DNA from: Microbacterium cremeum | GTDB taxonomy: Bacteria; Actinomycetota; Actinomycetes; Actinomycetales; Microbacteriaceae | Length of the DNA stretch: 64,000 nucleotides | Direction of reading: 5' to 3' | Assembly: GCF_015277855.1 (NCBI RefSeq) | Contig: NZ_CP063812.1 | Span: forward strand, 2,108,001-2,172,000 | Shown: piece after piece, positions 1 through 64,000 of the stretch | Layout: each line of letters starts with the position of its first letter | Numbering within the stretch: position 1 is the first letter of the stretch | The notes under the pieces: model-generated | Databases searched by the model: none | The model's input: only the letters and a program-made list of their open reading frames with translations | What the model was told of the DNA's origin: nothing | Position numbers and translations under genes: made by a program

Positions 1-54
1 CGCCGCGCCGTGGCGTTCATGGGCTACTGGAGAGTGGGCCGAGCCGAGAACTAG
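1..54 (+). CDS. C-terminal end of an unidentified protein (partial)
   Basis: Reading from base 1 there is an open frame of 17 codons ending in TAG at 52-54. The last residues read MGYWRVGRAEN. Its stop overlaps the stop of the convergent MFS gene, a tail-to-tail arrangement typical of this compact genome. The fragment is too short to assign a family, and it could be chance coding. Only sequence to the left of the window would decide. Confidence 0.3.
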   Translation, partial: RRAVAFMGYWRVGRAEN

Positions 55-1421
55 CCCCGGGTCTCATGCGCGTGACCGAGGCGCAGCCCGGGCACGAGAG
101 CCGCCAGTGCGAGCAGCCCGGCGATGACGAACACGGCCGGGAATCCGGCATCCGTCGTCACCAGCGCGGTGAAGGCCAGACCCAGCACCGCGATCGACGA
201 CGCCGAGCCGACCGAGTCCGAGATCGACAGCGCCGACGAGTTGAACCCCTGGTTGCTGGGCGTCGAGTACGCGAGCGTCAGCACCGTCAGCCGCGGGTAC
301 ATCAGACCCATCCCGCCACCGGCGAGCCCCCACCCGGCGATCAGGACGGCCGGGTGCAGGTGCAGCAGCGCTGTGAGCGCGGCGATCGCGAGCGAGGCGA
401 CGAGCAGCGCCAAGCCGATGAGGGTGATGCGCACGTTGCCGAGCCGGTCTCCGAACCGCCCCTGCAGCTCGGCGGCGCCGGCCCACGCCACCGCCGCCGC
501 AGTGAGGCCGAGCCCCGCCCACGTGGGCGAGAACCCGTACTCGTCGATGAGCAGGTACGGCACGTAGATCTCGGCGCCGAACAACGCTCCGGCGATGAGC
601 CCGCGCATCAGCACGACGCTCGGCAGGCCTCGCGCAGCCCGCAGCGTGCCCCGCGGCAGCAGCGGTCGCGACGCGACGCCGATGACGACGACGGATGCCG
701 CCACCACCGCCCACGCCCACGCACCGACCTCGCCGGCCAGGCTGAGGCCCAGCGCGCCGGCGGCGACCGCGATGGCGCAGGCGAGCCGTCTGCCCACTCC
801 CCCGGTCGCCGGCTCGTCGGTGTGCAGCGCCAGTCCGTGAAGACGCGCGACGACCATCGCGAACGCGACGACGGTGAGCGCCGCGACGCCGAGGAACACC
901 CAGCGCCAGTGCAGGAACTCGGTGACCGCGCCGGCCAGGAACGGGCCGATCAGCGAGGGCACCACCCACGCCGCCGAGAACGCGGCGAAGACCCGGCCGT
1001 GCAGCGCTCCGGGGTAGACGCGCGCGACCACGACGTAGAGGGCGACCGTCTGCCCGCCGGTTCCGAGGCCCTGCACGAGCCGCCCGGCGACCAGGAGCGG
1101 CATGGTCGGCGCGAGCCCCGCGACGAGCAGGCCCGCGACGAACAGCGCGACAGCCGTCGTGAGCGGAGCGAGCACGCCGCCGCGATCGCACCACGCGCCC
1201 ACCGCGACCATGCCGATGACGCTGGTGGCGAGGATGCCCGCGAACGCGACCGCGTAGAGCCGGTCCCCGTCGAGGTCGTCGCTGACGACCGGCATCACCG
1301 TCGTCACGGCGAGGGACTGCATCGCCGCCAGGAAGATGAGCGCGACGGCACCGACTGTCACCCAGAGGTACCGCGACTGCCAGATCCCTGTTCCCTCGGT
1401 CTGCGCGGTCGACGACGTCAT
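51..1421 (-). CDS. MFS multidrug-type transporter
   Basis: A 456-aa major facilitator superfamily permease of the cytoplasmic membrane, presumably a proton-coupled exporter. The protein is a succession of 12 or more hydrophobic segments from residue 18 to near the C-terminus. The segment around residues 113-123 (GRLVQGLGTGG) resembles the conserved motif of drug:proton antiporters of the EmrB/QacA type. The start is an ATG preceded by a short N-terminal tail. It stands alone, with a MalY-like lyase gene upstream in the same direction and about 80 bases between them, so co-transcription is possible. The substrate cannot be told from sequence. Confidence 0.85.
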   Translation of the reverse strand: MTSSTAQTEGTGIWQSRYLWVTVGAVALIFLAAMQSLAVTTVMPVVSDDLDGDRLYAVAFAGILATSVIGMVAVGAWCDRGGVLAPLTTAVALFVAGLLVAGLAPTMPLLVAGRLVQGLGTGGQTVALYVVVARVYPGALHGRVFAAFSAAWVVPSLIGPFLAGAVTEFLHWRWVFLGVAALTVVAFAMVVARLHGLALHTDEPATGGVGRRLACAIAVAAGALGLSLAGEVGAWAWAVVAASVVVIGVASRPLLPRGTLRAARGLPSVVLMRGLIAGALFGAEIYVPYLLIDEYGFSPTWAGLGLTAAAVAWAGAAELQGRFGDRLGNVRITLIGLALLVASLAIAALTALLHLHPAVLIAGWGLAGGGMGLMYPRLTVLTLAYSTPSNQGFNSSALSISDSVGSASSIAVLGLAFTALVTTDAGFPAVFVIAGLLALAALVPGLRLGHAHETRG

Positions 1422-1500
1422 CCGTCCAGGCTAGCTTTCCGCGCCACCGCGAAGGGCCAGGGCGTGACGTCCGAGGCAGGCGTCGGGTCGTCCTCGTCGG

Positions 1501-2661
1501 TCACGACGTGACGAGCGATCCGATGCGCGCGAGACTCTCACGCAACAGCTCGGGCGAGCACCCGAAGTTGATGCGGACGTGCCCTTTCCCTTCGGAGCCG
1601 AAGAGGGGGCCGAGATGCAGCGCCACCTTGGCGTCGCGCAGCACCTTCACCGCGGGGTTGTCTCCCCAGCCGAGGTCGGACAGATCCACCCACGCCAGGA
1701 AGCCCGCGGCGGGGATGCGGTAGCGGGCACCGCGGACATGCTCGGCGAGGAGCTCGGCGAGCAGCCGCCTGTTCTCGTCCAGCGCGGCGAGCTGCGCGTC
1801 GAGCCACGCATCGCTCTCGGGTGAGAACGCCGCGACCGCGGCCAGCGCACCGAACAGTCCGGTGCGCCACTCGACCTCGTCGGGCAGCCCACGCACGACA
1901 GCGGTCGTGGCGTCGTCGGCGGTCACCATGAGGGCGCACTTGAGGCCGGCGAGGTTGAACGCCTTGCTGGCGCTGGCGAGGGTGTATCCGACGCGCGCAG
2001 CGGCGGGCGAGGCGTCGAGGAACGGGGTGAACGTCGCCCCGGGAAGCGCGAGCGGCGCGTGGATCTCATCGCTGACCACGACGGCTCCATGCCGTTCCGC
2101 GATGGCGGCGAGCTCGGCCAGCGTCTCCCGCGAGTGGACGGTGCCGGTCGGGTTGTGCGGGTTGCACAGCAGGATCGCGCGCGCCCCGCCCCGGAAGGCG
2201 GTCTCGATCGCGCGCAGGTCGAGCTCCCACGCGTCGCCGGTGTCGACGAGGGGCACGCGCTCCACGACGGCGCCCGCCTCGGGGACGCAGTCGAAGAACG
2301 GCGGGTACACCGGCGGCGTGACCACGACGCGATCGCCCGGAGACGTCACGTGGCGGAGGATCTCGACGACGCCCATCATCACGTCGCACGTGGTGCGGAT
2401 GCGCGCGGGGTCGACGGTCCAGCCGAACCGTCGCCGCGCGAAGCCGGCGTACGCGGTCGCCAGACCGGGGTCGGGCGGGGTGTATCCGGTGTCGCCGAGC
2501 TCGACGGCGCGTGCGAGCACGGTGGTGATCGCCGGTGCGGGGACGAAGTCGGTCTCGGCCACGAACAGGGGGATGACGTCGTCCGGATACCGGCGCCACT
2601 TCGTGCTCGATCGCTGTCGGAGCTGGTCGATCGGCAGGGTCGGCAGGGGGGTGACGCTCAC
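1501..2661 (-). CDS. MalY/PatB-type PLP-dependent aminotransferase / C-S lyase
   Basis: A 386-aa fold-type I pyridoxal-phosphate enzyme of the MalY/PatB subgroup, which usually cleaves cystathionine or other cysteine conjugates to release a thiol, pyruvate and ammonia. It shows an N-terminal region of the type IPLFVAETDF, the substrate/PLP loop NPHNPTG at 167-173, a conserved Asp in VVVSDEI near 198, and the Schiff-base lysine K233 in SASKAFN. Length is normal for the family. The GTG start gives the sequence MSVTPLPTL. I infer a role in sulfur amino-acid turnover or detoxification. A true aminotransferase activity cannot be excluded. Confidence 0.85.
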   Translation of the reverse strand: MSVTPLPTLPIDQLRQRSSTKWRRYPDDVIPLFVAETDFVPAPAITTVLARAVELGDTGYTPPDPGLATAYAGFARRRFGWTVDPARIRTTCDVMMGVVEILRHVTSPGDRVVVTPPVYPPFFDCVPEAGAVVERVPLVDTGDAWELDLRAIETAFRGGARAILLCNPHNPTGTVHSRETLAELAAIAERHGAVVVSDEIHAPLALPGATFTPFLDASPAAARVGYTLASASKAFNLAGLKCALMVTADDATTAVVRGLPDEVEWRTGLFGALAAVAAFSPESDAWLDAQLAALDENRRLLAELLAEHVRGARYRIPAAGFLAWVDLSDLGWGDNPAVKVLRDAKVALHLGPLFGSEGKGHVRINFGCSPELLRESLARIGSLVTS

Positions 2662-2831
2662 TCTTCGACCCTAGCGAGCACCGGCAAGCGGCATCCGCAC
2701 TGCGTCGCTGTGTGAAGCACCGTGACGGGAGTCCTCTGCCCGACCGCGCGTCCGTCGTTCGCTTCGCAGGCGTGGCGGGCGCCGCCGTCGACCGGCTGGT
2801 GCTCGATGCCGCGAGCGGCAGCGCTCCGTGG

Positions 2832-4427
2832 TCAGCGGCGGAAAGTGCCGAGGTCGTGCTGGTCGAAGTACTCCAGGACGAGCGTGTCGCCGTCGAACGT
2901 CGCTCGCGAGACGGTGCCCGGCGTGCCGTTCTCGCCCTCCGGGCGGAACACGAACTCGTCGCCCGACCAGTGCTCGAGCGGCCAGCTGCCGGTCGGGCCC
3001 ACACCGAGCACGAGGGTCTCCCCCTCGACGCTCACTCTCGCCGGCCCGAAGTACTCGTTCTCGTACTCCCCCGCGTACGCGGCGAGTTCGCCGGCCGGCG
3101 CCGCATCGACGGGCGGCTCCTCTCCGACCAGCTCTCCGAAAGGTGCCATCACCTCGTCGAAGACACCGCGGTACAGCGCCAGCCAGTCGCGCCGCTCGCG
3201 TCCGAACTGGGCGATGTCGGCGAAACGGGTGGCGATCGCCTCCGGCACCCCGTTCGCGGCGCCGTTCGAGAGCACGACGATGCCGAGCTGCGCGGCGGGC
3301 AGCATCTTGAACACGGTGCCCGCGCCGAGGGCGAAGGCACCGGAGTGGTTCACGTCGACGAGACCACCGGCGGTCGTGCCGACGTTGAACCCGTACCCGT
3401 AGAAGCCGGACCGCGATCCGAACGGATCGGGCACTCCCGTCGGCATCTCGGGCGAGACGGCGGGCAGGAGCGCCTCGGGCGAGACGAACCGGTCGCCGTC
3501 GTGGACGCCAGAGGCGAGCACGACACGCAGCCACGTCGTCAGGTCCGTGACGTTCGAGCTCGCACCGCCGGCGGGCGACTGCGCGTCGGGCTGACGCTGC
3601 TGCGGGCTGACGATCCACTCGCCGTCTCGCAGGACGTGTCCGACGGCGCGATTGTCGCGCGCGTCGAGATCGGCGAAGCGGAAGCTCGTGGAGTCCATGC
3701 CCAGGGGCGCGAAGACCAGGCGTTCGGCCAGGTCCGCCCACTCCTCACCGGCAGCGATCGCCACCGACTCCGCCGCCGCGGTGATGTCGAAATTGCCGTA
3801 GTGGTACACGGTCCGGAACTCCTCGAGCGGGATGTACCTCAGCCGCTCGAGTACGGCGGCCCGGTCGTAGCCGATCTCTTCGAGTTCATCGCCGGCATGC
3901 TCGTACAGCCCCGAGCGATGCGCGAACATGTCGGCGACGGTCACATGCGCGCCGACATACGGATCCGACAGCGTGAAGCCTTCGAGATGCTGCGCCACCG
4001 GTGTCTCCCACGAGACGAGACCCTCGTCGACGGCCCGCGCGACCACCGTCGCGCTGAGGGACTTCGAGACCGAGGCGAGCGGGAAGACCGTGTCGGCGTC
4101 GACGGCGTCGCCGGTTCCGATGTCGCGCACCCCGAACCCCTCGGCGTACACGACCTCACCCCGGTACACGACGCCGACGGCGATCCCGGGGGTCCCGGTG
4201 GCCTTCATCGCCTCGTCGACCGAGTCGCCGAGATCGGCGATGGCGACCTCGACCTGCTCCGGGGTCACCGTCGCGAGGGCGTCGGCAGCCGGATTCGGGT
4301 CGGCGGTCGCCGGGGGGCTCGCCGAGGGGGCGGATGCCTCGCCCGCGAACGTGCAGGACGCGGCGGTGACAGCCACGAGGGCGACCAGTGCGGTCACCGG
4401 GACGAGCCGCGCGCTGAGGAGGGCCAT
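2832..4427 (-). CDS. Secreted serine hydrolase (class C beta-lactamase / esterase fold) lipoprotein
   Basis: A 531-aa serine hydrolase of the beta-lactamase/penicillin-binding superfamily. From the ATG at 4427 there is a hydrophobic leader ending in TAASC, so C25 is the likely lipidated residue. The catalytic set is visible: SVSK (SxxK) at 119-122, YGN (YxN) at 210-212, and HSG (in place of KTG) at 361-363. Such proteins are often D-aminopeptidases, esterases or carboxypeptidases rather than antibiotic-hydrolysing enzymes. About 100 residues at the C-terminus form an extra beta-rich domain. A GTG start 18 bases upstream is possible but would put charged residues before the leader. The gene stands alone, about 50 bases from the convergent-free end of the suf operon. 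Confidence 0.85.
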   Translation of the reverse strand: MALLSARLVPVTALVALVAVTAASCTFAGEASAPSASPPATADPNPAADALATVTPEQVEVAIADLGDSVDEAMKATGTPGIAVGVVYRGEVVYAEGFGVRDIGTGDAVDADTVFPLASVSKSLSATVVARAVDEGLVSWETPVAQHLEGFTLSDPYVGAHVTVADMFAHRSGLYEHAGDELEEIGYDRAAVLERLRYIPLEEFRTVYHYGNFDITAAAESVAIAAGEEWADLAERLVFAPLGMDSTSFRFADLDARDNRAVGHVLRDGEWIVSPQQRQPDAQSPAGGASSNVTDLTTWLRVVLASGVHDGDRFVSPEALLPAVSPEMPTGVPDPFGSRSGFYGYGFNVGTTAGGLVDVNHSGAFALGAGTVFKMLPAAQLGIVVLSNGAANGVPEAIATRFADIAQFGRERRDWLALYRGVFDEVMAPFGELVGEEPPVDAAPAGELAAYAGEYENEYFGPARVSVEGETLVLGVGPTGSWPLEHWSGDEFVFRPEGENGTPGTVSRATFDGDTLVLEYFDQHDLGTFRR

Positions 4428-4478
4428 CGGGCGAGTGTGACACACCCGTGTGCGCGGGGCCCAGCGACTCAGGTCGTG

Positions 4479-4808
4479 TCAGATGGCGAAGCCGAGCGCA
4501 CGCATCATGTCGCGCCCGTCGTCGGTGATCCGCTCCGGACCCCACGGCGGCATCCACACCCAGTTGATGCGGAACCGCTCCACGACGTCGTCGAGTGCCT
4601 GCGCCGTCTGCTCCTCGAGCACATCGGTGAGGGGGCATCCTGCGGACGTCAGCGTCATGTGGATGACCAGCGCGTCGTTCTCGTCGTCCCACGCGAGGTC
4701 GTAGATGAGGCCGAGGTCGACGACGTTGATCCCCAGTTCGGGGTCCATGACGTCCTTCAGAGCCTCGGTGACCTCGTCGTACTTCTCAGGCGTGAGGGTT
4801 GCGGTCAT
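4479..4808 (-). CDS. sufT: SufT-like metal-sulfur cluster assembly factor (DUF59/MIP18 family)
   Basis: A 109-aa protein of the DUF59 (MIP18) family, which helps mature or deliver iron-sulfur clusters. It has the family core DPELGINVVDLGLIYD (about residues 22-37), the segment HMTLTSAGCPLTD with the conserved cysteine, and WMPPWGPERIT near the C-terminus. Length is typical of SufT. It is the last gene of the leftward suf operon, starting only 9 bases after the sufC stop, which supports the assignment. No cysteine desulfurase or SufU lies between sufC and this gene. Confidence 0.9.
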   Translation of the reverse strand: MTATLTPEKYDEVTEALKDVMDPELGINVVDLGLIYDLAWDDENDALVIHMTLTSAGCPLTDVLEEQTAQALDDVVERFRINWVWMPPWGPERITDDGRDMMRALGFAI

Positions 4809-4817
4809 ATAACGATC

Positions 4818-5612
4818 CTACGCTTCGGTGCTGACGGGGGCTTCGGCCGGCTCTTCCGCACCCGCAGGGAGGTAGCGATCGTAGCCCTCGTCCTCGAGTC
4901 GGTCGGCGAGCTCCGGCCCGCCCTCCTCGACGATGCGCCCGTTCACCATGACGTGCACGAAGTCCGGGGCGATGTAGCGCAGGATGCGCGTGTAGTGCGT
5001 GATGAGGAGCACGCCCAGGTCGGTCTCGGCCTTGGCGCGGTTGACGCCTTCCGACACGACCTTGAGCGCGTCGACGTCGAGTCCGGAGTCGGTCTCGTCG
5101 AGCACCGCGATCTGCGGCCGCAGGAGCTCGAGCTGGAGGATCTCGTGGCGCTTCTTCTCGCCGCCTGAGAAGCCCTCGTTGACGTTGCGCTGCGCGAACT
5201 TGGGGTCCATGCGCAGGTTCTTCATCGACGCCTTGACGTCCTTCGTCCACGTGCGGATCGACGGCGCCTCGCCGTCGATCGCGGTCTTGGCGGTGCGGAG
5301 GAAGTTCGTGACGGTGACGCCGGGGATCTCGACCGGGTACTGCATCGCGAGGAACAGGCCCGCGCGAGCACGCTCGTCGACCGACATGGCGAGGACGTCC
5401 TCGCCGTCGAGGGTGATCGTGCCGCTCGTGACGGTGTACTTCGGGTGACCGGCGATCGTGTAGGCGAGAGTCGACTTGCCGGAGCCGTTGGGGCCCATGA
5501 TGGCGTGCGTCTCACCGGTGCGGATGGTGAGGGTCACGCCGTTGAGGATCGGCGTGATTCCGGCATCCGTCTCGACCGTCACGTGGAGGTCGCGGATCTC
5601 GAGGACAGACAT
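4818..5612 (-). CDS. sufC: Fe-S cluster assembly ATPase SufC
   Basis: A 264-aa cytosolic ABC-type ATPase that drives the SufBCD scaffold for Fe-S cluster assembly. Walker A is GPNGSGKST at 40-48, the ABC signature appears as FSGGEKKR (SufC-type), Walker B is IAVLDETDSGLD, and the H-loop lies in LLITHYTRIL. No membrane segment is present, as expected for SufC. The C-terminal tail beyond about residue 250 is an Ala/Glu/Pro-rich extension. It follows the Rieske ferredoxin gene with a 24-base gap and precedes sufT, so all are likely one transcript. Confidence 0.97.
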   Translation of the reverse strand: MSVLEIRDLHVTVETDAGITPILNGVTLTIRTGETHAIMGPNGSGKSTLAYTIAGHPKYTVTSGTITLDGEDVLAMSVDERARAGLFLAMQYPVEIPGVTVTNFLRTAKTAIDGEAPSIRTWTKDVKASMKNLRMDPKFAQRNVNEGFSGGEKKRHEILQLELLRPQIAVLDETDSGLDVDALKVVSEGVNRAKAETDLGVLLITHYTRILRYIAPDFVHVMVNGRIVEEGGPELADRLEDEGYDRYLPAGAEEPAEAPVSTEA

Positions 5613-5636
5613 GGTGAGTACCTTCTTCAGTTCTTG

Positions 5637-5966
5637 TCAGTTCAGAGCGAGCTTCACGGTCGGGTCGATGAGCACGTCATCGCCGTCGATCGTGACCGCG
5701 AACACCGGGACCGGCTCGTACGCGGGGAGGTTGAGGGGCTTTCCGGTGCGCAGCGAGAAGGCCGAGCCATGCGCCCAGCACTCGAGCGTCTCACCGTCGA
5801 CGAAACCTTCGGCCAGCGAGATGTCGCCGTGCGTGCAGGTGTCGCCGATCGCGTGCACCTCGCCGTTCGAGTCGAGCACGACGGCCATCGCGACGCCGTC
5901 GACCTCGAAGCGCCGTGCTTCGTCCTGCACGAGCTCGCTGAGGGCGCACACGCGCTGAGCGGTCAT
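5637..5966 (-). CDS. Rieske-type [2Fe-2S] ferredoxin of the suf operon
   Basis: A 109-aa soluble Rieske ferredoxin like those paired with non-heme iron oxygenases. The cluster ligands are visible as CTH at 44-46 and CWAH at 63-66 (C-x-H and C-x2-H). The start codon was fixed by the ATGA overlap with the sufD stop; the frame remains open further upstream but that part is sufD in another frame. Actinobacterial suf operons commonly carry such a gene between sufD and sufC. It may be an electron donor for cluster assembly, though that role is inferred from position only. Confidence 0.92.
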   Translation of the reverse strand: MTAQRVCALSELVQDEARRFEVDGVAMAVVLDSNGEVHAIGDTCTHGDISLAEGFVDGETLECWAHGSAFSLRTGKPLNLPAYEPVPVFAVTIDGDDVLIDPTVKLALN

Positions 5967-7153
5967 CGCGAGACCTCCTTGGCGAGCTCCTCCTCGATGA
6001 CCGCGAACAGCTCGGCCTCGAGGTCTTCGACGCCGATCTTCTGCACGATCTCGGCGAGGAATCCGAGGACGACGAGGCGCCGGGCCTCGTCCTCGCGGAT
6101 GCCGCGGGCCTGCAGGTAGAACAGCTGCTCGTCGTCGAAGCGGCCGGTCGCGCTGGCGTGACCGGCACCGCGGATGTCGCCCGTCTCGATCTCGAGGTTC
6201 GGGATGGACTCGGCGCGCGCGCCGTCGGTGAGCACGAGGTTGCGGTTCGCCTCGTAGGAGTCGGTGCCGACGGCATCCGGTCCGATGAGCACGTCGCCGA
6301 TCCACACGCTCCGCGCGCCCGATCCCTGCAGCGCGCCCTTGTAGAGGACGTCACCGGTGGTCTCGGCGCCCTTGTGGTGGAGGTACACCTGGCTCTCGAG
6401 GTGCTGGCCCGAGTCGGAGTAGCTGAGACCGTAGAGCTCGGCGCGCGACCCGGTGCCGGCCAGCTCGATGCTGGGGTTCACCCGCACGACGCCTCCGCCG
6501 AAGCTCACCACGATGTGCCGCAGCGTGGCATCGCGCTCGACGCGACCCTGGTGCGACGCCGCGTGCACGGCGTCGTCGTCCCACCGCTGCACGGTGATGA
6601 GCTCGAGCTGTGCGCCCTCGCGCACGATGATCTCGACGTTCTGCGCGAACTGGGCGGAGCCGGTGTGACGCAGGACGACCGTGGCACGGCTGTGACGGGA
6701 TGCCTCGACCACGACATGCGCGTGCGCGACGAGGTCGGCACCGCCGCCGAGGGCCTCGACGATCACGGGCTCGTCGAGCTCGGCCTCGGCGGGGATCTTC
6801 ACGTAGAGCGCTTCCGCCGACCGGGTCCACGCGACTGCGGCGGGAAGGTCGTCGGGCTGGAACACCTCGCCCCGGGGCGACGCGCCGACCGGAAGACCTG
6901 CCGCTGCCAGCGGTCCGGCGATCGAGAGCGAGACCGCACCGGTGTCGCCCGCGGCATCCGCGAATAGGCGCTGCAGGCGCGCGACAGGAGTGTGCTTCCA
7001 GTTCACCTCCCGCCCGGTCGGCGCTTCGAACGCGGCCGGGTCGTAGGAGCGGAATCGCTCGGAGCGTGTCTGAACCGGGACGAACGCACCGGCGCCATCG
7101 GTGTGGCCCTTCGCGCCGGGAACGGTGGCGGGGGCCTGAGTCGCAGAGCTCAC
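5963..7153 (-). CDS. sufD: Fe-S cluster assembly protein SufD
   Basis: A 396-aa SufB/SufD-family scaffold subunit that forms the SufBC2D complex with SufB and SufC. The beta-helical core occupies roughly residues 120-340, and the C-terminal helical segment contains DDEQLFYLQARGI, the family's SufC-binding region. The start is a GTG at 7151-7153 sharing one base with the sufB TAG stop (TAGTG), indicating translational coupling. The open frame extends into sufB but that extension is rich in Arg and Asp and is not coding. It ends in an ATGA overlap with the ferredoxin gene. Confidence 0.95.
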   Translation of the reverse strand: MSSATQAPATVPGAKGHTDGAGAFVPVQTRSERFRSYDPAAFEAPTGREVNWKHTPVARLQRLFADAAGDTGAVSLSIAGPLAAAGLPVGASPRGEVFQPDDLPAAVAWTRSAEALYVKIPAEAELDEPVIVEALGGGADLVAHAHVVVEASRHSRATVVLRHTGSAQFAQNVEIIVREGAQLELITVQRWDDDAVHAASHQGRVERDATLRHIVVSFGGGVVRVNPSIELAGTGSRAELYGLSYSDSGQHLESQVYLHHKGAETTGDVLYKGALQGSGARSVWIGDVLIGPDAVGTDSYEANRNLVLTDGARAESIPNLEIETGDIRGAGHASATGRFDDEQLFYLQARGIREDEARRLVVLGFLAEIVQKIGVEDLEAELFAVIEEELAKEVSR

Positions 7154-8577
7154 TAGCCGACGGATCCTTCCATGCCCATCTCGATGAGCTTGTTGAGTTC
7201 GAGCGCGTACTCCATGGGCAGCTCGCGGGCGATCGGCTCGATGAAGCCGCGCACGATCATGGCCATGGCCTCGTCTTCGGGCAGACCCCGGCTCATCAGG
7301 TAGAACAACTGTTCTTCGCTGACCTTCGAGACGGTGGCCTCGTGGCCGAGCTGCACGTCGTCGACGCGGATGTCGATCGCGGGGTACGTGTCGGAGCGCG
7401 AGATGGTGTCGACGAGCAGGGCGTCGCAGCGGACCGTGTTGGCCGAGTGGTGCGCGTTCGCGTCGACGCGCACCTCGCCGCGGTAGCCGGCGCGGCCGCC
7501 GCCGCGCGCGATCGACTTCGAGACGATCGAGGACTGCGTGTACGGCGCCATGTGGATCATCTTGGCGCCGGCGTCCTGGTGCTGGCCGGGACCGGCGAAC
7601 GCCACCGAGAGCGTCTCGCCCTTGGCGTGCTCCCCCATCAGGAAGATCGACGGGTACTTCATCGTGACCTTGGAGCCGATGTTGCCGTCGATCCACTCCA
7701 TCGTCGCGCCCTCGTGGGCGACCGCGCGCTTGGTGACGAGGTTGTAGACGTTGTTCGACCAGTTCTGGATCGTCGTGTAGCGCACGCGGGCGTTCTTCTT
7801 CACGATGATCTCGACCACGGCCGAGTGCAGCGAGTCGCTCTTGTAGATCGGGGCCGTGCAGCCCTCGATGTAGTGGACGTACGAGCCTTCGTCGGCGATG
7901 ATCAGCGTCCGCTCGAACTGGCCCATGTTCTCGGTGTTGATGCGGAAGTACGCCTGCAGCGGGATCTCGACGTGGACTCCCGGGGGCACGTAGACGAACG
8001 AGCCGCCCGACCACACCGCCGTGTTGAGCGCCGCGAACTTGTTGTCGCCGGCGGGGATGACGGTGCCGAAGTACTCCTCGAAGAACTCCGGGTGCTCGCG
8101 CAGCGCCGTGTCGGTGTCCATGAAGATGACGCCCTGGGCCTCCAGGTCATCGCGGATCTGGTGGTAGACGACCTCGGACTCGTACTGCGCGGCGACACCG
8201 GCGACCAGCCGCTGGCGCTCCGCCTCGGGGATCCCGAGCTTCTCGTACGTGTTCCGGATGTCTTCGGGGAGGTCCTCCCACGACTGCGCCTGCTTCTCGG
8301 TGGAGCGCACGAAGTACTTGATGTTGTCGAAGTCGATCTCGGAGAGATCGGCGCCCCACGTCGGCATCGGCTTGCGGCCGAACAGCTGGTAGCCCTTCAG
8401 CCGGGTCTTCAGCATCCATTCCGGCTCGTTCTTCAGAGCCGAGATTCCGCGGACCACGGATTCGTCGATGCCCCGCTTCGCCACGGCGCCCGCGGCGTCG
8501 GCATCATGCCACCCGAACTCGTAGACACCCAGGCCATCCAGCTCCGGGCGGTCGATCAGCACATCAGACATCGTCAC
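7153..8577 (-). CDS. sufB: Fe-S cluster assembly scaffold SufB
   Basis: A 474-aa SufB, the subunit on which nascent Fe-S clusters are built. Conserved family stretches include [26 protein letters not shown] and the C-terminal [12 protein letters not shown], as in SufB of other Gram-positives. Length is normal and no intein is present, which is worth noting because mycobacterial SufB carries one. It is the first gene of the leftward suf operon. No SufR-type regulator gene lies upstream; instead ctaA is divergent across a 213-base gap containing an inverted repeat. Confidence 0.97.
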
Positions 8578-8623
8578 GTTCTCCTCCGGGCCCGGGCGGT
8601 GTCATCCGTCCCGGCAGCCGTGA

Positions 8624-8645
8624 CCTCCGGTGGAGATACCGGAGG
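8624..8645. promoter_or_regulatory. Inverted repeat upstream of sufB (candidate operator)
   Basis: CCTCCGGT and ACCGGAGG form an 8-base perfect inverted repeat with a 6-base spacer. It lies about 47 bases before the sufB start and about 145 bases before the ctaA start, in the divergent promoter region. The geometry fits a dimeric repressor site near the suf promoter. It could also be an RNA hairpin in the suf leader. The regulator is unknown. Confidence 0.35.
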
Positions 8646-8790
8646 GGGATGCCGCTTCTCGGGCCCTCTCAGTGGCGCTGGCCATCGCGCCTAGACTGTC
8701 AGTGGTGCTCCGCGCCCCTTCCCTGGTGGCTGAGTGCGCGCGCAACCCGACACCCCGATTCTACAGGTTCCCCGCGAGCCGGAGGCCCCC

Positions 8791-9879
8791 ATGCTCACGA
8801 GTTCCGCGACGCCGCCCACCGACACCCGGATCGTGATCCGCACGCCGCTGCGCGTCCTGGCCTGGCTGTCGTTCATCGCCGAAGTCGTGATCATCGGCAC
8901 CGGCGGCGCCGTGCGGCTCACCGGGTCCGGGCTCGGGTGCTCGGAATGGCCGCTGTGCACCCCGGATTCGCTGGTCCCGCTCCCCGAGCAGGGGATCCAC
9001 GGTGTCATCGAGTTCGGCAACCGGACCATGACCGGCGTCGTCGGCATCCTCGCACTGGGGGTCGTGCTGCTGACCCTCGCCGCCGTCGGGGGCGCGGCCC
9101 TCGTCCGGCGCGCCGTCTGGTTCGCGGTCGGCGGCATCGTCGCGGCGGCGCTGGCGTACGCCGTCACCGCCCCGTTCGGTCTGCCCGCGTTCGGGTTCTT
9201 CTCCGGCGTCCTGCTGGCGGCGGTACTCGTCGCGATGGCGGATTCCCTGCGCCGCACGGCGCGGCGCCGTGATCTCGCCGCGCTCGCGTGGGTGACACTG
9301 GCCGGCGTCATGGCGCAGGCGGTCGTCGGGGGCGTGACGGTCATCAGCGACCTGAACGCATTCGCCGTGGGGTTCCACTACGTGTCGTCGCTGCTGCTGG
9401 TGTGCGTCACGGCTGCCTACCTCGTCCGCATGAACGCGGTCGCCGGACCGCGCGAGAGTGCTGTGCCGCGCTGGTTCGCGGTGCTCACCCACATCACGGG
9501 CGTCGCCCTGGCCGCCACCATCCTCTTCGGGGTGCTGACGACGGGGTCCGGACCGCATTCGGGCGACGCGAGCATCATCCGCACCGGCTTCGACGCGACC
9601 GTTCTCTCCCACGTCCACGCGTGGCCGGGCTACATCCTCGCGGTGCTCGTGGCGACCCTCACCGTCGTCGCGTGGCGCAGGGGACTGCCGGTGCGCCACT
9701 GGCTCCTCGTGCTCTGCGCGGCGATCGTCGTGCAGATCGGCGTGGGCGTGTGGCAGGCCAGGGAAGGACTGCCCGAGATCCTCGTCGGGATCCACATGGT
9801 GCTCGCGGCCCTCACGGCCGCCGCGTACACGGTCGTCGTCCTGCATCTCAAGGAGCCCGTCGTTCCCGCGTCGAAGTAG
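8791..9879 (+). CDS. ctaA: Heme A synthase (CtaA/COX15)
   Basis: A 362-aa integral membrane protein that oxidises heme O to heme A for the aa3 cytochrome oxidase. About eight hydrophobic helices are visible. The first helix is followed by GGAVRLTGSGLGC and a cysteine pair in GCSEWPLC, as in Gram-positive CtaA, and heme-ligand histidines occur at helix ends (GIHGVIEFGNR, HYVSS, HVHAWPGY, GIHMVLAA). The start was placed at the ATG at 8791 because a GGAGG ribosome-binding site sits at 8781-8785; the frame is open further upstream. ctaB, the enzyme for the preceding step, lies 600 bases away in convergent orientation. Confidence 0.96.
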   Translation: MLTSSATPPTDTRIVIRTPLRVLAWLSFIAEVVIIGTGGAVRLTGSGLGCSEWPLCTPDSLVPLPEQGIHGVIEFGNRTMTGVVGILALGVVLLTLAAVGGAALVRRAVWFAVGGIVAAALAYAVTAPFGLPAFGFFSGVLLAAVLVAMADSLRRTARRRDLAALAWVTLAGVMAQAVVGGVTVISDLNAFAVGFHYVSSLLLVCVTAAYLVRMNAVAGPRESAVPRWFAVLTHITGVALAATILFGVLTTGSGPHSGDASIIRTGFDATVLSHVHAWPGYILAVLVATLTVVAWRRGLPVRHWLLVLCAAIVVQIGVGVWQAREGLPEILVGIHMVLAALTAAAYTVVVLHLKEPVVPASK

Positions 9880-9990
9880 GGCCGCGCACAGGAGATGCAT
9901 AGCGTCCGCATCGGCGGCGCACGGGCCCGCCTGCGTAGGGTGAGGATGCCGCGGCCACCCGGGCCCGCGCATCCGAGGAGTGATCGACAC

Positions 9991-10425
9991 ATGTCCACCC
10001 GTCCCCGTCTCGTCCGCAGCATCCCGTTCTGGGGTCTTCTCGCCGCCTCGCTGGCCAGCGCCGGCGTCGGCCTCTACATCGTGAACGACAAGCTCGGCAC
10101 CATGACGTCGACCATCAACGACGGCACGGCGACTCCCGTCGACGTCTACGTGGGACCGTCGGTGGTCCTCGTGGGCGCGATCGCGCTCGGCGCCGGCATC
10201 GTCGGCGTGCTGCTCACCCTCGCGGTCGCGGCCGCGTCGACCCTGCGCCCCCACCCGCCTGTCGAGATCGTCGAGCCCATCGACTGGGACGCCGACGCCG
10301 ACGACGCCCCTGCCGGCACGCACGGCTACGAGCGGGGACTCGGCTACACCGAGGCGATCGACACCGCTCCCGCCGCCGGCGAGCCGGCGGACAAGCCGGC
10401 CACCGGGGCATCCGTCACCGGCTGA
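9991..10425 (+). CDS. Small two-helix membrane protein, unknown function
   Basis: A 144-aa protein I do not recognise. The ATG at 9991 has a GAGGAG-type ribosome-binding site 10 bases upstream. There are two hydrophobic segments, about residues 13-33 and 51-78, followed by an acidic, Ala/Pro/Asp-rich cytoplasmic or extracellular tail of about 65 residues. It follows ctaA by 111 bases in the same direction, so it could be co-transcribed, and it ends at a strong terminator. Its position between ctaA and ctaB suggests, but does not show, a link to cytochrome oxidase maturation. Confidence 0.7.
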   Translation: MSTRPRLVRSIPFWGLLAASLASAGVGLYIVNDKLGTMTSTINDGTATPVDVYVGPSVVLVGAIALGAGIVGVLLTLAVAAASTLRPHPPVEIVEPIDWDADADDAPAGTHGYERGLGYTEAIDTAPAAGEPADKPATGASVTG

Positions 10426-10439
10426 TCCCGAACGCGACG

Positions 10440-10469
10440 AAGGCCGCCCGTTCCGACGGGCGGCCTTTT
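10440..10469. terminator. Bidirectional rho-independent terminator
   Basis: AAGGCCGCCCG and CGGGCGGCCTT form an 11-base perfect stem around a TTCCGA loop, followed by TT on the plus strand and flanked by A residues for the minus strand. It lies between the convergent membrane-protein gene and ctaB, so it can serve both. Confidence 0.85.
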
Positions 10470-10482
10470 CGCATGTCCGGCG

Positions 10483-11424
10483 TCAGAAGGGCAGCAGCGG
10501 GTCGATCGCGATCGCGACGAACAGGAGCGTCAGGTACGTGATCGAGGCGTGGAAGACGCGCATCGGGCGGGGCTCGGTGCCGCGCACCGCGCGGTTGTAG
10601 AGACGGTGCGACTCGTAGATGAACCAGCCGCCGAACACCAGCGCCGACACCGTGTAGACCACGCCCATGCCCGCGACGGGAACGAGCAGCAGCGAGCAGG
10701 CGACGGTGGCCCACGCGTAGAGGATGACCTGGAGGCCCACCTGCGAGCCGTTGCGGGTTGCACCGAGCATCGGCACGTGGACCTCTTCGTACTGTTCCTT
10801 GTACTTCATCGACAGCGGCCAGTAGTGCGGCGGCGTCCACAGGAACACGAGGGCGAAGAGGATGACCGGCGGCCAGGCGAGGGAGCCGGTCACAGCGGTC
10901 CAGCCGATCAGCACCGGGAAGCAGCCGGCGATGCCGCCCCACACGATGTTCTGCTCGGTGCGGCGCTTGAGGATCATCGTGTAGATGACGACATAGAAGA
11001 AGATCGCCGCCGCCGACAGCGTCGCGGCGAGCCAGTTCGTGGTGAGCCACAGCCACACCGTCGAGAACACGGCGAGCGACCACGCGAAGACGAGCGCTCC
11101 GCGGGGCGAGACCTCGCCGGTCACGAGCGGACGGTTGACCGTGCGCTGCATGTGCGCGTCGATGTCGCGGTCGAGGTACATGTTGAACGCCGCGGCCGAG
11201 CCGGCGCTCGCGGTGCCGCCGATCACGGTGGCCAGAACGAGCCACAGGTTCGGGAAACCGCCCTGCGCGAGGATCATGACGGGCACCGTCGTCACCAGGA
11301 GCAGCTCGAGCACACGCGGCTTCATGAGCGCGACGTAAGCGCGGACGGTGCGGCCGAATCCCTGACGCGAGCGGGACGGGACGCCAGCCGATGCCTCGGA
11401 CCCGGCCGTCTTCGTGATGTCCAT
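10483..11424 (-). CDS. ctaB: Protoheme IX farnesyltransferase (heme O synthase)
   Basis: A 313-aa UbiA-family prenyltransferase that adds a farnesyl group to protoheme to make heme O, the substrate of CtaA. The prenyl-diphosphate binding motif is [12 protein letters not shown] (NxxxDxxxD), and the heme-O-synthase-specific stretch [12 protein letters not shown] is present. Seven to nine hydrophobic helices are seen. Length is normal for actinobacterial CtaB. It is divergent from tkt across a 320-base gap, the usual ctaB/tkt junction in actinobacteria. Confidence 0.97.
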
Positions 11425-11744
11425 CGCCCCCGCAATCGCCGCCAGCAGAACTCGGTCAAGTCTATGGCATCGCGTACGGCGGCCCCGGTCGTGCCTCCAC
11501 CCTCACATCGCCGGCACGTCACGCGTGAACAGAACGTGACCGCGACGACACCGGGGCGACACGGAACGCGCGGCGGAGAGCGCAAGACTCCGTCACACAA
11601 GGGCTCGCATGGCCTCGGCGGCACACCGCTTCGCTATGCTGAGACCACACGCGCGCCCGCCCGCCGATTCCCCCTTCTCCGCCCGGACAAGGGCCGCGGA
11701 CCGGCCTCGTTCTGCGGGCGCACCTCCTCGAGAAAGGCGGCCCG
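11425..11744. other. Divergent intergenic region between ctaB and tkt
   Basis: These 320 bases carry the promoters for leftward ctaB and rightward tkt. A TATGCT sequence at about 11635-11640 resembles a -10 box facing tkt, with no convincing -35 partner. I see no hairpin, no RNA gene and no credible small reading frame. The tkt ribosome-binding site is the AGAAAGGCGG stretch at 11731-11740. Confidence 0.5.
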
Positions 11745-13853
11745 GTGACGGATCTGCGTTGGGATGAGATCGATCGGCGCGCGGTGGACACCGCCCGCGT
11801 GCTGGCGGCGGATGCCGTGGAGAAGGTCGGCAACGGCCACCCCGGGACCGCGATGAGCCTCGCGCCGGCCGCGTACCTGCTGTATCAGCAGGTGCTGCGG
11901 CACGATCCGGCCGACACGCACTGGCTGGGCCGGGACAGGTTCATCCTGTCGGCGGGCCACTCGTCGCTGACGCAGTACGTGCAGCTGTACCTGGGGGGCT
12001 TCGGGCTGGAGCTGGACGACCTGAAGGCCCTGCGCACGTGGGGCTCGAAGACGCCGGGTCACCCCGAGTACGGCCACACCAAGGGCGTCGAGATCACGAC
12101 GGGCCCGCTGGGCCAGGGCCTGGCCTCGGCGGTCGGGTTCGCCTACGCCGCCCGGTACGAGCGCGGCCTGTTCGATCCGGAGGCTCCGGCGGGCACCTCG
12201 CCGTTCGACCACTTCGTGTATGTGATCGCCGGTGACGGCGACCTGCAGGAGGGCGTCACGAGCGAGGCCTCCAGCCTCGCCGGGCACCAGCAGCTCGGCA
12301 ACCTCATCGCGATCTACGACTCCAACCAGATCTCGATCGAGGACGACACCAACGTCGCGTACACCGAGGATGTCGCCCAGCGCTACGAGGCGTACGGCTG
12401 GCACGTGCAGACCGTGGACTGGAAGAAGACCGGCGAGTACGTCGAGGACGTCGCCGAGCTGCATGCCGCGCTCGAGGCCGCGAAGGGCGAGACCGACAAG
12501 CCGTCGCTCATCATCCTGCGCACGATCATCGGCTGGCCCTCCCCCGGCAAGCAGAACACCGGCAAGATCCACGGCTCGGCCCTGGGCGCCGACGAGCTCG
12601 CCGCGACCAAGAAGGTGCTCGGCTTCGACCCCGAGCAGTCCTTCGTCGTGGCTGACGATGTGCTCGCGCACACGCGCGCACTGAAGGAGCGCGCCGCCGA
12701 GGAGCGCGCCGCCTGGCAGGAGTCCTTCGACACCTGGGCCGCCGCCAACCCCGAGCGCAAGGCTCTGCTCGACCGGCTCGAGTCCGGCGAACTGCCCGAC
12801 GGCATCGGCTCCGCGCTGCCGTCGTTCGAGTCCGGGAAGGACGTCTCGACGCGCGCCGCGTCGGGACTGGTCATCAACGCGCTGGCCGCCGAGCTCCCCG
12901 AGCTGTGGGGCGGCTCGGCCGACCTCGCGGAGTCGAACCTGACCACGATCAAGGACGCGAAGTCCTTCATCCCCTCGGAATGGTCGACGCACGAGTGGTC
13001 GGGCGACCCGTACGGCCGCGTGCTCCACTTCGGAATCCGCGAGCACGCGATGGGCGCGATCGTGAACGGCATCAAGCTGCACGGGCCGACCCGCCCGTTC
13101 GGCGGGACGTTCCTCATCTTCAGCGACTACATGCGCCCCTCGGTGCGCCTGGCCGCGCTGATGGACATCCCCTCGATCTTCGTGTGGACGCATGACTCGG
13201 TCGCCCTCGGCGAGGACGGCCCGACGCACCAGCCGGTCGAGCAGCTGGCGACCCTTCGCGCGATCCCGAACTTCACCGTGGTGCGCCCGGCGGACGCGAA
13301 CGAGACCGCGGCGGCGTGGCTCGAGATCCTGCGCCGTCAGGGCGGACCCAGCGGCATCGCCCTGACGCGCCAGAACATCCCGGTGTTCCCGCGCGGCGAG
13401 GGCGAGGCCTCGGGCGACGTGTTCGCGTCGACCGACGGTGTCGCCAAGGGCGCGTACATCCTGGCCGAGGCGCCGAACGGCACCCCAGACGTGATCCTCA
13501 TCGCCACCGGCTCCGAGGTGCAGCTCGCGGTCGCGGCACGCGAGACGCTCGCGGCCGAAGGCGTGGGCGCCCGCGTCGTGTCGGCGCCCTCGCTGGAGTG
13601 GTTCGCCGAGCAGGACGCGGCGTACCGCGAGAAGGTCCTGCCCGCGGGCGTCAAGGCGCGCGTGTCGGTCGAGGCCGGTTCCCCGCTCACGTGGCGCGGC
13701 ATCGTCGGCGACGCCGGCCGTTCCGTGGCGATCGACCACTTCGGCGCGTCGGCCGACTACAAGACCCTGTTCCAGAAGTTCGGCATCACCGCCGACGCCG
13801 TCGTCGAAGCGGCCCGCGAGACCATCGCGGCCGCTGCGGGCACGGCACAGTAA
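11745..13853 (+). CDS. tkt: Transketolase
   Basis: A 702-aa thiamine-diphosphate enzyme that moves two-carbon units between sugar phosphates in the non-oxidative pentose-phosphate pathway. The cofactor-binding motif starts with GDGDLQEG at 163-170 and ends in the IYDSNQIS stretch. Substrate-site segments include GNGHPGTAMS and HTKGVEITTGPLGQG. Full length for the family. The start is a GTG 5 bases after AGGCGG. It heads the rightward operon tkt-tal-pgi-zwf-opcA-pgl, with an 18-base gap to tal. Confidence 0.98.
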   Translation: MTDLRWDEIDRRAVDTARVLAADAVEKVGNGHPGTAMSLAPAAYLLYQQVLRHDPADTHWLGRDRFILSAGHSSLTQYVQLYLGGFGLELDDLKALRTWGSKTPGHPEYGHTKGVEITTGPLGQGLASAVGFAYAARYERGLFDPEAPAGTSPFDHFVYVIAGDGDLQEGVTSEASSLAGHQQLGNLIAIYDSNQISIEDDTNVAYTEDVAQRYEAYGWHVQTVDWKKTGEYVEDVAELHAALEAAKGETDKPSLIILRTIIGWPSPGKQNTGKIHGSALGADELAATKKVLGFDPEQSFVVADDVLAHTRALKERAAEERAAWQESFDTWAAANPERKALLDRLESGELPDGIGSALPSFESGKDVSTRAASGLVINALAAELPELWGGSADLAESNLTTIKDAKSFIPSEWSTHEWSGDPYGRVLHFGIREHAMGAIVNGIKLHGPTRPFGGTFLIFSDYMRPSVRLAALMDIPSIFVWTHDSVALGEDGPTHQPVEQLATLRAIPNFTVVRPADANETAAAWLEILRRQGGPSGIALTRQNIPVFPRGEGEASGDVFASTDGVAKGAYILAEAPNGTPDVILIATGSEVQLAVAARETLAAEGVGARVVSAPSLEWFAEQDAAYREKVLPAGVKARVSVEAGSPLTWRGIVGDAGRSVAIDHFGASADYKTLFQKFGITADAVVEAARETIAAAAGTAQ

Positions 13854-13871
13854 GCACGAGGAGAAGGCAGA

Positions 13872-14993
13872 ATGAGCACCCCTACCGAGAAGCTGGTCGC
13901 CGAAGGCGTCAGCATCTGGCTCGACGACCTGTCGCGCGAGCGGATCACCTCCGGGAACCTGACCGAACTCATCTCGACGCGCAACGTCAGCGGCGTGACG
14001 ACCAACCCGACGATCTTCCAGGGCGCCATCGGCGGCGGCGGCCACGCCTACGCCGCGCAGCTCACCGAGCTCGCGCAGGCGGGCGCATCGGTCGACGAGG
14101 CGATCTTCGCCGCGACGACCGATGACGTGCGCGACGCGGCCGACATCTTCCGTCCGGTGTACGACGCGACGGATGGCATCGACGGCCGGGTGTCGATCGA
14201 GGTCTCCCCCGACCTCGCGCACGACACCGAGGCCACGATCGCTCAGGCCCAGGAGCTGTGGGCGAAGGTCGGCCGGCCGAACGTCCACATCAAGATCCCC
14301 GCCACCAAGGCCGGGCTCCCGGCGATCACCGCGACCCTCGCCGAGGGAATCTCGGTCAACGTGACGCTGATCTTCAGCCTGGAGCGCTACGCCGAGGTCA
14401 TCGACGCGTTCCTTTCGGGCATCGAGCAGGCCCAGGCGAACGGCCACGACATCTCGCGGATCCACTCCGTCGCGTCGTTCTTCGTGTCGCGCGTGGACAC
14501 CGAGGTCGACAAGCGCCTCACCGCGATCGGCACGGACGAGGCGGCGGGCCTGAAGTCCCTCGCCGGCGTCGCGAACGCGCGTCTGGCGTACGAGCTGTTC
14601 GAGAAGGAGTTCGCCACCGACCGCGCGAAGGCGCTGACGGAAGCCGGCGCCCACGTCCAGCGCCCGCTGTGGGCCTCGACCGGCGTCAAGGACCCGTCGC
14701 TTCCCGACACGCTGTATGTCACCGAGCTCGTCGCCCCGGGCACCGTGAACACCATGCCCGAGAAGACGCTCGAGGCGACGTTCGACCACGGCCAGATCGC
14801 GGGCGACACCGTGACCGGCACCTACGAGGCGGCGCACGGCGTGTTCGCGCGCCTCGCGGAGGTCGGCGTCGACTTCGCCGATGTCACCCAGGTGCTCGAG
14901 GACGAGGGCGTCGACAAGTTCATCGCCTCGTGGCACGACCTGCAGGGCACGGTCAAGACGGCGCTCGAAGACGCTCTGCAGGCCGCGCGATGA
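13872..14993 (+). CDS. tal: Transaldolase
   Basis: A 373-aa transaldolase of the longer actinobacterial/cyanobacterial class, transferring a dihydroxyacetone unit between sedoheptulose-7-phosphate and glyceraldehyde-3-phosphate. The family motif [10 protein letters not shown] is at 41-50 and the Schiff-base lysine is K141 in HIKIPATK. An AGGAGAAGG ribosome-binding site precedes the ATG. The stop overlaps the pgi start (ATGA), indicating translational coupling. In some bacteria tal and pgi are one fused protein, so the overlap here is the split counterpart. Confidence 0.97.
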
Positions 14994-16612
14994 CCTTCGA
15001 CATCCATCTCAGCGGACGCGTCAAGTCCGTCGTGCACGAGGTGCTGCCGGGGCTGGCCGCCAGCCTCGTGGCCTCGGGCATCACCGCAGGAGACGCGTCG
15101 CTGTGGGGGCCCGAGGCGGAGAGCGAGGCGTCTCAGCGGCTCGGGTGGGTTCAGGCCGTGGAGGTCTCCCGTCCGCTCGTCGCCGAGATCGAGGCGCTTC
15201 GCGGACGCCTGCGCGCCCAGGGCGTGACGCGGGTCGTGCTGGCGGGCATGGGCGGCTCGTCGCTCGCACCCGAGGTCATCGCGCAGACGGCCGGCGTGCC
15301 GCTGGTGATCCTGGACTCGACCGCGCCGGGTCAGGTGCTCGCCGCCCTCGACGGAGACGCCGAAGGCGGCGACCTCAGCCGGACGGTGCTGGTCGTGTCC
15401 TCCAAGTCGGGGTCGACCGTCGAGACCGACTCCGCGAAGCGCGCCTTCGAGGCGGCGTTCCGCGATCTGGGCATCGACCCGGCCGAGCGCATCGTCGTCG
15501 TCACCGATCCGGGCTCGCCGCTGGACGAGGCGGCGCGGGCCGACGGCTACACCGTGTTCAACGCCGACCCGACGGTCGGCGGCCGCTACTCCGCGCTCAC
15601 CGCGTTCGGGCTGGTGCCGGCCGGTCTCGCCGGCGCCGACATCCGCGAGCTCCTCGACGAGGCGGAGGCCTCGCTCCTGGAGGTCGCGATCGACAGCCCC
15701 GACAACCCCGCCCTGGTGCTGGCGGCGGCGATCGCCGGCGGCGAGCCGCGACGCGACAAGCTGGGTCTGATCACCGACGGCACGCACATCGTCGGGCTCC
15801 CCGACTGGATCGAGCAGCTGATCGCGGAGTCGACCGGAAAGAACGGCACCGGCATCCTGCCCGTCGTCATGCTCCCCGTCTCACCCGAGGTCGAGAGCAA
15901 GCCGGCCGACCTGCAGATCGTGCGCCTGGTCGACGAGGCACGGCAGTTCCACCTGTTCGAGCACCACGAGGGCGAGATCCTCGTGAGCGGATCGCTCGGC
16001 GCCCAGTTCGTGGTGTGGGAGTACGCGACGGCGATCGCCGGGCACATGCTGGGGATCAACCCCTTCGACCAGCCCGACGTCGAGTCCGCGAAGGTCGCGG
16101 CGCGCGGCCTGCTCGACGCGCGCCCCGAGCCGAGTGCGCCGGCGTTCACCGTCGACGGCGTCGAGGTCCGCGTGTCGGACCCCGACCTCGCGGCATCCGG
16201 AACCGTCGCCGGCGTTCTCGACGCCCTCTGGGCGCGCCTCCCCGAGGACGGGTACGTCGCCATCCAGGCGTACGCGAATCGGCTCGAGGTGCCGCAGCTC
16301 GCGGGCCTGCGCGAGCTGGTCGCGGCCGACTCCGGGCGCCCGGCCACGTTCGGCTGGGGCCCGCGGTTCCTGCACTCGACCGGGCAGTACCACAAGGGCG
16401 GACCCGCCAACGGCGTCTTCCTGCAGATCCTCGAGCAGACCGATGTCGACCTCGAGATCCCCGGCCGCCCGTTCACGTTCGGCCAGCTCATCCAGGCGCA
16501 GGCCGCCGGCGATGCGAGCGTCCTGGCCGACGGCCACGGCCGCCCCGTGGTCACCCTGACGCTCACCGACCCCCAGATCGAAGTGATGTCGCTCTTCGAA
16601 GCGGCCCAGTAG
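14990..16612 (+). CDS. pgi: Glucose-6-phosphate isomerase
   Basis: A 540-aa phosphoglucose isomerase that interconverts glucose-6-phosphate and fructose-6-phosphate. SIS-fold features are the [11 protein letters not shown] stretch, the phosphate-binding [10 protein letters not shown] stretch and [11 protein letters not shown]. Near the C-terminus is [13 protein letters not shown], with the histidine expected for ring opening. It belongs to the divergent pgi class linked to tal rather than the E. coli type. The start was set by the ATGA overlap with tal. It is followed by zwf after a 14-base gap, so carbon can pass from F6P to the oxidative branch within one operon. Confidence 0.95.
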
Positions 16613-16626
16613 GAGCCCAAGCCTCA

Positions 16627-18177
16627 ATGACCGTCGAGATCTCGCGCGGGCGGAATCCGCTGCGCGACTCCGAGGATCGTCGCCTCAACCGCATCGCCGG
16701 TCCGAGCGCGCTCGTCATCTTCGGCGTCACGGGAGACCTTTCCCGCAAGAAGCTCATGCCCGCCGTCTACGACCTCGCCAACCGCGGTCTGCTGCCCCCG
16801 GGCTTCGCGCTCGTCGGCTTCGCGCGCCGCGACTGGGAGGACCAGGACTTCGCCCAGGTCGTGTACGACGCGGTTCGCCAGCACGCGCGCACCGAGTTCC
16901 GCGACGAGACGTGGCAGCAGCTGCTGCAGGGCATCCGGTTCGTCTCCGGCGAGTTCGGCGACCCCGACGCGTTCCGGCGCCTGCGCGAGACCGTCGACCG
17001 CCTCGACACCGAGCGCGGCACGATGGGCAACCACGCGTTCTACCTGTCGATCCCGCCCAAGGACTTCCCGGTCGTCGCCGAGCAGCTGAAGGCGTCCGGT
17101 CTCGTCGACGACACCGCCGACCAGCCGGACCGGTGGCGGCGCGTGGTGATCGAGAAGCCCTTCGGGCACGACCAGGAGTCGGCGCGCGCGCTGAACGACG
17201 TGCTGCGGTCGGCGTTCCCGACGGATTCGATCTTCCGCATCGACCACTACCTCGGCAAGGAGACGGTCCAGAACATCCTGGCGCTGCGCTTCGCGAACGA
17301 GCTGTACGAGCCGATCTGGAACCGCAACTACGTGGACCACGTGCAGATCACGATGGCCGAGGACATCGGAGTGGGCGGCCGCGCCGGCTACTACGACGGC
17401 GTCGGAGCGGCGCGCGACGTGATCCAGAACCATCTCCTCCAGCTCATGGCGCTCACCGCCATGGAGGAGCCCATCTCGTTCGACGCGAAGGACCTCCGCG
17501 CCGAGAAGGAGAAGGTGCTGGCCGCGGTCACGCTGCCCGAGGACCTCGCCCGTTCGACGGCGCGCGGTCAGTACGCGGGCGGCTGGCAGGGCGGCGAGAA
17601 GGTGCTCGGCTTCCTCGAGGAGGACGGGATGAACCCGCACTCGACCACCGAGACGTACGCCGCGATCACCCTCGAGGTCAACACGCGGCGCTGGGCGGGT
17701 GTGCCGTTCTACCTCCGCACCGGCAAGCGGCTCGGCCGCCGCGTGACCGAGATCGCGGTCGTGTTCAAGCGCGCGCCCGAGCTGCTCTTCTCGCGCAGCC
17801 AGACATCGGGTCAGGGGCAGAACGCCCTCGTGATCCGCGTGCAGCCCGACGAGGGCGTCACGATCCGCTTCGGGTCGAAGGTGCCGGGTGCCGGAGCGCA
17901 GGTGCGCGACGTCACGATGGACTTCGGATACGGCCACGCCTTCACCGAGGCGAGCCCCGAGGCCTACGAGCGGCTGATCCTGGACGTGCTCCTCGGCGAC
18001 CCGCCGCTGTTCCCCCGACACGAAGAGGTCGAGCTCTCGTGGCGGATCCTCGACCCGATCGAGCAGTTCTGGGAAGCCCAGGGCGTACCGCTCGAACAGT
18101 ATTCGCCCGGGTCGTGGGGCCCGGCATCCGCGGACGAGATGCTCGCCCGCGACGGCCGTAGCTGGAGGCGCCCGTGA
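16627..18177 (+). CDS. zwf: Glucose-6-phosphate 1-dehydrogenase
   Basis: A 516-aa NADP-linked dehydrogenase that commits glucose-6-phosphate to the oxidative pentose-phosphate pathway. The N-terminal nucleotide-binding motif is FGVTGDLSRKKLMP and the active-site signature is RIDHYLGKE, followed by TVQN. Family length. The frame is open for hundreds of codons before this ATG, but that region is pgi in another frame. The stop overlaps the opcA GTG start (GTGA), which fits the known dependence of actinobacterial Zwf on OpcA. Confidence 0.97.
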   Translation: MTVEISRGRNPLRDSEDRRLNRIAGPSALVIFGVTGDLSRKKLMPAVYDLANRGLLPPGFALVGFARRDWEDQDFAQVVYDAVRQHARTEFRDETWQQLLQGIRFVSGEFGDPDAFRRLRETVDRLDTERGTMGNHAFYLSIPPKDFPVVAEQLKASGLVDDTADQPDRWRRVVIEKPFGHDQESARALNDVLRSAFPTDSIFRIDHYLGKETVQNILALRFANELYEPIWNRNYVDHVQITMAEDIGVGGRAGYYDGVGAARDVIQNHLLQLMALTAMEEPISFDAKDLRAEKEKVLAAVTLPEDLARSTARGQYAGGWQGGEKVLGFLEEDGMNPHSTTETYAAITLEVNTRRWAGVPFYLRTGKRLGRRVTEIAVVFKRAPELLFSRSQTSGQGQNALVIRVQPDEGVTIRFGSKVPGAGAQVRDVTMDFGYGHAFTEASPEAYERLILDVLLGDPPLFPRHEEVELSWRILDPIEQFWEAQGVPLEQYSPGSWGPASADEMLARDGRSWRRP

Positions 18178-19130
18178 TCGTCGATCTTCCCGACACCACC
18201 GTCAGCAAGATCTCGCGGGCGCTCGTCAGCGTGCGCGAGGAGGGCGGCGCCGTCGCGCTCGGCCGCGTGCTGACCCTCGTCATCCTGACGCGCGAGGGCG
18301 CGGTCGAAGAGGTGATCGAAGCCGCGAACGACGCCTCGCGCGAGCACCCGATGCGCGTCATCGTGCTGATGATCCCCGACAGCACCGACGGGACCTCGCG
18401 TCTGGACGCCCAGATCCGGGTCGGCGGCGACGCCGGCGCGAGCGAGGTCGTGACCCTTCGCGCCTTCGGCGAGGCGGGCGAGTCGAACCTCGAGAGCCTG
18501 GTGACGGGCTTGCTCCTCCCGGACGCTCCGGTCGTGGTGTGGTGGCCGAACCGCACGCCCGAGAACATCTCGAAGACCTCGATCGGCAGGATCGCGCAAC
18601 GACGCATCACGGATGCCGCCACGAAGTCCGACCCGTCGGCCTGGGTGGCGAGTCTCGGCGAGCAGTACGCGCCCGGTGACACCGATCTGGCCTGGACGCG
18701 CCTCACGCGCTGGCGCGAGCAGCTGGCGGCGATCCTCGATCAGCCGCCGTACGAGCCCGTCCTCGGCGTGCGGGTGCGCGGCGCGTCCGACTCGCCCTCC
18801 ACGGCGCTCCTCGCGGCCTGGCTGCGGCTCGCGCTCGATGTGAAGGTCGAGTGGGAGTATCTCGCCCCCGAGGAGTGGCCGCACGGCATCAAGTCGGTCG
18901 CCCTGGTGCGCCCGAGCGGCGAAGTGCTGCTCGAGCGCCCGACGCCCGGCGTCGCGATCCTCACCCAGCCGGGGCAGCCGAGCCACGAGCTCGCGTTCCC
19001 CCGCCGCACGCTCCGCGAATGCCTGGCAGAGGAGCTCCGCCGTCTCGACCCGGACGTCCTGTATGGTCGAGTCATCACCGAGGGTTGGGAGCTGCTCGAC
19101 CCGCCGGCGACGAAGGAGACGCAGGTCTGA
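18174..19130 (+). CDS. opcA: Glucose-6-phosphate dehydrogenase assembly protein OpcA
   Basis: A 318-aa OpcA, required for activity or assembly of glucose-6-phosphate dehydrogenase in actinobacteria and cyanobacteria. Recognisable stretches are VLTLVILT near residue 40, VTGLLLPDAPVVVWWPN around 110-126, and LTRWREQLAAILDQPP. No catalytic motif is expected. It starts with GTG overlapping the zwf stop by 4 bases and is followed by pgl. The order zwf-opcA-pgl is diagnostic of actinobacteria. Confidence 0.95.
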   Translation: MIVDLPDTTVSKISRALVSVREEGGAVALGRVLTLVILTREGAVEEVIEAANDASREHPMRVIVLMIPDSTDGTSRLDAQIRVGGDAGASEVVTLRAFGEAGESNLESLVTGLLLPDAPVVVWWPNRTPENISKTSIGRIAQRRITDAATKSDPSAWVASLGEQYAPGDTDLAWTRLTRWREQLAAILDQPPYEPVLGVRVRGASDSPSTALLAAWLRLALDVKVEWEYLAPEEWPHGIKSVALVRPSGEVLLERPTPGVAILTQPGQPSHELAFPRRTLRECLAEELRRLDPDVLYGRVITEGWELLDPPATKETQV

Positions 19131-19150
19131 TGAGCGGTTCGTGCGGGTGA

Positions 19151-19939
19151 GTGGCGAGCATGGTTGAAGCCTGGGCCGAGAAGCGCGTCGTCATCAGTCC
19201 CGATCCCGCGAAGCTCGCCGAGTCGGTCGCTGCCCGGTTCCTGAGCCGGGTCGCCAAGCGCACCGACGAGGGCAAGCTCGCGCACATCTCGCTCACCGGC
19301 GGATCCATGGGCTCGGCGGTGCTGGCAGCCGCCGCCCGCAGCGACCGCGTGGCACGCATCGACTGGTCGTTGGTGCACTTCTGGTGGAGCGACGAGCGGT
19401 TCGTTCCCAGCGGCGACGCGGATCGCAACGAGCAGCAGGCGCGTGACGCGTTCCTGGACCGGCTCGACCTCCCGGAGACCAACATCCACGCACCGCTCGC
19501 CAGCGACGCAGAGCCGGACCTCGATGCCGCCGCCGCCGCCTACGCGCGCGAACTGGCCGTCTTCCCCGGCCCCGACGGACCGTGGCCGTCGTTCGACGTG
19601 TGCTTCCTGGGCGTGGGCCCGGACGCCCACATCGCGTCGCTGTTCCCCGACCGGCCCGAGATCCAGATCACCGATCGCGCGGTGGTCGCCGTGCGCGACT
19701 CCCCCAAGCCGCCGCCCGAGCGCGTCACGATGACACGCCCGGTCATCAACGGCTCCAAGCGAGTCTGGCTCGTCATCTCCGGTGCCGACAAGGCCTCCGC
19801 GCTGGGGCTCGCACTGGCCGGTGCGAGCTACGAGAGCGTGCCCGCGGCCGGCGCGAAGGGGCGCCGGCGCACCGTGTTCTTCGTCGACGAGGCTGCCGCC
19901 TCCCAGGTCCCGCCCGACCTGATCGACAGGGAGTACTGA
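19151..19939 (+). CDS. pgl: 6-phosphogluconolactonase
   Basis: A 262-aa NagB/DevB-family hydrolase that opens 6-phosphogluconolactone. Family motifs are SLTGGSMGSAVL near residue 42, VHFWWSDERFVP near 75, FLGVGPDAHIASLFP near 155, and the C-terminal RRTVFFVDEAAA. Two starts are possible: GTG at 19151 and ATG at 19160; neither has a strong ribosome-binding site, and the longer one is given. It ends the pentose-phosphate operon at a strong terminator. 6-phosphogluconate dehydrogenase is not in this window. Confidence 0.94.
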   Translation: MASMVEAWAEKRVVISPDPAKLAESVAARFLSRVAKRTDEGKLAHISLTGGSMGSAVLAAAARSDRVARIDWSLVHFWWSDERFVPSGDADRNEQQARDAFLDRLDLPETNIHAPLASDAEPDLDAAAAAYARELAVFPGPDGPWPSFDVCFLGVGPDAHIASLFPDRPEIQITDRAVVAVRDSPKPPPERVTMTRPVINGSKRVWLVISGADKASALGLALAGASYESVPAAGAKGRRRTVFFVDEAAASQVPPDLIDREY

Positions 19940-19950
19940 CGTACGAACGA

Positions 19951-19984
19951 GAGAAGAGCGGATGCCTCGGCATCCGCTCTTCTC
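19951..19984. terminator. Bidirectional terminator made of an inverted pair of the GGATGCC octamer
   Basis: GAGAAGAGCGGATGCC, a TC centre, then GGCATCCGCTCTTCTC: a 16-base perfect stem between the convergent pgl and rbpA genes. There is a short T/C run on either side. The stem contains CGGATGCC (19959-19966) and GGCATCCG (19969-19976), the octamer found over-represented through the window. Confidence 0.85.
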
Positions 19985-20002
19985 ATTCGACTTCGACCCG
20001 CG

Positions 20003-20359
20003 TCACTCCTGGCCGCGGCGCTCGCGCAGCTGCTTGAGCGCGTCTTCGAGGAGGGCGTCGGCCTCTTCCTCGGTGCGGCGCTCCTTCACGTAGGCGAGGT
20101 GCGTCTTGTACGGCTCGGTCTTCGCGAGTGCGGGCGGGTTGTCCTTGTCGCGTCCGGCGGGAAGGCCCGAGTGCGGCGAGTCGATCGTCTCGGGGATCTC
20201 CTCTTCGGGGATCCCGGCGGCGAAATAGCGGACCGTCTCGTTGCCCAGCGCGTCCCAGTACGAGATCGCGATGCGCTCGGCGTGGAACCCGTGGTCCTGC
20301 TCGCCCATCGGCCCGGCACCGACGCGGGTGCCGCGGATCGCGTTGCCTCCGGTCGCCAT
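20003..20359 (-). CDS. rbpA: RNA polymerase-binding protein RbpA
   Basis: A 118-aa actinobacterial transcription factor that binds RNA polymerase and the principal sigma factor and stabilises the open promoter complex. The central zinc-less RbpA core domain is seen in ISYWDALGNETVRYFAAG (32-49), followed by the sigma-interacting helical C-terminal region rich in Lys, Arg and Glu. The cysteines that bind zinc in some homologues are absent, as in many Microbacteriaceae. The ATG overlaps the last base of the secG stop, so it is coupled to secG. Confidence 0.93.
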   Translation of the reverse strand: MATGGNAIRGTRVGAGPMGEQDHGFHAERIAISYWDALGNETVRYFAAGIPEEEIPETIDSPHSGLPAGRDKDNPPALAKTEPYKTHLAYVKERRTEEEADALLEDALKQLRERRGQE

Positions 20360-20607
20360 CAGAGTGCCTGGAACTTCGTCATGAGGCCGAGCGCGACGAT
20401 CGCGGCGAACCACACCAGCGCCAGGATCACGGTGAACCGGTTGAGGTTGCGCTCCGCGAGCCCGGACGAGCCGAGCGCGGAGGTCATGCCGCCGCCGAAC
20501 ATGTCGGACAGGCCGCCGCCGCGCCCCTTGTGGAGCAGGATGAGGAGAGTCAGCAGGAGGCTCGTGATGCCCAGGAGCACCTGCAGGACGAACTCGAGGA
20601 TCTGCAC
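20359..20607 (-). CDS. secG: Preprotein translocase subunit SecG
   Basis: An 82-aa membrane protein of the SecYEG translocon. Two hydrophobic helices (about 3-21 and 58-76) flank the conserved loop LLHKGRGGGLSDMFGGG, which is diagnostic of SecG. The start was placed at the GTG at 20605-20607, which gives the family's usual N-terminus beginning directly with the first helix, and an AAAGG lies 7 bases upstream. A longer start would add an unlikely charged leader. It lies between tpiA and rbpA, the standard actinobacterial order. Confidence 0.93.
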   Translation of the reverse strand: MQILEFVLQVLLGITSLLLTLLILLHKGRGGGLSDMFGGGMTSALGSSGLAERNLNRFTVILALVWFAAIVALGLMTKFQAL

Positions 20608-20668
20608 TGTGTAGGCCTTTCGTTGCGATCGATCGCCGATCGCACAAGCGTCAAGTATAACCATCACC

Positions 20669-20699
20669 TCGTTTCGTCTCGCTTCGCGAGCCGAAACGA
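20669..20699. terminator. Hairpin between tpiA and secG
   Basis: TCGTTTCG and CGAAACGA pair outside CTCGC/GCGAG around a TTC loop, with one internal mismatch. It directly follows the tpiA stop in the leftward direction. There is no T-run, so it may be an attenuating or mRNA-processing structure that sets secG-rbpA expression apart from the glycolytic genes. Confidence 0.45.
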
Positions 20700-20701
20700 A
20701 T

Positions 20702-21483
20702 TCACACGCCGACGTGCTTCTGGTAGCGGATGATCGCGGCGAACTCGTCCACGACCAGACTCGCCCCGCCGACGAGCGCGCCGTCGACGTCGGGCTCGCG
20801 CATGAAGCTCGCGATGTTCGCGGCCTTCACCGAGCCGCCGTAGAGGATGCGCGTCCGTGCCGCGGCGTCCTCCCCCAGCTTCGCCGCCACCACTTCTCGA
20901 AGCTTCGCGCACACGTCCTGAGCCTGATCCGGCGTCGCCGCCTGGCCCGAGCCGATCGCCCACACCGGCTCGTACGCGACCACGATCTCGGCATCCGCCT
21001 TCAGGCTCTCGAGTGCCACCGAGAGCTGGCTGACGGGCACGGCGCTCGCGCCGAACTCCTCGAGGTCCTCACTGGTCTCGCCGACGCAGATCACCGGCAC
21101 CAGCCCGTGGCGGAGGGCTGCCTGCACCTTCGAGCCCACGACCTCATCGGTCTCGGCGTGGTACTGGCGCCGCTCGGAGTGGCCGATGATGACGTAGCGG
21201 GCGTCGAGCTTGGCCAGGAACGCGCCCGACACCTCACCGGTGTACGCGCCGCCGTCGTGGGCCGAGAGATCCTGCGCGCCCAGCGCGAACGGGATCTTGT
21301 CGGCGTCCAGCAGCGTCTGGACGGTGCGAAGGTCGGTGAAGGGCGGGAACACGGCCACCTCGACCGAGCCGTCCTCGTGCTTGGCGTCCTTGAGCGTCCA
21401 GTGCAGCTTCTGCACGAACGCGACCGCCTGCAGGTGGTCGAGGTTCATCTTCCAGTTGCCTGCGATGAGCGGGGTGCGGGTGC

Positions 21484-21493
<10 letters not shown>
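20702..21493 (-). CDS. tpiA: Triosephosphate isomerase
   Basis: A 263-aa TIM-barrel enzyme interconverting dihydroxyacetone phosphate and glyceraldehyde-3-phosphate. Active-site motifs are GNWKMN with the lysine near residue 16, IGHSERR with the electrophilic His, and AYEPVWAIG with the catalytic Glu. The ATG at 21493 lies inside the end of pgk, giving a 10-base overlap; a GTG at 21487 making a GTGA overlap is an equally good start. It is part of the gap-pgk-tpiA operon. Confidence 0.97.
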
Positions 21494-22698
<1,205 letters not shown>

Positions 22699-22706
22699 GG
22701 CCGGGT

Positions 22707-23819
<1,113 letters not shown>

Positions 23820-24446
23820 CTATGACAGTACCAGCAGGCCCGAGGTCTTCTGGCGGGCGGCGTCGAGGCGCTGCGCGACGTTCTGCCAGTTCGCGATGTT
23901 CCAGACCGCCTTGACGTAGTCGGCCTTCACGTTGAGGTAGTCGAGGTAGAAGGCGTGCTCCCACATGTCGAGCTGGAAGATCGGGATCGTGCCCTGAGCG
24001 GTGTTGCTCTGCTGGTCGAACAGCTGCTGGATGAGCAGCTGCTCCCCGATCGGGTCCCAGCTGAGGACGGCCCAGCCCGACCCCTGGATGCCGGTGGCGG
24101 CAGCGGTGAAGTGGGCCTGGAACTTGTCGAATCCGCCGAAGAACTCGTCGATCGCGGCACGCAGCTCGCCCTCGGGCTCGCCGCCGCCCTCGGGAGAGAG
24201 GTTCGTCCAGAAGATCGAGTGGTTGACGTGCCCGCCGAGGTTGAAGGCGAGGTCCTTCTCGAGCTTGTTCACGTTCGCGAGGCTGCCGGATTCCCGCGCC
24301 TCGGCGAGCTGCTCGAGTGCGGTGTTGGCCCCGGTCACGTACGCCTGGTGGTGCTTGCTGTGGTGCAGCTCCATGATCTTGCCGCTGATGTGCGGCTCGA
24401 GGGCGGCGTAGTCGTAGGGGAGGTCGGGCAGGGTGTACTTCGCCAT
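23820..24446 (-). CDS. sodA: Superoxide dismutase (Mn/Fe)
   Basis: A 208-aa cytosolic superoxide dismutase that removes superoxide. Metal ligands are recognisable in [12 protein letters not shown] (first His), [10 protein letters not shown] (second His), and [12 protein letters not shown] (Asp and third His). The residue pattern favours manganese but iron or cambialistic use is possible. There is no signal peptide. It has a good purine-rich ribosome-binding site (GGAAGAAGAGAAC) and its own hairpin downstream, suggesting a monocistronic unit. Confidence 0.96.
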
Positions 24447-24588
24447 GTTCTCTTCTTCCTGTCGGCACGGCGCCGAGAAGCCCGGCGCTGCGAGGGTGAC
24501 GGCTTCATCCTACTGAGCACCAACGCACCGACGAGGGGGTTGCTTCCCCCTGTGACGGGGCGATACTGCGAGCCCGGACCGGGCGGCG

Positions 24589-25566
24589 TCAGTCCTCGAT
24601 ACCGGCGGGCACGGCCGATTCGGTGTCGGGCAGACCGTCGGCCTCCGCCTTCTTGTCGGCCATCGCCAGCAGACGGCGGATGCGTCCGGCCACGGCGTCC
24701 TTGGTCAGCGGCGGGTCGGCGTGGTGCCCGAGCTCGTCGAGACTCGCATCGCGGTGCGCGAGCCGCAGCTCCCCGGCCTCGCGGAGGTGCTCGGGCACCT
24801 CTTCGCCGAGGATCTCGAGCGCGCGCTCGACGCGCGCACACGCGGCGACGGCTGCCTGCGCCGAGCGCCGCAGGTTCGCGTCGTCGAAGTTCACCAGGCG
24901 GTTCACGCCGGCGCGCACCTCGCGCCGCTGGCGCAGCTGATCCCACTCGGAGGCAGCGCGCACGGCTCCCATCGCGGCCAGGGCGGCGCGGATCGCCTCA
25001 CCTTCGCGCACGACCACCCGCGGCACGCCGCGCACCTCGCGTGCCTTGCCCGAGATGCCGAGGCGATGCGCCGCGCCGACGAGGGCCATCGCGGCCTCGG
25101 ACGACGGGCACGTGATCTCGAGCGCGGCGGACCGGCCCGGCTCGCTCAGGCTGCCGGCCGCGAGGAAGGCCCCGCGCCAGATCGCGGCGAGATCGGCGCG
25201 CGATCCGGTCGTGAGCTTGTTCGGCAGACCGCGGACCGGACGGCGGCGCTGATCCAGGAGCCCGGTCTGGCGCGCGAGCGTCTCGCCGCCCTCGATGACG
25301 CGGACCGCGTAGTGGCTGCCGTTGCGGGCGCCGGAGCCCTGCACGTGGACGAGCTCGGGACGCACGCCGTACAGCTCGACCAGGTCGCGCGCGGTGCGCC
25401 GCGCAAGCAGATCGGAGTCGAGCTCGGCCTCGACCGCGACGCGGTTGGCGATCGAGTGCAGGCCGCCCGAGAATCGCAGCAGGGAGGTCAGCTCTGCCAC
25501 GCGGGCCGTCGGGCGCGGGTCGCGCACGGTGATCAGCTCGGCCTTCACGTCAGCGGTGAGCGACAC
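24589..25566 (-). CDS. whiA: DNA-binding protein WhiA
   Basis: A 325-aa regulator with an N-terminal LAGLIDADG-homing-endonuclease-like fold and a C-terminal helix-turn-helix, controlling sporulation-type division in Streptomyces and division or chromosome functions elsewhere. The N-terminal [10 protein letters not shown], the middle [14 protein letters not shown] stretch and the C-terminal [21 protein letters not shown] with a helix-turn-helix are characteristic. The start is a GTG preceded by AGGAGACCC. It follows rapZ by 78 bases; the yvcK-like gene normally found between them is absent. Confidence 0.95.
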
Positions 25567-25644
25567 GGGTCTCCTTCGCAGTGGGGTTCGGGACAAAGAG
25601 ACAGCCTACTCGGGCGGACTCGATCCCACCCAGGCCCACGCGGT

Positions 25645-26541
25645 TCATTCGCGACCGAGGTCGCGATGCTTCACGCGCACCGCGACGCCGGGGATGCTGC
25701 CGAGCCGCTCGGCGAGCTCGCGCGCCATCACGACCGATCGATGCTTGCCGCCGGTGCAGCCCACCGCCACCACCGAGTGACGCTTGTTCTCGCGTTGGTA
25801 GCCCTCGAGCACCGGGCGCAGCGCCGCCGCGTAGGCGTCGAGGAATTCGCGCGCGCCCTCCTGCTCCAGCACGAAGTCCCGCACATCGGCGTCCTCGCCG
25901 GTGAGGGCTCGCAGCTCCTCACTCCAGAACGGATTGGGGAGGAACCGCATGTCGGCGACCAGGTCGGCATCCGGCGGCAGCCCGTACTTGAACCCGAAGC
26001 TGAGCAGAGTCAGCGTGTGGCGTGCAGCGCCCTCTTCGCGGAAGAGGTCGCTGACCTGCGTGGCGAGCTGATGGATGTTGTACGACGAGGTGTCGATGAT
26101 GACGTCGGCGCTCTCGCGCACCGCTGCGAGACGCTGGCGCTCCCGGCGGATGCCGTCGAGCAGGGTCCCGTCGCCCTGAAGCGGGTGCGGGCGTCGCACC
26201 GCCTCGAACCGGCGCACGAGCACGTCGTCCGAGGCATCCAGGAACATCAGCCGGATCTGGCGCCGCTCGCGCAGCGCCCGCATGGCCTCGGGGAGGTCCG
26301 AGAACAGGTCGCGCCCGCGGACGTCGACCACGACAGCCACCCGCGGGAGCACGCCCGCGGCGAGCTCGGTCAGATCGAGGAGCGGCTTGAGCATCTGCGG
26401 CGGCAGGTTGTCGACGACGTACCAGTCGAGGTCCTCGAGGGCGTTCGCAGCGGTGGAGCGTCCTGCTCCCGACATCCCGGTGACGATCAGCACCTCACCG
26501 GTGTCGCGCCCGTTCTCGTCGCGACGCGTCGCCTCGCTCAT
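25645..26541 (-). CDS. rapZ: RNase adapter RapZ / YvcJ-type nucleotide-binding protein
   Basis: A 298-aa P-loop protein of the RapZ/YvcJ family. Walker A is GMSGAGRST at 22-30. The C-terminal domain carries [10 protein letters not shown], the family signature in the small-RNA or phosphosugar-binding part. It is involved in amino-sugar control in E. coli and in competence or cell-envelope functions in Gram-positives; the target here is unknown. ATG at 26541 is preferred over a GTG two codons upstream because a GGGGGTGG stretch precedes it. It follows uvrC after 26 bases in the same direction. Confidence 0.94.
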
Positions 26542-26567
26542 GACCACCCCCGTCGTCGGCCCCCAGC

Positions 26568-28514
26568 CTACTCATCAGACGGCGCGCTCGGCTGCGCGAG
26601 GTGCGCGTGGATCGCAGCGGCGAGCTTGGGGCCGACCCCGGGAAGCTCGGCGATCTCGTCGGGCGTCGCCTTCCTGAGTGCCGACACCGAGCCGAAGTGA
26701 CGGAGCAGCGCTTTGATGCGCGCCGCGCCGAGACCGGGGACCTCGGCGAGTACGCTCTGGATGTCGCGACGCCGGCGGCGGCGCTGGTGCGAGATCGCGA
26801 ACCGATGCGCCTCGTCGCGCAGCCGCTGCAGCAGGTAGAGCGCTTCGGAGGTGCGCGGAAGGATGACGGGGTACTCCTCCCCCGGCAGCCAGACCTCCTC
26901 CAGCCGCTTCGCGATGCCGCACAGCGCGATCTCGTCGTGCCCGGAATCACGAAGGGCACGCGCCGCGGCCTCGACCTGCGGCTTGCCGCCGTCCACGACC
27001 AGCAGCTGTGGCCGGTACGCGAACCGGGGACGCCGTCGTGCGGTCACGACCTCCTCGTCCGCCGTCGGGTCGGGGGCGACGTCGATCCCGGGCCCCGCGC
27101 CCGACGACGGCTCTTCCGGGCGATCCAGATACGCGAGCCGCCGCATGAGCACCTGGTGGAGCGAGTCGGTGTCGTCGGTCGTCTCGGCGACGCCGAACGA
27201 CCGGTACTGGTCCTTGCGCGGCAGCCCGTCCTCGAACACCACCATCGACGCGACGACGTTGGTGCCGCCGAGATGCGACACGTCGAAGCACTCGATGCGC
27301 AGGGGCGCTTCGGCGAGGCCGAGCGCTTCCTGCAGATCGGTGAGCGCCTGCGAGCGGGCGACGTAGTCGCTGGTGCGCCGGGTCTTGTGGAGCATGAGCG
27401 CCTGCTGGGCGTTGAGGCTCGCCGTCTTCATCAGCTCGGCCTTGCGGCCGCGCTGCGCGACCTGGATCGACACCGCCTTGCCGCGGCGGGCGCGGAGCCA
27501 CTCCTCCAGGTCGGCCGCGTCCTCCGGCATCGCGGGCACCAGGACCTGCCGCGGGATGTCGGCCCCCGCGGCGTTGCCGTACGTCCGCTGGATCACCTGG
27601 TCGACGAGCTCACCGCCCGTGATGTCGAGCTCTTTCTCGATCGTGGTGGCGCGGACGCCGCGCACGCGTCCGCCGCGGATCACGAAGTGCTGCACCGTGG
27701 CGGCCAGCTCGTCCTCGGCGATGCCGAACAGATCCGCATCCGTGTCGGCGGCGAGCACCAGCGCGCTCTTGTTGAGGACCGCGTCGATGGCCTGGAGCTT
27801 GTCGCGGTACACCGCAGCGGCCTCGTAGTCCATCGCCGCCGACGCCTCGCGCATGCGCGCGGTGAGCTCCCTCGTGAAGCGCTGGTCGCCCCCGGCCATG
27901 AACGCGATGAAGTCGTCGACGATCGCTCGATGCTCCTCGATCGTGACCTTCATCGAGCACGGCCCGCCGCAGCGGCCGATCTGGCCGGGGAAGCAGGGGC
28001 GCCCCGTCGCCATGGCCTTCTTGTACGATGCGTCGCTACACGTGCGGATCGGGAAGACCCTGATCATGAGGTCGATGGTGTCGTGCACCGCCCACACCTT
28101 CGGGTACGGCCCGAAGTACTTGGCGCCCGAGATCCGACGGTTGCGGGTCACGATCACGCGCGGCGCCTCGTCGGCGAGCGTGATCGCCATGAACGGGTAC
28201 GACTTGTCGTCCTTGTAGCGGACGTTGAACGGCGGATCGAACTCCTTGATCCACTGGTACTCGAGCTGCAGAGAGTCCACATCGGTCGCGACGACCGTCC
28301 ATTCGACGGATGCCGCGGTCGTGACCATGCGCCGGGTCCGCTCGTGGAGCGTGTGCAGCGGCGCGAAGTAGTTCGACAGCCGCGCGCGGAGGTTCTTGGC
28401 CTTGCCGACGTACAGCACGCGGCCGTTCGCATCGCGGAAGCGATAGACCCCGGGATTGGTCGGGATCTCGCCCGGCCGCGGCTTGTACGGGACGGTGGGA
28501 GCAGGGCGTGCCAT
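26568..28514 (-). CDS. uvrC: Excinuclease ABC subunit C
   Basis: A 648-aa nucleotide excision repair endonuclease that makes both incisions around damage. The N-terminal GIY-YIG nuclease is seen as [21 protein letters not shown] (split here as GVYRF and LYVGKA) at about 18-40, followed by a UvrB-binding UVR motif near 200-235 and the RNase H-like C-terminal nuclease with [10 protein letters not shown] and VVDGGKPQ. Two helix-hairpin-helix motifs ([25 protein letters not shown]) end the protein. The start ATG lies 5 bases after the uvrA stop, so the two are co-transcribed. Confidence 0.96.
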
Positions 28515-28519
28515 GCCGT

Positions 28520-31444
28520 TCAGCCGGCCTTGCGCGCCTCGACGAGATCCGCCGGGGCCCGCAGCCCCAGCACCTCGGCGAGGAACGCGCCGGTGTGGCT
28601 GCCCTCGACGCGCGCGACCTGCTCGGGCGTCCCGGTCGCGACGACGCGGCCGCCGCCGGCACCGCCCTCGGGGCCCAGGTCGATGACCCAGTCGGACGAC
28701 TTGATCACGTCGAGGTTGTGCTCGATCACGATGACGGTGTTGCCCTTGTCGACGAGTCCGCCCAGCACCTCGAGGAGCTTGCGCACGTCCTCGAAGTGAA
28801 GCCCGGTGGTCGGCTCGTCGAGCACGTAGATCGAGCGGCCGTTGGTGCGCCGCTGCAGCTCGGTGGCGAGCTTCACGCGCTGCGCCTCGCCGCCCGAGAG
28901 CGTGGTCGCCGACTGACCGAGCCGCACGTACCCCAGGCCCACGTCGACGAGCGTCTTGAGGTAGCGGTGGATCGCCTGGATCGGCTCGAAGAACTCGGCG
29001 GCCTCGGCGATCGGCATCTCGAGCACCTCGGCGATGTTCTTGCCCTTGTAGTGCACTGCGAGCGTGTCGCGGTTGTACCGCTTGCCGTGGCACACCTCGC
29101 AGTCCACGTAGACGTCCGGCAGGAAGTTCATCTCGATCTTGATCGTGCCGTCGCCCGAGCACGCCTCGCAGCGCCCACCCTTGACGTTGAAGCTGAAGCG
29201 GCCGGGCTGGTACCCGCGGACCTTCGCCTCGGGCGTCTCGCTGAACAGGGTCCGGATGCGGTCGAACACCCCGGTGTACGTCGCGGGATTCGAGCGCGGC
29301 GTGCGGCCGATCGGCGCCTGGTCGACGTGCACGACCTTGTCGAGGTTGTCGAGTCCGGTCACGCGCGTGTGCTTGCCCGCGACGCGGCGCGCGCCGTTGA
29401 GGCGCGTCGCCAGCACCTGGTACAGGATGCCGTTGACCAGGGTGGACTTGCCGGAGCCGCTGACGCCGGTGACCGCGGTGAGCACGCCGAGGGGAAAGTC
29501 GACGGTCACGTTCTTGAGGTTGTTCTCACGCGCGCCGACGACCGTCACCTGCCGGGACTTGTCGATCTTGCGCCGCTTCTTGGGGATCGGGATCGAGCGG
29601 CGTCCCGCGAGGTAGTCGCCGGTGACGGATGCGCCGTCGGCGAGGAGTTCGCCGATCGGACCCGAGTGGACCACCGCGCCGCCGTTCACGCCCGCCCCGG
29701 GACCGATGTCGACGATCCAGTCCGCGGCGTGGATGGTCTCTTCGTCGTGCTCGACGACGATGAGCGTGTTGCCCAGGTCGCGCAGCGCCACGAGCGTCTC
29801 GATGAGTCGGCGGTTGTCGCGCTGATGGAGGCCGATCGACGGCTCGTCGAGCACATAGAGCACGCCGGTGAGCCCGGATCCGATCTGCGTCGCGAGACGG
29901 ATGCGCTGCGCCTCGCCGCCCGACAGCGTCGCTGCGGCGCGGCTGAGGCTCAGGTAGTCCAGGCCCACGCGGATCAGGAAGTCGAGACGCACGCGGATCT
30001 CACGCAGCACCTGCGCGGCGATCGTGGCCTCGCGCTCGGTGAGGGTCAGCTTCGCGAAGTACTCGCGCGCCTCGCCGAGGCTCAGGCGCGAGGCATCCGC
30101 GATCGAATGCCCATGGACGAGCACGGCCAGCACCTCGGGCTTGAGCCGGTCGCCGTCGCAGACGGGGCACGGCACCTCACGCAGGTACTCGGCCCAGCGC
30201 TGGCGCTGCGTGTCGGACTCGGCCTGCGTGTACTGCCGCTCGATATAGGGAACGACCCCTTCGAAGCCCGACGAGTAGCGCATCTCACGGCCGTAGCGGT
30301 TCTTCCATCGCACCGTGACCTTGTAGTCCTCGCCGCGCAGCACCGCCTCACGCACCGACGCCGGGAGGTTCTTCCACGGCGTGTCGAGCGAGAACCCGAG
30401 ATCGGCTGCGAGGCCCTCGAGAAGCCGCTCGTAGTACTGGAACAGCCCCTTGCCCTGCGTCGTCCAGGGGATCAGCACGCCCTCGCGGATCGAGAGCTCC
30501 TCGTCGCCGAGCATCAGATCCACATCGACCGACATGCGCGTTCCCAGGCCCGAGCAGGTGGGGCATGCGCCGAACGGCGCGTTGAACGAGAAGGTGCGCG
30601 GCTCGATCTCGGTGAGCTGCAGGGGGTGGCCGTTCGGGCACGCGAGCTTCTCGGAGAAGGACTGCCACGCGGCATCGCCCTCTTCATCGACGAAGTTCAC
30701 CTGCATGACGCCGCTCGCCAGCGAAAGGGCGGTCTCGACCGAATCGGTGACGCGGTCGAGGATGCCGGGCGCCGCGACGAGCCGGTCGACCACGACGGCG
30801 ATGTCGTGCTTGTAGCTCTTCTTGAGCGCGGGCGGTTCAGCCAGCTGGATCAGCTCGCCGTCGACGATCGCGCGCGCGTAGCCCTTCGCGCCGAGCTCCT
30901 TGAAGAGGTCGACGAACTCGCCCTTCTTCTGCGTGACGACGGGAGCGACGATCTGGTAGCGGGTGCGCTCCGGAAGATCTGCGAGCTGGTCGGCGATCTG
31001 CTGCACGGTCTGCCGCTGGATGACCTCGCCGCATTCGGGACAGTGCGGCACGCCGATGCGCGCCCACAGCAGGCGCATGTAGTCGTGGATCTCGGTGATC
31101 GTGCCGACAGTCGATCGCGGGTTGCGGTTGGTCGACTTCTGGTCGATCGACACAGCGGGGCTCAGGCCTTCGATGAAGTCGACGTCGGGGCGATCCACCT
31201 GACCGAGGAACTGGCGCGCGTACGCGCTCAGCGATTCGACGTACCGGCGCTGGCCTTCGGCGAAGATCGTGTCGAACGCGAGGCTCGACTTGCCCGATCC
31301 CGACAGACCCGTGAACACCACGAGCGAATCGCGCGGGATGTCGAGGTCGACGTCTTTCAGGTTGTGCACGCGGGCACCGCGGACGCTGAGTTTTCCGCTG
31401 GTGTTCGCGGAGTTTGCGGGCAGGGCGACAGGGACGATGGGCAC
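28520..31444 (-). CDS. uvrA: Excinuclease ABC subunit A
   Basis: A 974-aa damage-recognition ATPase of nucleotide excision repair. Two ABC ATPase modules are present: Walker [10 protein letters not shown] near residue 48 and GVSGSGKST near 660. Three zinc-binding modules are visible: CPEC with its partner CDGD, CPTC-type, and [12 protein letters not shown] with CEVC. The ABC signatures [10 protein letters not shown] and [10 protein letters not shown] are both intact. The ATG start gives [11 protein letters not shown], a slightly longer N-terminus than usual, and the core begins at [11 protein letters not shown]. It is followed by uvrC and separated from the upstream 5'-nucleotidase by a hairpin. 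Confidence 0.97.
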
Positions 31445-31455
31445 CAGACAAGTTT

Positions 31456-31493
31456 AGGCGGGGCCTCCGACATAGGCGCCGGAGACCCCGCCT
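31456..31493. terminator. Terminator hairpin downstream of the 5'-nucleotidase gene
   Basis: AGGCGGGG pairs with CCCCGCCT (8 bases) and CTCCG with CGGAG (5 bases), separated by one mismatch and closing a 10-base loop. It lies between the leftward nucleotidase gene and uvrA. An AAACTT stretch follows on the leftward strand. It probably insulates uvrA-uvrC. Confidence 0.65.
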
Positions 31494-31513
31494 TCACAGG
31501 ATCGACTCGGGTG

Positions 31514-33919
31514 CTACTTGACCACGACCGTCACGGGCGCGCTCTCGGAGGGCTTCACCGTGTCGCTCCCCGTGTACTCCGCCCGCAGTTCGTGCTCACC
31601 CGGCGCGAGGGTCGGCAGCGTGATCTTCGCGACACCGCCCTCGCCGGTGGTGGTGAGCGTCGCGGTGGCGATCGCCGTGTCGCCGTCGTAGACGACGACC
31701 TCGCCCGCGACGGGCGTGCCGAACTCGGCGGTCACGGTCACGGCGTACTTGACCTTGCCGTTGCCCTTCGAGTTGGCCAGCACCTTGTTGGGCGTGCCCA
31801 CGGTGACGCTGTCGGCACGGTCGATGTCGACGGGCACGGTGAGCGTGGTGCCGGTCTGCGCGCCGGTCAGCACGAGCTCGGCGGTCGAGCCGAGCGGCAC
31901 GTCGGCCGGCAGCTCCACGGAGATCGAGGCGGTGCCGTAGTCGTCGTACACCGCCGTTCCGACGGTGTTGTCGACCGGGAAGGTGCCGAGCACCTCGCCG
32001 TCGAGCGACACCGCGATCTCGGAGTCCGTCACATCACCGGGTGCGGTCATCGCCCACGACTTGACGCCCAGCGCGACGGTCGCGCCCGGGTCGTACGCGG
32101 CCGGCGCACCCGCCGCGAAGGCCACCTCGACCGCCCGCTGCGAGTAGTCGACCGCCAGCGGAGAACCGGCGGGCGCGAACTCCTCGAGGTAGTCGACCAT
32201 CGCTGCGAGGTCCACCTTGCCGGTGTCGCGCTTGTCGGCGCCGTTCCCGAACTCGCGGAAGTTGTCGCCGCCGCTCGCGAGGAACGAGTTGACCGTGACG
32301 GAGTAGGTCGCCGCCAGGTCGATCGGCTCACCGTTCAGCCACATGCCCGTGATGGTGCCCCGCGGCGCCTCGTACGTCAGCCCCTCTTCGTCCAGTGCGG
32401 TCGCGGGGTTGTCCTGCTGCACCTCGGTCACGATCTGCTGGGTGTAGGTGTACTGGAAGCCCTCGGACGCACCGAGCCGCAGGTAGGGCCGGGTCGGGAG
32501 CGCGTTGAACGCGTCCCGCTGCCACTGCTGCTCGAGCACGGTCTGGATCTGCGCGCCGGTGAGCTGGAGGTTCACGAGCGTGTTGGCGAAGGGCTGCACC
32601 AGCGCCGCCTGCTTGTAGGTCAGGGTGCGCGGGAACGACCCGTCGGCGGGAACAGTGCCGACCATGTCGGTACGGAGGCCGCCGGGATTCATGAACGCGA
32701 TCTGCGCACCGCCGGATTCCGGCGCTTCGGTCGCCCACTGCTGCACCTCGGCGACGAGGTTGCCCAGCGTCGACTCGCCACCACGGTTCTCGCTGGTGCC
32801 GTTCGCGAGCTTGGCACGGTTGAAGGCTCCGGCGATCTCGCCCAGGGGCTCGGCGCCGAGCACCTCGGCATCGGCGAGCGCCGCCGCGACGAGCTGCGCG
32901 ACCTCGTCATCCGGTGCCGCCGGGTGCGATGCGATCGCGATGATCGACTGCGTCTTGGCGTGGACCTCACCGGTCGCACCGTCGACGGTGTAGACCAGCT
33001 GGTTCAGGTTGGTGCCGTACTGGCCGGCCGAGACCACGGGGCGCGTCGTGACGGCGCGGCCCTGGTCGATCCACTCCTGGACCGGGTACTCGCAGTTGTA
33101 GGCGAGGTGCGTGTGGCCCGACACGATGGCGTCGACGTCGGCCGACACGCCGCCCACGATCTCGCCCCATGCCGTGCCGGGCGCGACGCCCTGGGTGCAG
33201 TCGGTGACCGGCGATCCCTCGTGCACCAGCATGACGACGAGGTCCGCCCCCGCGGCGACGAGCTCGGCGGCCTCGGCGTTGACCGAGTCGACGATCCCCC
33301 GCACCTCGATGTCGGCGATGCCGGCGGGGCTGACCAGTGCGTTGAGCTCTTCGGTGACGGCGCCGACGAAGCCCACCTCGACGTCGCCGAACTCCTTGAT
33401 CCAGGTCGCCGGCACGGCGTCGTCACCGGTGGCGCGCATCTTGAGGTTCGCGGCGATGTACTGCCACTCGGCTCCGCCGTACGGGTTCGTCACCGGGTCG
33501 TAGGGTGCCATGACGCGCTCGACGAGGTCGTCGTAACCCTGGTCCAGCTCGTGGTTTCCCACTGCCGAGACCTCGAGTCCGGCGGCGTTGAGGGCGTCGA
33601 TCGTCGGCTTGTCGTTCTGGATGAACGACTCGAACGTCGAGGCGCCGATGAGGTCGCCCGCGGCGGCGAACACCGTGTTGGGGTTGGCGGCTCGCAGCGC
33701 CTCGACCGCGCCCGCGAGCTTCGCGGCGCCGGCCTCGGCGCCGTTCGCCGCGATGCGGCCGTGGAAGTCGTTCGTGGCGAGGATCTGCACCTCGGTGGTG
33801 GCGGCGTGGGCGGCAGGCGCGGTGAGCGCGCTCACGCCGATCGCGGCCGCAGCCGCGACTGCGCATACGGCGAGCCGCCGGGATGCGCGGGGACGGTCTG
33901 GGTGGGACCTGATTCGCAT
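31514..33919 (-). CDS. Secreted 5'-nucleotidase / 2',3'-cyclic phosphodiesterase family protein
   Basis: An 801-aa exported metallophosphatase that should dephosphorylate extracellular nucleotides. A signal peptide covers residues 1-39 with cleavage at AHA-A. The N-terminal calcineurin-like domain has NDFHG at 50-54, GDLIG, GNHELDQG and SGHTH. The C-terminal 5'-nucleotidase domain has NPGGLRTD and NSFLASGGDNF. From about residue 580 come Ig-like or Big domains; there is no LPXTG or terminal membrane helix, so it is likely released or held by the wall non-covalently. The start was chosen for AGAGGAAA ahead of the ATG. Confidence 0.92.
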   Translation of the reverse strand: MRIRSHPDRPRASRRLAVCAVAAAAAIGVSALTAPAAHAATTEVQILATNDFHGRIAANGAEAGAAKLAGAVEALRAANPNTVFAAAGDLIGASTFESFIQNDKPTIDALNAAGLEVSAVGNHELDQGYDDLVERVMAPYDPVTNPYGGAEWQYIAANLKMRATGDDAVPATWIKEFGDVEVGFVGAVTEELNALVSPAGIADIEVRGIVDSVNAEAAELVAAGADLVVMLVHEGSPVTDCTQGVAPGTAWGEIVGGVSADVDAIVSGHTHLAYNCEYPVQEWIDQGRAVTTRPVVSAGQYGTNLNQLVYTVDGATGEVHAKTQSIIAIASHPAAPDDEVAQLVAAALADAEVLGAEPLGEIAGAFNRAKLANGTSENRGGESTLGNLVAEVQQWATEAPESGGAQIAFMNPGGLRTDMVGTVPADGSFPRTLTYKQAALVQPFANTLVNLQLTGAQIQTVLEQQWQRDAFNALPTRPYLRLGASEGFQYTYTQQIVTEVQQDNPATALDEEGLTYEAPRGTITGMWLNGEPIDLAATYSVTVNSFLASGGDNFREFGNGADKRDTGKVDLAAMVDYLEEFAPAGSPLAVDYSQRAVEVAFAAGAPAAYDPGATVALGVKSWAMTAPGDVTDSEIAVSLDGEVLGTFPVDNTVGTAVYDDYGTASISVELPADVPLGSTAELVLTGAQTGTTLTVPVDIDRADSVTVGTPNKVLANSKGNGKVKYAVTVTAEFGTPVAGEVVVYDGDTAIATATLTTTGEGGVAKITLPTLAPGEHELRAEYTGSDTVKPSESAPVTVVVK

Positions 33920-34095
33920 GGATGTTTCCTCTTGCTCTCGGGTTTCGATGCCGTCGTGCTGACACGGGGGTTCGCCGTCGCTGACACGCCGTGCCTCGAG
34001 CCTAGGATCGGTTGGCGCGGCAGACCAGAGGGGCGACGGAGACTTCACCCACCCGTTACGCAACTCACCGCCCGTGCGGGTGAGCGGTCGGGCCC

Positions 34096-34539
34096 TCAGC
34101 GCCTGCCGGCGAACGGTGCGAGCGCATCGCGCAGCGCGGCGAGGGTCGCGGCATCCGTGCCGACGCTCGCCATCACGTGTCCGGGCACTTCGAGGGCACG
34201 CCGGCGCAGTGCCTGCCCCGACGGGGTCAGCGCCACGTCGAGCACCCGCTCGTCGTCGGCGCGCCGGGTGCGGGTGACCAGGCCCTGCGCTTCGAGGCGC
34301 TTGATGAGCGGAGACAGCGTCGCCGGCTCCAGCGCGAGCTCCTCCGCGAGGTCTCGCAGCGACCGTGGTGACGACTCCCACAGGGCGAGCATCACGAGGT
34401 ACTGCGGGTGCGTGAGCCCGAGCGGCTCGAGGATGGGCCGGTAGATCGCGACGACGTTGCGGGCGGCGGTGACCAGGGCGAAGCACACCTGGTTCTCGAG
34501 CTTCAGCAGGTCGTCGGCGGTGGGAGGGGTGTCGGTCAC
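34096..34539 (-). CDS. MarR family transcriptional regulator
   Basis: A 147-aa winged-helix dimeric regulator. The core reads LGLTHPQYLVMLALWES, then SLRDLAEELALEPATLS (recognition helix), then LVTRTRRADDERVLDVALT (the wing), which is the classic MarR order. MarR proteins of this kind often respond to peroxides or small aromatic ligands; here the single Cys in NQVCFAL near the N-terminus resembles OhrR-type regulators. It is divergent from a small zinc-ribbon gene, and an inverted repeat lies between the two starts, so auto-regulation and control of that gene are likely. Confidence 0.9.
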   Translation of the reverse strand: MTDTPPTADDLLKLENQVCFALVTAARNVVAIYRPILEPLGLTHPQYLVMLALWESSPRSLRDLAEELALEPATLSPLIKRLEAQGLVTRTRRADDERVLDVALTPSGQALRRRALEVPGHVMASVGTDAATLAALRDALAPFAGRR

Positions 34540-34564
34540 CCCGAGATTCTATCGACGCAAATCG

Positions 34565-34576
34565 TTAGTACACTAA
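34565..34576. promoter_or_regulatory. Candidate MarR operator
   Basis: TTAGT-AC-ACTAA, a palindrome in an AT-rich patch between the MarR gene and the divergent small gene. It touches the first base of the latter's ATG at 34576. The size and AT content fit a MarR dimer site. A protein bound here would block initiation of the small gene and possibly of marR. Confidence 0.6.
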
Positions 34577-34830
34577 TGACTATGACAGAGACGGATGCCG
34601 CAGACCGCCGCTCGCTGCGCCAGCGGGTGCGCGAGGCCGGCGGGTGGTACGCGTGGTGGAACACGAAGCTCATTCGCGTGGCGGGGCCTGCGGCCGTAGG
34701 GCCCTACGAGACGGCTCCCCCGCCCACGGCGGCCGAACGCGCCGAGCGCGCGTGCCCGCTGTGCGGGGCACCGATCTCGCAGCACGTCTTCGACCGCTCG
34801 GGCCCCAAACCCCTCATGCACTGCCCGTAG
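34576..34830 (+). CDS. Small zinc-ribbon protein, unknown function
   Basis: An 84-aa protein, or 82 aa if the second ATG at 34582 is used. The N-terminal part has REAGGWYAWWNTKLIRVAGPA, which I do not assign to a family, and the C-terminal part has ACPLCGAPISQHVFDRSG followed by a terminal MHCP, suggesting a zinc ribbon built from CPLC, H and C residues. It is divergent from a MarR regulator and its start overlaps the palindromic operator. There is no signal peptide or membrane helix. I have no functional prediction. Confidence 0.75.
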   Translation: MTMTETDAADRRSLRQRVREAGGWYAWWNTKLIRVAGPAAVGPYETAPPPTAAERAERACPLCGAPISQHVFDRSGPKPLMHCP

Positions 34831-34833
34831 CAG

Positions 34834-34859
34834 CGCCTGAGCCGCCCGGGCTTCAGGCG
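34834..34859. terminator. Terminator hairpin at the uvrB end
   Basis: CGCCTGAGCC and GGCTTCAGGCG pair with a single bulged T around GCCCG. It spans the uvrB stop codon and lies just after the convergent zinc-ribbon gene, so it can terminate both. Confidence 0.6.
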
Positions 34860-36934
34860 TGCCCGGCGCGCTCCATCGCCCGCAGCTCCTTCTTGAGATC
34901 CTGCACCTCGTCGCGCAGGCGGGCCGCCAGCTCGAACTTCAGCTCTCCCGCGGCGGCGAGCATCTGGCTGCTGAGGTCGGCGATCGTCGCCTCGAGCTGC
35001 TCGGCGCCCTCGGCCGCGATCCCCTCCCGACGCAGCTGCGGCGTCGGCGACTTGCCCTTGCCCGACTTGGTCTTCGCGGCGGCTTTGCCCCGCAGCATCC
35101 GGTCGGTGTCGGAGGCCTCGCGCGCGAGCACCTCGGTGATGTCGGCGATCCGCTTGCGCAGCGGCTGAGGGTCGATCCCGCGCTCCTTGTTGTACGCGAC
35201 CTGCTTCTCGCGCCTCCGGTCGGTCTCTTCGATCGCGTTGCGCATCGAATCGGTGATCGTGTCGGCGTACATGTGCACCTGGCCCGACACGTTGCGCGCC
35301 GCGCGGCCGATGGTCTGGATGAGCGATGTGCCGCTGCGGAGGAACCCCTCCTTGTCGGCGTCGAGGATCGCCACGAGCGACACCTCGGGAAGGTCGAGGC
35401 CTTCGCGGAGGAGGTTGATGCCGACGAGCACGTCGTAGACGCCGGCCCGCAGCTCGCTCAGCAGCTCGACGCGGCGGAGCGTGTCGACGTCGGAGTGCAG
35501 GTAGCGCACGCGCACGCCGTGCTCGCCGAGGAAGTCGGTGAGTTCTTCTGCCATCTTCTTGGTGAGCGTCGTCACGAGCACGCGCTCGTCGCGCTCGACG
35601 CGGATGCGGATCTCTTCGAGCAGGTCGTCGATCTGGCCCTTCGACGGCTTCACGATGATCTCGGGGTCGACGAGGCCCGTCGGACGGATGATCTGCTCGA
35701 CGACGCCGTCGGCCACGCCCATCTCGTACCGGCCCGGTGTCGCCGACAGGTACACCGTCTGCCCGATGCGCTCCTTGAACTCGTCCCAGCGCAGCGGCCG
35801 GTTGTCGAGCGCGCTCGGCAGCCGGAACCCGTGCTCGACGAGCGTGCGCTTGCGCGAGGCATCCCCCTCGTACATCGCGCCGATCTGCGGAACCGTCACG
35901 TGCGACTCGTCGATGACCATGAGGAAGTCGTCGGGGAAGAAGTCCAGCAGCGTGTGCGGCGGCTCACCGGCGGACCGCCCGTCGAGGTGGCGCGAATAGT
36001 TCTCGATGCCCGAGCAGAACCCCAGCTGCTGCAGCATCTCGAGGTCGAACGTCGTGCGCATGCGCAGCCGCTGCGCCTCGAGCAGCTTGTTCTGCGACTC
36101 GAGCTCTTGGAGCCGCCCCGCCAGCTCCTCTTCGATCGTGCCGATCGCGCGCTGGACGGTCTCGGTGCCGGCGACGTAGTGCGAGGCGGGGAAGATCGGC
36201 ACGCTGTCGAGCCGCTGCACCACGTCGCCGGTGAGCGGATGCAGCATGTACAGCGCCTCGATCTCGTCGCCGAACATCTCGATCCGGATCGCGTACTCCT
36301 CGTACACCGGGATGATCTCGATCGTGTCGCCGCGCACGCGGAAGTTGCCGCGCGAGAAGTCCACGTCGTTGCGGTTGTACTGCATCGCGATGAACTTGCG
36401 GATGAGCGCATTGCGGTCGTACACCTCGCCCACCTGCAGCGCGACCATCGCGCGCATGTACTCCTCGGGCGCACCCAGGCCGTAGATGCACGACACCGTG
36501 CTCACCACGACGACGTCGCGGCGGCTGAGGAGCGAGTTGGTGGTGGAGTGGCGCAGGCGTTCGACCTCGGCGTTGATCGAGGAGTCCTTCTCGATGAAGG
36601 TGTCGGTCTGCGGGACGTAGGCCTCGGGCTGGTAGTAGTCGTAGTAGCTGACGAAGTACTCGACGGCGTTGTGCGGCATGAGCTCGCGGAACTCGTTCGC
36701 GAGCTGCGCGGCGAGGGTCTTGTTGTGGGCCAGCACGAGCGTCGGCCGCTGCACGGCCTCGATCAGCCAGGCCGTCGTGGCCGACTTGCCGGTGCCGGTG
36801 GCGCCGAGCAGCACGACGTCGGTCTCGCCCGCGTTGATGCGGGCGGCGAGCTCGGCGATCGCCTGCGGCTGGTCGCCCGACGGCTCGTACTCGCTCACGA
36901 CCTCGAACGGCCGCACGGATCGTGTGGTCTGCAT
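34853..36934 (-). CDS. uvrB: Excinuclease ABC subunit B
   Basis: A 693-aa helicase-like damage-verification subunit of nucleotide excision repair. Walker A is GATGTGKSA near residue 38, the beta-hairpin follows around [12 protein letters not shown], helicase motif II reads MVIDESHVT (DESH), and motifs V-VI are [12 protein letters not shown] and [11 protein letters not shown]-terminal UVR motif ([12 protein letters not shown]) binds UvrC. The ATG at 36934 is preferred because it gives the usual N-terminus; an ATG 30 bases upstream has no better ribosome-binding site. It is separated from uvrA by about 3.4 kb of other genes. Confidence 0.96.
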
Positions 36935-37055
36935 CTGTCCCAGCGTAGGCGGCGGCTCCGACATCGCGGCCGACTCGAGGTATCGGATCGCGCCGCGTTC
37001 GCGGCAAGCGGATGCCGGGCGCCGATCTCATCGATCGCCGGCGAGGTCCGCGCGA

Positions 37056-37703
37056 TCAGCCGCCGAACCCTCCCCCGTCGAATCCTCCGAAGCCTCCCCC
37101 GTCGAATCCCCCGCCGAGGCCTCCGCCGTCGAACCCGCCGCCGAAGGCTCCCCCGTCCGCGCCCGACGCGCTGCCCAGGTCGTAGGTGTCGCCGATCCAC
37201 GCCGGCCCGGAGGCGAGCTGGAGAGAACCGGCGCCGACCGTGTAGTACGCCGTGACCGCGCTCGAGAAGAGGAACTGGTTCGCCACCAGCGACATGACGC
37301 CGGCGCTCGCCAGCATCGTCCGCACGTCCACCGCGTCGCGGGCGTCCTCGGCGCCGGGGCGCCGGCCCACGACGGTGCCGAGTGACGCGCCGGTGACGGC
37401 ATCCGTCCCCCCGACCGCCGCCCTCCGCGCCCGGTGCTCCTCCGCCCGCCGCACCAGCCGGGCGAGCACGGTGGGGTCCTCGGCTGCGGCCTCGCGCTCG
37501 GACTCGGCCATGAAGGGCCGCAGCTGCTCGAACATCTCACGGCGGCGCTGGGGCGGCAGGTCGCCGAACGCGGTCGCGTGCGCGCTCTCGATGACCGAGG
37601 CGGGAAGCGTCCCGAGCAGGTAGACGTACCGCGCGATCCGCTCTTCGTCGGTCACAGCGCGGTACGGGTCCCTGCGCCGGCGGAATCTCGAGAGCATGCC
37701 CAT
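37056..37703 (-). CDS. Gly-rich repeat protein, unknown function
   Basis: A 215-aa protein I do not recognise. The ATG at 37703 has a GGAGGTG ribosome-binding site at 7 bases. Residues 1-100 are charged and helical, rich in Arg and Glu (FRRRRDPYRAVTDEE). Residues 130-175 contain a moderately hydrophobic segment. The last 35 residues are a repeat of GGGFDGGG-type units, encoded by a DNA repeat of the CCTCCGCCGTCGAA type. The tail resembles flexible or phase-separating low-complexity ends seen on some membrane-associated actinobacterial proteins. It is divergent from a DUF4126 gene. Confidence 0.7.
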   Translation of the reverse strand: MGMLSRFRRRRDPYRAVTDEERIARYVYLLGTLPASVIESAHATAFGDLPPQRRREMFEQLRPFMAESEREAAAEDPTVLARLVRRAEEHRARRAAVGGTDAVTGASLGTVVGRRPGAEDARDAVDVRTMLASAGVMSLVANQFLFSSAVTAYYTVGAGSLQLASGPAWIGDTYDLGSASGADGGAFGGGFDGGGLGGGFDGGGFGGFDGGGFGG

Positions 37704-37795
37704 GCGACACCTCCATGACGTGCGTCCAGAGTACGCCGCCGCGCTCCGCAGCGACACCGCCCGCGTCGGGACCGCGACGCGCCTAGAGTGAAGGC

Positions 37796-38404
37796 GTGCT
37801 GGAGTTCCTCGTCGGGTCGGGACTCGCCACGGCGGCGGGGCTCAACGCGTGGATGCCGCTGTTCGTGCTCGGGCTCGCGGACCGGTTCGTGCCGGCGGTC
37901 GAGCTGCCGGCGGGCTGGGCCTGGCTGTCATCCGATGTCGCCCTGTGGGTCGTCGGCGTGCTGCTGGTGGTCGAGATCGTCGCCGACAAGATTCCGGCAG
38001 TCGACTCGGTCAACGACGTGATCCAGACGCTCGTGCGCCCGGCGGCGGGCGGCATCGCCTTCGGCGCGGGCTCGAGCGCCGAGACCGTGCGCGTGGACGA
38101 CCCGGAGCTCCTCTCCGGGACGGCCTGGGTGCCGATCGCGATCGGCGTCGTGATCGCGCTCGCGGTGCACGCGCTGAAGGCCGCGGTGCGCCCGGCGGCG
38201 AATGTCGCCACGGCGGGAATGGCAGCTCCCGTCATCAGCACCGTCGAGGATGCGACCTCGCTCGCCCTGTCGGTGCTCGCGATCGTCGTGCCGGTCGTGG
38301 CGCTGCTCGTGATCGTGGGCCTCGGCGTCGCCGTGGCGGTGACGTTGCGCTCCCGGCGGCGGCGGCGCGCGGCGCGCGATGGCGCCCCGCCGGACGACCG
38401 CTGA
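37796..38404 (+). CDS. DUF4126 family membrane protein
   Basis: A 202-aa membrane protein with four or more hydrophobic segments, starting with a GTG. The N-terminal GSGLATAAGLNAWMPLFVLGLADRF and the central VADKIPAVDSVNDVIQT match my memory of the DUF4126 family, for which no function is established. A basic tail, RSRRRRRAARDG, ends the protein on the probable cytoplasmic side. It is convergent with coaE, with only 9 bases between them, and I see no terminator hairpin there. Confidence 0.85.
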   Translation: MLEFLVGSGLATAAGLNAWMPLFVLGLADRFVPAVELPAGWAWLSSDVALWVVGVLLVVEIVADKIPAVDSVNDVIQTLVRPAAGGIAFGAGSSAETVRVDDPELLSGTAWVPIAIGVVIALAVHALKAAVRPAANVATAGMAAPVISTVEDATSLALSVLAIVVPVVALLVIVGLGVAVAVTLRSRRRRRAARDGAPPDDR

Positions 38405-38413
38405 TCGCGCCGG

Positions 38414-39034
38414 CTACCGCGCCCGCGCCGCCCGCAGGTGCACGGGCAGTCGCTCCCACAGCTCATCGACCTGCCGCAGCGTGTGCTCGAGTGTGCCGGC
38501 GGTGTCGATCACGACGTCGGCGATCGCGAGCCTCGCGTCGTCCGGTGCCTGCGATCCGATGCGGGCCGCCGCCTCGGCCTCGCTCAGCCCGCGCAGCGCC
38601 ACGAGCCGTCGCGCGCGCACCTCCGCCGGCGCGTGGGCCACGACGACGAGCTCCCACGGGTCGTCCACCCGCGCCTCGACGAGCAGCGGGACGTCGTAGA
38701 CGACGACCGCCTCGGGATCGGCCGCGAAGGCGGCCTCGAACCTGCGGGCCGACTCCGCCCGGACCGCGGGATGCACGATGGCGTTGAGGCGTGCGATCGC
38801 CGCGGGATCGCCGAAGACGCGCGCGCCGAGGGCGGCGCGATCGAGCGATCCATCGGACCGCAGCACATCTGCGCCGAACTGGTCGGCGAGGGCGGCGAGG
38901 ACGCCCGACCCGGGCTGCTGCACGTCGCGCACGAGCTGATCGGCGTCGACCACGACGGCGCCGTGCTCGGCGAGACGCCGTGCGATCGTTGACTTTCCGG
39001 AGGCGATTCCGCCCGTGAGTGCGACGAGTGGCAT
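38414..39034 (-). CDS. coaE: Dephospho-CoA kinase
   Basis: A 206-aa enzyme that catalyses the last step of coenzyme A synthesis, phosphorylating dephospho-CoA. The P-loop is GGIASGKST at 8-16. The CoA-site segment VVDADQLVRDVQQPGSG and the lid segment with LVALRGLSEAEAAARI are typical. It lacks the extra C-terminal GrpB-like domain found fused to CoaE in many actinobacteria, such as Mycobacterium. In most actinobacteria coaE lies near rpsA and uvrB, and both are in this window on the same strand. Confidence 0.95.
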   Translation of the reverse strand: MPLVALTGGIASGKSTIARRLAEHGAVVVDADQLVRDVQQPGSGVLAALADQFGADVLRSDGSLDRAALGARVFGDPAAIARLNAIVHPAVRAESARRFEAAFAADPEAVVVYDVPLLVEARVDDPWELVVVAHAPAEVRARRLVALRGLSEAEAAARIGSQAPDDARLAIADVVIDTAGTLEHTLRQVDELWERLPVHLRAARAR

Positions 39035-39555
39035 GACTCGAGGATGCCATGTGCCGGCGCGGCCTCACGGTCACCGGCGCCGCAGCAAGCCTGGGCCGTT
39101 CCTGAGCGGGGCCTGAGGCGCCGCTGAGGGCCCGGGAGTAGCCTCGGGGACACCCGAAGGAGCAGCACCGCACGTGCGGAGTCTGGGGAGGGTGGGGCCA
39201 TGACCTCCGGATGCGACGACGTTGCGTCCGGCATGATCCCGCTCCGACGCACGCGCCGCTGCGCCGCCTTGCGCGGCGGAGCGAGCGACGCGGTCCGCTC
39301 CCGGCGCGTAGGAGCGGCGATCGTGGGGGCGATCGCCACTCCGACGCGCGCACCGAGGACGCGCGCAGGGCGGGTTGTGGGGAAGCTCCCCGCCCTCCGC
39401 GCGGCCTGTCGTTCCGGCGGAACGAGCGGGCGGCGCGGATCGGGACCCGCCGCCCGCCACCCGGCCGGACGCCGCGCGGTCCTGACCGCCGCCTCGACGA
39501 TGTGCCGCTGATGCACGAGGGGCAGCACCTGTTCCAGAGCCCGATCTGGGATATC
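39035..39555. other. 521-base gap before the response regulator gene
   Basis: This is the longest stretch without a confident gene in the window. It has the promoter of leftward coaE at its left end and that of the response regulator at its right. The regulator's frame stays open leftward to 39211, with possible ATG starts at 39511 and further upstream, but the codons there are Arg/Ala-rich and unlike its core. An 8-base inverted repeat is at 39409-39425. I see no tRNA or clear small RNA. Confidence 0.5.
39409..39425. promoter_or_regulatory. Inverted repeat upstream of the response regulator gene
   Basis: TCGTTCCG-G-CGGAACGA is an 8-base perfect inverted repeat with a single central base, about 145 bases before the assigned start of the response regulator gene. 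It could be an operator, possibly for that regulator, although OmpR-type sites are usually direct repeats. Chance occurrence in GC-rich DNA is possible. Confidence 0.3.
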
Positions 39556-40350
39556 ATGACCGACGTCCAGCTGCCGGCGCAGGCATCGCCGGCTCCGGGG
39601 GGTGCAGCAGTGCAGGAAGCACGCGTAGCGGTCGTGATCGAGGATGAGGACGACATCCGGTCCCTGCTGTCGACCGTGCTGGCACAGGCCGGCTTCGAAG
39701 TCCACGGCGCCGCGAACGGCGCGGACGGTGTCGAGCTCGTGCGCGCCCACCGCCCCGTTGTCACGACTCTCGACGTCAACATGGCCGGCATGGACGGATT
39801 CGAGACCGCCAAGCGCATCCGCTCGATCAGCTCGACCTACATCGTGATGCTGACAGCGCGCACGGAGGAGATCGACGCGCTGCAGGGACTGGAGGCCGGC
39901 GCCGACGACTATGTCGCGAAGCCGTTCCGGCCCCGGGAGCTGCGCGCGCGGATCGATGCGATGCTGCGCCGCCCGCGGGAGGTCGCGCCCGCCCGCGCCG
40001 ACACGACGGCGCCGTCGTCCGCGTCCGCGGCGGCGTGGCTCGATCATCACGGTCTGAGGCTCAACCCCGAGACTCGCGTCGTGACGGTGGACGGCGACGA
40101 GGTCGTGCTGACGCGCAGCGAGTTCGACATCCTCGCCGACCTGCTCTCCGGCGGACGACGCGTCCGGGCGAAGACCGACCTCGCGATAATGCTGCGCGGC
40201 GACCAGTCCGTCGCCGACTTCGTCAGCGACAGCGACGCACGCGCGATCGAGGTGCATGTCGCGAACCTCCGCCGCAAGCTCGGCGAGTCGCCGTCCGAGC
40301 CGAGATGGATCGAGACGGTGCGCGGGGTGGGCTATCGCTTGACGGGATGA
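39556..40350 (+). CDS. OmpR/PhoB-type response regulator
   Basis: A 264-aa two-component response regulator. In the receiver domain (about 23-135) the acidic pocket is EDEDD near 29-33, the phospho-acceptor is D73 in TLDVNM, and the conserved lysine is K122 in AKPF. The C-terminal winged helix (about 165-264) includes LTRSEFDILADLLS and the recognition region AIEVHVANLRRKLGE, ending in RGVGYRL. The start is uncertain: ATG at 39556 is given, with ATG at 39511 and GTG at 39610 as alternatives. It is convergent with the GGDEF-like and histidine kinase genes, the probable partners. Confidence 0.88.
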   Translation: MTDVQLPAQASPAPGGAAVQEARVAVVIEDEDDIRSLLSTVLAQAGFEVHGAANGADGVELVRAHRPVVTTLDVNMAGMDGFETAKRIRSISSTYIVMLTARTEEIDALQGLEAGADDYVAKPFRPRELRARIDAMLRRPREVAPARADTTAPSSASAAAWLDHHGLRLNPETRVVTVDGDEVVLTRSEFDILADLLSGGRRVRAKTDLAIMLRGDQSVADFVSDSDARAIEVHVANLRRKLGESPSEPRWIETVRGVGYRLTG

Positions 40351-40389
40351 GCCCGTTCTCGGTCGCTCCGCGGCGGTCGTGACCCGGGG

Positions 40390-41556
40390 CTAACCGGCAT
40401 CCGCCATCAGCACCGAGCTCTCGACGCTGGTCGCCGCGCGACCCGCCGCCTCGCGCGCCACGCGCACGAGTTCGCCGCCGCGGTACCCGGCGGCGTCGCT
40501 CAACGCGACGCCGACGCCGATCACGGGGATCACTCCCCCGCCGACCTTGCCGAGATCATCGAAGAGGCCGCGGTAGATGGCGCCCGCCTGGCGGCGGGCC
40601 TCCTCCGCATCGGGGACCGCGATCCCCACGACCAGCCCGCTGGATCCGTCCTGACCGACGACGGCGTTGGCGGGCGCGTGATGGCGCACGCCCGCACGCC
40701 ACGCCTCGGCGATCGCGCCCGCGACGTCGGTGCCGAACGCCGACGAGATTTGGTCGAGGTCGTCGAGGCGCACGGCGGTCACCGCGATCAGCTCGGAGCG
40801 GCTCGCCGCCCGGTCGCAGAGCGAGCCGAGAAGTTCGGCGAACTCGTCCTGCGTCGCGATCCCGTCCTCGGTCCGGCCGGACGTGGACTGGCGCAGATAG
40901 CCGCGCAGGGGTGCGCGCGCCGCGCGGAGCACCGAGGTCACCACGACCGCGACGATCGTGAGCGTCACGGTGAGGAAGCTCGTCGAGATCGTGCCGAAGG
41001 CGGCACGGAACAGCGTGCTCTCGGGTCCTGAGATGAGGAACGCCGTCGTGCGCGACACGTAGTACAGCGACTGGAGTCCGAGCACGATCCCCAGCACCCA
41101 CGCCGTACGCGATGCGCGCAGCGCGCCGCGGAGGCACTCCGCGGCACCGAGGCCGGCGAACACCACCAGCGCGCCGAACATCCACAGCGCGCCGGCCCAG
41201 TCCCCGCCCGCCTCGCCCTCGATCGCCACCGACACCGCCGCCGCGGCGACGCCCGCGCCGACCAGGAGCGACGGCCAGGTCATCGAGCGTCCGTTGAAGC
41301 GGCGGCAGCCGAGCCACATGCAGCCGGTGCCCGCGACGAACGCGGCGTTGCCCACCGCGACCGCCCACCACGCATCGTCGAGCTGCGCCCACACCACGTA
41401 CGACAGCGTCGTGAGCATCGCCGCCAGGAACCCGAGGGACCAGATGCGGCCTGCGCCCTCGTCCCGGCGCAGCAGCGTCTCGAGGATGAAGAGCACCCCG
41501 CTCACGTTGACGACCAGCGCGGTGATGACCATGACGCTGAGGAGGTCCAGACTCAT
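40390..41556 (-). CDS. Membrane protein with a degenerate GGDEF-like C-terminal domain
   Basis: A 388-aa protein with about seven hydrophobic helices in residues 1-225 and a cytosolic C-terminal domain of about 150 residues. That domain has the periodicity of a diguanylate cyclase fold (VTAVRLDDLDQISSAFG, then VGVALSDAAGYRGGELVRVAREA, like the end of GGDEF domains), but the GGDEF signature loop is replaced by VVGQDGSSGLVVGI. It is therefore probably catalytically inactive and may sense or bind a ligand. Its ATG overlaps the histidine kinase stop (ATGA), so the two are coupled. Family assignment is moderate. Confidence 0.7.
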   Translation of the reverse strand: MSLDLLSVMVITALVVNVSGVLFILETLLRRDEGAGRIWSLGFLAAMLTTLSYVVWAQLDDAWWAVAVGNAAFVAGTGCMWLGCRRFNGRSMTWPSLLVGAGVAAAAVSVAIEGEAGGDWAGALWMFGALVVFAGLGAAECLRGALRASRTAWVLGIVLGLQSLYYVSRTTAFLISGPESTLFRAAFGTISTSFLTVTLTIVAVVVTSVLRAARAPLRGYLRQSTSGRTEDGIATQDEFAELLGSLCDRAASRSELIAVTAVRLDDLDQISSAFGTDVAGAIAEAWRAGVRHHAPANAVVGQDGSSGLVVGIAVPDAEEARRQAGAIYRGLFDDLGKVGGGVIPVIGVGVALSDAAGYRGGELVRVAREAAGRAATSVESSVLMADAG

Positions 41557-43223
41557 GACTCGCGTCCTTCCGGCCGGGTCGCCGGCAACTTGACGATGAA
41601 GGTCGACCCCACTCCGGGCGAGCTGTGCAGGCCCATCTCGCCCCCGTGGGCGCGCACGATATCGCGCGTGATCGCGAGTCCGAGACCCGTGCCCGCCCTG
41701 CGGTTTGCGCCCGCCTTGTAGTAGCGGTGGAACAGGCGGGATCGATCGGCCTCCGAGATGCCGATGCCGGTGTCGCGCACGAGGATCCAGCTCGAGGAGC
41801 CGTCGGAGGTGGTGCCGACGTGAACGGTGCCGCCGTCCTTGTTGTACGTGATCGCGTTCGACACCAGGTTGTCGACGACCTGCCGCAGCCGCAGCGCATC
41901 GGCCCACACCGGCGCGGGCTCCAGGCCCGACGTGTCGATCGTGATGGCGCGTACTGCGGCGCGGGTGACGGCATCCGTCGCCGCCGCGCGGACGATCTCG
42001 CTCGCCTCGACAGGACCCGGCGTGAGCGAGGTGCCCAGCGACGACGCCGAGGACCGCCCCGCCGCCAGGATGTCGGCGACGATCTGCAGCAGCCGCTCGG
42101 CATTGCGCTCGGCGATGTCGAGGTTCGCTCGGACGGCGTCCGGCGTGTCGGGGTCCTCCATGGCCAGATCGAGGTAGCCGAGGATCGCGGTGAGCGGGGT
42201 GCGCAGCTCGTGCGAGACGGAGGCGACCAGCTCGTCCCGCGCGCGGAGCGCATCCAGCTCGGCGGTGACGTCCCGTGAGACGACGACGGCGCCGGCGTCC
42301 GCGCCGTCCGGGTCGGTGAGACGCCGCGCCGTGATCGTGAGCGCGCGTCGCGCGCCGGGCTCCGCCCCGAACCACATCACCTGGTCGTCGAACGACTCGC
42401 CCCGCCGTGCCCGTTCGAGCGGCAGCTCGTCGGGGGGCACCCGTGTCGCGCCGTCGTCGCGGAACACCTCCAGCTCCGCGGCCTCGTGGGCTTCCAGCCC
42501 CTGCTGCAGGCGCGCGTGGGCGTCGTTGGTGACGGCGATGCGGCCGTCGGCGTCGATGCGGACGACGCCGAAGTCCACCGCATCGAGCACCTCGGTGACC
42601 ACCTGCTCCTGCCGTCGTGTGCGCGCCAGGATGCTGCGCAGCAGCCGCGACTGCTTCGCCAGCAGCATGCGCTGCGCGTCCGAGCGGCGGGTCGTCAGGT
42701 GCGCCGTGGTCGCCACGGCCAGCAGCACGAGGGGCAGAATGAACGTGCGGTACGTCACCTCTTCGGCTGTCAGGGCCGTCAGCACGCTCACGATCCCGGC
42801 GATCGCGACGATCACGCCGGCCAGGCCCAGCATGCCGAACCCTCCGGCGAGCCACATCACCGGGAAGATCCACAGCAGCCCGAGCCGGGAATCGGGTGCG
42901 GCGAGCTGCATCAGGGTGATCGCGGCCATGTCGAGCGCCGGGACGATCGCGACCCAGCCGTAGCGAAGCGAATTCCACGGTACGACCAGCGTGGCACCCG
43001 TCACCGCCACGATCAGGACCACTCCGAAGAAGAACAGCGCGCTGTCGCCCTGGAACGGCGTGAGCATCACCATCCCGGCGAGCACGAAGACCACGCCGGC
43101 CAGCAGCAGCTGATTGAGCGTCGCGATGCGGTCGCGCGTGCGGTCGGCGATGTCGTGCCCGCGCGCCGCCGCGCGCAGGCGGGGGCCACGCGAATGCGCT
43201 TCTCGCGGCGTCGCGGCGGTCAT
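41553..43223 (-). CDS. Membrane sensor histidine kinase
   Basis: A 556-aa two-component sensor kinase. Five or six hydrophobic helices occupy residues 38-175, with a PAS-like domain around 205-325. The HisKA H-box is SVSHELRTPL with H338, the N-box is NLVSNAITYNKDGG near 452, and the G boxes are DTGIGIS and GTGLGLAI. All catalytic residues appear intact. There is no large extracytoplasmic loop, so the signal may be membrane-borne. It is co-transcribed with the degenerate GGDEF protein, and its likely response regulator is convergent at 39556-40350. Confidence 0.92.
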   Translation of the reverse strand: MTAATPREAHSRGPRLRAAARGHDIADRTRDRIATLNQLLLAGVVFVLAGMVMLTPFQGDSALFFFGVVLIVAVTGATLVVPWNSLRYGWVAIVPALDMAAITLMQLAAPDSRLGLLWIFPVMWLAGGFGMLGLAGVIVAIAGIVSVLTALTAEEVTYRTFILPLVLLAVATTAHLTTRRSDAQRMLLAKQSRLLRSILARTRRQEQVVTEVLDAVDFGVVRIDADGRIAVTNDAHARLQQGLEAHEAAELEVFRDDGATRVPPDELPLERARRGESFDDQVMWFGAEPGARRALTITARRLTDPDGADAGAVVVSRDVTAELDALRARDELVASVSHELRTPLTAILGYLDLAMEDPDTPDAVRANLDIAERNAERLLQIVADILAAGRSSASSLGTSLTPGPVEASEIVRAAATDAVTRAAVRAITIDTSGLEPAPVWADALRLRQVVDNLVSNAITYNKDGGTVHVGTTSDGSSSWILVRDTGIGISEADRSRLFHRYYKAGANRRAGTGLGLAITRDIVRAHGGEMGLHSSPGVGSTFIVKLPATRPEGRES

Positions 43224-43312
43224 ACCGGGACGCTAACGGATGCCGCGGCCCCTGTGTGAGCGTCGTGCCGGCGCGGTGCCGGTCCCGGGGCGCGCGCCGT
43301 GCCGGTGCCGGA

Positions 43313-43882
43313 TCACCCGCGCGCGGCGACGGCCTCGCTCAGCCACCGGGTGTGCAGCGCCCACGGGTCGTCGATCCCGGCCGCCACCGCGGCGACGTGC
43401 CGGGCGATGTCGTCGCTCAGCCGGAACCACTCGGTGCGCGGGAATCGATGGACGGCGAACTGCGCGTGCCGCCGCTGCTCGAGCGCGCGGCCGCCGCGTT
43501 CGAACGCGAGCAGCTCGTCGTGCCAGATCGCCGCGAGGCGCTGCCGCGGATTCGAGCTCGTGCCGATCTTGACCCTCTCGCCGAACCGCACGTAGTAGAC
43601 GACGTCGACGCGCGGCGGCGGCAGCTCGGCGTCGGGAACGTCGCCGTGACACCATTCGCACGCCGCGCACAGCCAGCCCGACCGGTAGCGCACTCCGAGG
43701 CGGGATCCGCACACCCGGCACGGCGACGGAAGCACGTCGGTGACGCCGTACTCGGCATCGGCCCAGTCGGACGCCGCGGCGAGATGCCCTTCGCACAGCG
43801 ACACCGGGGCGTCGTCCGGCACGGCGCCGCGGCACCCGTCGCCGGCTGCCAGGCAGAGTCGCACGGAACCGTTCGAGGGCAC
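43313..43882 (-). CDS. Zinc-ribbon / GIY-YIG nuclease domain protein
   Basis: A 189-aa protein if started at the GTG at 43882; the frame is open further upstream to 44023 and the start is uncertain because no good ribosome-binding site is seen. The N-terminal half has three cysteine pairs or clusters (CRVCGSRLG near 55 and CAACEWCHG near 72), a likely zinc-binding region. The C-terminal half is a GIY-YIG domain: VVYYVRFGERVKIG (VYYV and KIG), then NPRQRL, with a late Glu in TEWF. The T5orf172-like fold is seen in mobile and phage proteins, but no mobile element is visible here. Target unknown. Confidence 0.7.
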   Translation of the reverse strand: MPSNGSVRLCLAAGDGCRGAVPDDAPVSLCEGHLAAASDWADAEYGVTDVLPSPCRVCGSRLGVRYRSGWLCAACEWCHGDVPDAELPPPRVDVVYYVRFGERVKIGTSSNPRQRLAAIWHDELLAFERGGRALEQRRHAQFAVHRFPRTEWFRLSDDIARHVAAVAAGIDDPWALHTRWLSEAVAARG

Positions 43883-43977
43883 GGGGTGAGAGTACGCGCC
43901 ACTTCCGACACGACGCGCACCGGCGGGCACCGCGCGTCGGGGTGTATCGCTGACGGGAGTGCGGCCCTCTTCCCGGC

Positions 43978-44901
43978 ATGGACACCCCAGCGCCGGTGCC
44001 GCGAACGCGGAGCCGAACTGCACGCCGCACCACGCACGCGGGCGCTGCGGCGCGTTGCGCGGGGACCCTCTCGATCGCCGCGCTGAGTCTCGGCCTCGCC
44101 GCGTGCGGCGACTATGCGCCCGGCGCCGATGCGGATCCGCCGCCTGCCCGCGAGGAGCGCGAGCGACCCGGCCGCGAGACGCCGGCGGACGGCGACCGCC
44201 CCGACCCCGAGGGAGGCTCGGGCGGAGGCGGGATCCCGGACACGTACGCGTGGGGACTCCCCCCGAGCGACGTGAGCCTGACCGGCAACGACGGTCCCGC
44301 GTACCAGGCGCTGCGCAGCGGATGCTCGGAGGCCGAGCAGTACCTCGCCGCGGTGAGCGTGGAGCGGCCGTTCACGTCGAATCCGTACGGCTTCCTCAAC
44401 GCGCGGTACACCGAGTTCTACGCGGCGGGCCTCGCCCTGTGCCGCGGCGACGTCGGCGCCGCCCGGATCTACCGCGATCACGCCCTCGCGCGGTGGACGA
44501 CCGCAGGCATCGATCGTCCGGGCGACCCGAAGAACCCCGACGGCACCGACTACGTCGGACCGCCCCGGCCGCCCGGCTACGGCGAGCCCGAGTGCGACCT
44601 GTACCGCACGCTCGCCAGCGTGCTCGACCAGGTCGCGCCCGACTCGATCGTCTGCCCGGGCGGCGATCGGCCCGGACACGTCTTCGTCGACTACATCGTG
44701 GACGACGGTCAGGGGCCATACACCACCAGCATCTACGACGACCCGATGACGCTCGACGTGGACGAGAGCCTCATCGTCCCCGCCAACGCCGTCGACCCGT
44801 CGCCTCCCGGCTCCGAGGTCACGCCGGACGCCCCGTCGCCCGAGCCGTCGGACCCGACGACGGATGCCCCGCCTCCCGCACCCGGTGAGGTCGCGCGATG
44901 A
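43978..44901 (+). CDS. Putative secreted lipoprotein, unknown function
   Basis: A 307-aa protein with a basic N-terminus and a hydrophobic leader ending in the lipobox LAAC, giving a probable lipidated C43. A Pro/Glu/Gly-rich linker follows (about 50-80). The central region, about 95-240, has several cysteines (SGCSEAEQ, ALCRGD, ECDLYR, IVCPGG) that could form disulfides outside the cell. The C-terminus is Pro/Asp/Ser-rich. I do not recognise the family. It overlaps the next membrane-protein gene by 4 bases (ATGA), so they probably act together at the envelope. Confidence 0.75.
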   Translation: MDTPAPVPRTRSRTARRTTHAGAAARCAGTLSIAALSLGLAACGDYAPGADADPPPAREERERPGRETPADGDRPDPEGGSGGGGIPDTYAWGLPPSDVSLTGNDGPAYQALRSGCSEAEQYLAAVSVERPFTSNPYGFLNARYTEFYAAGLALCRGDVGAARIYRDHALARWTTAGIDRPGDPKNPDGTDYVGPPRPPGYGEPECDLYRTLASVLDQVAPDSIVCPGGDRPGHVFVDYIVDDGQGPYTTSIYDDPMTLDVDESLIVPANAVDPSPPGSEVTPDAPSPEPSDPTTDAPPPAPGEVAR

Positions 44902-45893
44902 CGACTCTCGACGTCGACGGGGCCGCGGCGCCGGACGCCGACGGCGGCGTCGACGACCCGCTGGCGGCCGCCGAGAGCCGTGACATGCGCAACGGGCTGG
45001 TGCGGACGCTGCTCGCCGTGCTCGCCAACGTGGGCGTGCTCACGGCGCTGCTCGTGTACTTCGGATGGGTGCGCGCCGACCGCATGGCGACCCTGGTCGG
45101 CCTGGACGAGGCGATCCTCGGGATGACGGTCGACGACTACGTGCGTCGCAGCGTCCGGTCGGTGTTCCTGCTCCCGATCTTCGCGGCCGTCGCGGGCCTG
45201 GCGTGGGTGGGGCTGGACCAGTCGTGGCGGCGGCGTCGCGTGCGCGCCGGGGTCGATGATCCCGCGGTGGTGTTCGTCGCCCGCTGGCTGTGGGCGGCGG
45301 CGGCGCTGGTCTTCGCGGCCGGCCTCGCGCTGTGGCTCGCCGGCTACGCCCTGACCTTCACCCTGGGCCCGTTGGTGTGCGTGGCGGGACTGCTGCTCTT
45401 CCTATATGCCCTGAGCCTGCGCTCGCGGCTGCCCGGCGCGGTCGGCTTCGCGCCGCTGACCGAAGGCGTACTGCGCGGCTCGATCGCGCTCCTGGCCGCG
45501 GTGGGCCTGTTCTGGTCGGCGACGAACTTCGCGACGGTCGAGGGCACCGAGCTCGCCCGGGACTTCGAGGCCCATGTGGCGACGAGGCCCGGTGTCGAGA
45601 TCGACAGCGCCGCGCCTCTGGACATCGTGGCGCCCGGGGTCGAGACCTCGTGCTTCGGCTCCGGCGCCGACCGCCGGTATCACTACCGGGGGCTGCGGCT
45701 GCTGGAGTCCACCGGCGGGAACTACTTCCTGACGTCCGAGGACTGGTCTCCCGAGTACGGGGTCGTGCTGATGCTGCCGACGGATGCCGAGGGCACGCGG
45801 TTCACGTTCGTGCGCGATGTCGACGGGATCCGCGCGGGGGCGTACCCGCCGTGCGAGCCCGAGGAACTCGCGGGCACCGGCGCGGGCGGTTGA
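44898..45893 (+). CDS. Membrane protein coupled to the upstream lipoprotein
   Basis: A 331-aa protein with four or five hydrophobic segments (about 38-58, 85-105, 130-155, 158-175 and 198-215), then a probable extracytoplasmic C-terminal domain of about 110 residues containing CFGSGADRRYHYRG and a late CEPEE. No family is recognised. It starts with an ATG inside the stop of the lipoprotein gene, so translation is coupled. The segment ends at a strong bidirectional terminator facing rpsA. The pair looks like an accessory envelope unit. Confidence 0.75.
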   Translation: MTTLDVDGAAAPDADGGVDDPLAAAESRDMRNGLVRTLLAVLANVGVLTALLVYFGWVRADRMATLVGLDEAILGMTVDDYVRRSVRSVFLLPIFAAVAGLAWVGLDQSWRRRRVRAGVDDPAVVFVARWLWAAAALVFAAGLALWLAGYALTFTLGPLVCVAGLLLFLYALSLRSRLPGAVGFAPLTEGVLRGSIALLAAVGLFWSATNFATVEGTELARDFEAHVATRPGVEIDSAAPLDIVAPGVETSCFGSGADRRYHYRGLRLLESTGGNYFLTSEDWSPEYGVVLMLPTDAEGTRFTFVRDVDGIRAGAYPPCEPEELAGTGAGG

Positions 45894-45907
45894 GAGCACG
45901 AACGGCG

Positions 45908-45939
45908 AGAGGGCCGGAACCCGAAGGTTCCGGCCCTCT
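45908..45939. terminator. Bidirectional rho-independent terminator
   Basis: AGAGGGCCGGAAC and GTTCCGGCCCTCT form a 13-base perfect stem with a CCGAAG loop, in the gap between the convergent membrane-protein gene and rpsA. It serves both, although the rpsA stop is about 47 bases away. Confidence 0.85.
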
Positions 45940-45986
45940 GTCACCGCCTCGGCCGCGCTGCGGCCGGGGCGATCAGTGCGATGCGC

Positions 45987-47435
45987 TCAGCGACCCGAGA
46001 GCTTCTCGCGCAGTGCGGCGAGAGCCTCGTCGTCCGCGAGCGTGCCCGCGGGGCCGCTGTCGGACGAGAAGGAGCTGCTGCCGGTCTCGACCGGCGCGGC
46101 GGCCTCGGCCTCGAGGGCCTTGAGCACGGCGGCCTTGTGAGCCTCCCAGCGAGCGTGGGCGGCGGCGTACTCCTGCTCCCACTTCTCGCGCTGCTCGTCG
46201 AAGCCTTCGAGCCAGGCGTTGGTCTCGGGGTCGAAGCCCTCGGGGTACTTGTACTCCCCGTTCTCGTCGTACTCCGTGACCATGCCGTAGAGGGCCGGGT
46301 CGAACTCGGTGCCGTTGGGGTCCACCGACTCGTTCGCCTGCTTGAGCGAGAGCGAGATGCGGCGACGCTCGAGGTCGATGTCGATGATCTTGACGAAGAC
46401 CTCTTCGCCGACCGACACGACCTGCTCGGCGAGCTCGACGTGCTTGCCCGACAGCTCCGAGATGTGCACGAGGCCCTCGATGCCGTCCGCGACGCGCACG
46501 AACGCACCGAACGGAACGAGCTTGGTGACCTTACCGGGCGCGACCTGGCCGATGGCGTGCGTGCGGGCGAAGACCTGCCACGGGTCCTCCTGCGTCGCCT
46601 TCAGCGACAGCGAGACGCGCTCGCGGTCGAGGTCGACCTCGAGGATCTCGACGGTGACCTCCTGGCCCACCTCGACGACCTCGGACGCGTGCTCGATGTG
46701 CTTCCACGAGAGCTCGGAGACGTGCACGAGGCCGTCCACGCCGCCCAGGTCGACGAACGCACCGAAGTTGACGATCGACGAGACCGTGCCCTTGCGGACC
46801 TGGCCCTTGTGCAGGTTGTTGAGGAACGTGGTGCGCGACTCGGACTGCGTCTGCTCGAGCAGGGCGCGGCGCGACAGCACGACGTTGTTGCGGTTCTTGT
46901 CGAGCTCGAGGATCTTCGCCTCGATCTCCTGGCCGAGGTACGGCGTCAGGTCGCGCACGCGGCGCAGCTCGATGAGCGACGCCGGGAGGAAGCCGCGGAG
47001 GCCGATGTCGACGATGAGACCACCCTTGACGACCTCGATCACGGAGCCGGTGACCACACCGTCGTTCTCCTTGATCTTCTCGACGTCACCCCACGCACGC
47101 TCGTACTGCGCGCGCTTCTTGGAGAGGATGAGGCGGCCTTCCTTGTCCTCCTTCTGGAGAACGAGGGCTTCGACCTCGTCGCCGACCTTGACGACCTCGT
47201 TGGGGTCGACGTCGTGCTTGATGGAAAGCTCACGCGAGGGGATGACGCCCTCGGTCTTGTAGCCGACGTCGAGGAGGACCTCGTCGCGGTCGATCTTCAC
47301 CACGGTGCCCTCGATCAGGTCGCCGTCGTTGAAGAACTTCAGAGTCTTCTCGACCGCGGCCAGGAAGTCCTCGGCAGATCCGATGTCGTTGATCGCGACC
47401 TGCTTGGTGGCCGGGGCGGTCGTTGCGCTAGTCAT
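45987..47435 (-). CDS. rpsA: 30S ribosomal protein S1
   Basis: A 482-aa RNA-binding ribosomal protein that helps mRNA bind the 30S subunit. Four S1 repeats can be seen, starting near GDLIEGTVVKID, GVVTGSVIEVVKGG, GQVRKGTVSSIVNFGAFVDLGG and GQVAPGKVTKLVPFGAFVRV, as in other actinobacterial S1 (E. coli has six). The C-terminal tail is acidic and low in complexity. The start is the ATG giving MTSATTAP; the frame is open upstream into the leader. A 258-base gap upstream could hold a regulated leader. Confidence 0.97.
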   Translation of the reverse strand: MTSATTAPATKQVAINDIGSAEDFLAAVEKTLKFFNDGDLIEGTVVKIDRDEVLLDVGYKTEGVIPSRELSIKHDVDPNEVVKVGDEVEALVLQKEDKEGRLILSKKRAQYERAWGDVEKIKENDGVVTGSVIEVVKGGLIVDIGLRGFLPASLIELRRVRDLTPYLGQEIEAKILELDKNRNNVVLSRRALLEQTQSESRTTFLNNLHKGQVRKGTVSSIVNFGAFVDLGGVDGLVHVSELSWKHIEHASEVVEVGQEVTVEILEVDLDRERVSLSLKATQEDPWQVFARTHAIGQVAPGKVTKLVPFGAFVRVADGIEGLVHISELSGKHVELAEQVVSVGEEVFVKIIDIDLERRRISLSLKQANESVDPNGTEFDPALYGMVTEYDENGEYKYPEGFDPETNAWLEGFDEQREKWEQEYAAAHARWEAHKAAVLKALEAEAAAPVETGSSSFSSDSGPAGTLADDEALAALREKLSGR

Positions 47436-47693
47436 GTAGTGGGTTGTCCTTGTTGGGTTGGGTTCTCGGGCCTCCGCCGTCATCGGCGCCCGGTCCGCGC
47501 GAGCGCGGGCGAGCACCTCGAGCCGAGGCGAAGCGGATTGTCGTCATTCGATGTCACGAGCCCTTGCGGGATCCGGCGACCGGCGCGAACCGGCCACAGG
47601 CGTGGCGAAACAGCCACACGAGTGACACTCCAGGGTAACAGAACGCCGGGGTCGCCCGCGATGTTCCTGCGGAGTGCGATCCGGGCCCCGCCG

Positions 47694-48476
47694 TCAGCGC
47701 GGCAGGTCGATGGGCGCCGTGTCGGTGCCGTCGGGTCCGGCCGGCTCCTGCTGCCCCTGCGGCGGGTCGCCGCGGAGCTCGGCCAGCCGCTCGACCTCCC
47801 GGCGCTGTGCATCGGCGAGCCAGTCCCACCCCATCGTGCCGGCCGGATTCTCGTCGTGGCGCTCGACGGCGACGGGGAGCGTGTCGTACGACGCCGCGGC
47901 GGCGACGGATGCCGGGACTCGCGGCGGCGGCGGCAGGACGGGTGCGGGTGGCGGGGCGGGGTGCGACGGGTCGCCGCGGCCGGCGTACCCGCGCAGACCG
48001 GCCTGCTGGATGACGCGCTGGATCGTCAGTCCGCGCTCGTCCGGGTCGCCCACGAATCGGATCTCGCGCAGGCCCTGCTCCTGCGCCGCGGACTCGAACA
48101 CGAAGTGCCCGAACCCGAACATGCGCCCGACGACGGGCTTGTGCACCGAGATGTCGAGGATGCGCGACAGCGGCATCGTCGCGATGCGCTGCGACAGGAT
48201 GCCGTGCACGCGGAACACCCGCATGTTGGTGATGACGAACCGGTCCATCCGCTGCTCGAGGATCCGCCAGGACGCGTGGAGCACGACCGCGCCGCCGGCG
48301 AGCGCGGGCACCCACCACGCCTGAGGCGGCACGAAGAACGTCAGGAGGAACACGACGGTGCCGCCGAACAGCTCCAGGACCGCGGCGACGGTCGCCGCCC
48401 AGTGCTTGCGCACCTCGTCGACGACGACCTCCCCCTGATCCGCGATCAGGTGCCGATCGATCCGCGGATCGAACAT
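47694..48476 (-). CDS. PH-domain (bPH2) membrane protein
   Basis: A 260-aa protein with two hydrophobic segments near residues 35-75 and a bacterial PH-like domain following (DRFVITNMRVFRVHGILSQR, then IPLSRILDISVHKPVVGRM-type sequence). The C-terminal 90 residues are Pro-rich and low in complexity. Proteins of this type are membrane-anchored and of unknown function. The start is the ATG at 48476. A 55-aa membrane protein gene ends 2 bases upstream, suggesting a two-gene operon. Confidence 0.8.
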   Translation of the reverse strand: MFDPRIDRHLIADQGEVVVDEVRKHWAATVAAVLELFGGTVVFLLTFFVPPQAWWVPALAGGAVVLHASWRILEQRMDRFVITNMRVFRVHGILSQRIATMPLSRILDISVHKPVVGRMFGFGHFVFESAAQEQGLREIRFVGDPDERGLTIQRVIQQAGLRGYAGRGDPSHPAPPPAPVLPPPPRVPASVAAAASYDTLPVAVERHDENPAGTMGWDWLADAQRREVERLAELRGDPPQGQQEPAGPDGTDTAPIDLPR

Positions 48477-48478
48477 GC

Positions 48479-48646
48479 TCAGCCCCCGGCGAGCGCCACG
48501 AAGAAGTCGACGACGGCGACGCCGGCACCCCAGACGGCGCCGAAGGCGCCCTGGACAGCGTTCGCGGCATCCTGCGGTCGCGTCACGAGGTAGAAGACGG
48601 CGAAGGCGATCACGAGCCCGATGATGATGCGCTTGACGATCTTCAT
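48479..48646 (-). CDS. 55-aa membrane protein beside the PH-domain gene
   Basis: A short gene read directly from the sequence: ATG at 48644-48646, stop TGA at 48479-48481. The product is 55 aa, with a basic start MKIVKRIII, a hydrophobic helix to about residue 21, a polar middle TRPQDAANAVQ, and a second amphipathic or hydrophobic part ending in FFVALAGG. A GGG-rich stretch is the only candidate ribosome-binding site. Position immediately upstream of the PH-domain gene and typical small-membrane-protein composition support it as real. Function unknown. Confidence 0.7.
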   Translation of the reverse strand: MKIVKRIIIGLVIAFAVFYLVTRPQDAANAVQGAFGAVWGAGVAVVDFFVALAGG

Positions 48647-48796
48647 GTGAGGGGGTCCCTTCGGGTCGTTGACGTGCGATCCCCCCAGAACGCAGACTCT
48701 GCTGTTCTACCGTCATTCCGGCCGTTTGGCGATGAGGCACGCGGGCGCGTCGCGGTTGCGGCCGGTGAGGTCGCCCCCGCCTGGCACGATGGACCC

Positions 48797-49090
48797 ATGT
48801 GGATCGGATGGATCGAGTTCGACCTGCTGCTGGGCGACATCCACTCCCTCAAGGAGAAGCGCGGCGTGCTGCGCCCGCTCGTCGCGGAGCTCAGCCGCCG
48901 CACCGAGGCCGCCGCCGCGGAAGTGGGCGAGCACGACCTCCATCGCCGGGCACGCATCGGCGTGTCGGTCGTCGCGTCGGGGGCTTCGCACGTGCGCGAC
49001 GTGCTGGACCGCGCCGAGAGGCTCGTCGCCGACAGGCCGGAGGTCACACTGCTCTCGACGCGGCGGGGCCTCCACTCGAGCGAGGACTGA
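48797..49090 (+). CDS. DUF503 family protein
   Basis: A 97-aa protein of the DUF503 (YlxP-like) family. The family pattern is visible in IEFDLLLGDIHSLKEKRGVLRPLV and in the later ARIGVSVVASGASHVRDVLDRAERLV. YlxP in Bacillus lies in the nusA-infB-rbfA operon and is linked to ribosome maturation; here it stands alone, so only a loose link can be made. The start ATG at 48797 gives the canonical MWIGWIEFD N-terminus. Confidence 0.9.
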   Translation: MWIGWIEFDLLLGDIHSLKEKRGVLRPLVAELSRRTEAAAAEVGEHDLHRRARIGVSVVASGASHVRDVLDRAERLVADRPEVTLLSTRRGLHSSED

Positions 49091-49092
49091 GC

Positions 49093-49737
49093 TCAGCCGG
49101 CGATGGCGTGGCCGATGACCTCGTCGCCCCCGCCGAAACGGATCGTGCGGCCGATCGTGCTGTCGTCGGCGATGGCCGCAGCGATCGTCGCAGCGACGTC
49201 GGCGCGCGGCACCGCTCCCCGACCGACGGGATCGACCTCGATGCGGCCGGTCGGCGGATCGAGGGTGAGCGCGCCGGGCGCCAGGATCGTCCAGTCCAGC
49301 GCACTCGCGGCGAGATGCTCGTCGGCCGCGCGCTTGGCGTCGGCATACGGGAAGAACGACGAGTCGGCCGCGACTCCGTGGTCGGGCCGCGAGCCCAGCC
49401 ACGACACCATGACGAAGCGGTCCACCCTCGCCGCCGCTGCCGCCTCCATCGAGCGGATCGCCGCGTCGCGGTCGACCGCGTATGTGCGTGCCGGGTCGCC
49501 GCCTCCCGCGCCCGCCGACCAGACCACGACGTCGTTCCCGGCGACGAGGTTCGTCAACTGCTCGACGTCCAGCAGCTCGACATCGGCCACGACCGGCTGC
49601 GCTCCGGTCGCGGCGACCTCGGCCTCATGGGCGGGATCGCGGATGACGGCGGTCACGGTGTGACCGTCCCGCACGAGAAGCGGCTCGAGCAGCAGCGCGA
49701 CCTTCCCGTGTCCGCCGAAGATCAGGATGCGGGTCAT
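49093..49737 (-). CDS. NAD(P)-binding (atypical SDR / NmrA-like) protein
   Basis: A 214-aa Rossmann-fold protein of the extended/atypical short-chain dehydrogenase class (SDR_a5-like). The nucleotide-binding glycine motif is FGGHGKVA near residue 7, and a YADAK sequence (Y-x3-K) near 126-130 fits the usual catalytic pair. A GGAGAAGCC ribosome-binding site precedes the ATG at 49737. It is convergent with DUF503, with the two stops 2 bases apart. It may be an oxidoreductase or an NADPH-sensing regulator. Substrate unknown. Confidence 0.85.
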   Translation of the reverse strand: MTRILIFGGHGKVALLLEPLLVRDGHTVTAVIRDPAHEAEVAATGAQPVVADVELLDVEQLTNLVAGNDVVVWSAGAGGGDPARTYAVDRDAAIRSMEAAAAARVDRFVMVSWLGSRPDHGVAADSSFFPYADAKRAADEHLAASALDWTILAPGALTLDPPTGRIEVDPVGRGAVPRADVAATIAAAIADDSTIGRTIRFGGGDEVIGHAIAG

Positions 49738-49875
49738 GGCTTCTCCGTCCGTTGCTCGCTCCACCGTACGCCCCGGCGCCTCGCCGTGGATCGCGCGCCG
49801 CGGTCCTGGCGACGGCCCGCGTCCGCTGCTACCGTGCCAACCGGAGATTCACCGCACCGGCGAAGGGACGACGAC

Positions 49876-51483
49876 GTGACCCAGGCACCGCACAACGCCA
49901 ACTCAGCGGAGGCGCCGACCCGCCCGCGCGAGCAGTGGACCGGACAGATCGGGTTCATCCTCGCCGCGATCGGTTCGGCGGTCGGCCTCGGCAACATCTG
50001 GCGTTTCCCGGGCGTCGCGTACGAGAACGGGGGCGGGGCGTTCCTGATCCCCTACCTCGTCGCGCTGCTGACCGCCGGCATCCCGATCCTGTTCCTCGAC
50101 TATGCGATCGGGCACCGGTTCCGCGGTGCGGCACCCACGGCGTTCCGGCGGCTCGGCGGCCGCCGCAACGGGCGGTGGCTCGAGGGGCTCGGATGGTTCC
50201 AGGTGGCCATCGCCTTCGTGATCGGCCTGTACTACACCGTCGTGATCGCGTGGGCGCTCAGCTTCTTCGTCTTCTCGTTCGACCTGCGCTGGGGCGACGA
50301 CCCCGCCGGCTTCCTCATCGGCGAGTATCTGCGCACCGGCGACCCGGGCATCAGCTTCGAGTTCGTGCCGGGCGTGCTCATCCCGCTCGCGATCGTCTGG
50401 ATCGCCGCCATCGTCGTGCTCGCCGCCGGTGTCGCACGGGGCATCCAGCGCGCCAACGTCATCTTCCTCCCGCTGCTGGTGGTCGCCTTCCTCATCCTGG
50501 TGGTGCGTGCCCTCTTCCTCGACGGCGCCGCGGAAGGGCTCAACGCGCTGTTCACGCCGCAGTGGGAAGCGCTCGCCGATCCCAACGTGTGGATCGCGGC
50601 TTACAGCCAGATCTTCTTCTCGCTGTCGATCGCGTTCGGCATCATGATCACCTACGCGTCGTATCGCAGGCGCCGGTCGAACCTCACGACGCCGGGTCTG
50701 GTCGTGGCCTTCTCGAACTCGTCGTTCGAGATCCTCGCCGGTATCGGCGTGTTCGCGACCCTCGGGTTCTTCGCGTTCCAGCAGGGCATCGCCGTCGGCG
50801 AGCTCGAGGGACTCACCGGCGTCGTGCTGTCGTTCATCACCTTCCCCGCCATCGTCTCGGAGATGCCCGGAGGGCCCATCTTCGGCGTGCTGTTCTTCGG
50901 CTCCCTGGTGATGGCAGGCTTCACCTCGCTGCTGTCGGTGCTGCAGGTGGTCTCGGCGGCGTTCCAGGAGAAGTTCGGGATGTCGCCGCGCAAGGCCGCC
51001 GTCGTGCTCGGGATCGTCTCGGCCGTGCTGTCGATCCTCCTGTTCTCGACCACGACGGGGCTGATCGCCCTCGACACCGCGGATGCGTGGGCGAACAACA
51101 TCGGCATCGTGGCATCGGCGGTGCTGACGTCGGTGTTCGTGATCTGGATCCTGCGACGCGGCCGAGAGCTGCGCTTCCACCTGAACAGCGTGTCGACCTT
51201 CCGCGTCGGCCGCCTGTGGGTGTTCTTCGTCGGCCTGCTCGCTCCCGTCGTCCTCGGATACATGCTCATCTCGCGCATCGTCTCGCTGATCGTCGACGGG
51301 TACGAGGGCTATCCGGCCGAGTATCTCCTGGCCGTCGGATGGGGGACCATCCTCCTCATCGTCGTGGCCGCGGTGGTGATGCCGCTGCTGCCGTGGAAGC
51401 GGTCGCCCGACGACTTCACCGCCTGGCCGGCGTACACCGATTCGCCTGACGCGGCATCCGAAACGAAGGAGGCTTCACGATGA
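49876..51483 (+). CDS. Sodium-dependent amino-acid importer, NSS family (MetP-like)
   Basis: A 535-aa sodium:neurotransmitter-symporter-family permease with about eleven or twelve hydrophobic segments. The LeuT-fold signature is AAIGSAVGLGNIWRFPGVAYENGGG, split as GNIWRFP and YENGGGAF near residues 36-55. In Corynebacterium glutamicum the pair MetP-MetS imports methionine and alanine. The small MetS-type gene that follows, sharing the ATGA junction, supports the same role here. The start is a GTG with GAAGGGAC upstream. Confidence 0.92.
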   Translation: MTQAPHNANSAEAPTRPREQWTGQIGFILAAIGSAVGLGNIWRFPGVAYENGGGAFLIPYLVALLTAGIPILFLDYAIGHRFRGAAPTAFRRLGGRRNGRWLEGLGWFQVAIAFVIGLYYTVVIAWALSFFVFSFDLRWGDDPAGFLIGEYLRTGDPGISFEFVPGVLIPLAIVWIAAIVVLAAGVARGIQRANVIFLPLLVVAFLILVVRALFLDGAAEGLNALFTPQWEALADPNVWIAAYSQIFFSLSIAFGIMITYASYRRRRSNLTTPGLVVAFSNSSFEILAGIGVFATLGFFAFQQGIAVGELEGLTGVVLSFITFPAIVSEMPGGPIFGVLFFGSLVMAGFTSLLSVLQVVSAAFQEKFGMSPRKAAVVLGIVSAVLSILLFSTTTGLIALDTADAWANNIGIVASAVLTSVFVIWILRRGRELRFHLNSVSTFRVGRLWVFFVGLLAPVVLGYMLISRIVSLIVDGYEGYPAEYLLAVGWGTILLIVVAAVVMPLLPWKRSPDDFTAWPAYTDSPDAASETKEASR

Positions 51484-51647
51484 CTCCGATCGCGATCGTG
51501 TTCCTGCTGCTCGCAGTCGTCCTGGTGTGGGGCGGACTCCTCGCCAGCGCGCTCTACCTGCGACGGCACCCCGAGCCGGCGTCGTACCCGCCGGGGGGCG
51601 TCGACGACCATCGCGAGGATGCCGCGCCCATCGAGCACGACACCTGA
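51480..51647 (+). CDS. MetS-like small subunit of the NSS importer
   Basis: A 55-aa gene read from the sequence, overlapping the permease stop by 4 bases (ATGA). The product has one hydrophobic helix at about 3-27, then a charged YLRRHPEP linker and a hydrophilic acidic tail. This matches the MetS type of small subunit required by the C. glutamicum MetP importer. It is too short for ordinary gene finders and would be missed easily. The substrate, probably methionine or alanine, is inferred. Confidence 0.85.
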   Translation: MTPIAIVFLLLAVVLVWGGLLASALYLRRHPEPASYPPGGVDDHREDAAPIEHDT

Positions 51648-51660
51648 ACCGCGGCCTCGC

Positions 51661-52446
51661 TCAGTTGAGGCTGCGCGTGGACGCGGGGATCACTCCGTCG
51701 CGGTAGAGGTCGGCGGCGGTGTCCTGCAGCGCCGTGAGTGCGACCCGCTGCGTCATCGGTCCGTACGAGATCCGCGCCGCGCCGAGCGCCTCGTACTCGG
51801 CGGCGCTGAGGGCGCCGGGCAGCCCGATCACGCTGAGCTTGCGCTCCCCGATGCCGTCGACGAGCCGGCGGGTGATGTCGGCGTCGAGGATGCCCGGAAC
51901 GAACACCAGGTCGGCGCCGGCGTCGAGATAGGCGCGGCCGCGGACGATGGCGTCGTCGACGGATGCCTCGACCGGGCGCCCGCGGCCGCGCGCGAACGCA
52001 TCGGTGCGGGCGTTGAGCACGAACGGCACTCCCTCGGCCTCGCCCGCGGCGACGATCGCCTCGACGGCGGCGACCGCTTCGTCGAGGGGACGCAGCCGAT
52101 CCTCGACGTTGGCGCCGACGACGCCACGGCCGATGGCGCGGCGCACGGTCTCGCCGGGATCGCCGTAGCCGGCGTCGAGGTCGGCCGTCACTGGGAGGTC
52201 GCCCACGGCCTCGACGATGCGCCCGATCATGTCGAGGGCGATCTCGAGCGGGATCTCGCCGTCGGAGTACCCGAAGGTCGCCGCGATCGAATGGCCCGCC
52301 GTGGCGATGGCGCGCGTCTCGGGGAGTGCCGCGATCGTCTTGGCCGAGACGGCGTCCCAGACGTTCACGACGCGGAGGATCTCGGGCGCGGAATGCAGCC
52401 GCGCGAGCGTTCGGGCCTTGTCTGCCTGTGTGGTCACGCCTTTCAC
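51661..52446 (-). CDS. Isocitrate lyase / PEP mutase superfamily protein
   Basis: A 261-aa TIM-barrel enzyme of the isocitrate lyase/phosphoenolpyruvate mutase family. The segment NVWDAVSAKTIAAL and the substrate-binding AGHSIAATFGYSDGE are typical of the subgroup that also includes carboxyvinyl-carboxyphosphonate mutase and oxaloacetate-type lyases. It is shorter than true isocitrate lyase. The first GTG (52446) and a second at 52437 are both possible starts; neither has good upstream spacing. It lies convergent to metS. The reaction cannot be chosen from sequence. Confidence 0.85.
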   Translation of the reverse strand: MKGVTTQADKARTLARLHSAPEILRVVNVWDAVSAKTIAALPETRAIATAGHSIAATFGYSDGEIPLEIALDMIGRIVEAVGDLPVTADLDAGYGDPGETVRRAIGRGVVGANVEDRLRPLDEAVAAVEAIVAAGEAEGVPFVLNARTDAFARGRGRPVEASVDDAIVRGRAYLDAGADLVFVPGILDADITRRLVDGIGERKLSVIGLPGALSAAEYEALGAARISYGPMTQRVALTALQDTAADLYRDGVIPASTRSLN

Positions 52447-52481
52447 GTTAGCGGTGCGTCACGACCCCGGGACGCACCGCC

Positions 52482-52916
52482 TCACGATTCGCGCACCGCC
52501 CCGTCGAGGTAGACCCATCTGCCCGCGCGGCGGACGAACCGGCTGCGCTCGTGCAGTTCGCCCCGGTCGCGGCCGTGGCGCCACCGCGCACGGAACTCGA
52601 CGGTTCCCTCGTCGTCGCCTTCGGCGCCGGCCTCGACGTGGACGATCTCCAGCCCGGTCCAGTGCTGCGCGGGGTCGAGCGCGAGCTCGGCCGGGCGCGT
52701 GCGCGGGTGCCACGTCGACGCGAGGTGACGCGCGTCACCCACGACGAACGCGGTGTAGCGCGACCGCATCAGACCTTCGGCGGTCGGCGCAGGCTCTCCG
52801 CGCAGCACCGGGCGGCAGCATCCGTCGAAGCGCTGGCCGCTGCCGCACGCACAGGGGTCGTCCGCCGAGAGGCGCGCGAATCCGCCCGCCGAGCGGGCCG
52901 CGGGTCCGAACGACAC
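52482..52916 (-). CDS. SEC-C motif / YchJ (UPF0225) family protein
   Basis: A 144-aa protein of the YchJ family. The SEC-C metal-binding motif is DPCACGSGQRFDGCC near residues 20-34, and the rest is a small alpha+beta NTF2-like domain containing MRSRYTAFVVGDARHLASTWH. It starts with a GTG immediately after the stop of the DksA/TraR gene (one base between them), so the two are likely co-transcribed. A zinc-dependent function is expected, with no known substrate. Confidence 0.9.
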   Translation of the reverse strand: MSFGPAARSAGGFARLSADDPCACGSGQRFDGCCRPVLRGEPAPTAEGLMRSRYTAFVVGDARHLASTWHPRTRPAELALDPAQHWTGLEIVHVEAGAEGDDEGTVEFRARWRHGRDRGELHERSRFVRRAGRWVYLDGAVRES

Positions 52917-52917
52917 G

Positions 52918-53283
52918 TCAGGAGCCCGCTTTCTCGGCGCACGAGACGCAGCGGGTCGCGAACGGACGCACGCGCAGACGCGCGATCGGGATGCCGCGGC
53001 CGCAGTCGACGCATACGCCGTAGGTCCCGGCTTCCCACCGCTGCACGGCGTCGTCGATCTCGGTGATCTCGCGCAGCGCCGCCTCCTGGAGCCCCACCGC
53101 GCGCGCCCACTCCCCCGACAGCGTGACGCCTTCGGGATCGTGCTCGTCGTCGGCGACGTCCGCACCGCGATCGGCGCGCAGCTCCGCGATCGTCTCGTCC
53201 ATCGCCGCCAGGCGCGCGACGGCGTGCTCGCGCAACTCGTCCAGGAGCTCGCGCAGCTCGGTCCTGCTCGCGGCGGAGGTCAT
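52918..53283 (-). CDS. DksA/TraR C4-type zinc-finger protein
   Basis: A 121-aa protein with an N-terminal helical region (coiled-coil type, about 5-85) and a C-terminal C4 zinc finger CVDCGRGIPIARL...CVSC at about 91-115. DksA-like proteins reach the RNA polymerase secondary channel; actinobacterial members such as RSP-type or DksA-like factors also exist. The ATG at 53283 gives the usual length. It is followed directly by the SEC-C protein gene, and its upstream neighbour, the small lipoprotein gene, is 47 bases away on the same strand. Confidence 0.88.
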   Translation of the reverse strand: MTSAASRTELRELLDELREHAVARLAAMDETIAELRADRGADVADDEHDPEGVTLSGEWARAVGLQEAALREITEIDDAVQRWEAGTYGVCVDCGRGIPIARLRVRPFATRCVSCAEKAGS

Positions 53284-53330
53284 CGATGAAGCGTACGCCC
53301 GTGGACGGTCGTAGAGCACGTGCCCTGCCG

Positions 53331-53696
53331 TCAGTCCGATACCTCGACCGTGAACGTCACATCCTGGATGCCGCCGCCGGAGTTGGAGAGCACGACCTCC
53401 GTCCGCCCCTCCGCGAGGCCCTCCACACCCGGGTTGAAGGTCGCGCCGTCCTCTTCGCGGCCCGGCGTGAACCGGGCGATGGACGGGTCGGCGACCTCGC
53501 CGCGGTAGCTGTCGACGGCGAGATCGCCGGTGTCGATGTTCAGCACCTGCCCGACCTCGAGCTCGACGGTCGCCCCCTGCAGCGACCCCGCATCGCGGGT
53601 CACGGGTGCGATGACGGGCTCCGCGGGCACGCACGCGGCGAGGAGCAGGACGATTCCGGCGACGAGGGTCGCCGCGAGCGGCTGGACGGACTTCAT
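53331..53696 (-). CDS. Small lipoprotein at the end of the nonulosonate cassette
   Basis: A 121-aa exported protein. The leader ends in LLAAC, giving a probable lipidated C22. The mature part (about 30-121) is all-beta in character, with GATVELEVGQVLNI, a central VADPSIARFTPG and a terminal VTFTVEVSD. It resembles Ig-like or chagasin-like small domains, but I cannot confirm either. It starts only 4 bases after the DUF6716 stop, so it is likely the last gene of the nonulosonate operon. Its role may be glycan binding or assembly at the surface, which is inference. Confidence 0.75.
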   Translation of the reverse strand: MKSVQPLAATLVAGIVLLLAACVPAEPVIAPVTRDAGSLQGATVELEVGQVLNIDTGDLAVDSYRGEVADPSIARFTPGREEDGATFNPGVEGLAEGRTEVVLSNSGGGIQDVTFTVEVSD

Positions 53697-53700
53697 GCCG

Positions 53701-55011
53701 TCATGATGGCAGGCGCACGTGCCGCTCGGCCAGGGGGGCGACCGGCGCCGAGCGCGCCCAGCGCAGCGCGCGGCGTGACCGCTGCAGCATCCGCACCACG
53801 GTGCGCAGCGGCATCCCGATCGCGTAGGCCACCGCGCCGGCCGCGGACGCGTCGTCGGCGCCGAGCGCGGTCTTGCGCTCCCACGCGTCGCGCAACGCGC
53901 CGCCGCGCCGGGCGAACGGCGCGCGCGGCGCGAGCGCGTCGGCGCGTCGCAGCGAGACGAGCTGCGCGAGCCGGTCCTCCCAGTCGTCGGCGTGCGGGGG
54001 GTGGAAGTAGTTGTCGTCGAGCCATTCCGGATCCGGATGCCGGAACCGTCGCGCGACGACGTCGTCCTCGGAGCCGAGCAGATCGGCGTCGGCGAGCGTC
54101 TCGTTGATCAGCCGCGGCGACACTCCGAACGTGTCGAGGGCGATCACGGGCACACCACGGGCGATCGCCTCGATCGCGGCGGTCGAGCTCACCGTGACCA
54201 GACCCTCCGCAGCGTCGAGGGCGTCACCCATCGCGGCGGTGGAGGTCACCAGGTTCGGGGGAAGCGGGCCGAGCGACGCGAGAAGCTCGGGATAGCCGTC
54301 CTGCTCGACGTGCGTCTGATGCTCGCCGGTCGCCGCGCGCAGCTTCACCACGACCCGGCGTCCGGGATCGGCTTCGGCGGCTCGCACCAGCATCCGCGCG
54401 ATGCGCAGACGATCGGCTCGGTCCGCCGGGACCTTCGCCTGCGTGGCGAACACCAGGTCGGTGCCCTCGGCGGCCGCACGGCGCCCGGGACGCGACCGCG
54501 CGAACGGCAGCGTGGCGAGCGCGTAGCGATGCGTGTAGCCGGTCCGGGCCGACAGCGCGCCGAACTCGCGCAGCTCTCGGCGCGAGTGCACCACGAACAG
54601 GTCGCTCTGCAGCCGGTACACGACCGCCTTGCGCGTCGCGGGGATCGAGATGCCGGGCAGGCCGGTCGCGATCACGGGCCGGGGCGAGAGCGCCGCGACG
54701 TCGCGCGCGAGCACGCGCACGAGCGGTCCGCGCGCGGCCAGCACGACCGCGTCCGCCCGCAGGTCGCGCAGCCGCGCGGCCAGACCCGCGTACTCCACGC
54801 GCTCGACCCGGTCGCGCGGCAGGCCGCTGCCGCGCAGCGCGGACGCGAGCTGGGCTTCGCTCACCGCGACCGGCGTGCTCAGCACGAGCACCGAGGCATC
54901 CCACCGCCCGTCGAGGCCGCCCAGCAGCGACGCCGCCCACTTCACGTACGAGTCGGTGTCGGCGATCGCGACGACGCGCAGCCGTTCGCCGCGCGGGCCC
55001 GATGGGCTCAC
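53701..55011 (-). CDS. Putative glycosyltransferase, DUF6716 family
   Basis: A 436-aa protein that matches my memory of DUF6716, a putative glycosyltransferase family of actinobacteria. The start region RLRVVAIADTDSYVKW and the middle RLQSDLFVVHSRRELREFG suggest two Rossmann-like (GT-B) halves; the C-terminal half holds GLVTVSSTAAIEAIARGVPVIALDTFG, the donor-binding arrangement of GT-B enzymes. No signal peptide. It begins with a GTG overlapping the neuB-type stop (GTGA), placing it in the nonulosonate operon. It probably builds or extends the glycan. The linkage formed is unknown. Confidence 0.75.
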   Translation of the reverse strand: MSPSGPRGERLRVVAIADTDSYVKWAASLLGGLDGRWDASVLVLSTPVAVSEAQLASALRGSGLPRDRVERVEYAGLAARLRDLRADAVVLAARGPLVRVLARDVAALSPRPVIATGLPGISIPATRKAVVYRLQSDLFVVHSRRELREFGALSARTGYTHRYALATLPFARSRPGRRAAAEGTDLVFATQAKVPADRADRLRIARMLVRAAEADPGRRVVVKLRAATGEHQTHVEQDGYPELLASLGPLPPNLVTSTAAMGDALDAAEGLVTVSSTAAIEAIARGVPVIALDTFGVSPRLINETLADADLLGSEDDVVARRFRHPDPEWLDDNYFHPPHADDWEDRLAQLVSLRRADALAPRAPFARRGGALRDAWERKTALGADDASAAGAVAYAIGMPLRTVVRMLQRSRRALRWARSAPVAPLAERHVRLPS

Positions 55012-55880
55012 GCCGGGACGCGGCGGAGCTTCGCCATCGGCGCGAGCTCGCCGGGGTAGACGCGCTTGACGCCGTCACCCAGTGCGGCCTCGATGACGCG
55101 GATATCGCGCACGAGGTGCTGCAGGCCCGCGGGCTCGAGCGAGGCGGCGTGGTCGGACCCCCACATCGTGCGGTCCAGCGTGATGTGCCGCTCCACGGCG
55201 ACCGCGCCGAGGGCGACGGCGGCGAGCGAGATCTGCAGGCCGCGCTCGTGCCCCGAGTAGCCGACGGGAACACCGGGGTACCGCTCGCGCAGCGCCGGGA
55301 TCATGCGCAGGTTCGCCTCGCCGGGCTCCATCGGGTACGTCGAGGTGGCGTGCATGAGCAGCAGACGCTCGGTGCCGAGCACCTCGATGGCCGCGTCGAT
55401 CTCTTCGATCGTAGACATCCCCGTCGAGAGGATGATCGTCTTGCCGGTGTCGCGGAGGGCCCGCAGCAGTCCGTGGTCGGTGAGGCAGGCCGAGGCGACC
55501 TTGTGCGCGTGGACCCCGAGGTCCTCGAGGAACGCGACGCTCGGCTCGTCCCACGGCGACGCGAACCACTCCAGCCCCCGCAGCATCGCGTGGTCGGACA
55601 CCTCGATGTACTGGTCGCGGTCGAACTCGACGCGCTGCCGGTAGGCGAAGTACGTCATCGTGCCCCACGGGGTCTCGCGCGGCACATCGCGCATGTGCTC
55701 GGGCGTGGCGATCTCGGGCGTGCGCTTCTGGAACTTCACGGCATCCACCCCGGCGTCGGCCGCGACGTCGATGAGGCGCTTGGCCAGTTCGACGTCGCCG
55801 TTGTGGTTGAGACCGATCTCGGCGATGACGTACGCGGGTCGCCCGCCTCCCACGACGCGGTTTCCGATCCTGACGGTCAT
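55008..55880 (-). CDS. NeuB-type nonulosonic acid (sialic/Kdn-like) synthase lacking the SAF domain
   Basis: A 290-aa TIM-barrel enzyme that condenses phosphoenolpyruvate with a six-carbon sugar to form a nine-carbon 2-keto-3-deoxy acid. The family motifs AEIGLNHNGD at 20-29, AVKFQK near 47-52, LSTGMSTIEEID, SGHERGL and ERHITLDR are intact. Ordinary NeuB is about 345 aa with a C-terminal antifreeze/SAF domain that caps the partner active site; here the protein stops after the barrel. The start is an ATG overlapping the upstream gene (ATGA). The product may be Kdn or another nonulosonate, possibly phosphorylated. Confidence 0.88.
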   Translation of the reverse strand: MTVRIGNRVVGGGRPAYVIAEIGLNHNGDVELAKRLIDVAADAGVDAVKFQKRTPEIATPEHMRDVPRETPWGTMTYFAYRQRVEFDRDQYIEVSDHAMLRGLEWFASPWDEPSVAFLEDLGVHAHKVASACLTDHGLLRALRDTGKTIILSTGMSTIEEIDAAIEVLGTERLLLMHATSTYPMEPGEANLRMIPALRERYPGVPVGYSGHERGLQISLAAVALGAVAVERHITLDRTMWGSDHAASLEPAGLQHLVRDIRVIEAALGDGVKRVYPGELAPMAKLRRVPA

Positions 55881-57136
55881 GATGCCTCCTGTGGTGCGGT
55901 GGTCGGACCGGTCGCGCTGCGGCGACCGGTCGCGTGGATCTGTGTGCTGCCGGTGCTGCCGGTGCTGGCGCTGCCGGTGCGCGACGCCGTCCCGGCGAGC
56001 ACGCGCTCGGCGAGCTCGCGCACGGCGCCCGCCCCGCCGCGGTGGTCCAGGACCACGCGCGCCGACGCCAGCACCAGCGGATGCGCCTCGGGGACGGCCA
56101 CCGGCCACCCCACGAGGTCGAGGCAGGGCAGGTCGTTGACGTCGTTGCCGAGGTACGCGATGCGCGACGGCGCGATGCCGTGCTCGTCCGCCCACGACTG
56201 CAGGGCCGCGGCCTTGTCGCCCTGGCCCTGCAGGACATCGACGCCGAGCTTGCGGGCACGGGCCGACACCACCGGGTTGGTCTCGGTCGACAGGATGAGG
56301 AAGGGGATGCCGGCGGCCCGCAGCAGCGAGACGCCCATGCCGTCCGAGCGGCTCACGGTGACCGACTCGCCGCCGCCCTGATCGACGCGGACGCTGTCGT
56401 CGGTGTGGACGCCGTCGAAGTCGGTGACGACCGCGTCGGCGATGATCGGCTCGGGACGGTCGACGAGCGGGGCGAGCGCGCGCGCGATCTCCAGCTCATC
56501 GGCCGTGTCGATCTCGAGGGCACCGCGCGGCGACACCTCGGCGATGCCGACGCTTCCGAAGAAGCGGTGGCGGGAGGCACGGAATCCCGCCGCGCGCATG
56601 ACGTAGAAGCCGCCGGTCTCGAGGTAGTGCGGCGTGCGGTCCTGGCGGCGAGGCCGCACCTCGACGTCGTGGTTGACCGCCTGTGCGGCACCGCCGGCGC
56701 CCTTCTCCCACAGGAACCCGTAGGTCTCGACCGCGGAGAACACGCTGTCGCGACGGCGTGAGCGCACCAGCTGCACGGCGCCCGCGAGGGCGTCGATGTC
56801 GATGAAGGGCGAGGTGGCCTGTACGAACGCGACGACGCCGACGTCGATGCGACGCGCTTCGAGCACGTCGAGGGCGTGCAGCAGCGCGCTCTCGGACGAC
56901 GCCTCGTCGCCCGACAGCTCGGCCGGGCGCGCGATCGTCTCGGCGCCCCACTCGGCGGCGACCGCGGCGATCTCTGCGTCGTCGGTGGTGACGACGACGC
57001 GATCGATCGCATCGCACCGCACCGCGGCGTCCACGGCCCGTGCGACGAGCGGCACGCCGCCGACGCGACGCAGGTTCTTGCGGACGACGCCCTTCGACCC
57101 GCCGCGGGCGGGGATGATGGCGACGACCTCGCTCAC
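55877..57136 (-). CDS. Fusion of CMP-nonulosonate synthetase and KdsC-like HAD phosphatase
   Basis: A 419-aa two-domain protein. Residues 1-230 are a NeuA-type cytidylyltransferase (IIPARGGSKGV at 7-17; QATSPF at 106-111; a later LEIDTADEL). Residues 231-385 are a KdsC-like HAD phosphatase, with the nucleophile in VTDFDGV (D239, acid/base D241), and GNDVNDLP at 330-337. A low-complexity GSASTGSTGS tail follows, encoded by a short GTGCTGCCG-type DNA repeat at about 55938-55979. The fusion would remove the 9-phosphate and activate the sugar as CMP ester. The GTG start overlaps the upstream gene by 4 bases. Confidence 0.88.
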   Translation of the reverse strand: MSEVVAIIPARGGSKGVVRKNLRRVGGVPLVARAVDAAVRCDAIDRVVVTTDDAEIAAVAAEWGAETIARPAELSGDEASSESALLHALDVLEARRIDVGVVAFVQATSPFIDIDALAGAVQLVRSRRRDSVFSAVETYGFLWEKGAGGAAQAVNHDVEVRPRRQDRTPHYLETGGFYVMRAAGFRASRHRFFGSVGIAEVSPRGALEIDTADELEIARALAPLVDRPEPIIADAVVTDFDGVHTDDSVRVDQGGGESVTVSRSDGMGVSLLRAAGIPFLILSTETNPVVSARARKLGVDVLQGQGDKAAALQSWADEHGIAPSRIAYLGNDVNDLPCLDLVGWPVAVPEAHPLVLASARVVLDHRGGAGAVRELAERVLAGTASRTGSASTGSTGSTQIHATGRRSATGPTTAPQEAS

Positions 57137-58038
57137 GCGACGGCCTTCCGGCGCGGCGTCGTCCCGGTGCGGACGGTCGATCCGGTGCCCGCGAGCACGA
57201 GCGGCAGCGTGCTCGTCGTGCTCGAGGGCAGCGTGCGGATGTCGAGCGGCTGCCGGGCGCCGGCGAGCACGAGCTCCACCGGCAGCCGCGTCTCGAGGAT
57301 GTCGACCCCGGGGATCGCGGCGACGGCGGCGAGCTGCTCGGCGGTCTCACGGCGATGCGGCAGGTAGACCGCGCCGCCGGCTGCGGCATCCGTCACCCAC
57401 GCGATGTAGTCGGCCGCCGGCATACGGCCGTCGACGGGCCGTGCACTGCCGAGCACGATACGACGGCCGAGATCGGGCGCCGCCGGCGCCGTCGCGCGCG
57501 TCCACGAGAAGTCATGGCGACGGATGCCGAACCCGCGGTCCCCGAGCGCCTCGACGCGGTCGGCGCCGAGGTCGAACGCCGTGAAGAGGTGGGCGCGACG
57601 GGCTCCTGCGCGCCGGTGCACGACCTCCGCGGCGAACGGCGCGACGAGGGTCGTGAGGCCCCGCTCGTGCACGCCCGGTCGCGCGTACGGCCTCCGGCCG
57701 AGCAGGGAGTCGGCGAACGAGAGCGCAAGGGCGCCGTCGTCGAGGAAGGTGACCCGGTGCGGGCGGAGGACGCCGGCGGCGAGGCGGAACTGGCCCGAGA
57801 ATCCGTCGCCGATCAGCCAGTGCCCGTGCCGCGCGAGGAGGTTCCACGGGATGCCGAGATAGGGCTCGAGCTCGCCGAAGCGCGCGCCCCGGGCCAGCAG
57901 CTCATCGGCCGTCTCGGAGATCTGCGCCGTGAGCCGGCCCGCGACCGGCACCGTGGTGCGATGCGCGGCGGCCCACTCCGCGGCGCCGAGGAGCTGAAGG
58001 GGCGACTCCACCCACGCGAGCACGTCGTTCCTGCCCAT
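57133..58038 (-). CDS. GT52-like (sialyltransferase-type) glycosyltransferase
   Basis: A 301-aa protein with features recalled from lipooligosaccharide sialyltransferase-type enzymes: WVESPLQLLGAAE near 9-21, FLDDG at 98-102, YLPHRRE at 225-231, and SSTTSTL at 272-278, the last two matching the CMP-binding His-Pro-type and Ser-Ser segments of sialyltransferases. Length is close to the GT52 family. There is no membrane helix. An AGAGGAGGC ribosome-binding site precedes the ATG at 58038, and it is the first gene of the cassette, ending in GTGA overlap with the next. Donor, acceptor and linkage are unknown. Confidence 0.7.
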   Translation of the reverse strand: MGRNDVLAWVESPLQLLGAAEWAAAHRTTVPVAGRLTAQISETADELLARGARFGELEPYLGIPWNLLARHGHWLIGDGFSGQFRLAAGVLRPHRVTFLDDGALALSFADSLLGRRPYARPGVHERGLTTLVAPFAAEVVHRRAGARRAHLFTAFDLGADRVEALGDRGFGIRRHDFSWTRATAPAAPDLGRRIVLGSARPVDGRMPAADYIAWVTDAAAGGAVYLPHRRETAEQLAAVAAIPGVDILETRLPVELVLAGARQPLDIRTLPSSTTSTLPLVLAGTGSTVRTGTTPRRKAVA

Positions 58039-58163
58039 GTCGCCTCCTCTCGCCGGCCGTTCCCCCCACGGTGAGCGGCGGACGTGAACGAGACGGGTTC
58101 CGGCAGGCGACGCGAAGCGGTCCGCGAGGTGAACGGCTCGTGGCGTCGGCACCGCGTGCCAGG

Positions 58164-59105
58164 ATGGCCGTTGTGGCTGACCGACTGATGTTGCTCGACA
58201 GTGCTTCGCTGTACTTCCGCGCGTTCTACGGCGTGCCCGACACGGTGCGCGCACCGGACGGCACGCCCGTCAACGCGGTGCGCGGGTTCCTCGACATCAT
58301 CACGAAGCTCGTGACGACGTACCGGCCGACGCACCTCGTGGCCTGCTGGGACGACGACTGGCGCCCGCAGTGGCGGGTCGACCTCATCCCGACCTACAAG
58401 TCGCACCGCGTCGCAGAGGTCGTGGCCGCCGGCCCCGACGTCGAGGTGGTGCCGGATCCGCTCGAGATTCAGGTGCCCGTCATCAGGGCGGCACTCGAAG
58501 CGGTCGGAATCCGCATCGTCGGAGCACCCGAGCACGAGGCCGACGACGTCATCGGCACGCTTGCCACGGCCGCCACGATGCCGGTGGACGTCGTGACCGG
58601 CGACCGCGATCTCTTCCAGCTCGTCGACGACGGGCGGGACGTGCGCGTCGTCTACACGGCGCGGGGCATGAGCAACCTCGAAGTGCTCACCGATGCATCG
58701 GTGGTCGCGAAATACGGGGTGCTGCCGTCCCAGTACGCCGACTTCGCGACGCTGCGCGGCGACACCTCCGACGGACTTCCCGGCGTCGCCGGGGTCGGCG
58801 AGAAGACCGCGGCGGGTCTCCTCGCGACCCACGGCGACCTCGAGCGCATCATCGAGGCGGCGGCGAGCGGCGAGGGGATGTCGGCCGGAGTCCGCGCGAA
58901 GATCCTCGCGGCCCTCCCCTACCTCGAGGTCGCCCCGAAGGTCGTCGCGGTCGTGCGCGACCTTCCGCTGACCGTTCCCGACACGCGGCTGCGCCCCCTC
59001 ACCCCGGAGCAGAAGACGGGTGCCGCCGCCCTCGCCGAGACGTGGGCACTGGGCGCCGCGATGAACCGCATCGTCGACGCGTTCGACGCCCTCGACGCCC
59101 GGTGA
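58164..59105 (+). CDS. 5'-3' exonuclease (polA N-terminal-type, stand-alone)
   Basis: A 313-aa protein of the 5'-3' exonuclease family that resembles the N-terminal domain of DNA polymerase I. The metal-binding acidic residues are seen in MLLDSASLYFRAF, CWDDDWRPQWR, EHEADDVIGTLA and TGDRDLFQLV; the helix-hairpin-helix is GLPGVAGVGEKTAAGLL. A stand-alone copy is common in actinobacteria. The ATG at 58164 is given; a GTG at 58173 with AGGATGG upstream is an alternative. It is divergent from the nonulosonate cassette, with a 125-base gap. Confidence 0.9.
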   Translation: MAVVADRLMLLDSASLYFRAFYGVPDTVRAPDGTPVNAVRGFLDIITKLVTTYRPTHLVACWDDDWRPQWRVDLIPTYKSHRVAEVVAAGPDVEVVPDPLEIQVPVIRAALEAVGIRIVGAPEHEADDVIGTLATAATMPVDVVTGDRDLFQLVDDGRDVRVVYTARGMSNLEVLTDASVVAKYGVLPSQYADFATLRGDTSDGLPGVAGVGEKTAAGLLATHGDLERIIEAAASGEGMSAGVRAKILAALPYLEVAPKVVAVVRDLPLTVPDTRLRPLTPEQKTGAAALAETWALGAAMNRIVDAFDALDAR

Positions 59106-59133
59106 TGCCGGGCACGGTGCCGGGCCGGGCGGC

Positions 59134-60135
59134 TCAGGCGCCGCGCTCGCGCGTGGTCCAGGCGCGCAGGCGGTCGAGAGACCACGTGGTCACGATCCGC
59201 TCCGGCGGCACCCCGAGCCGCTCGGCCCGCTCGGCGCCGTAGTCCAGGAGCGAGAGCTGGCCGGGCGCATGGGCGTCCGAATCGATCGAGAACAGGCATC
59301 CGAACTCCAGCGCCAGCGCCATCAACTCGTCCGGCGGATCCTGCCGTTCCGGCCTCGAGTTGATCTCGACCGCCACGCCGTGCTCGGCGCACGCCGAGAA
59401 CACCGCGCGCGCGTCGAACGTGGAGGGCGGTCGCGTGCCTCGCGAGCCCTCCACGAGACGGCCGGTGACGTGCCCGAGCACGTCGACGTGCGGATTCGAC
59501 GCCGCCGCGACCAGGCGCCGCGTCATCGGCGCGCGATCCATGCGGAGCTTCGAATGCGCCGACGCCACCACGACGTCGAGTTCGTCGAGCAGCTCCGGCT
59601 GTTGGTCGAGCGAGCCGTCGTCGAGGATGTCGACCTCGATCCCCGACAGCAGCGTGAATCCGTGGCCGCTCATCCCGGCCACGACGCCCAGCTGCTCGCG
59701 CAGCCGCTCCGGTGACAGGCCGTTGGCCACGCGGAGCCGTGGCGAATGGTCGGTGAGCGCGAGGTACTCGTGGCCGAGCGTCCGCGCCGCGTCGACCATG
59801 AGGTCGATCGAGGTGAGGCCGTCCGACCAGTCGCTGTGCGAGTGGAGGTCGCCGCGCAGGAGGCCGCGAAGCGATGAGCTGCGCTGCATGCCGGCGCGCT
59901 CCCGCAGGTCTTCGAGGTACTCCGGGACCTCGCCGGCGAGCGCCTGCTGGATGACGGCGAACGTCGACTCCCCGATTCCCTTGCGGCGACGCAGGGAGGC
60001 GGCATCGGCCAGCTCTTCGGCGCTCAGCCCCGCGATGGCGTCGGCCGCCGCGCGGAACGCCTTCGACTTGTACCGCGACGACCGCTCGCGCTCCAGGAGC
60101 GTCGCGATCTCGGTGAGGGCGTCGTGGGGATTCAC
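59134..60135 (-). CDS. PHP-domain phosphoesterase with PolX-like N-terminus
   Basis: A 333-aa protein. Residues 1-75 form a PolX-like helix-hairpin-helix DNA-binding region (SLRRRKGIGESTFAVI), and residues 90-333 form a PHP domain with metal-binding GDLHSHSDWSDG, ALTDHS, VVASAHSKL and IDSDAHA. The polymerase palm domain of a full PolX is missing, so it is the DNA-binding and phosphoesterase parts only. Such proteins may process DNA ends or histidinol-type phosphates. The start is a GTG. It is convergent with the exonuclease gene. Confidence 0.88.
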   Translation of the reverse strand: MNPHDALTEIATLLERERSSRYKSKAFRAAADAIAGLSAEELADAASLRRRKGIGESTFAVIQQALAGEVPEYLEDLRERAGMQRSSSLRGLLRGDLHSHSDWSDGLTSIDLMVDAARTLGHEYLALTDHSPRLRVANGLSPERLREQLGVVAGMSGHGFTLLSGIEVDILDDGSLDQQPELLDELDVVVASAHSKLRMDRAPMTRRLVAAASNPHVDVLGHVTGRLVEGSRGTRPPSTFDARAVFSACAEHGVAVEINSRPERQDPPDELMALALEFGCLFSIDSDAHAPGQLSLLDYGAERAERLGVPPERIVTTWSLDRLRAWTTRERGA

Positions 60136-60156
60136 GCGACCTGCCGGCGCGTCACG

Positions 60157-60660
60157 TCACACCGCCGTGGCGCGCCGCACGACCACCGGGGCGCTCGCGA
60201 GGCGCTGCAGCGCCCAGCCGAACATGATCGAGAGGATGCCGATGCCGATCGCGAAGGCCGCGACGCCGAACGACACCACCGACGTGAACAGCGACGCCCG
60301 CAGGAACGACGCGTTCATCATGGTCGCCCGCAGCGGATCGTCCTGATCGAGCTCGGCATACGTCCTTCCCCCGGACGCCTCGAGCGCGTGGTGCTGGATG
60401 ATGTCGGCCTGCACGTAGGCGGTGAACGGGCCGGCGACCGTCTGGCCCTGGAACGCCATCGCGTCGTCGGGGACGGTGATCCGCTCTGCCTGCAGCTGGC
60501 TCGAGACCATGATCCAGACCACGACGCCGACCACGATGAGCACGATCCCGGCGAGGATGCCCAGAACGCCGACGGCCTTCACGCCGCCCAGCTTGCGCGC
60601 GGGCGGTTCGACGGAGCCTTCGAGGCGGGCGATGGTGTCTTCGGTCACGGTGTCCTCCAT
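60157..60660 (-). CDS. Two-helix membrane protein, unknown function
   Basis: A 167-aa protein with two strong hydrophobic segments, about 28-52 and 115-145, flanking an extracytoplasmic loop of about 60 residues containing ADIIQHHALEASGGRTY. A hydrophilic N-terminus of about 25 residues lies inside the cell. I do not recognise the family. An ATG at 60660 starts it. It lies between trpD and the PHP gene on the same strand, with 21 bases to the PHP gene. Confidence 0.7.
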   Translation of the reverse strand: MEDTVTEDTIARLEGSVEPPARKLGGVKAVGVLGILAGIVLIVVGVVVWIMVSSQLQAERITVPDDAMAFQGQTVAGPFTAYVQADIIQHHALEASGGRTYAELDQDDPLRATMMNASFLRASLFTSVVSFGVAAFAIGIGILSIMFGWALQRLASAPVVVRRATAV

Positions 60661-60742
60661 ATGCGAACGCGAACTCCGCGCCTCACGCTAGCGGCACCCG
60701 CCGACGACGCGGAAGAGCCGGAGTCGGCCCCGCCCGTCAGCG

Positions 60743-61804
60743 TCAGGACGCGAGGGCGCGCGTGGTCTGCACCCAGCGCTCCAGCGTGGCGGTGGCGCCG
60801 CCGCTGTCGATCGCCGCCGCGGCCTCGTCGCGCGCTTCGGCGAGCCGCTCCAGGATCGGGCGCTGCACCTGCGCCGCATCGCGGAACAGTCGGTAGGCCA
60901 CGATGCCCGCAGCCGCGTTGAGGAGCACGATGTCGCGCACCGGGCCCTCCTCACCGCCCAGCACCCGGCGCACCACGGCAGCGTTGTGCGGCGGGTCGCC
61001 GCCGAGCAGGTCGTCGATCTCCGCCAGCGGGATGCCGAGATCGCGCGGGTCGAGGTCGTGCTCGTGGATGTCGCCGCGGCTGATCTCCCACAGGCGGCTG
61101 TGACCGGTCGTCGTCAGCTCGTCCAGCCCGTCGTCGCCCCGGAACACCAGTGCCGTCGCCCCGCGGGTGCGGAACACACCGGTGATGAGCGGCACGCGGT
61201 CCAGCTGCGCCACCCCGACGGCGTTCGCCTCGGCGCGCGCGGGGTTGACCAGCGGACCGAGGAAGTTGAACACGGTCGGGACGCCGAGCTCGCTGCGCGA
61301 CGGCCCGGCATGCTTGAACCCCGGGTGGAACGCCGCGGCGAATGCGAACGTGATGCCGGCGCGCGACAGCGTCTCGGCCACGGCTTCGGGTGACAGTGCG
61401 AGATCGACGCCCAGCGCCCCCAGCACGTCCGACGACCCCGAGGACGAGCTGGCCGCGCGGTTGCCGTGCTTGACGACGGGGATCCCGGATGCCGCCGCCA
61501 CCAGCGCCGACATCGTCGACACGTTGACGGTGCCGAAGCGGTCGCCGCCGGTGCCCACGATGTCGAGGACTCCGGGGTCCACAGGCAGCGGGAGCGCCGC
61601 CTCGAGGATCGCGTCGCGGAAGCCGACGATCTCGTCGACCGTCTCGCCCTTGGCCCGCAGCGCGATCAGGAACCCCGACAGCTGAGAGGGCGTCGCCGAG
61701 CCCGACATGATCTGCCGCATCGCCCACGTCGATTCCGAGACGCTGAGATCGCGCCGCTCCAGGAGTGTCGTGAGGATGCCCGGCCAGGTGTACAGCTCCG
61801 CCAT
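60743..61804 (-). CDS. trpD: Anthranilate phosphoribosyltransferase
   Basis: A 353-aa tryptophan-pathway enzyme joining anthranilate to phosphoribosyl pyrophosphate. The PRPP-binding loop is [15 protein letters not shown] and the anthranilate-site region is [22 protein letters not shown] (split as KHGNRAA and SSGSSDVL). A further conserved [11 protein letters not shown] is present. Length is normal. It lies alone; the other trp genes are elsewhere, as in many actinobacteria where trpD is next to ctaE. The start is the ATG at 61804. It is divergent from ctaE. Confidence 0.97.
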
Positions 61805-61915
61805 GGCTGACAAGCCTAGCCGCGCGCGCGAATCGAAACGGATTCGTGACACGGGGTCCCGCACGGCACGATTCCCCGTCTTCACCTCGGGTTCACGGCG
61901 GACTCGCGGCGTTCT

Positions 61916-61931
61916 CTTAGGTCCCCCTAAG
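61916..61931. promoter_or_regulatory. CTTAGG-N4-CCTAAG inverted repeat (DtxR/IdeR-like half site) upstream of ctaE
   Basis: CTTAGG-TCCC-CCTAAG is a 6-base perfect inverted repeat about 61-76 bases before the ctaE start. The TTAGG-N4-CCTAA core matches one half of the known 19-base iron-regulator box of actinobacteria, TTAGGTTAGSCTAACCTAA. Iron- or heme-dependent control of these iron-rich oxidase genes would make sense, but this match is partial. Confidence 0.4.
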
Positions 61932-61991
61932 TTCGGCTCCCTGCAATCGGGTCCCCGCCGATGCGAAAATCGGTGCCTCGAATCGGCCATA

Positions 61992-62636
61992 ATGGGGAGC
62001 GTGACGACCTCCACAGCGACCTACTCCCAGGCCATGCGGTCCGTCAAGCGGCCGGATCCGGTCGCTGTCGGCACCATCGTGTGGCTCGGCAGCGAGGTGA
62101 TGTTCTTCGCCGGCCTCTTCGCGATCTACTTCACCCTGCGCAGCACCTCGCCCGAGCTGTGGGCGCAGGAGACGCAGCTGCTGAACATCCCCTACGCGTT
62201 CGTCAACACGGTGATCCTCGTGCTCTCGTCCGTCACATGCCAGATGGGCGTGTTCGCCGCCGAGCGCTTCCAGCCGTACACCGTCAAGACGAACCGCTTC
62301 TGGCAGCGGTGGGGCATGGTCGAGTGGTTCTGGCTGACCTTCGCCCTCGGCGCGATCTTCGTGTCGGGCCAGGTGTGGGAGTACGCCCAGCTCGTCGCCG
62401 AGGGCATGCCGATCACGGCGAACGCGTACGCCTCGGCGTTCTACCTCACCACCGGCTTCCACGCCCTCCACGTCACCGGCGGCCTCATCGCCTTCCTCCT
62501 GGTGATCGGCCGCGCCTACGCCGTCAAGAACTTCGGGCGCAAGGAGATGACCTCCTCGATCGTCGTGTCGTACTACTGGCACTTCGTGGACGTCGTCTGG
62601 ATCGCGCTGTTCGCCGTCATCTACTTCCTGCGATAA
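61992..62636 (+). CDS. ctaE: Cytochrome c oxidase subunit III
   Basis: A 214-aa membrane subunit of the aa3 cytochrome c oxidase. Five hydrophobic helices can be drawn, starting with [22 protein letters not shown] near residues 26-47. The C-terminal helix contains [14 protein letters not shown], diagnostic of subunit III. Both ATG at 61992 and GTG at 62001 are possible starts; the ATG is given. It is divergent from trpD, and qcrC follows after 20 bases, the known actinobacterial ctaE-qcrC-qcrA-qcrB order. Confidence 0.96.
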
Positions 62637-62656
62637 GAGCGGAGCTGAAACCCGAC

Positions 62657-63460
62657 ATGGCACGAGAGACCACGCGCCGCTCGAAAGGCCGCCGCAGCCC
62701 CTGGGCCGCGGCCGCACTGATCGGCATCGGCCTGCTCATCACCGGCGGCGTCTACGCCGGCGCGTCCGCCGCGATGGCGGCCACGACGCCGCAGACCGCC
62801 GTCGACACGGCACTCACCGTCGAGGACGGGCAGAAGCTGTTCCAGGCGAACTGCGCCACCTGCCACGGGCTCGATGTCCAGGGTACCCAGACGGGGCCCT
62901 CGCTCTACGGCGTCGGCGAGCTCGCCGTCCACTTCCAGATGAGCACGGGCCGCATGCCGCTGCAGATGCAGGGTCCCCAGGCTCCCGAGAAGCCGGTGCA
63001 GTTCACCGACGAGCAGATCGCCGCGATCGGCGCGTACATCCAGTCGATCGCCCCGGGCCCCTCCTACCCCGACGAAGAGGTCCTCGACGGCGGCGGCCGC
63101 ACCGCCGAGGGCGGCGAGCTGTTCCGCATCAACTGCGCGATGTGCCACAACGTGGCCGGTGCGGGCGGCGCTCTGACCGAGGGCAAGTACGCGCCCGCGC
63201 TTCACACCACCACCCCACTCAACATGTACGCGGCGATGGTGACCGGCCCGCAGAACATGCCGGTGTTCAACGACATGACGCTGACCACCGAAGAGAAGCG
63301 CGACATCATCACCTACCTGCTGTACCTGCAGGACAACGAGTCGGCGGGCGGGTTCTCGCTCGGCTCGCTCGGCCCCGTCTCCGAGGGCCTCTTCATCTGG
63401 ATCTTCGGCATCGGCTCGCTGATCGCCCTCACCGTGTGGATCACGGCGAAGTCCAACTGA
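62657..63460 (+). CDS. qcrC: Cytochrome bc1 diheme cytochrome c subunit QcrC
   Basis: A 267-aa membrane-bound diheme cytochrome c that passes electrons from the bc1 complex straight to cytochrome oxidase in actinobacteria. Two heme-binding motifs CATCH (66-70) and CAMCH (160-164) are present. An N-terminal helix (about 16-40) anchors the chain and another hydrophobic helix lies near the C-terminus (about 243-262). This di-heme design replaces a soluble cytochrome c. The ATG at 62657 gives MARETTRRSK; the upstream open frame is out of phase with ctaE. Confidence 0.97.
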   Translation: MARETTRRSKGRRSPWAAAALIGIGLLITGGVYAGASAAMAATTPQTAVDTALTVEDGQKLFQANCATCHGLDVQGTQTGPSLYGVGELAVHFQMSTGRMPLQMQGPQAPEKPVQFTDEQIAAIGAYIQSIAPGPSYPDEEVLDGGGRTAEGGELFRINCAMCHNVAGAGGALTEGKYAPALHTTTPLNMYAAMVTGPQNMPVFNDMTLTTEEKRDIITYLLYLQDNESAGGFSLGSLGPVSEGLFIWIFGIGSLIALTVWITAKSN

Positions 63461-63497
63461 TCGACGTACGCAAGACGCAACACTGACGAGGAGCAGC

Positions 63498-64000
63498 ATG
63501 GCCCACGAGGACGACCCGCTCGAGCACGAGAGGGCTTCCTGGAAGCCCTCCCCCGGGCTCGCCGTCGCGGTCACCGACCCGGTGAGCAACCCTGGGCTCC
63601 CCCCTCACCGCGAGCGGATGACCGACAAGGACCCGGTCGCGATGCGCCGTGCCGTCCGCACGGTCTACACGCTCTTCTACCTCTCGGTCGGCGCAAGCAT
63701 CTGGGCCATCGCCGCCTACTTCCTGTTCCCGATCGAGAGCGGCCGGATCGTCGACATCCGCGCCAACAACCTCTTCATCGGCCTGGGCATCGCGTTCGCG
63801 CTGCTGGCGATCGGCCTGGCCACGATCCACTGGTCGAAGGCCGTCGTCTCCGACAAGGAGTTCATCGAGCCCCGCCACGCGACGCGCGGGCGGGATTCGA
63901 CGCGCGACGCGGCGATCAAGGCGTTCTCCGACGCCAACGAGGAGTCCGGCTTCGGACGCCGCACCATGATCCGCAACTCGATGATCGCGGCGCTGGTCGC
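63498..64000 (+). CDS. qcrA: Cytochrome bc1 Rieske iron-sulfur subunit QcrA (N-terminal part)
   Basis: The gene runs past the right edge; 167 residues are visible. The start ATG follows GAGGAGCAGC. It has a long hydrophilic N-terminus of about 50 residues, then two hydrophobic helices (about 54-75 and 92-112), and RRTMIRNSMIAALV, the start of a third. This matches the three-helix actinobacterial QcrA. The [2Fe-2S] cluster-binding CxH...CxxH residues lie in the missing part. The assignment rests on gene order and this topology. Confidence 0.93.
   Translation, partial: MAHEDDPLEHERASWKPSPGLAVAVTDPVSNPGLPPHRERMTDKDPVAMRRAVRTVYTLFYLSVGASIWAIAAYFLFPIESGRIVDIRANNLFIGLGIAFALLAIGLATIHWSKAVVSDKEFIEPRHATRGRDSTRDAAIKAFSDANEESGFGRRTMIRNSMIAALV

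Follow-up and report, generated by a model that had tools for sequence, protein, structure and literature searches.

The complete genome of Microbacterium cremeum is a single 3.98-Mb contig (99.98% complete). The stretch analysed here (positions 2108001-2172000, 64,000 nucleotides; hereafter the window) contains a group of leftward genes that had been proposed, in a sequence-only reading, to form a five-gene cassette for a sialic-acid-like glycan. All five open reading frames of that reading are present at the coordinates and in the frames it gave (Table 1). The junctions ORFa/NeuA-HAD, NeuA-HAD/NeuB and NeuB/DUF6716 are overlaps of four bases (GTGA, ATGA and GTGA, respectively), and a gap of four bases separates the DUF6716 gene from the lipoprotein gene, exactly as had been described. 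Upstream of the cassette lies a 5'-3' exonuclease gene in the opposite orientation, and downstream lie a DksA/TraR zinc-finger gene, a YchJ-like gene and a PEP-mutase-like gene. Among the eight window neighbours scanned, no polysaccharide gene was recognisable; one of them (60743-61828) matched the Pfam family 'Glycos_transf_3', here presumably the TrpD family. A scan of 52400-58700 for promoters and terminators found none. Where close homologues are named, most come from the genus Microbacterium.

Table 1. Genes of the cassette and the adjoining lipoprotein gene, with the basis of each assignment.
Feature	Coordinates	Strand	Size and basis
ORFa, nonulosonate-transferase-like GT-B protein	57133..58038	-	301 aa; no Pfam/NCBIfam family
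NeuA-HAD, CMP-nonulosonate synthetase with KdsC/Kdn-9-phosphate-phosphatase-like HAD	55877..57136	-	Pfam, sub-cut-off NCBIfam and PDB sequence matches; motifs
NeuB-family nonulosonate synthase without SAF domain	55008..55880	-	290 aa; Pfam PF03102, tail length
DUF6716 protein, putative GT-B glycosyltransferase	53701..55011	-	436 aa; Pfam PF20471, AlphaFold2 fold
Small predicted lipoprotein, judged outside the cassette	53331..53696	-	Lipobox-like LLAAC in sequence

The lipoprotein had been included as the fifth member of the cassette. Its only Pfam match was a single sub-threshold one (E 0.061), and tblastn gave no match (E<=1e-4) in 60 related loci, which include the 40 family NeuB loci described below. 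Even at the locus L090, where the exonuclease, PHP and PEP-mutase flanks are those of the window, the lipoprotein is absent. The lipoprotein is therefore not counted as part of the cassette, while the four overlapping genes are retained.

The synthase and the fused cytidylyltransferase-phosphatase

The protein of 55008-55880 carries a Pfam NeuB domain (E 5.7e-79) and is single-copy in the M. cremeum genome. The protein of 55877-57136 is, as claimed, a CMP-nonulosonate synthetase fused to a HAD domain: Pfam recognised CTP_transf_3 (residues about 4-220) and HAD (about 233-381), and PDB sequence matches were obtained to both NeuA-type and HAD-type chains. In NCBIfam, the cassette proteins matched only models that stayed below their cut-offs, including PseF, KdsC, Kdn-9-P phosphatase, NeuB_NnaB and PseI; for the Kdn-9-P phosphatase equivalog, the HAD domain scored 90.7 bits against a cut-off of 180. 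The residues D239, D241, S283, K308, D332 and D335, which we take to be the catalytic residues of the HAD motifs, are all present, and each is found in at least 32 of 33 Microbacteriaceae relatives; T284 is found in 19/33. The phosphatase half of the fused protein thus appears, from its motifs, to be intact.

No Pfam match to an SAF domain was found in the window NeuB. Only 2-13 residues follow the NeuB domain in 44 cassette NeuBs, against at least 52 in 12 distant NeuBs of the same family, and 97 NeuBs of Streptomyces and other actinobacteria end no more than 25 residues past the domain. For the proteins of the window and L095, Pfam was the basis for calling SAF absent; for all other NeuBs it was the length of the tail. 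A tree of 86 NeuB sequences, in which the named Streptomyces ones were represented by 12 drawn at random, shows grouping and not direction, because we rooted it so as to separate the distant sequences from the rest.

Two known arrangements resemble the fused protein. Both of its halves match by sequence the chains 1qwj and 3ewi, which we take to be the two halves of animal CMAS, and its domain order is that of animal CMAS with a C-terminal HAD. The HAD domain of animal CMAS is not known to have kept its activity, whereas the HAD catalytic motifs are intact in the M. cremeum protein. The HAD domain also matches the chain 3e81 (E 1.4e-21), deposited as 'acylneuraminate cytidylyltransferase' and presumably the Bacteroides Kdn-9-P phosphatase. 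In Bacteroides the Kdn phosphatase and cytidylyltransferase are separate proteins; in M. cremeum, by contrast with B. thetaiotaomicron, they form one protein, and transferases are attached to the set. The Kdn pathway of B. thetaiotaomicron (Man-6-P to Kdn-9-P, Kdn and CMP-Kdn) likewise includes the dephosphorylation step, according to passages of PMC6200933.

Gene order in Microbacteriaceae and Streptomyces

Among 199 sampled genomes of the family, 75 gave some NeuB match and 55 (M. cremeum included) a full-length one at 68% identity or more. Synteny was examined in 40 orthologous NeuB loci, fetched out of 55 full-length matches outside the window and coming from 39 other family genomes, one of which has two copies. 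Synteny was found as follows: on the strand of NeuB, NeuA precedes it in 38/40 loci and DUF6716 follows it in 36/40; an ORFa orthologue lies upstream in 10/40. A HAD domain is present in 30 of the 40 (fused to NeuA in 29, alone in one) and missing from ten. This grouping exceeds chance. The flanks vary; in several genera the cassette, with or without ORFa, lies between acyl-CoA carboxylase-type and biotin ligase genes, and in other genera beside folD and glyA.

The lone HAD domain was found at L033, in the same genus, where the fusion was expected, and at L068, in the genome of L033, another NeuB stands next to a divergent NeuA-HAD. These facts suggest that the HAD half may be able to serve the pathway as a protein on its own. 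At the level of whole genomes, a strong HAD match is lacking in 10 of 40 carriers, five of which show a weak partial one, and 25 of 40 have no ORFa match. In the 15 carriers with an ORFa match (for a few genomes this count rests on part of the first-look candidates), the match lies in the cassette in 11 and elsewhere in four, one of which (G139) has it in two pieces.

Outside the family, NeuB was detected at E<=1e-40 in 107/394 genomes of a class-wide sample, from which 20 loci were fetched, three of the same genus as M. cremeum and 17 from elsewhere. DUF6716, NeuA, NeuB and ORFa occur together in six of these 17, from five genomes of one genus; HAD escaped detection at two of them, L097 and L098, which come from one genome. 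A scan of named genomes with the NeuB of one of the six loci was analysed for the best 80 of 582 relatives, all of them titled Streptomyces, with a top match of 100% identity. The order DUF6716-NeuA-HAD-NeuB-ORFa was found in 72 of these best 80 loci (two with a domain matched twice), and the remaining eight are short (5.3-12.3 kb) or end at contig ends. A polysialyltransferase-family gene is likewise present in 72 of the best 80 Streptomyces loci. At the S. tendae locus (L132), genes for a GT2 protein, a PF07388 polysialyltransferase and a pyruvyltransferase stand divergently beside the core. Identity to S. tendae is 63% over 284 residues for NeuB, 51% over 395 columns for NeuA-HAD, 33% for DUF6716 and 32% for ORFa. 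The ORFa profile aligned with its Streptomyces counterpart over 288 columns (probability 99.7).

Passages of several papers describe such a locus in Streptomyces. In S. coelicolor, SCO4878 is listed as a glycosyltransferase, SCO4879 as a conserved hypothetical protein, SCO4880 as a putative transferase and SCO4881 as a polysaccharide biosynthesis protein (part of PMC2267785), and SCO4881 is given as NeuB (part of PMC2367054). The teichulosonic-acid cluster under PhoP is given as SCO4873-SCO4882 (part of PMC13011467), and SLI_5146-SLI_5156 of S. lividans is also named as a teichulosonic-acid cluster (part of PMC8003754). The polymer of Streptomyces is described as made of galactose and Kdn, with up to seven units (parts of PMC11481543 and PMC7831098), and a Kdn teichulosonic acid is described for Promicromonospora (part of PMC6801904). 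The Planobispora counterpart of SCO4880 is labelled sialic acid synthase in a passage of PMC8269224, a label that differs by one gene from the order SCO4878-SCO4881. By gene order and product names, the Streptomyces loci analysed here fit the published cluster, S. coelicolor being represented by these papers. Promicromonospora presumably belongs to the same order as M. cremeum.

The Streptomyces loci and the M. cremeum cassette share DUF6716, NeuA-HAD, the short NeuB and ORFa as adjacent orthologues. The order in M. cremeum is changed, with ORFa first and DUF6716 last, and the PF07388, GT2 and pyruvyltransferase genes are absent from the eight window neighbours scanned. Judged by orthology and gene order, the cassette appears to be the core of the Streptomyces Kdn teichulosonic-acid cluster in compact form, with its genes in another order. 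The sequence-only reading had pointed to Kdn-type teichulosonic acids and to a cassette for a nonulosonate glycan. A link to the former is well supported, and so is a nonulosonate cassette that includes one transferase or more. It had also proposed a possibly undescribed pathway. That part does not hold for the core: its orthologues form the Streptomyces locus that agrees with SCO4873-SCO4882, so the core pathway is not an undescribed one.

ORFa and DUF6716

ORFa matched no Pfam or NCBIfam model up to E 1 and no PDB sequence up to E 10. Its predicted fold is GT-B, and the nearest fold is that of a polysialyltransferase (GT38). The positions D-D-G, His and Glu of ORFa are kept in 99/99 relatives; they were equated with the catalytic positions of GT38 and GT52 proteins by order and spacing, and residue roles were taken from passages of PMC5517516 and PMC2169525. 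ORFa shares with the GT38 polysialyltransferases and the GT52 LOS sialyltransferases the fold, the D/E-D/E-G motif, the His, the Glu and the Ser-Ser/Thr. In contrast to them, it has no match at the level of sequence and carries H-R where they have H-P, and it is 80 residues shorter than 5wc6. ORFa is thus, on its predicted structure, sialyltransferase-like. The earlier label of a GT52-like transferase is kept for the sialyltransferase-type fold and given up for membership of GT52, which none of the sequence models tried (Pfam, NCBIfam, PDB) supports.

The slot of ORFa is occupied by another protein in some loci. In two loci of the same genus a polysialyltransferase-family protein lies directly upstream of NeuA, recognised by Pfam as PF07388 in L032 and by our own PF07388 profile in L092; in L063 such a protein follows NeuB. 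Comparison of sequence profiles did not connect ORFa with the PF07388 proteins (hhalign E 0.4). The exchange of ORFa and PF07388 at one slot supports ORFa as a nonulosonate transferase.

The protein of 53701-55011 matches DUF6716 (Pfam PF20471, 'putative glycosyltransferase') at E 1.9e-127, and its AlphaFold2 model (pLDDT 90.2) has a GT-B fold. The literature search found no paper mentioning the family, and a PDB search with its profile gave nothing useful. The closest solved folds to the model are UDP-GlcNAc 2-epimerases. Structure searches, a check put forward in the sequence-only reading, place ORFa near GT38 and DUF6716 in GT-B but closest to epimerases. The GT-B fold is common to epimerases and glycosyltransferases and does not tell the two readings of DUF6716 apart.

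Because the fold search placed epimerases closest, we took seriously the possibility that DUF6716 is a NeuC-like 2-epimerase giving ManNAc, so that the three-gene core would be a complete Neu5Ac-type pathway. The acids of the GDT and HxEAG motifs of the epimerases are catalytic. By strand order, GDT and H(V/L)EAG correspond to R/other-G95 and T/S-G117 in DUF6716, where G95 is kept in 132/134 relatives and G117 in 133/134; the catalytic acids, placed by strand order only, therefore seem to be absent. The comparison used 10 sequences with both motifs from 14 PF02350 loci tried (16 rows), the other four of which gave no sequence with the epimerase motif sought. The profile of DUF6716 matched epimerases weakly and in the C-terminal part only (E 0.032, probability 1.6). 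Moreover, the Streptomyces Kdn route needs no 2-epimerase, yet retains DUF6716. With the catalytic acids seemingly missing, DUF6716 is very unlikely to be an epimerase, and a transferase seems the better reading, although its closest solved folds are epimerases.

The sugar and the proposed pathway

The sequence-only reading had noted that neither a NeuC epimerase nor an acetyltransferase is encoded here. The first observation extends to the whole genome: the three ManNAc-epimerase families PF02350 (NeuC/WecB/MnaA), PF04131 (NanE) and PF07221 (AGE) are absent from the complete M. cremeum genome, in which the ManA family (PF20511) is present. In 14 control genomes, PF02350 was detected in 11, PF04131 in eight, PF07221 in two and ManA in seven. 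The second was borne out by a Pfam scan, in which the cassette contained neither an aminotransferase nor an acetyltransferase. In 40 carriers, M. cremeum included, PF02350 was present in 13 and NanE above its cut-off in seven; neither was found in 23/40 at curated cut-offs, or in 19/40 when weak NanE matches are counted as present. According to passages of PMC6200933, the phosphorylated route, as in Bacteroides, Prymnesium and humans, requires a dephosphorylation step once the synthase has acted. The fused HAD with intact motifs fits this requirement. Kdn made from Man-6-P is favoured because the three ManNAc-epimerase families are absent, ManA is present, NeuB lacks SAF and a phosphatase is fused to NeuA. 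The argument from SAF is weak by itself, since 6ncs, as short as the cassette NeuB, is labelled Neu5Ac synthetase.

The product may also be an N-acylated nonulosonate (Neu5Ac, legionaminate or pseudaminate), its amino sugar coming from another route, and be attached to a surface glycan. This would agree with the label of 6ncs, with NnaB and PseI as the nearest models of NeuB and with the PF02350 or NanE of some carriers. We consider it unlikely: the genome of M. cremeum itself lacks all three epimerase families, its cassette lacks the modifying enzymes mentioned above, and the reported product of the orthologous cluster is Kdn.

The four genes probably produce the activated form of a nonulosonic acid, Kdn being the most likely one, and transfer it onto a glycan of the cell surface. 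NeuB would condense mannose-6-phosphate and phosphoenolpyruvate to Kdn-9-phosphate, from which the HAD half of the fused protein would strip the phosphate, and the NeuA half would make CMP-Kdn. ORFa would then transfer Kdn in the manner of a polysialyltransferase, with the Asp base in D-D-G, the His as acid and the Ser-Ser holding the phosphate. DUF6716 would add the partner sugar of the glycan, or may transfer Kdn itself in genomes without ORFa. The acceptor may be a polymer of the wall, as in Streptomyces.

It is worth noting that the set might instead be a relic, or serve something other than a wall glycan, such as a protein glycan, a glycolipid or a secreted capsule. Neither in the cassette nor in the eight neighbouring window genes scanned was a flippase, an ABC exporter or an LCP ligase found, and ORFa and HAD are absent in many carriers. 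Against this stand the intact catalytic positions, the coding overlaps that have been kept and the orthology to the Streptomyces set, and we regard such an explanation as distinctly improbable.

Among the literature matches listed, the titles and abstract openings contained no chemical report of a nonulosonate in Microbacteriaceae; for Pontimonas salivibrio, sialic acid has been deduced from the genome (part of PMC6106888). As far as we could see, three things are new: the set is widespread and free-standing in the family, its transferases are swapped between loci, and two protein families that had no assigned function gain a concrete one. More tentatively, and with considerable doubt, the cassettes that have only DUF6716 could be a minimal three-gene Kdn system, with DUF6716 a new family of CMP-Kdn transferases, ORFa and PF07388 interchangeable second transferases, and the whole a mobile unit across actinobacteria. 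If so, a free-standing mobile unit would put Kdn on differing wall glycans across these bacteria.

The preferred reading, that of a Kdn cassette acting on a surface glycan, predicts a sialic-acid-type surface sugar in 55/199 sampled genomes of the family. It would also tie DUF6716 and the unnamed family of 57133-58038 to a wall polymer known in Streptomyces.

Gene order and surroundings of the cassette

In loci from other actinobacterial families (L100, L102, L106 and L108), the genes of the nonulosonate-transferase-like protein (ORFa) and the DUF6716 protein form an adjacent pair, located apart from the NeuA-NeuB pair. Only one of the 14 control genomes, that of Escherichia coli, gave a match to DUF6716 (PF20471).

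LCP (LytR-CpsA-Psr) proteins are a family of wall-glycopolymer ligases. Besides the locus listed in the table (L058), five loci with the cassette next to the biotin ligase gene showed the same LCP gene family a few kilobases downstream of the cassette. It is worth noting that the LCP gene may be present there for reasons unrelated to the cassette.

Further features and their positions
Feature	Position	Remarks
LCP gene	L058:13560-14897	few kilobases downstream of cassette, biotin-ligase site
Second NeuB-like protein, very divergent	L107:14731-15969	long branch; no tail past the NeuB domain
Second KdsC-like HAD, 33%-identical	G030:C1:152531-152977	in the small-genome carrier G030

Kdo genes are reported for Pontimonas (PMC6106888). 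The second KdsC-like HAD of G030 is in line with these genes, if G030 is that organism.

The NeuA-HAD fusion and its natural split

A Gly/Ser/Thr-rich low-complexity stretch (window 55877-55990) forms the C-terminal tail of NeuA-HAD, 3' of the HAD domain. In genome G164, from the same genus as the window, the HAD domain stands alone in one cassette (L033), and a second NeuB (L068) is adjoined by a divergent NeuA-HAD. This arrangement is a natural split of the NeuA-HAD fusion.

Cassettes without a detected HAD domain

The gene set occurs in two copies (L097 and L098) in a Streptomyces-type genome, G337, and the HAD domain was detected in neither copy.

The HAD domain was absent from NeuA in ten cassettes (L036, L043, L047, L050, L052, L053, L058, L060, L061 and L066), and no strong HAD match was found elsewhere in their genomes. 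The route in these ten cassettes may therefore involve an unphosphorylated sugar or another phosphatase.
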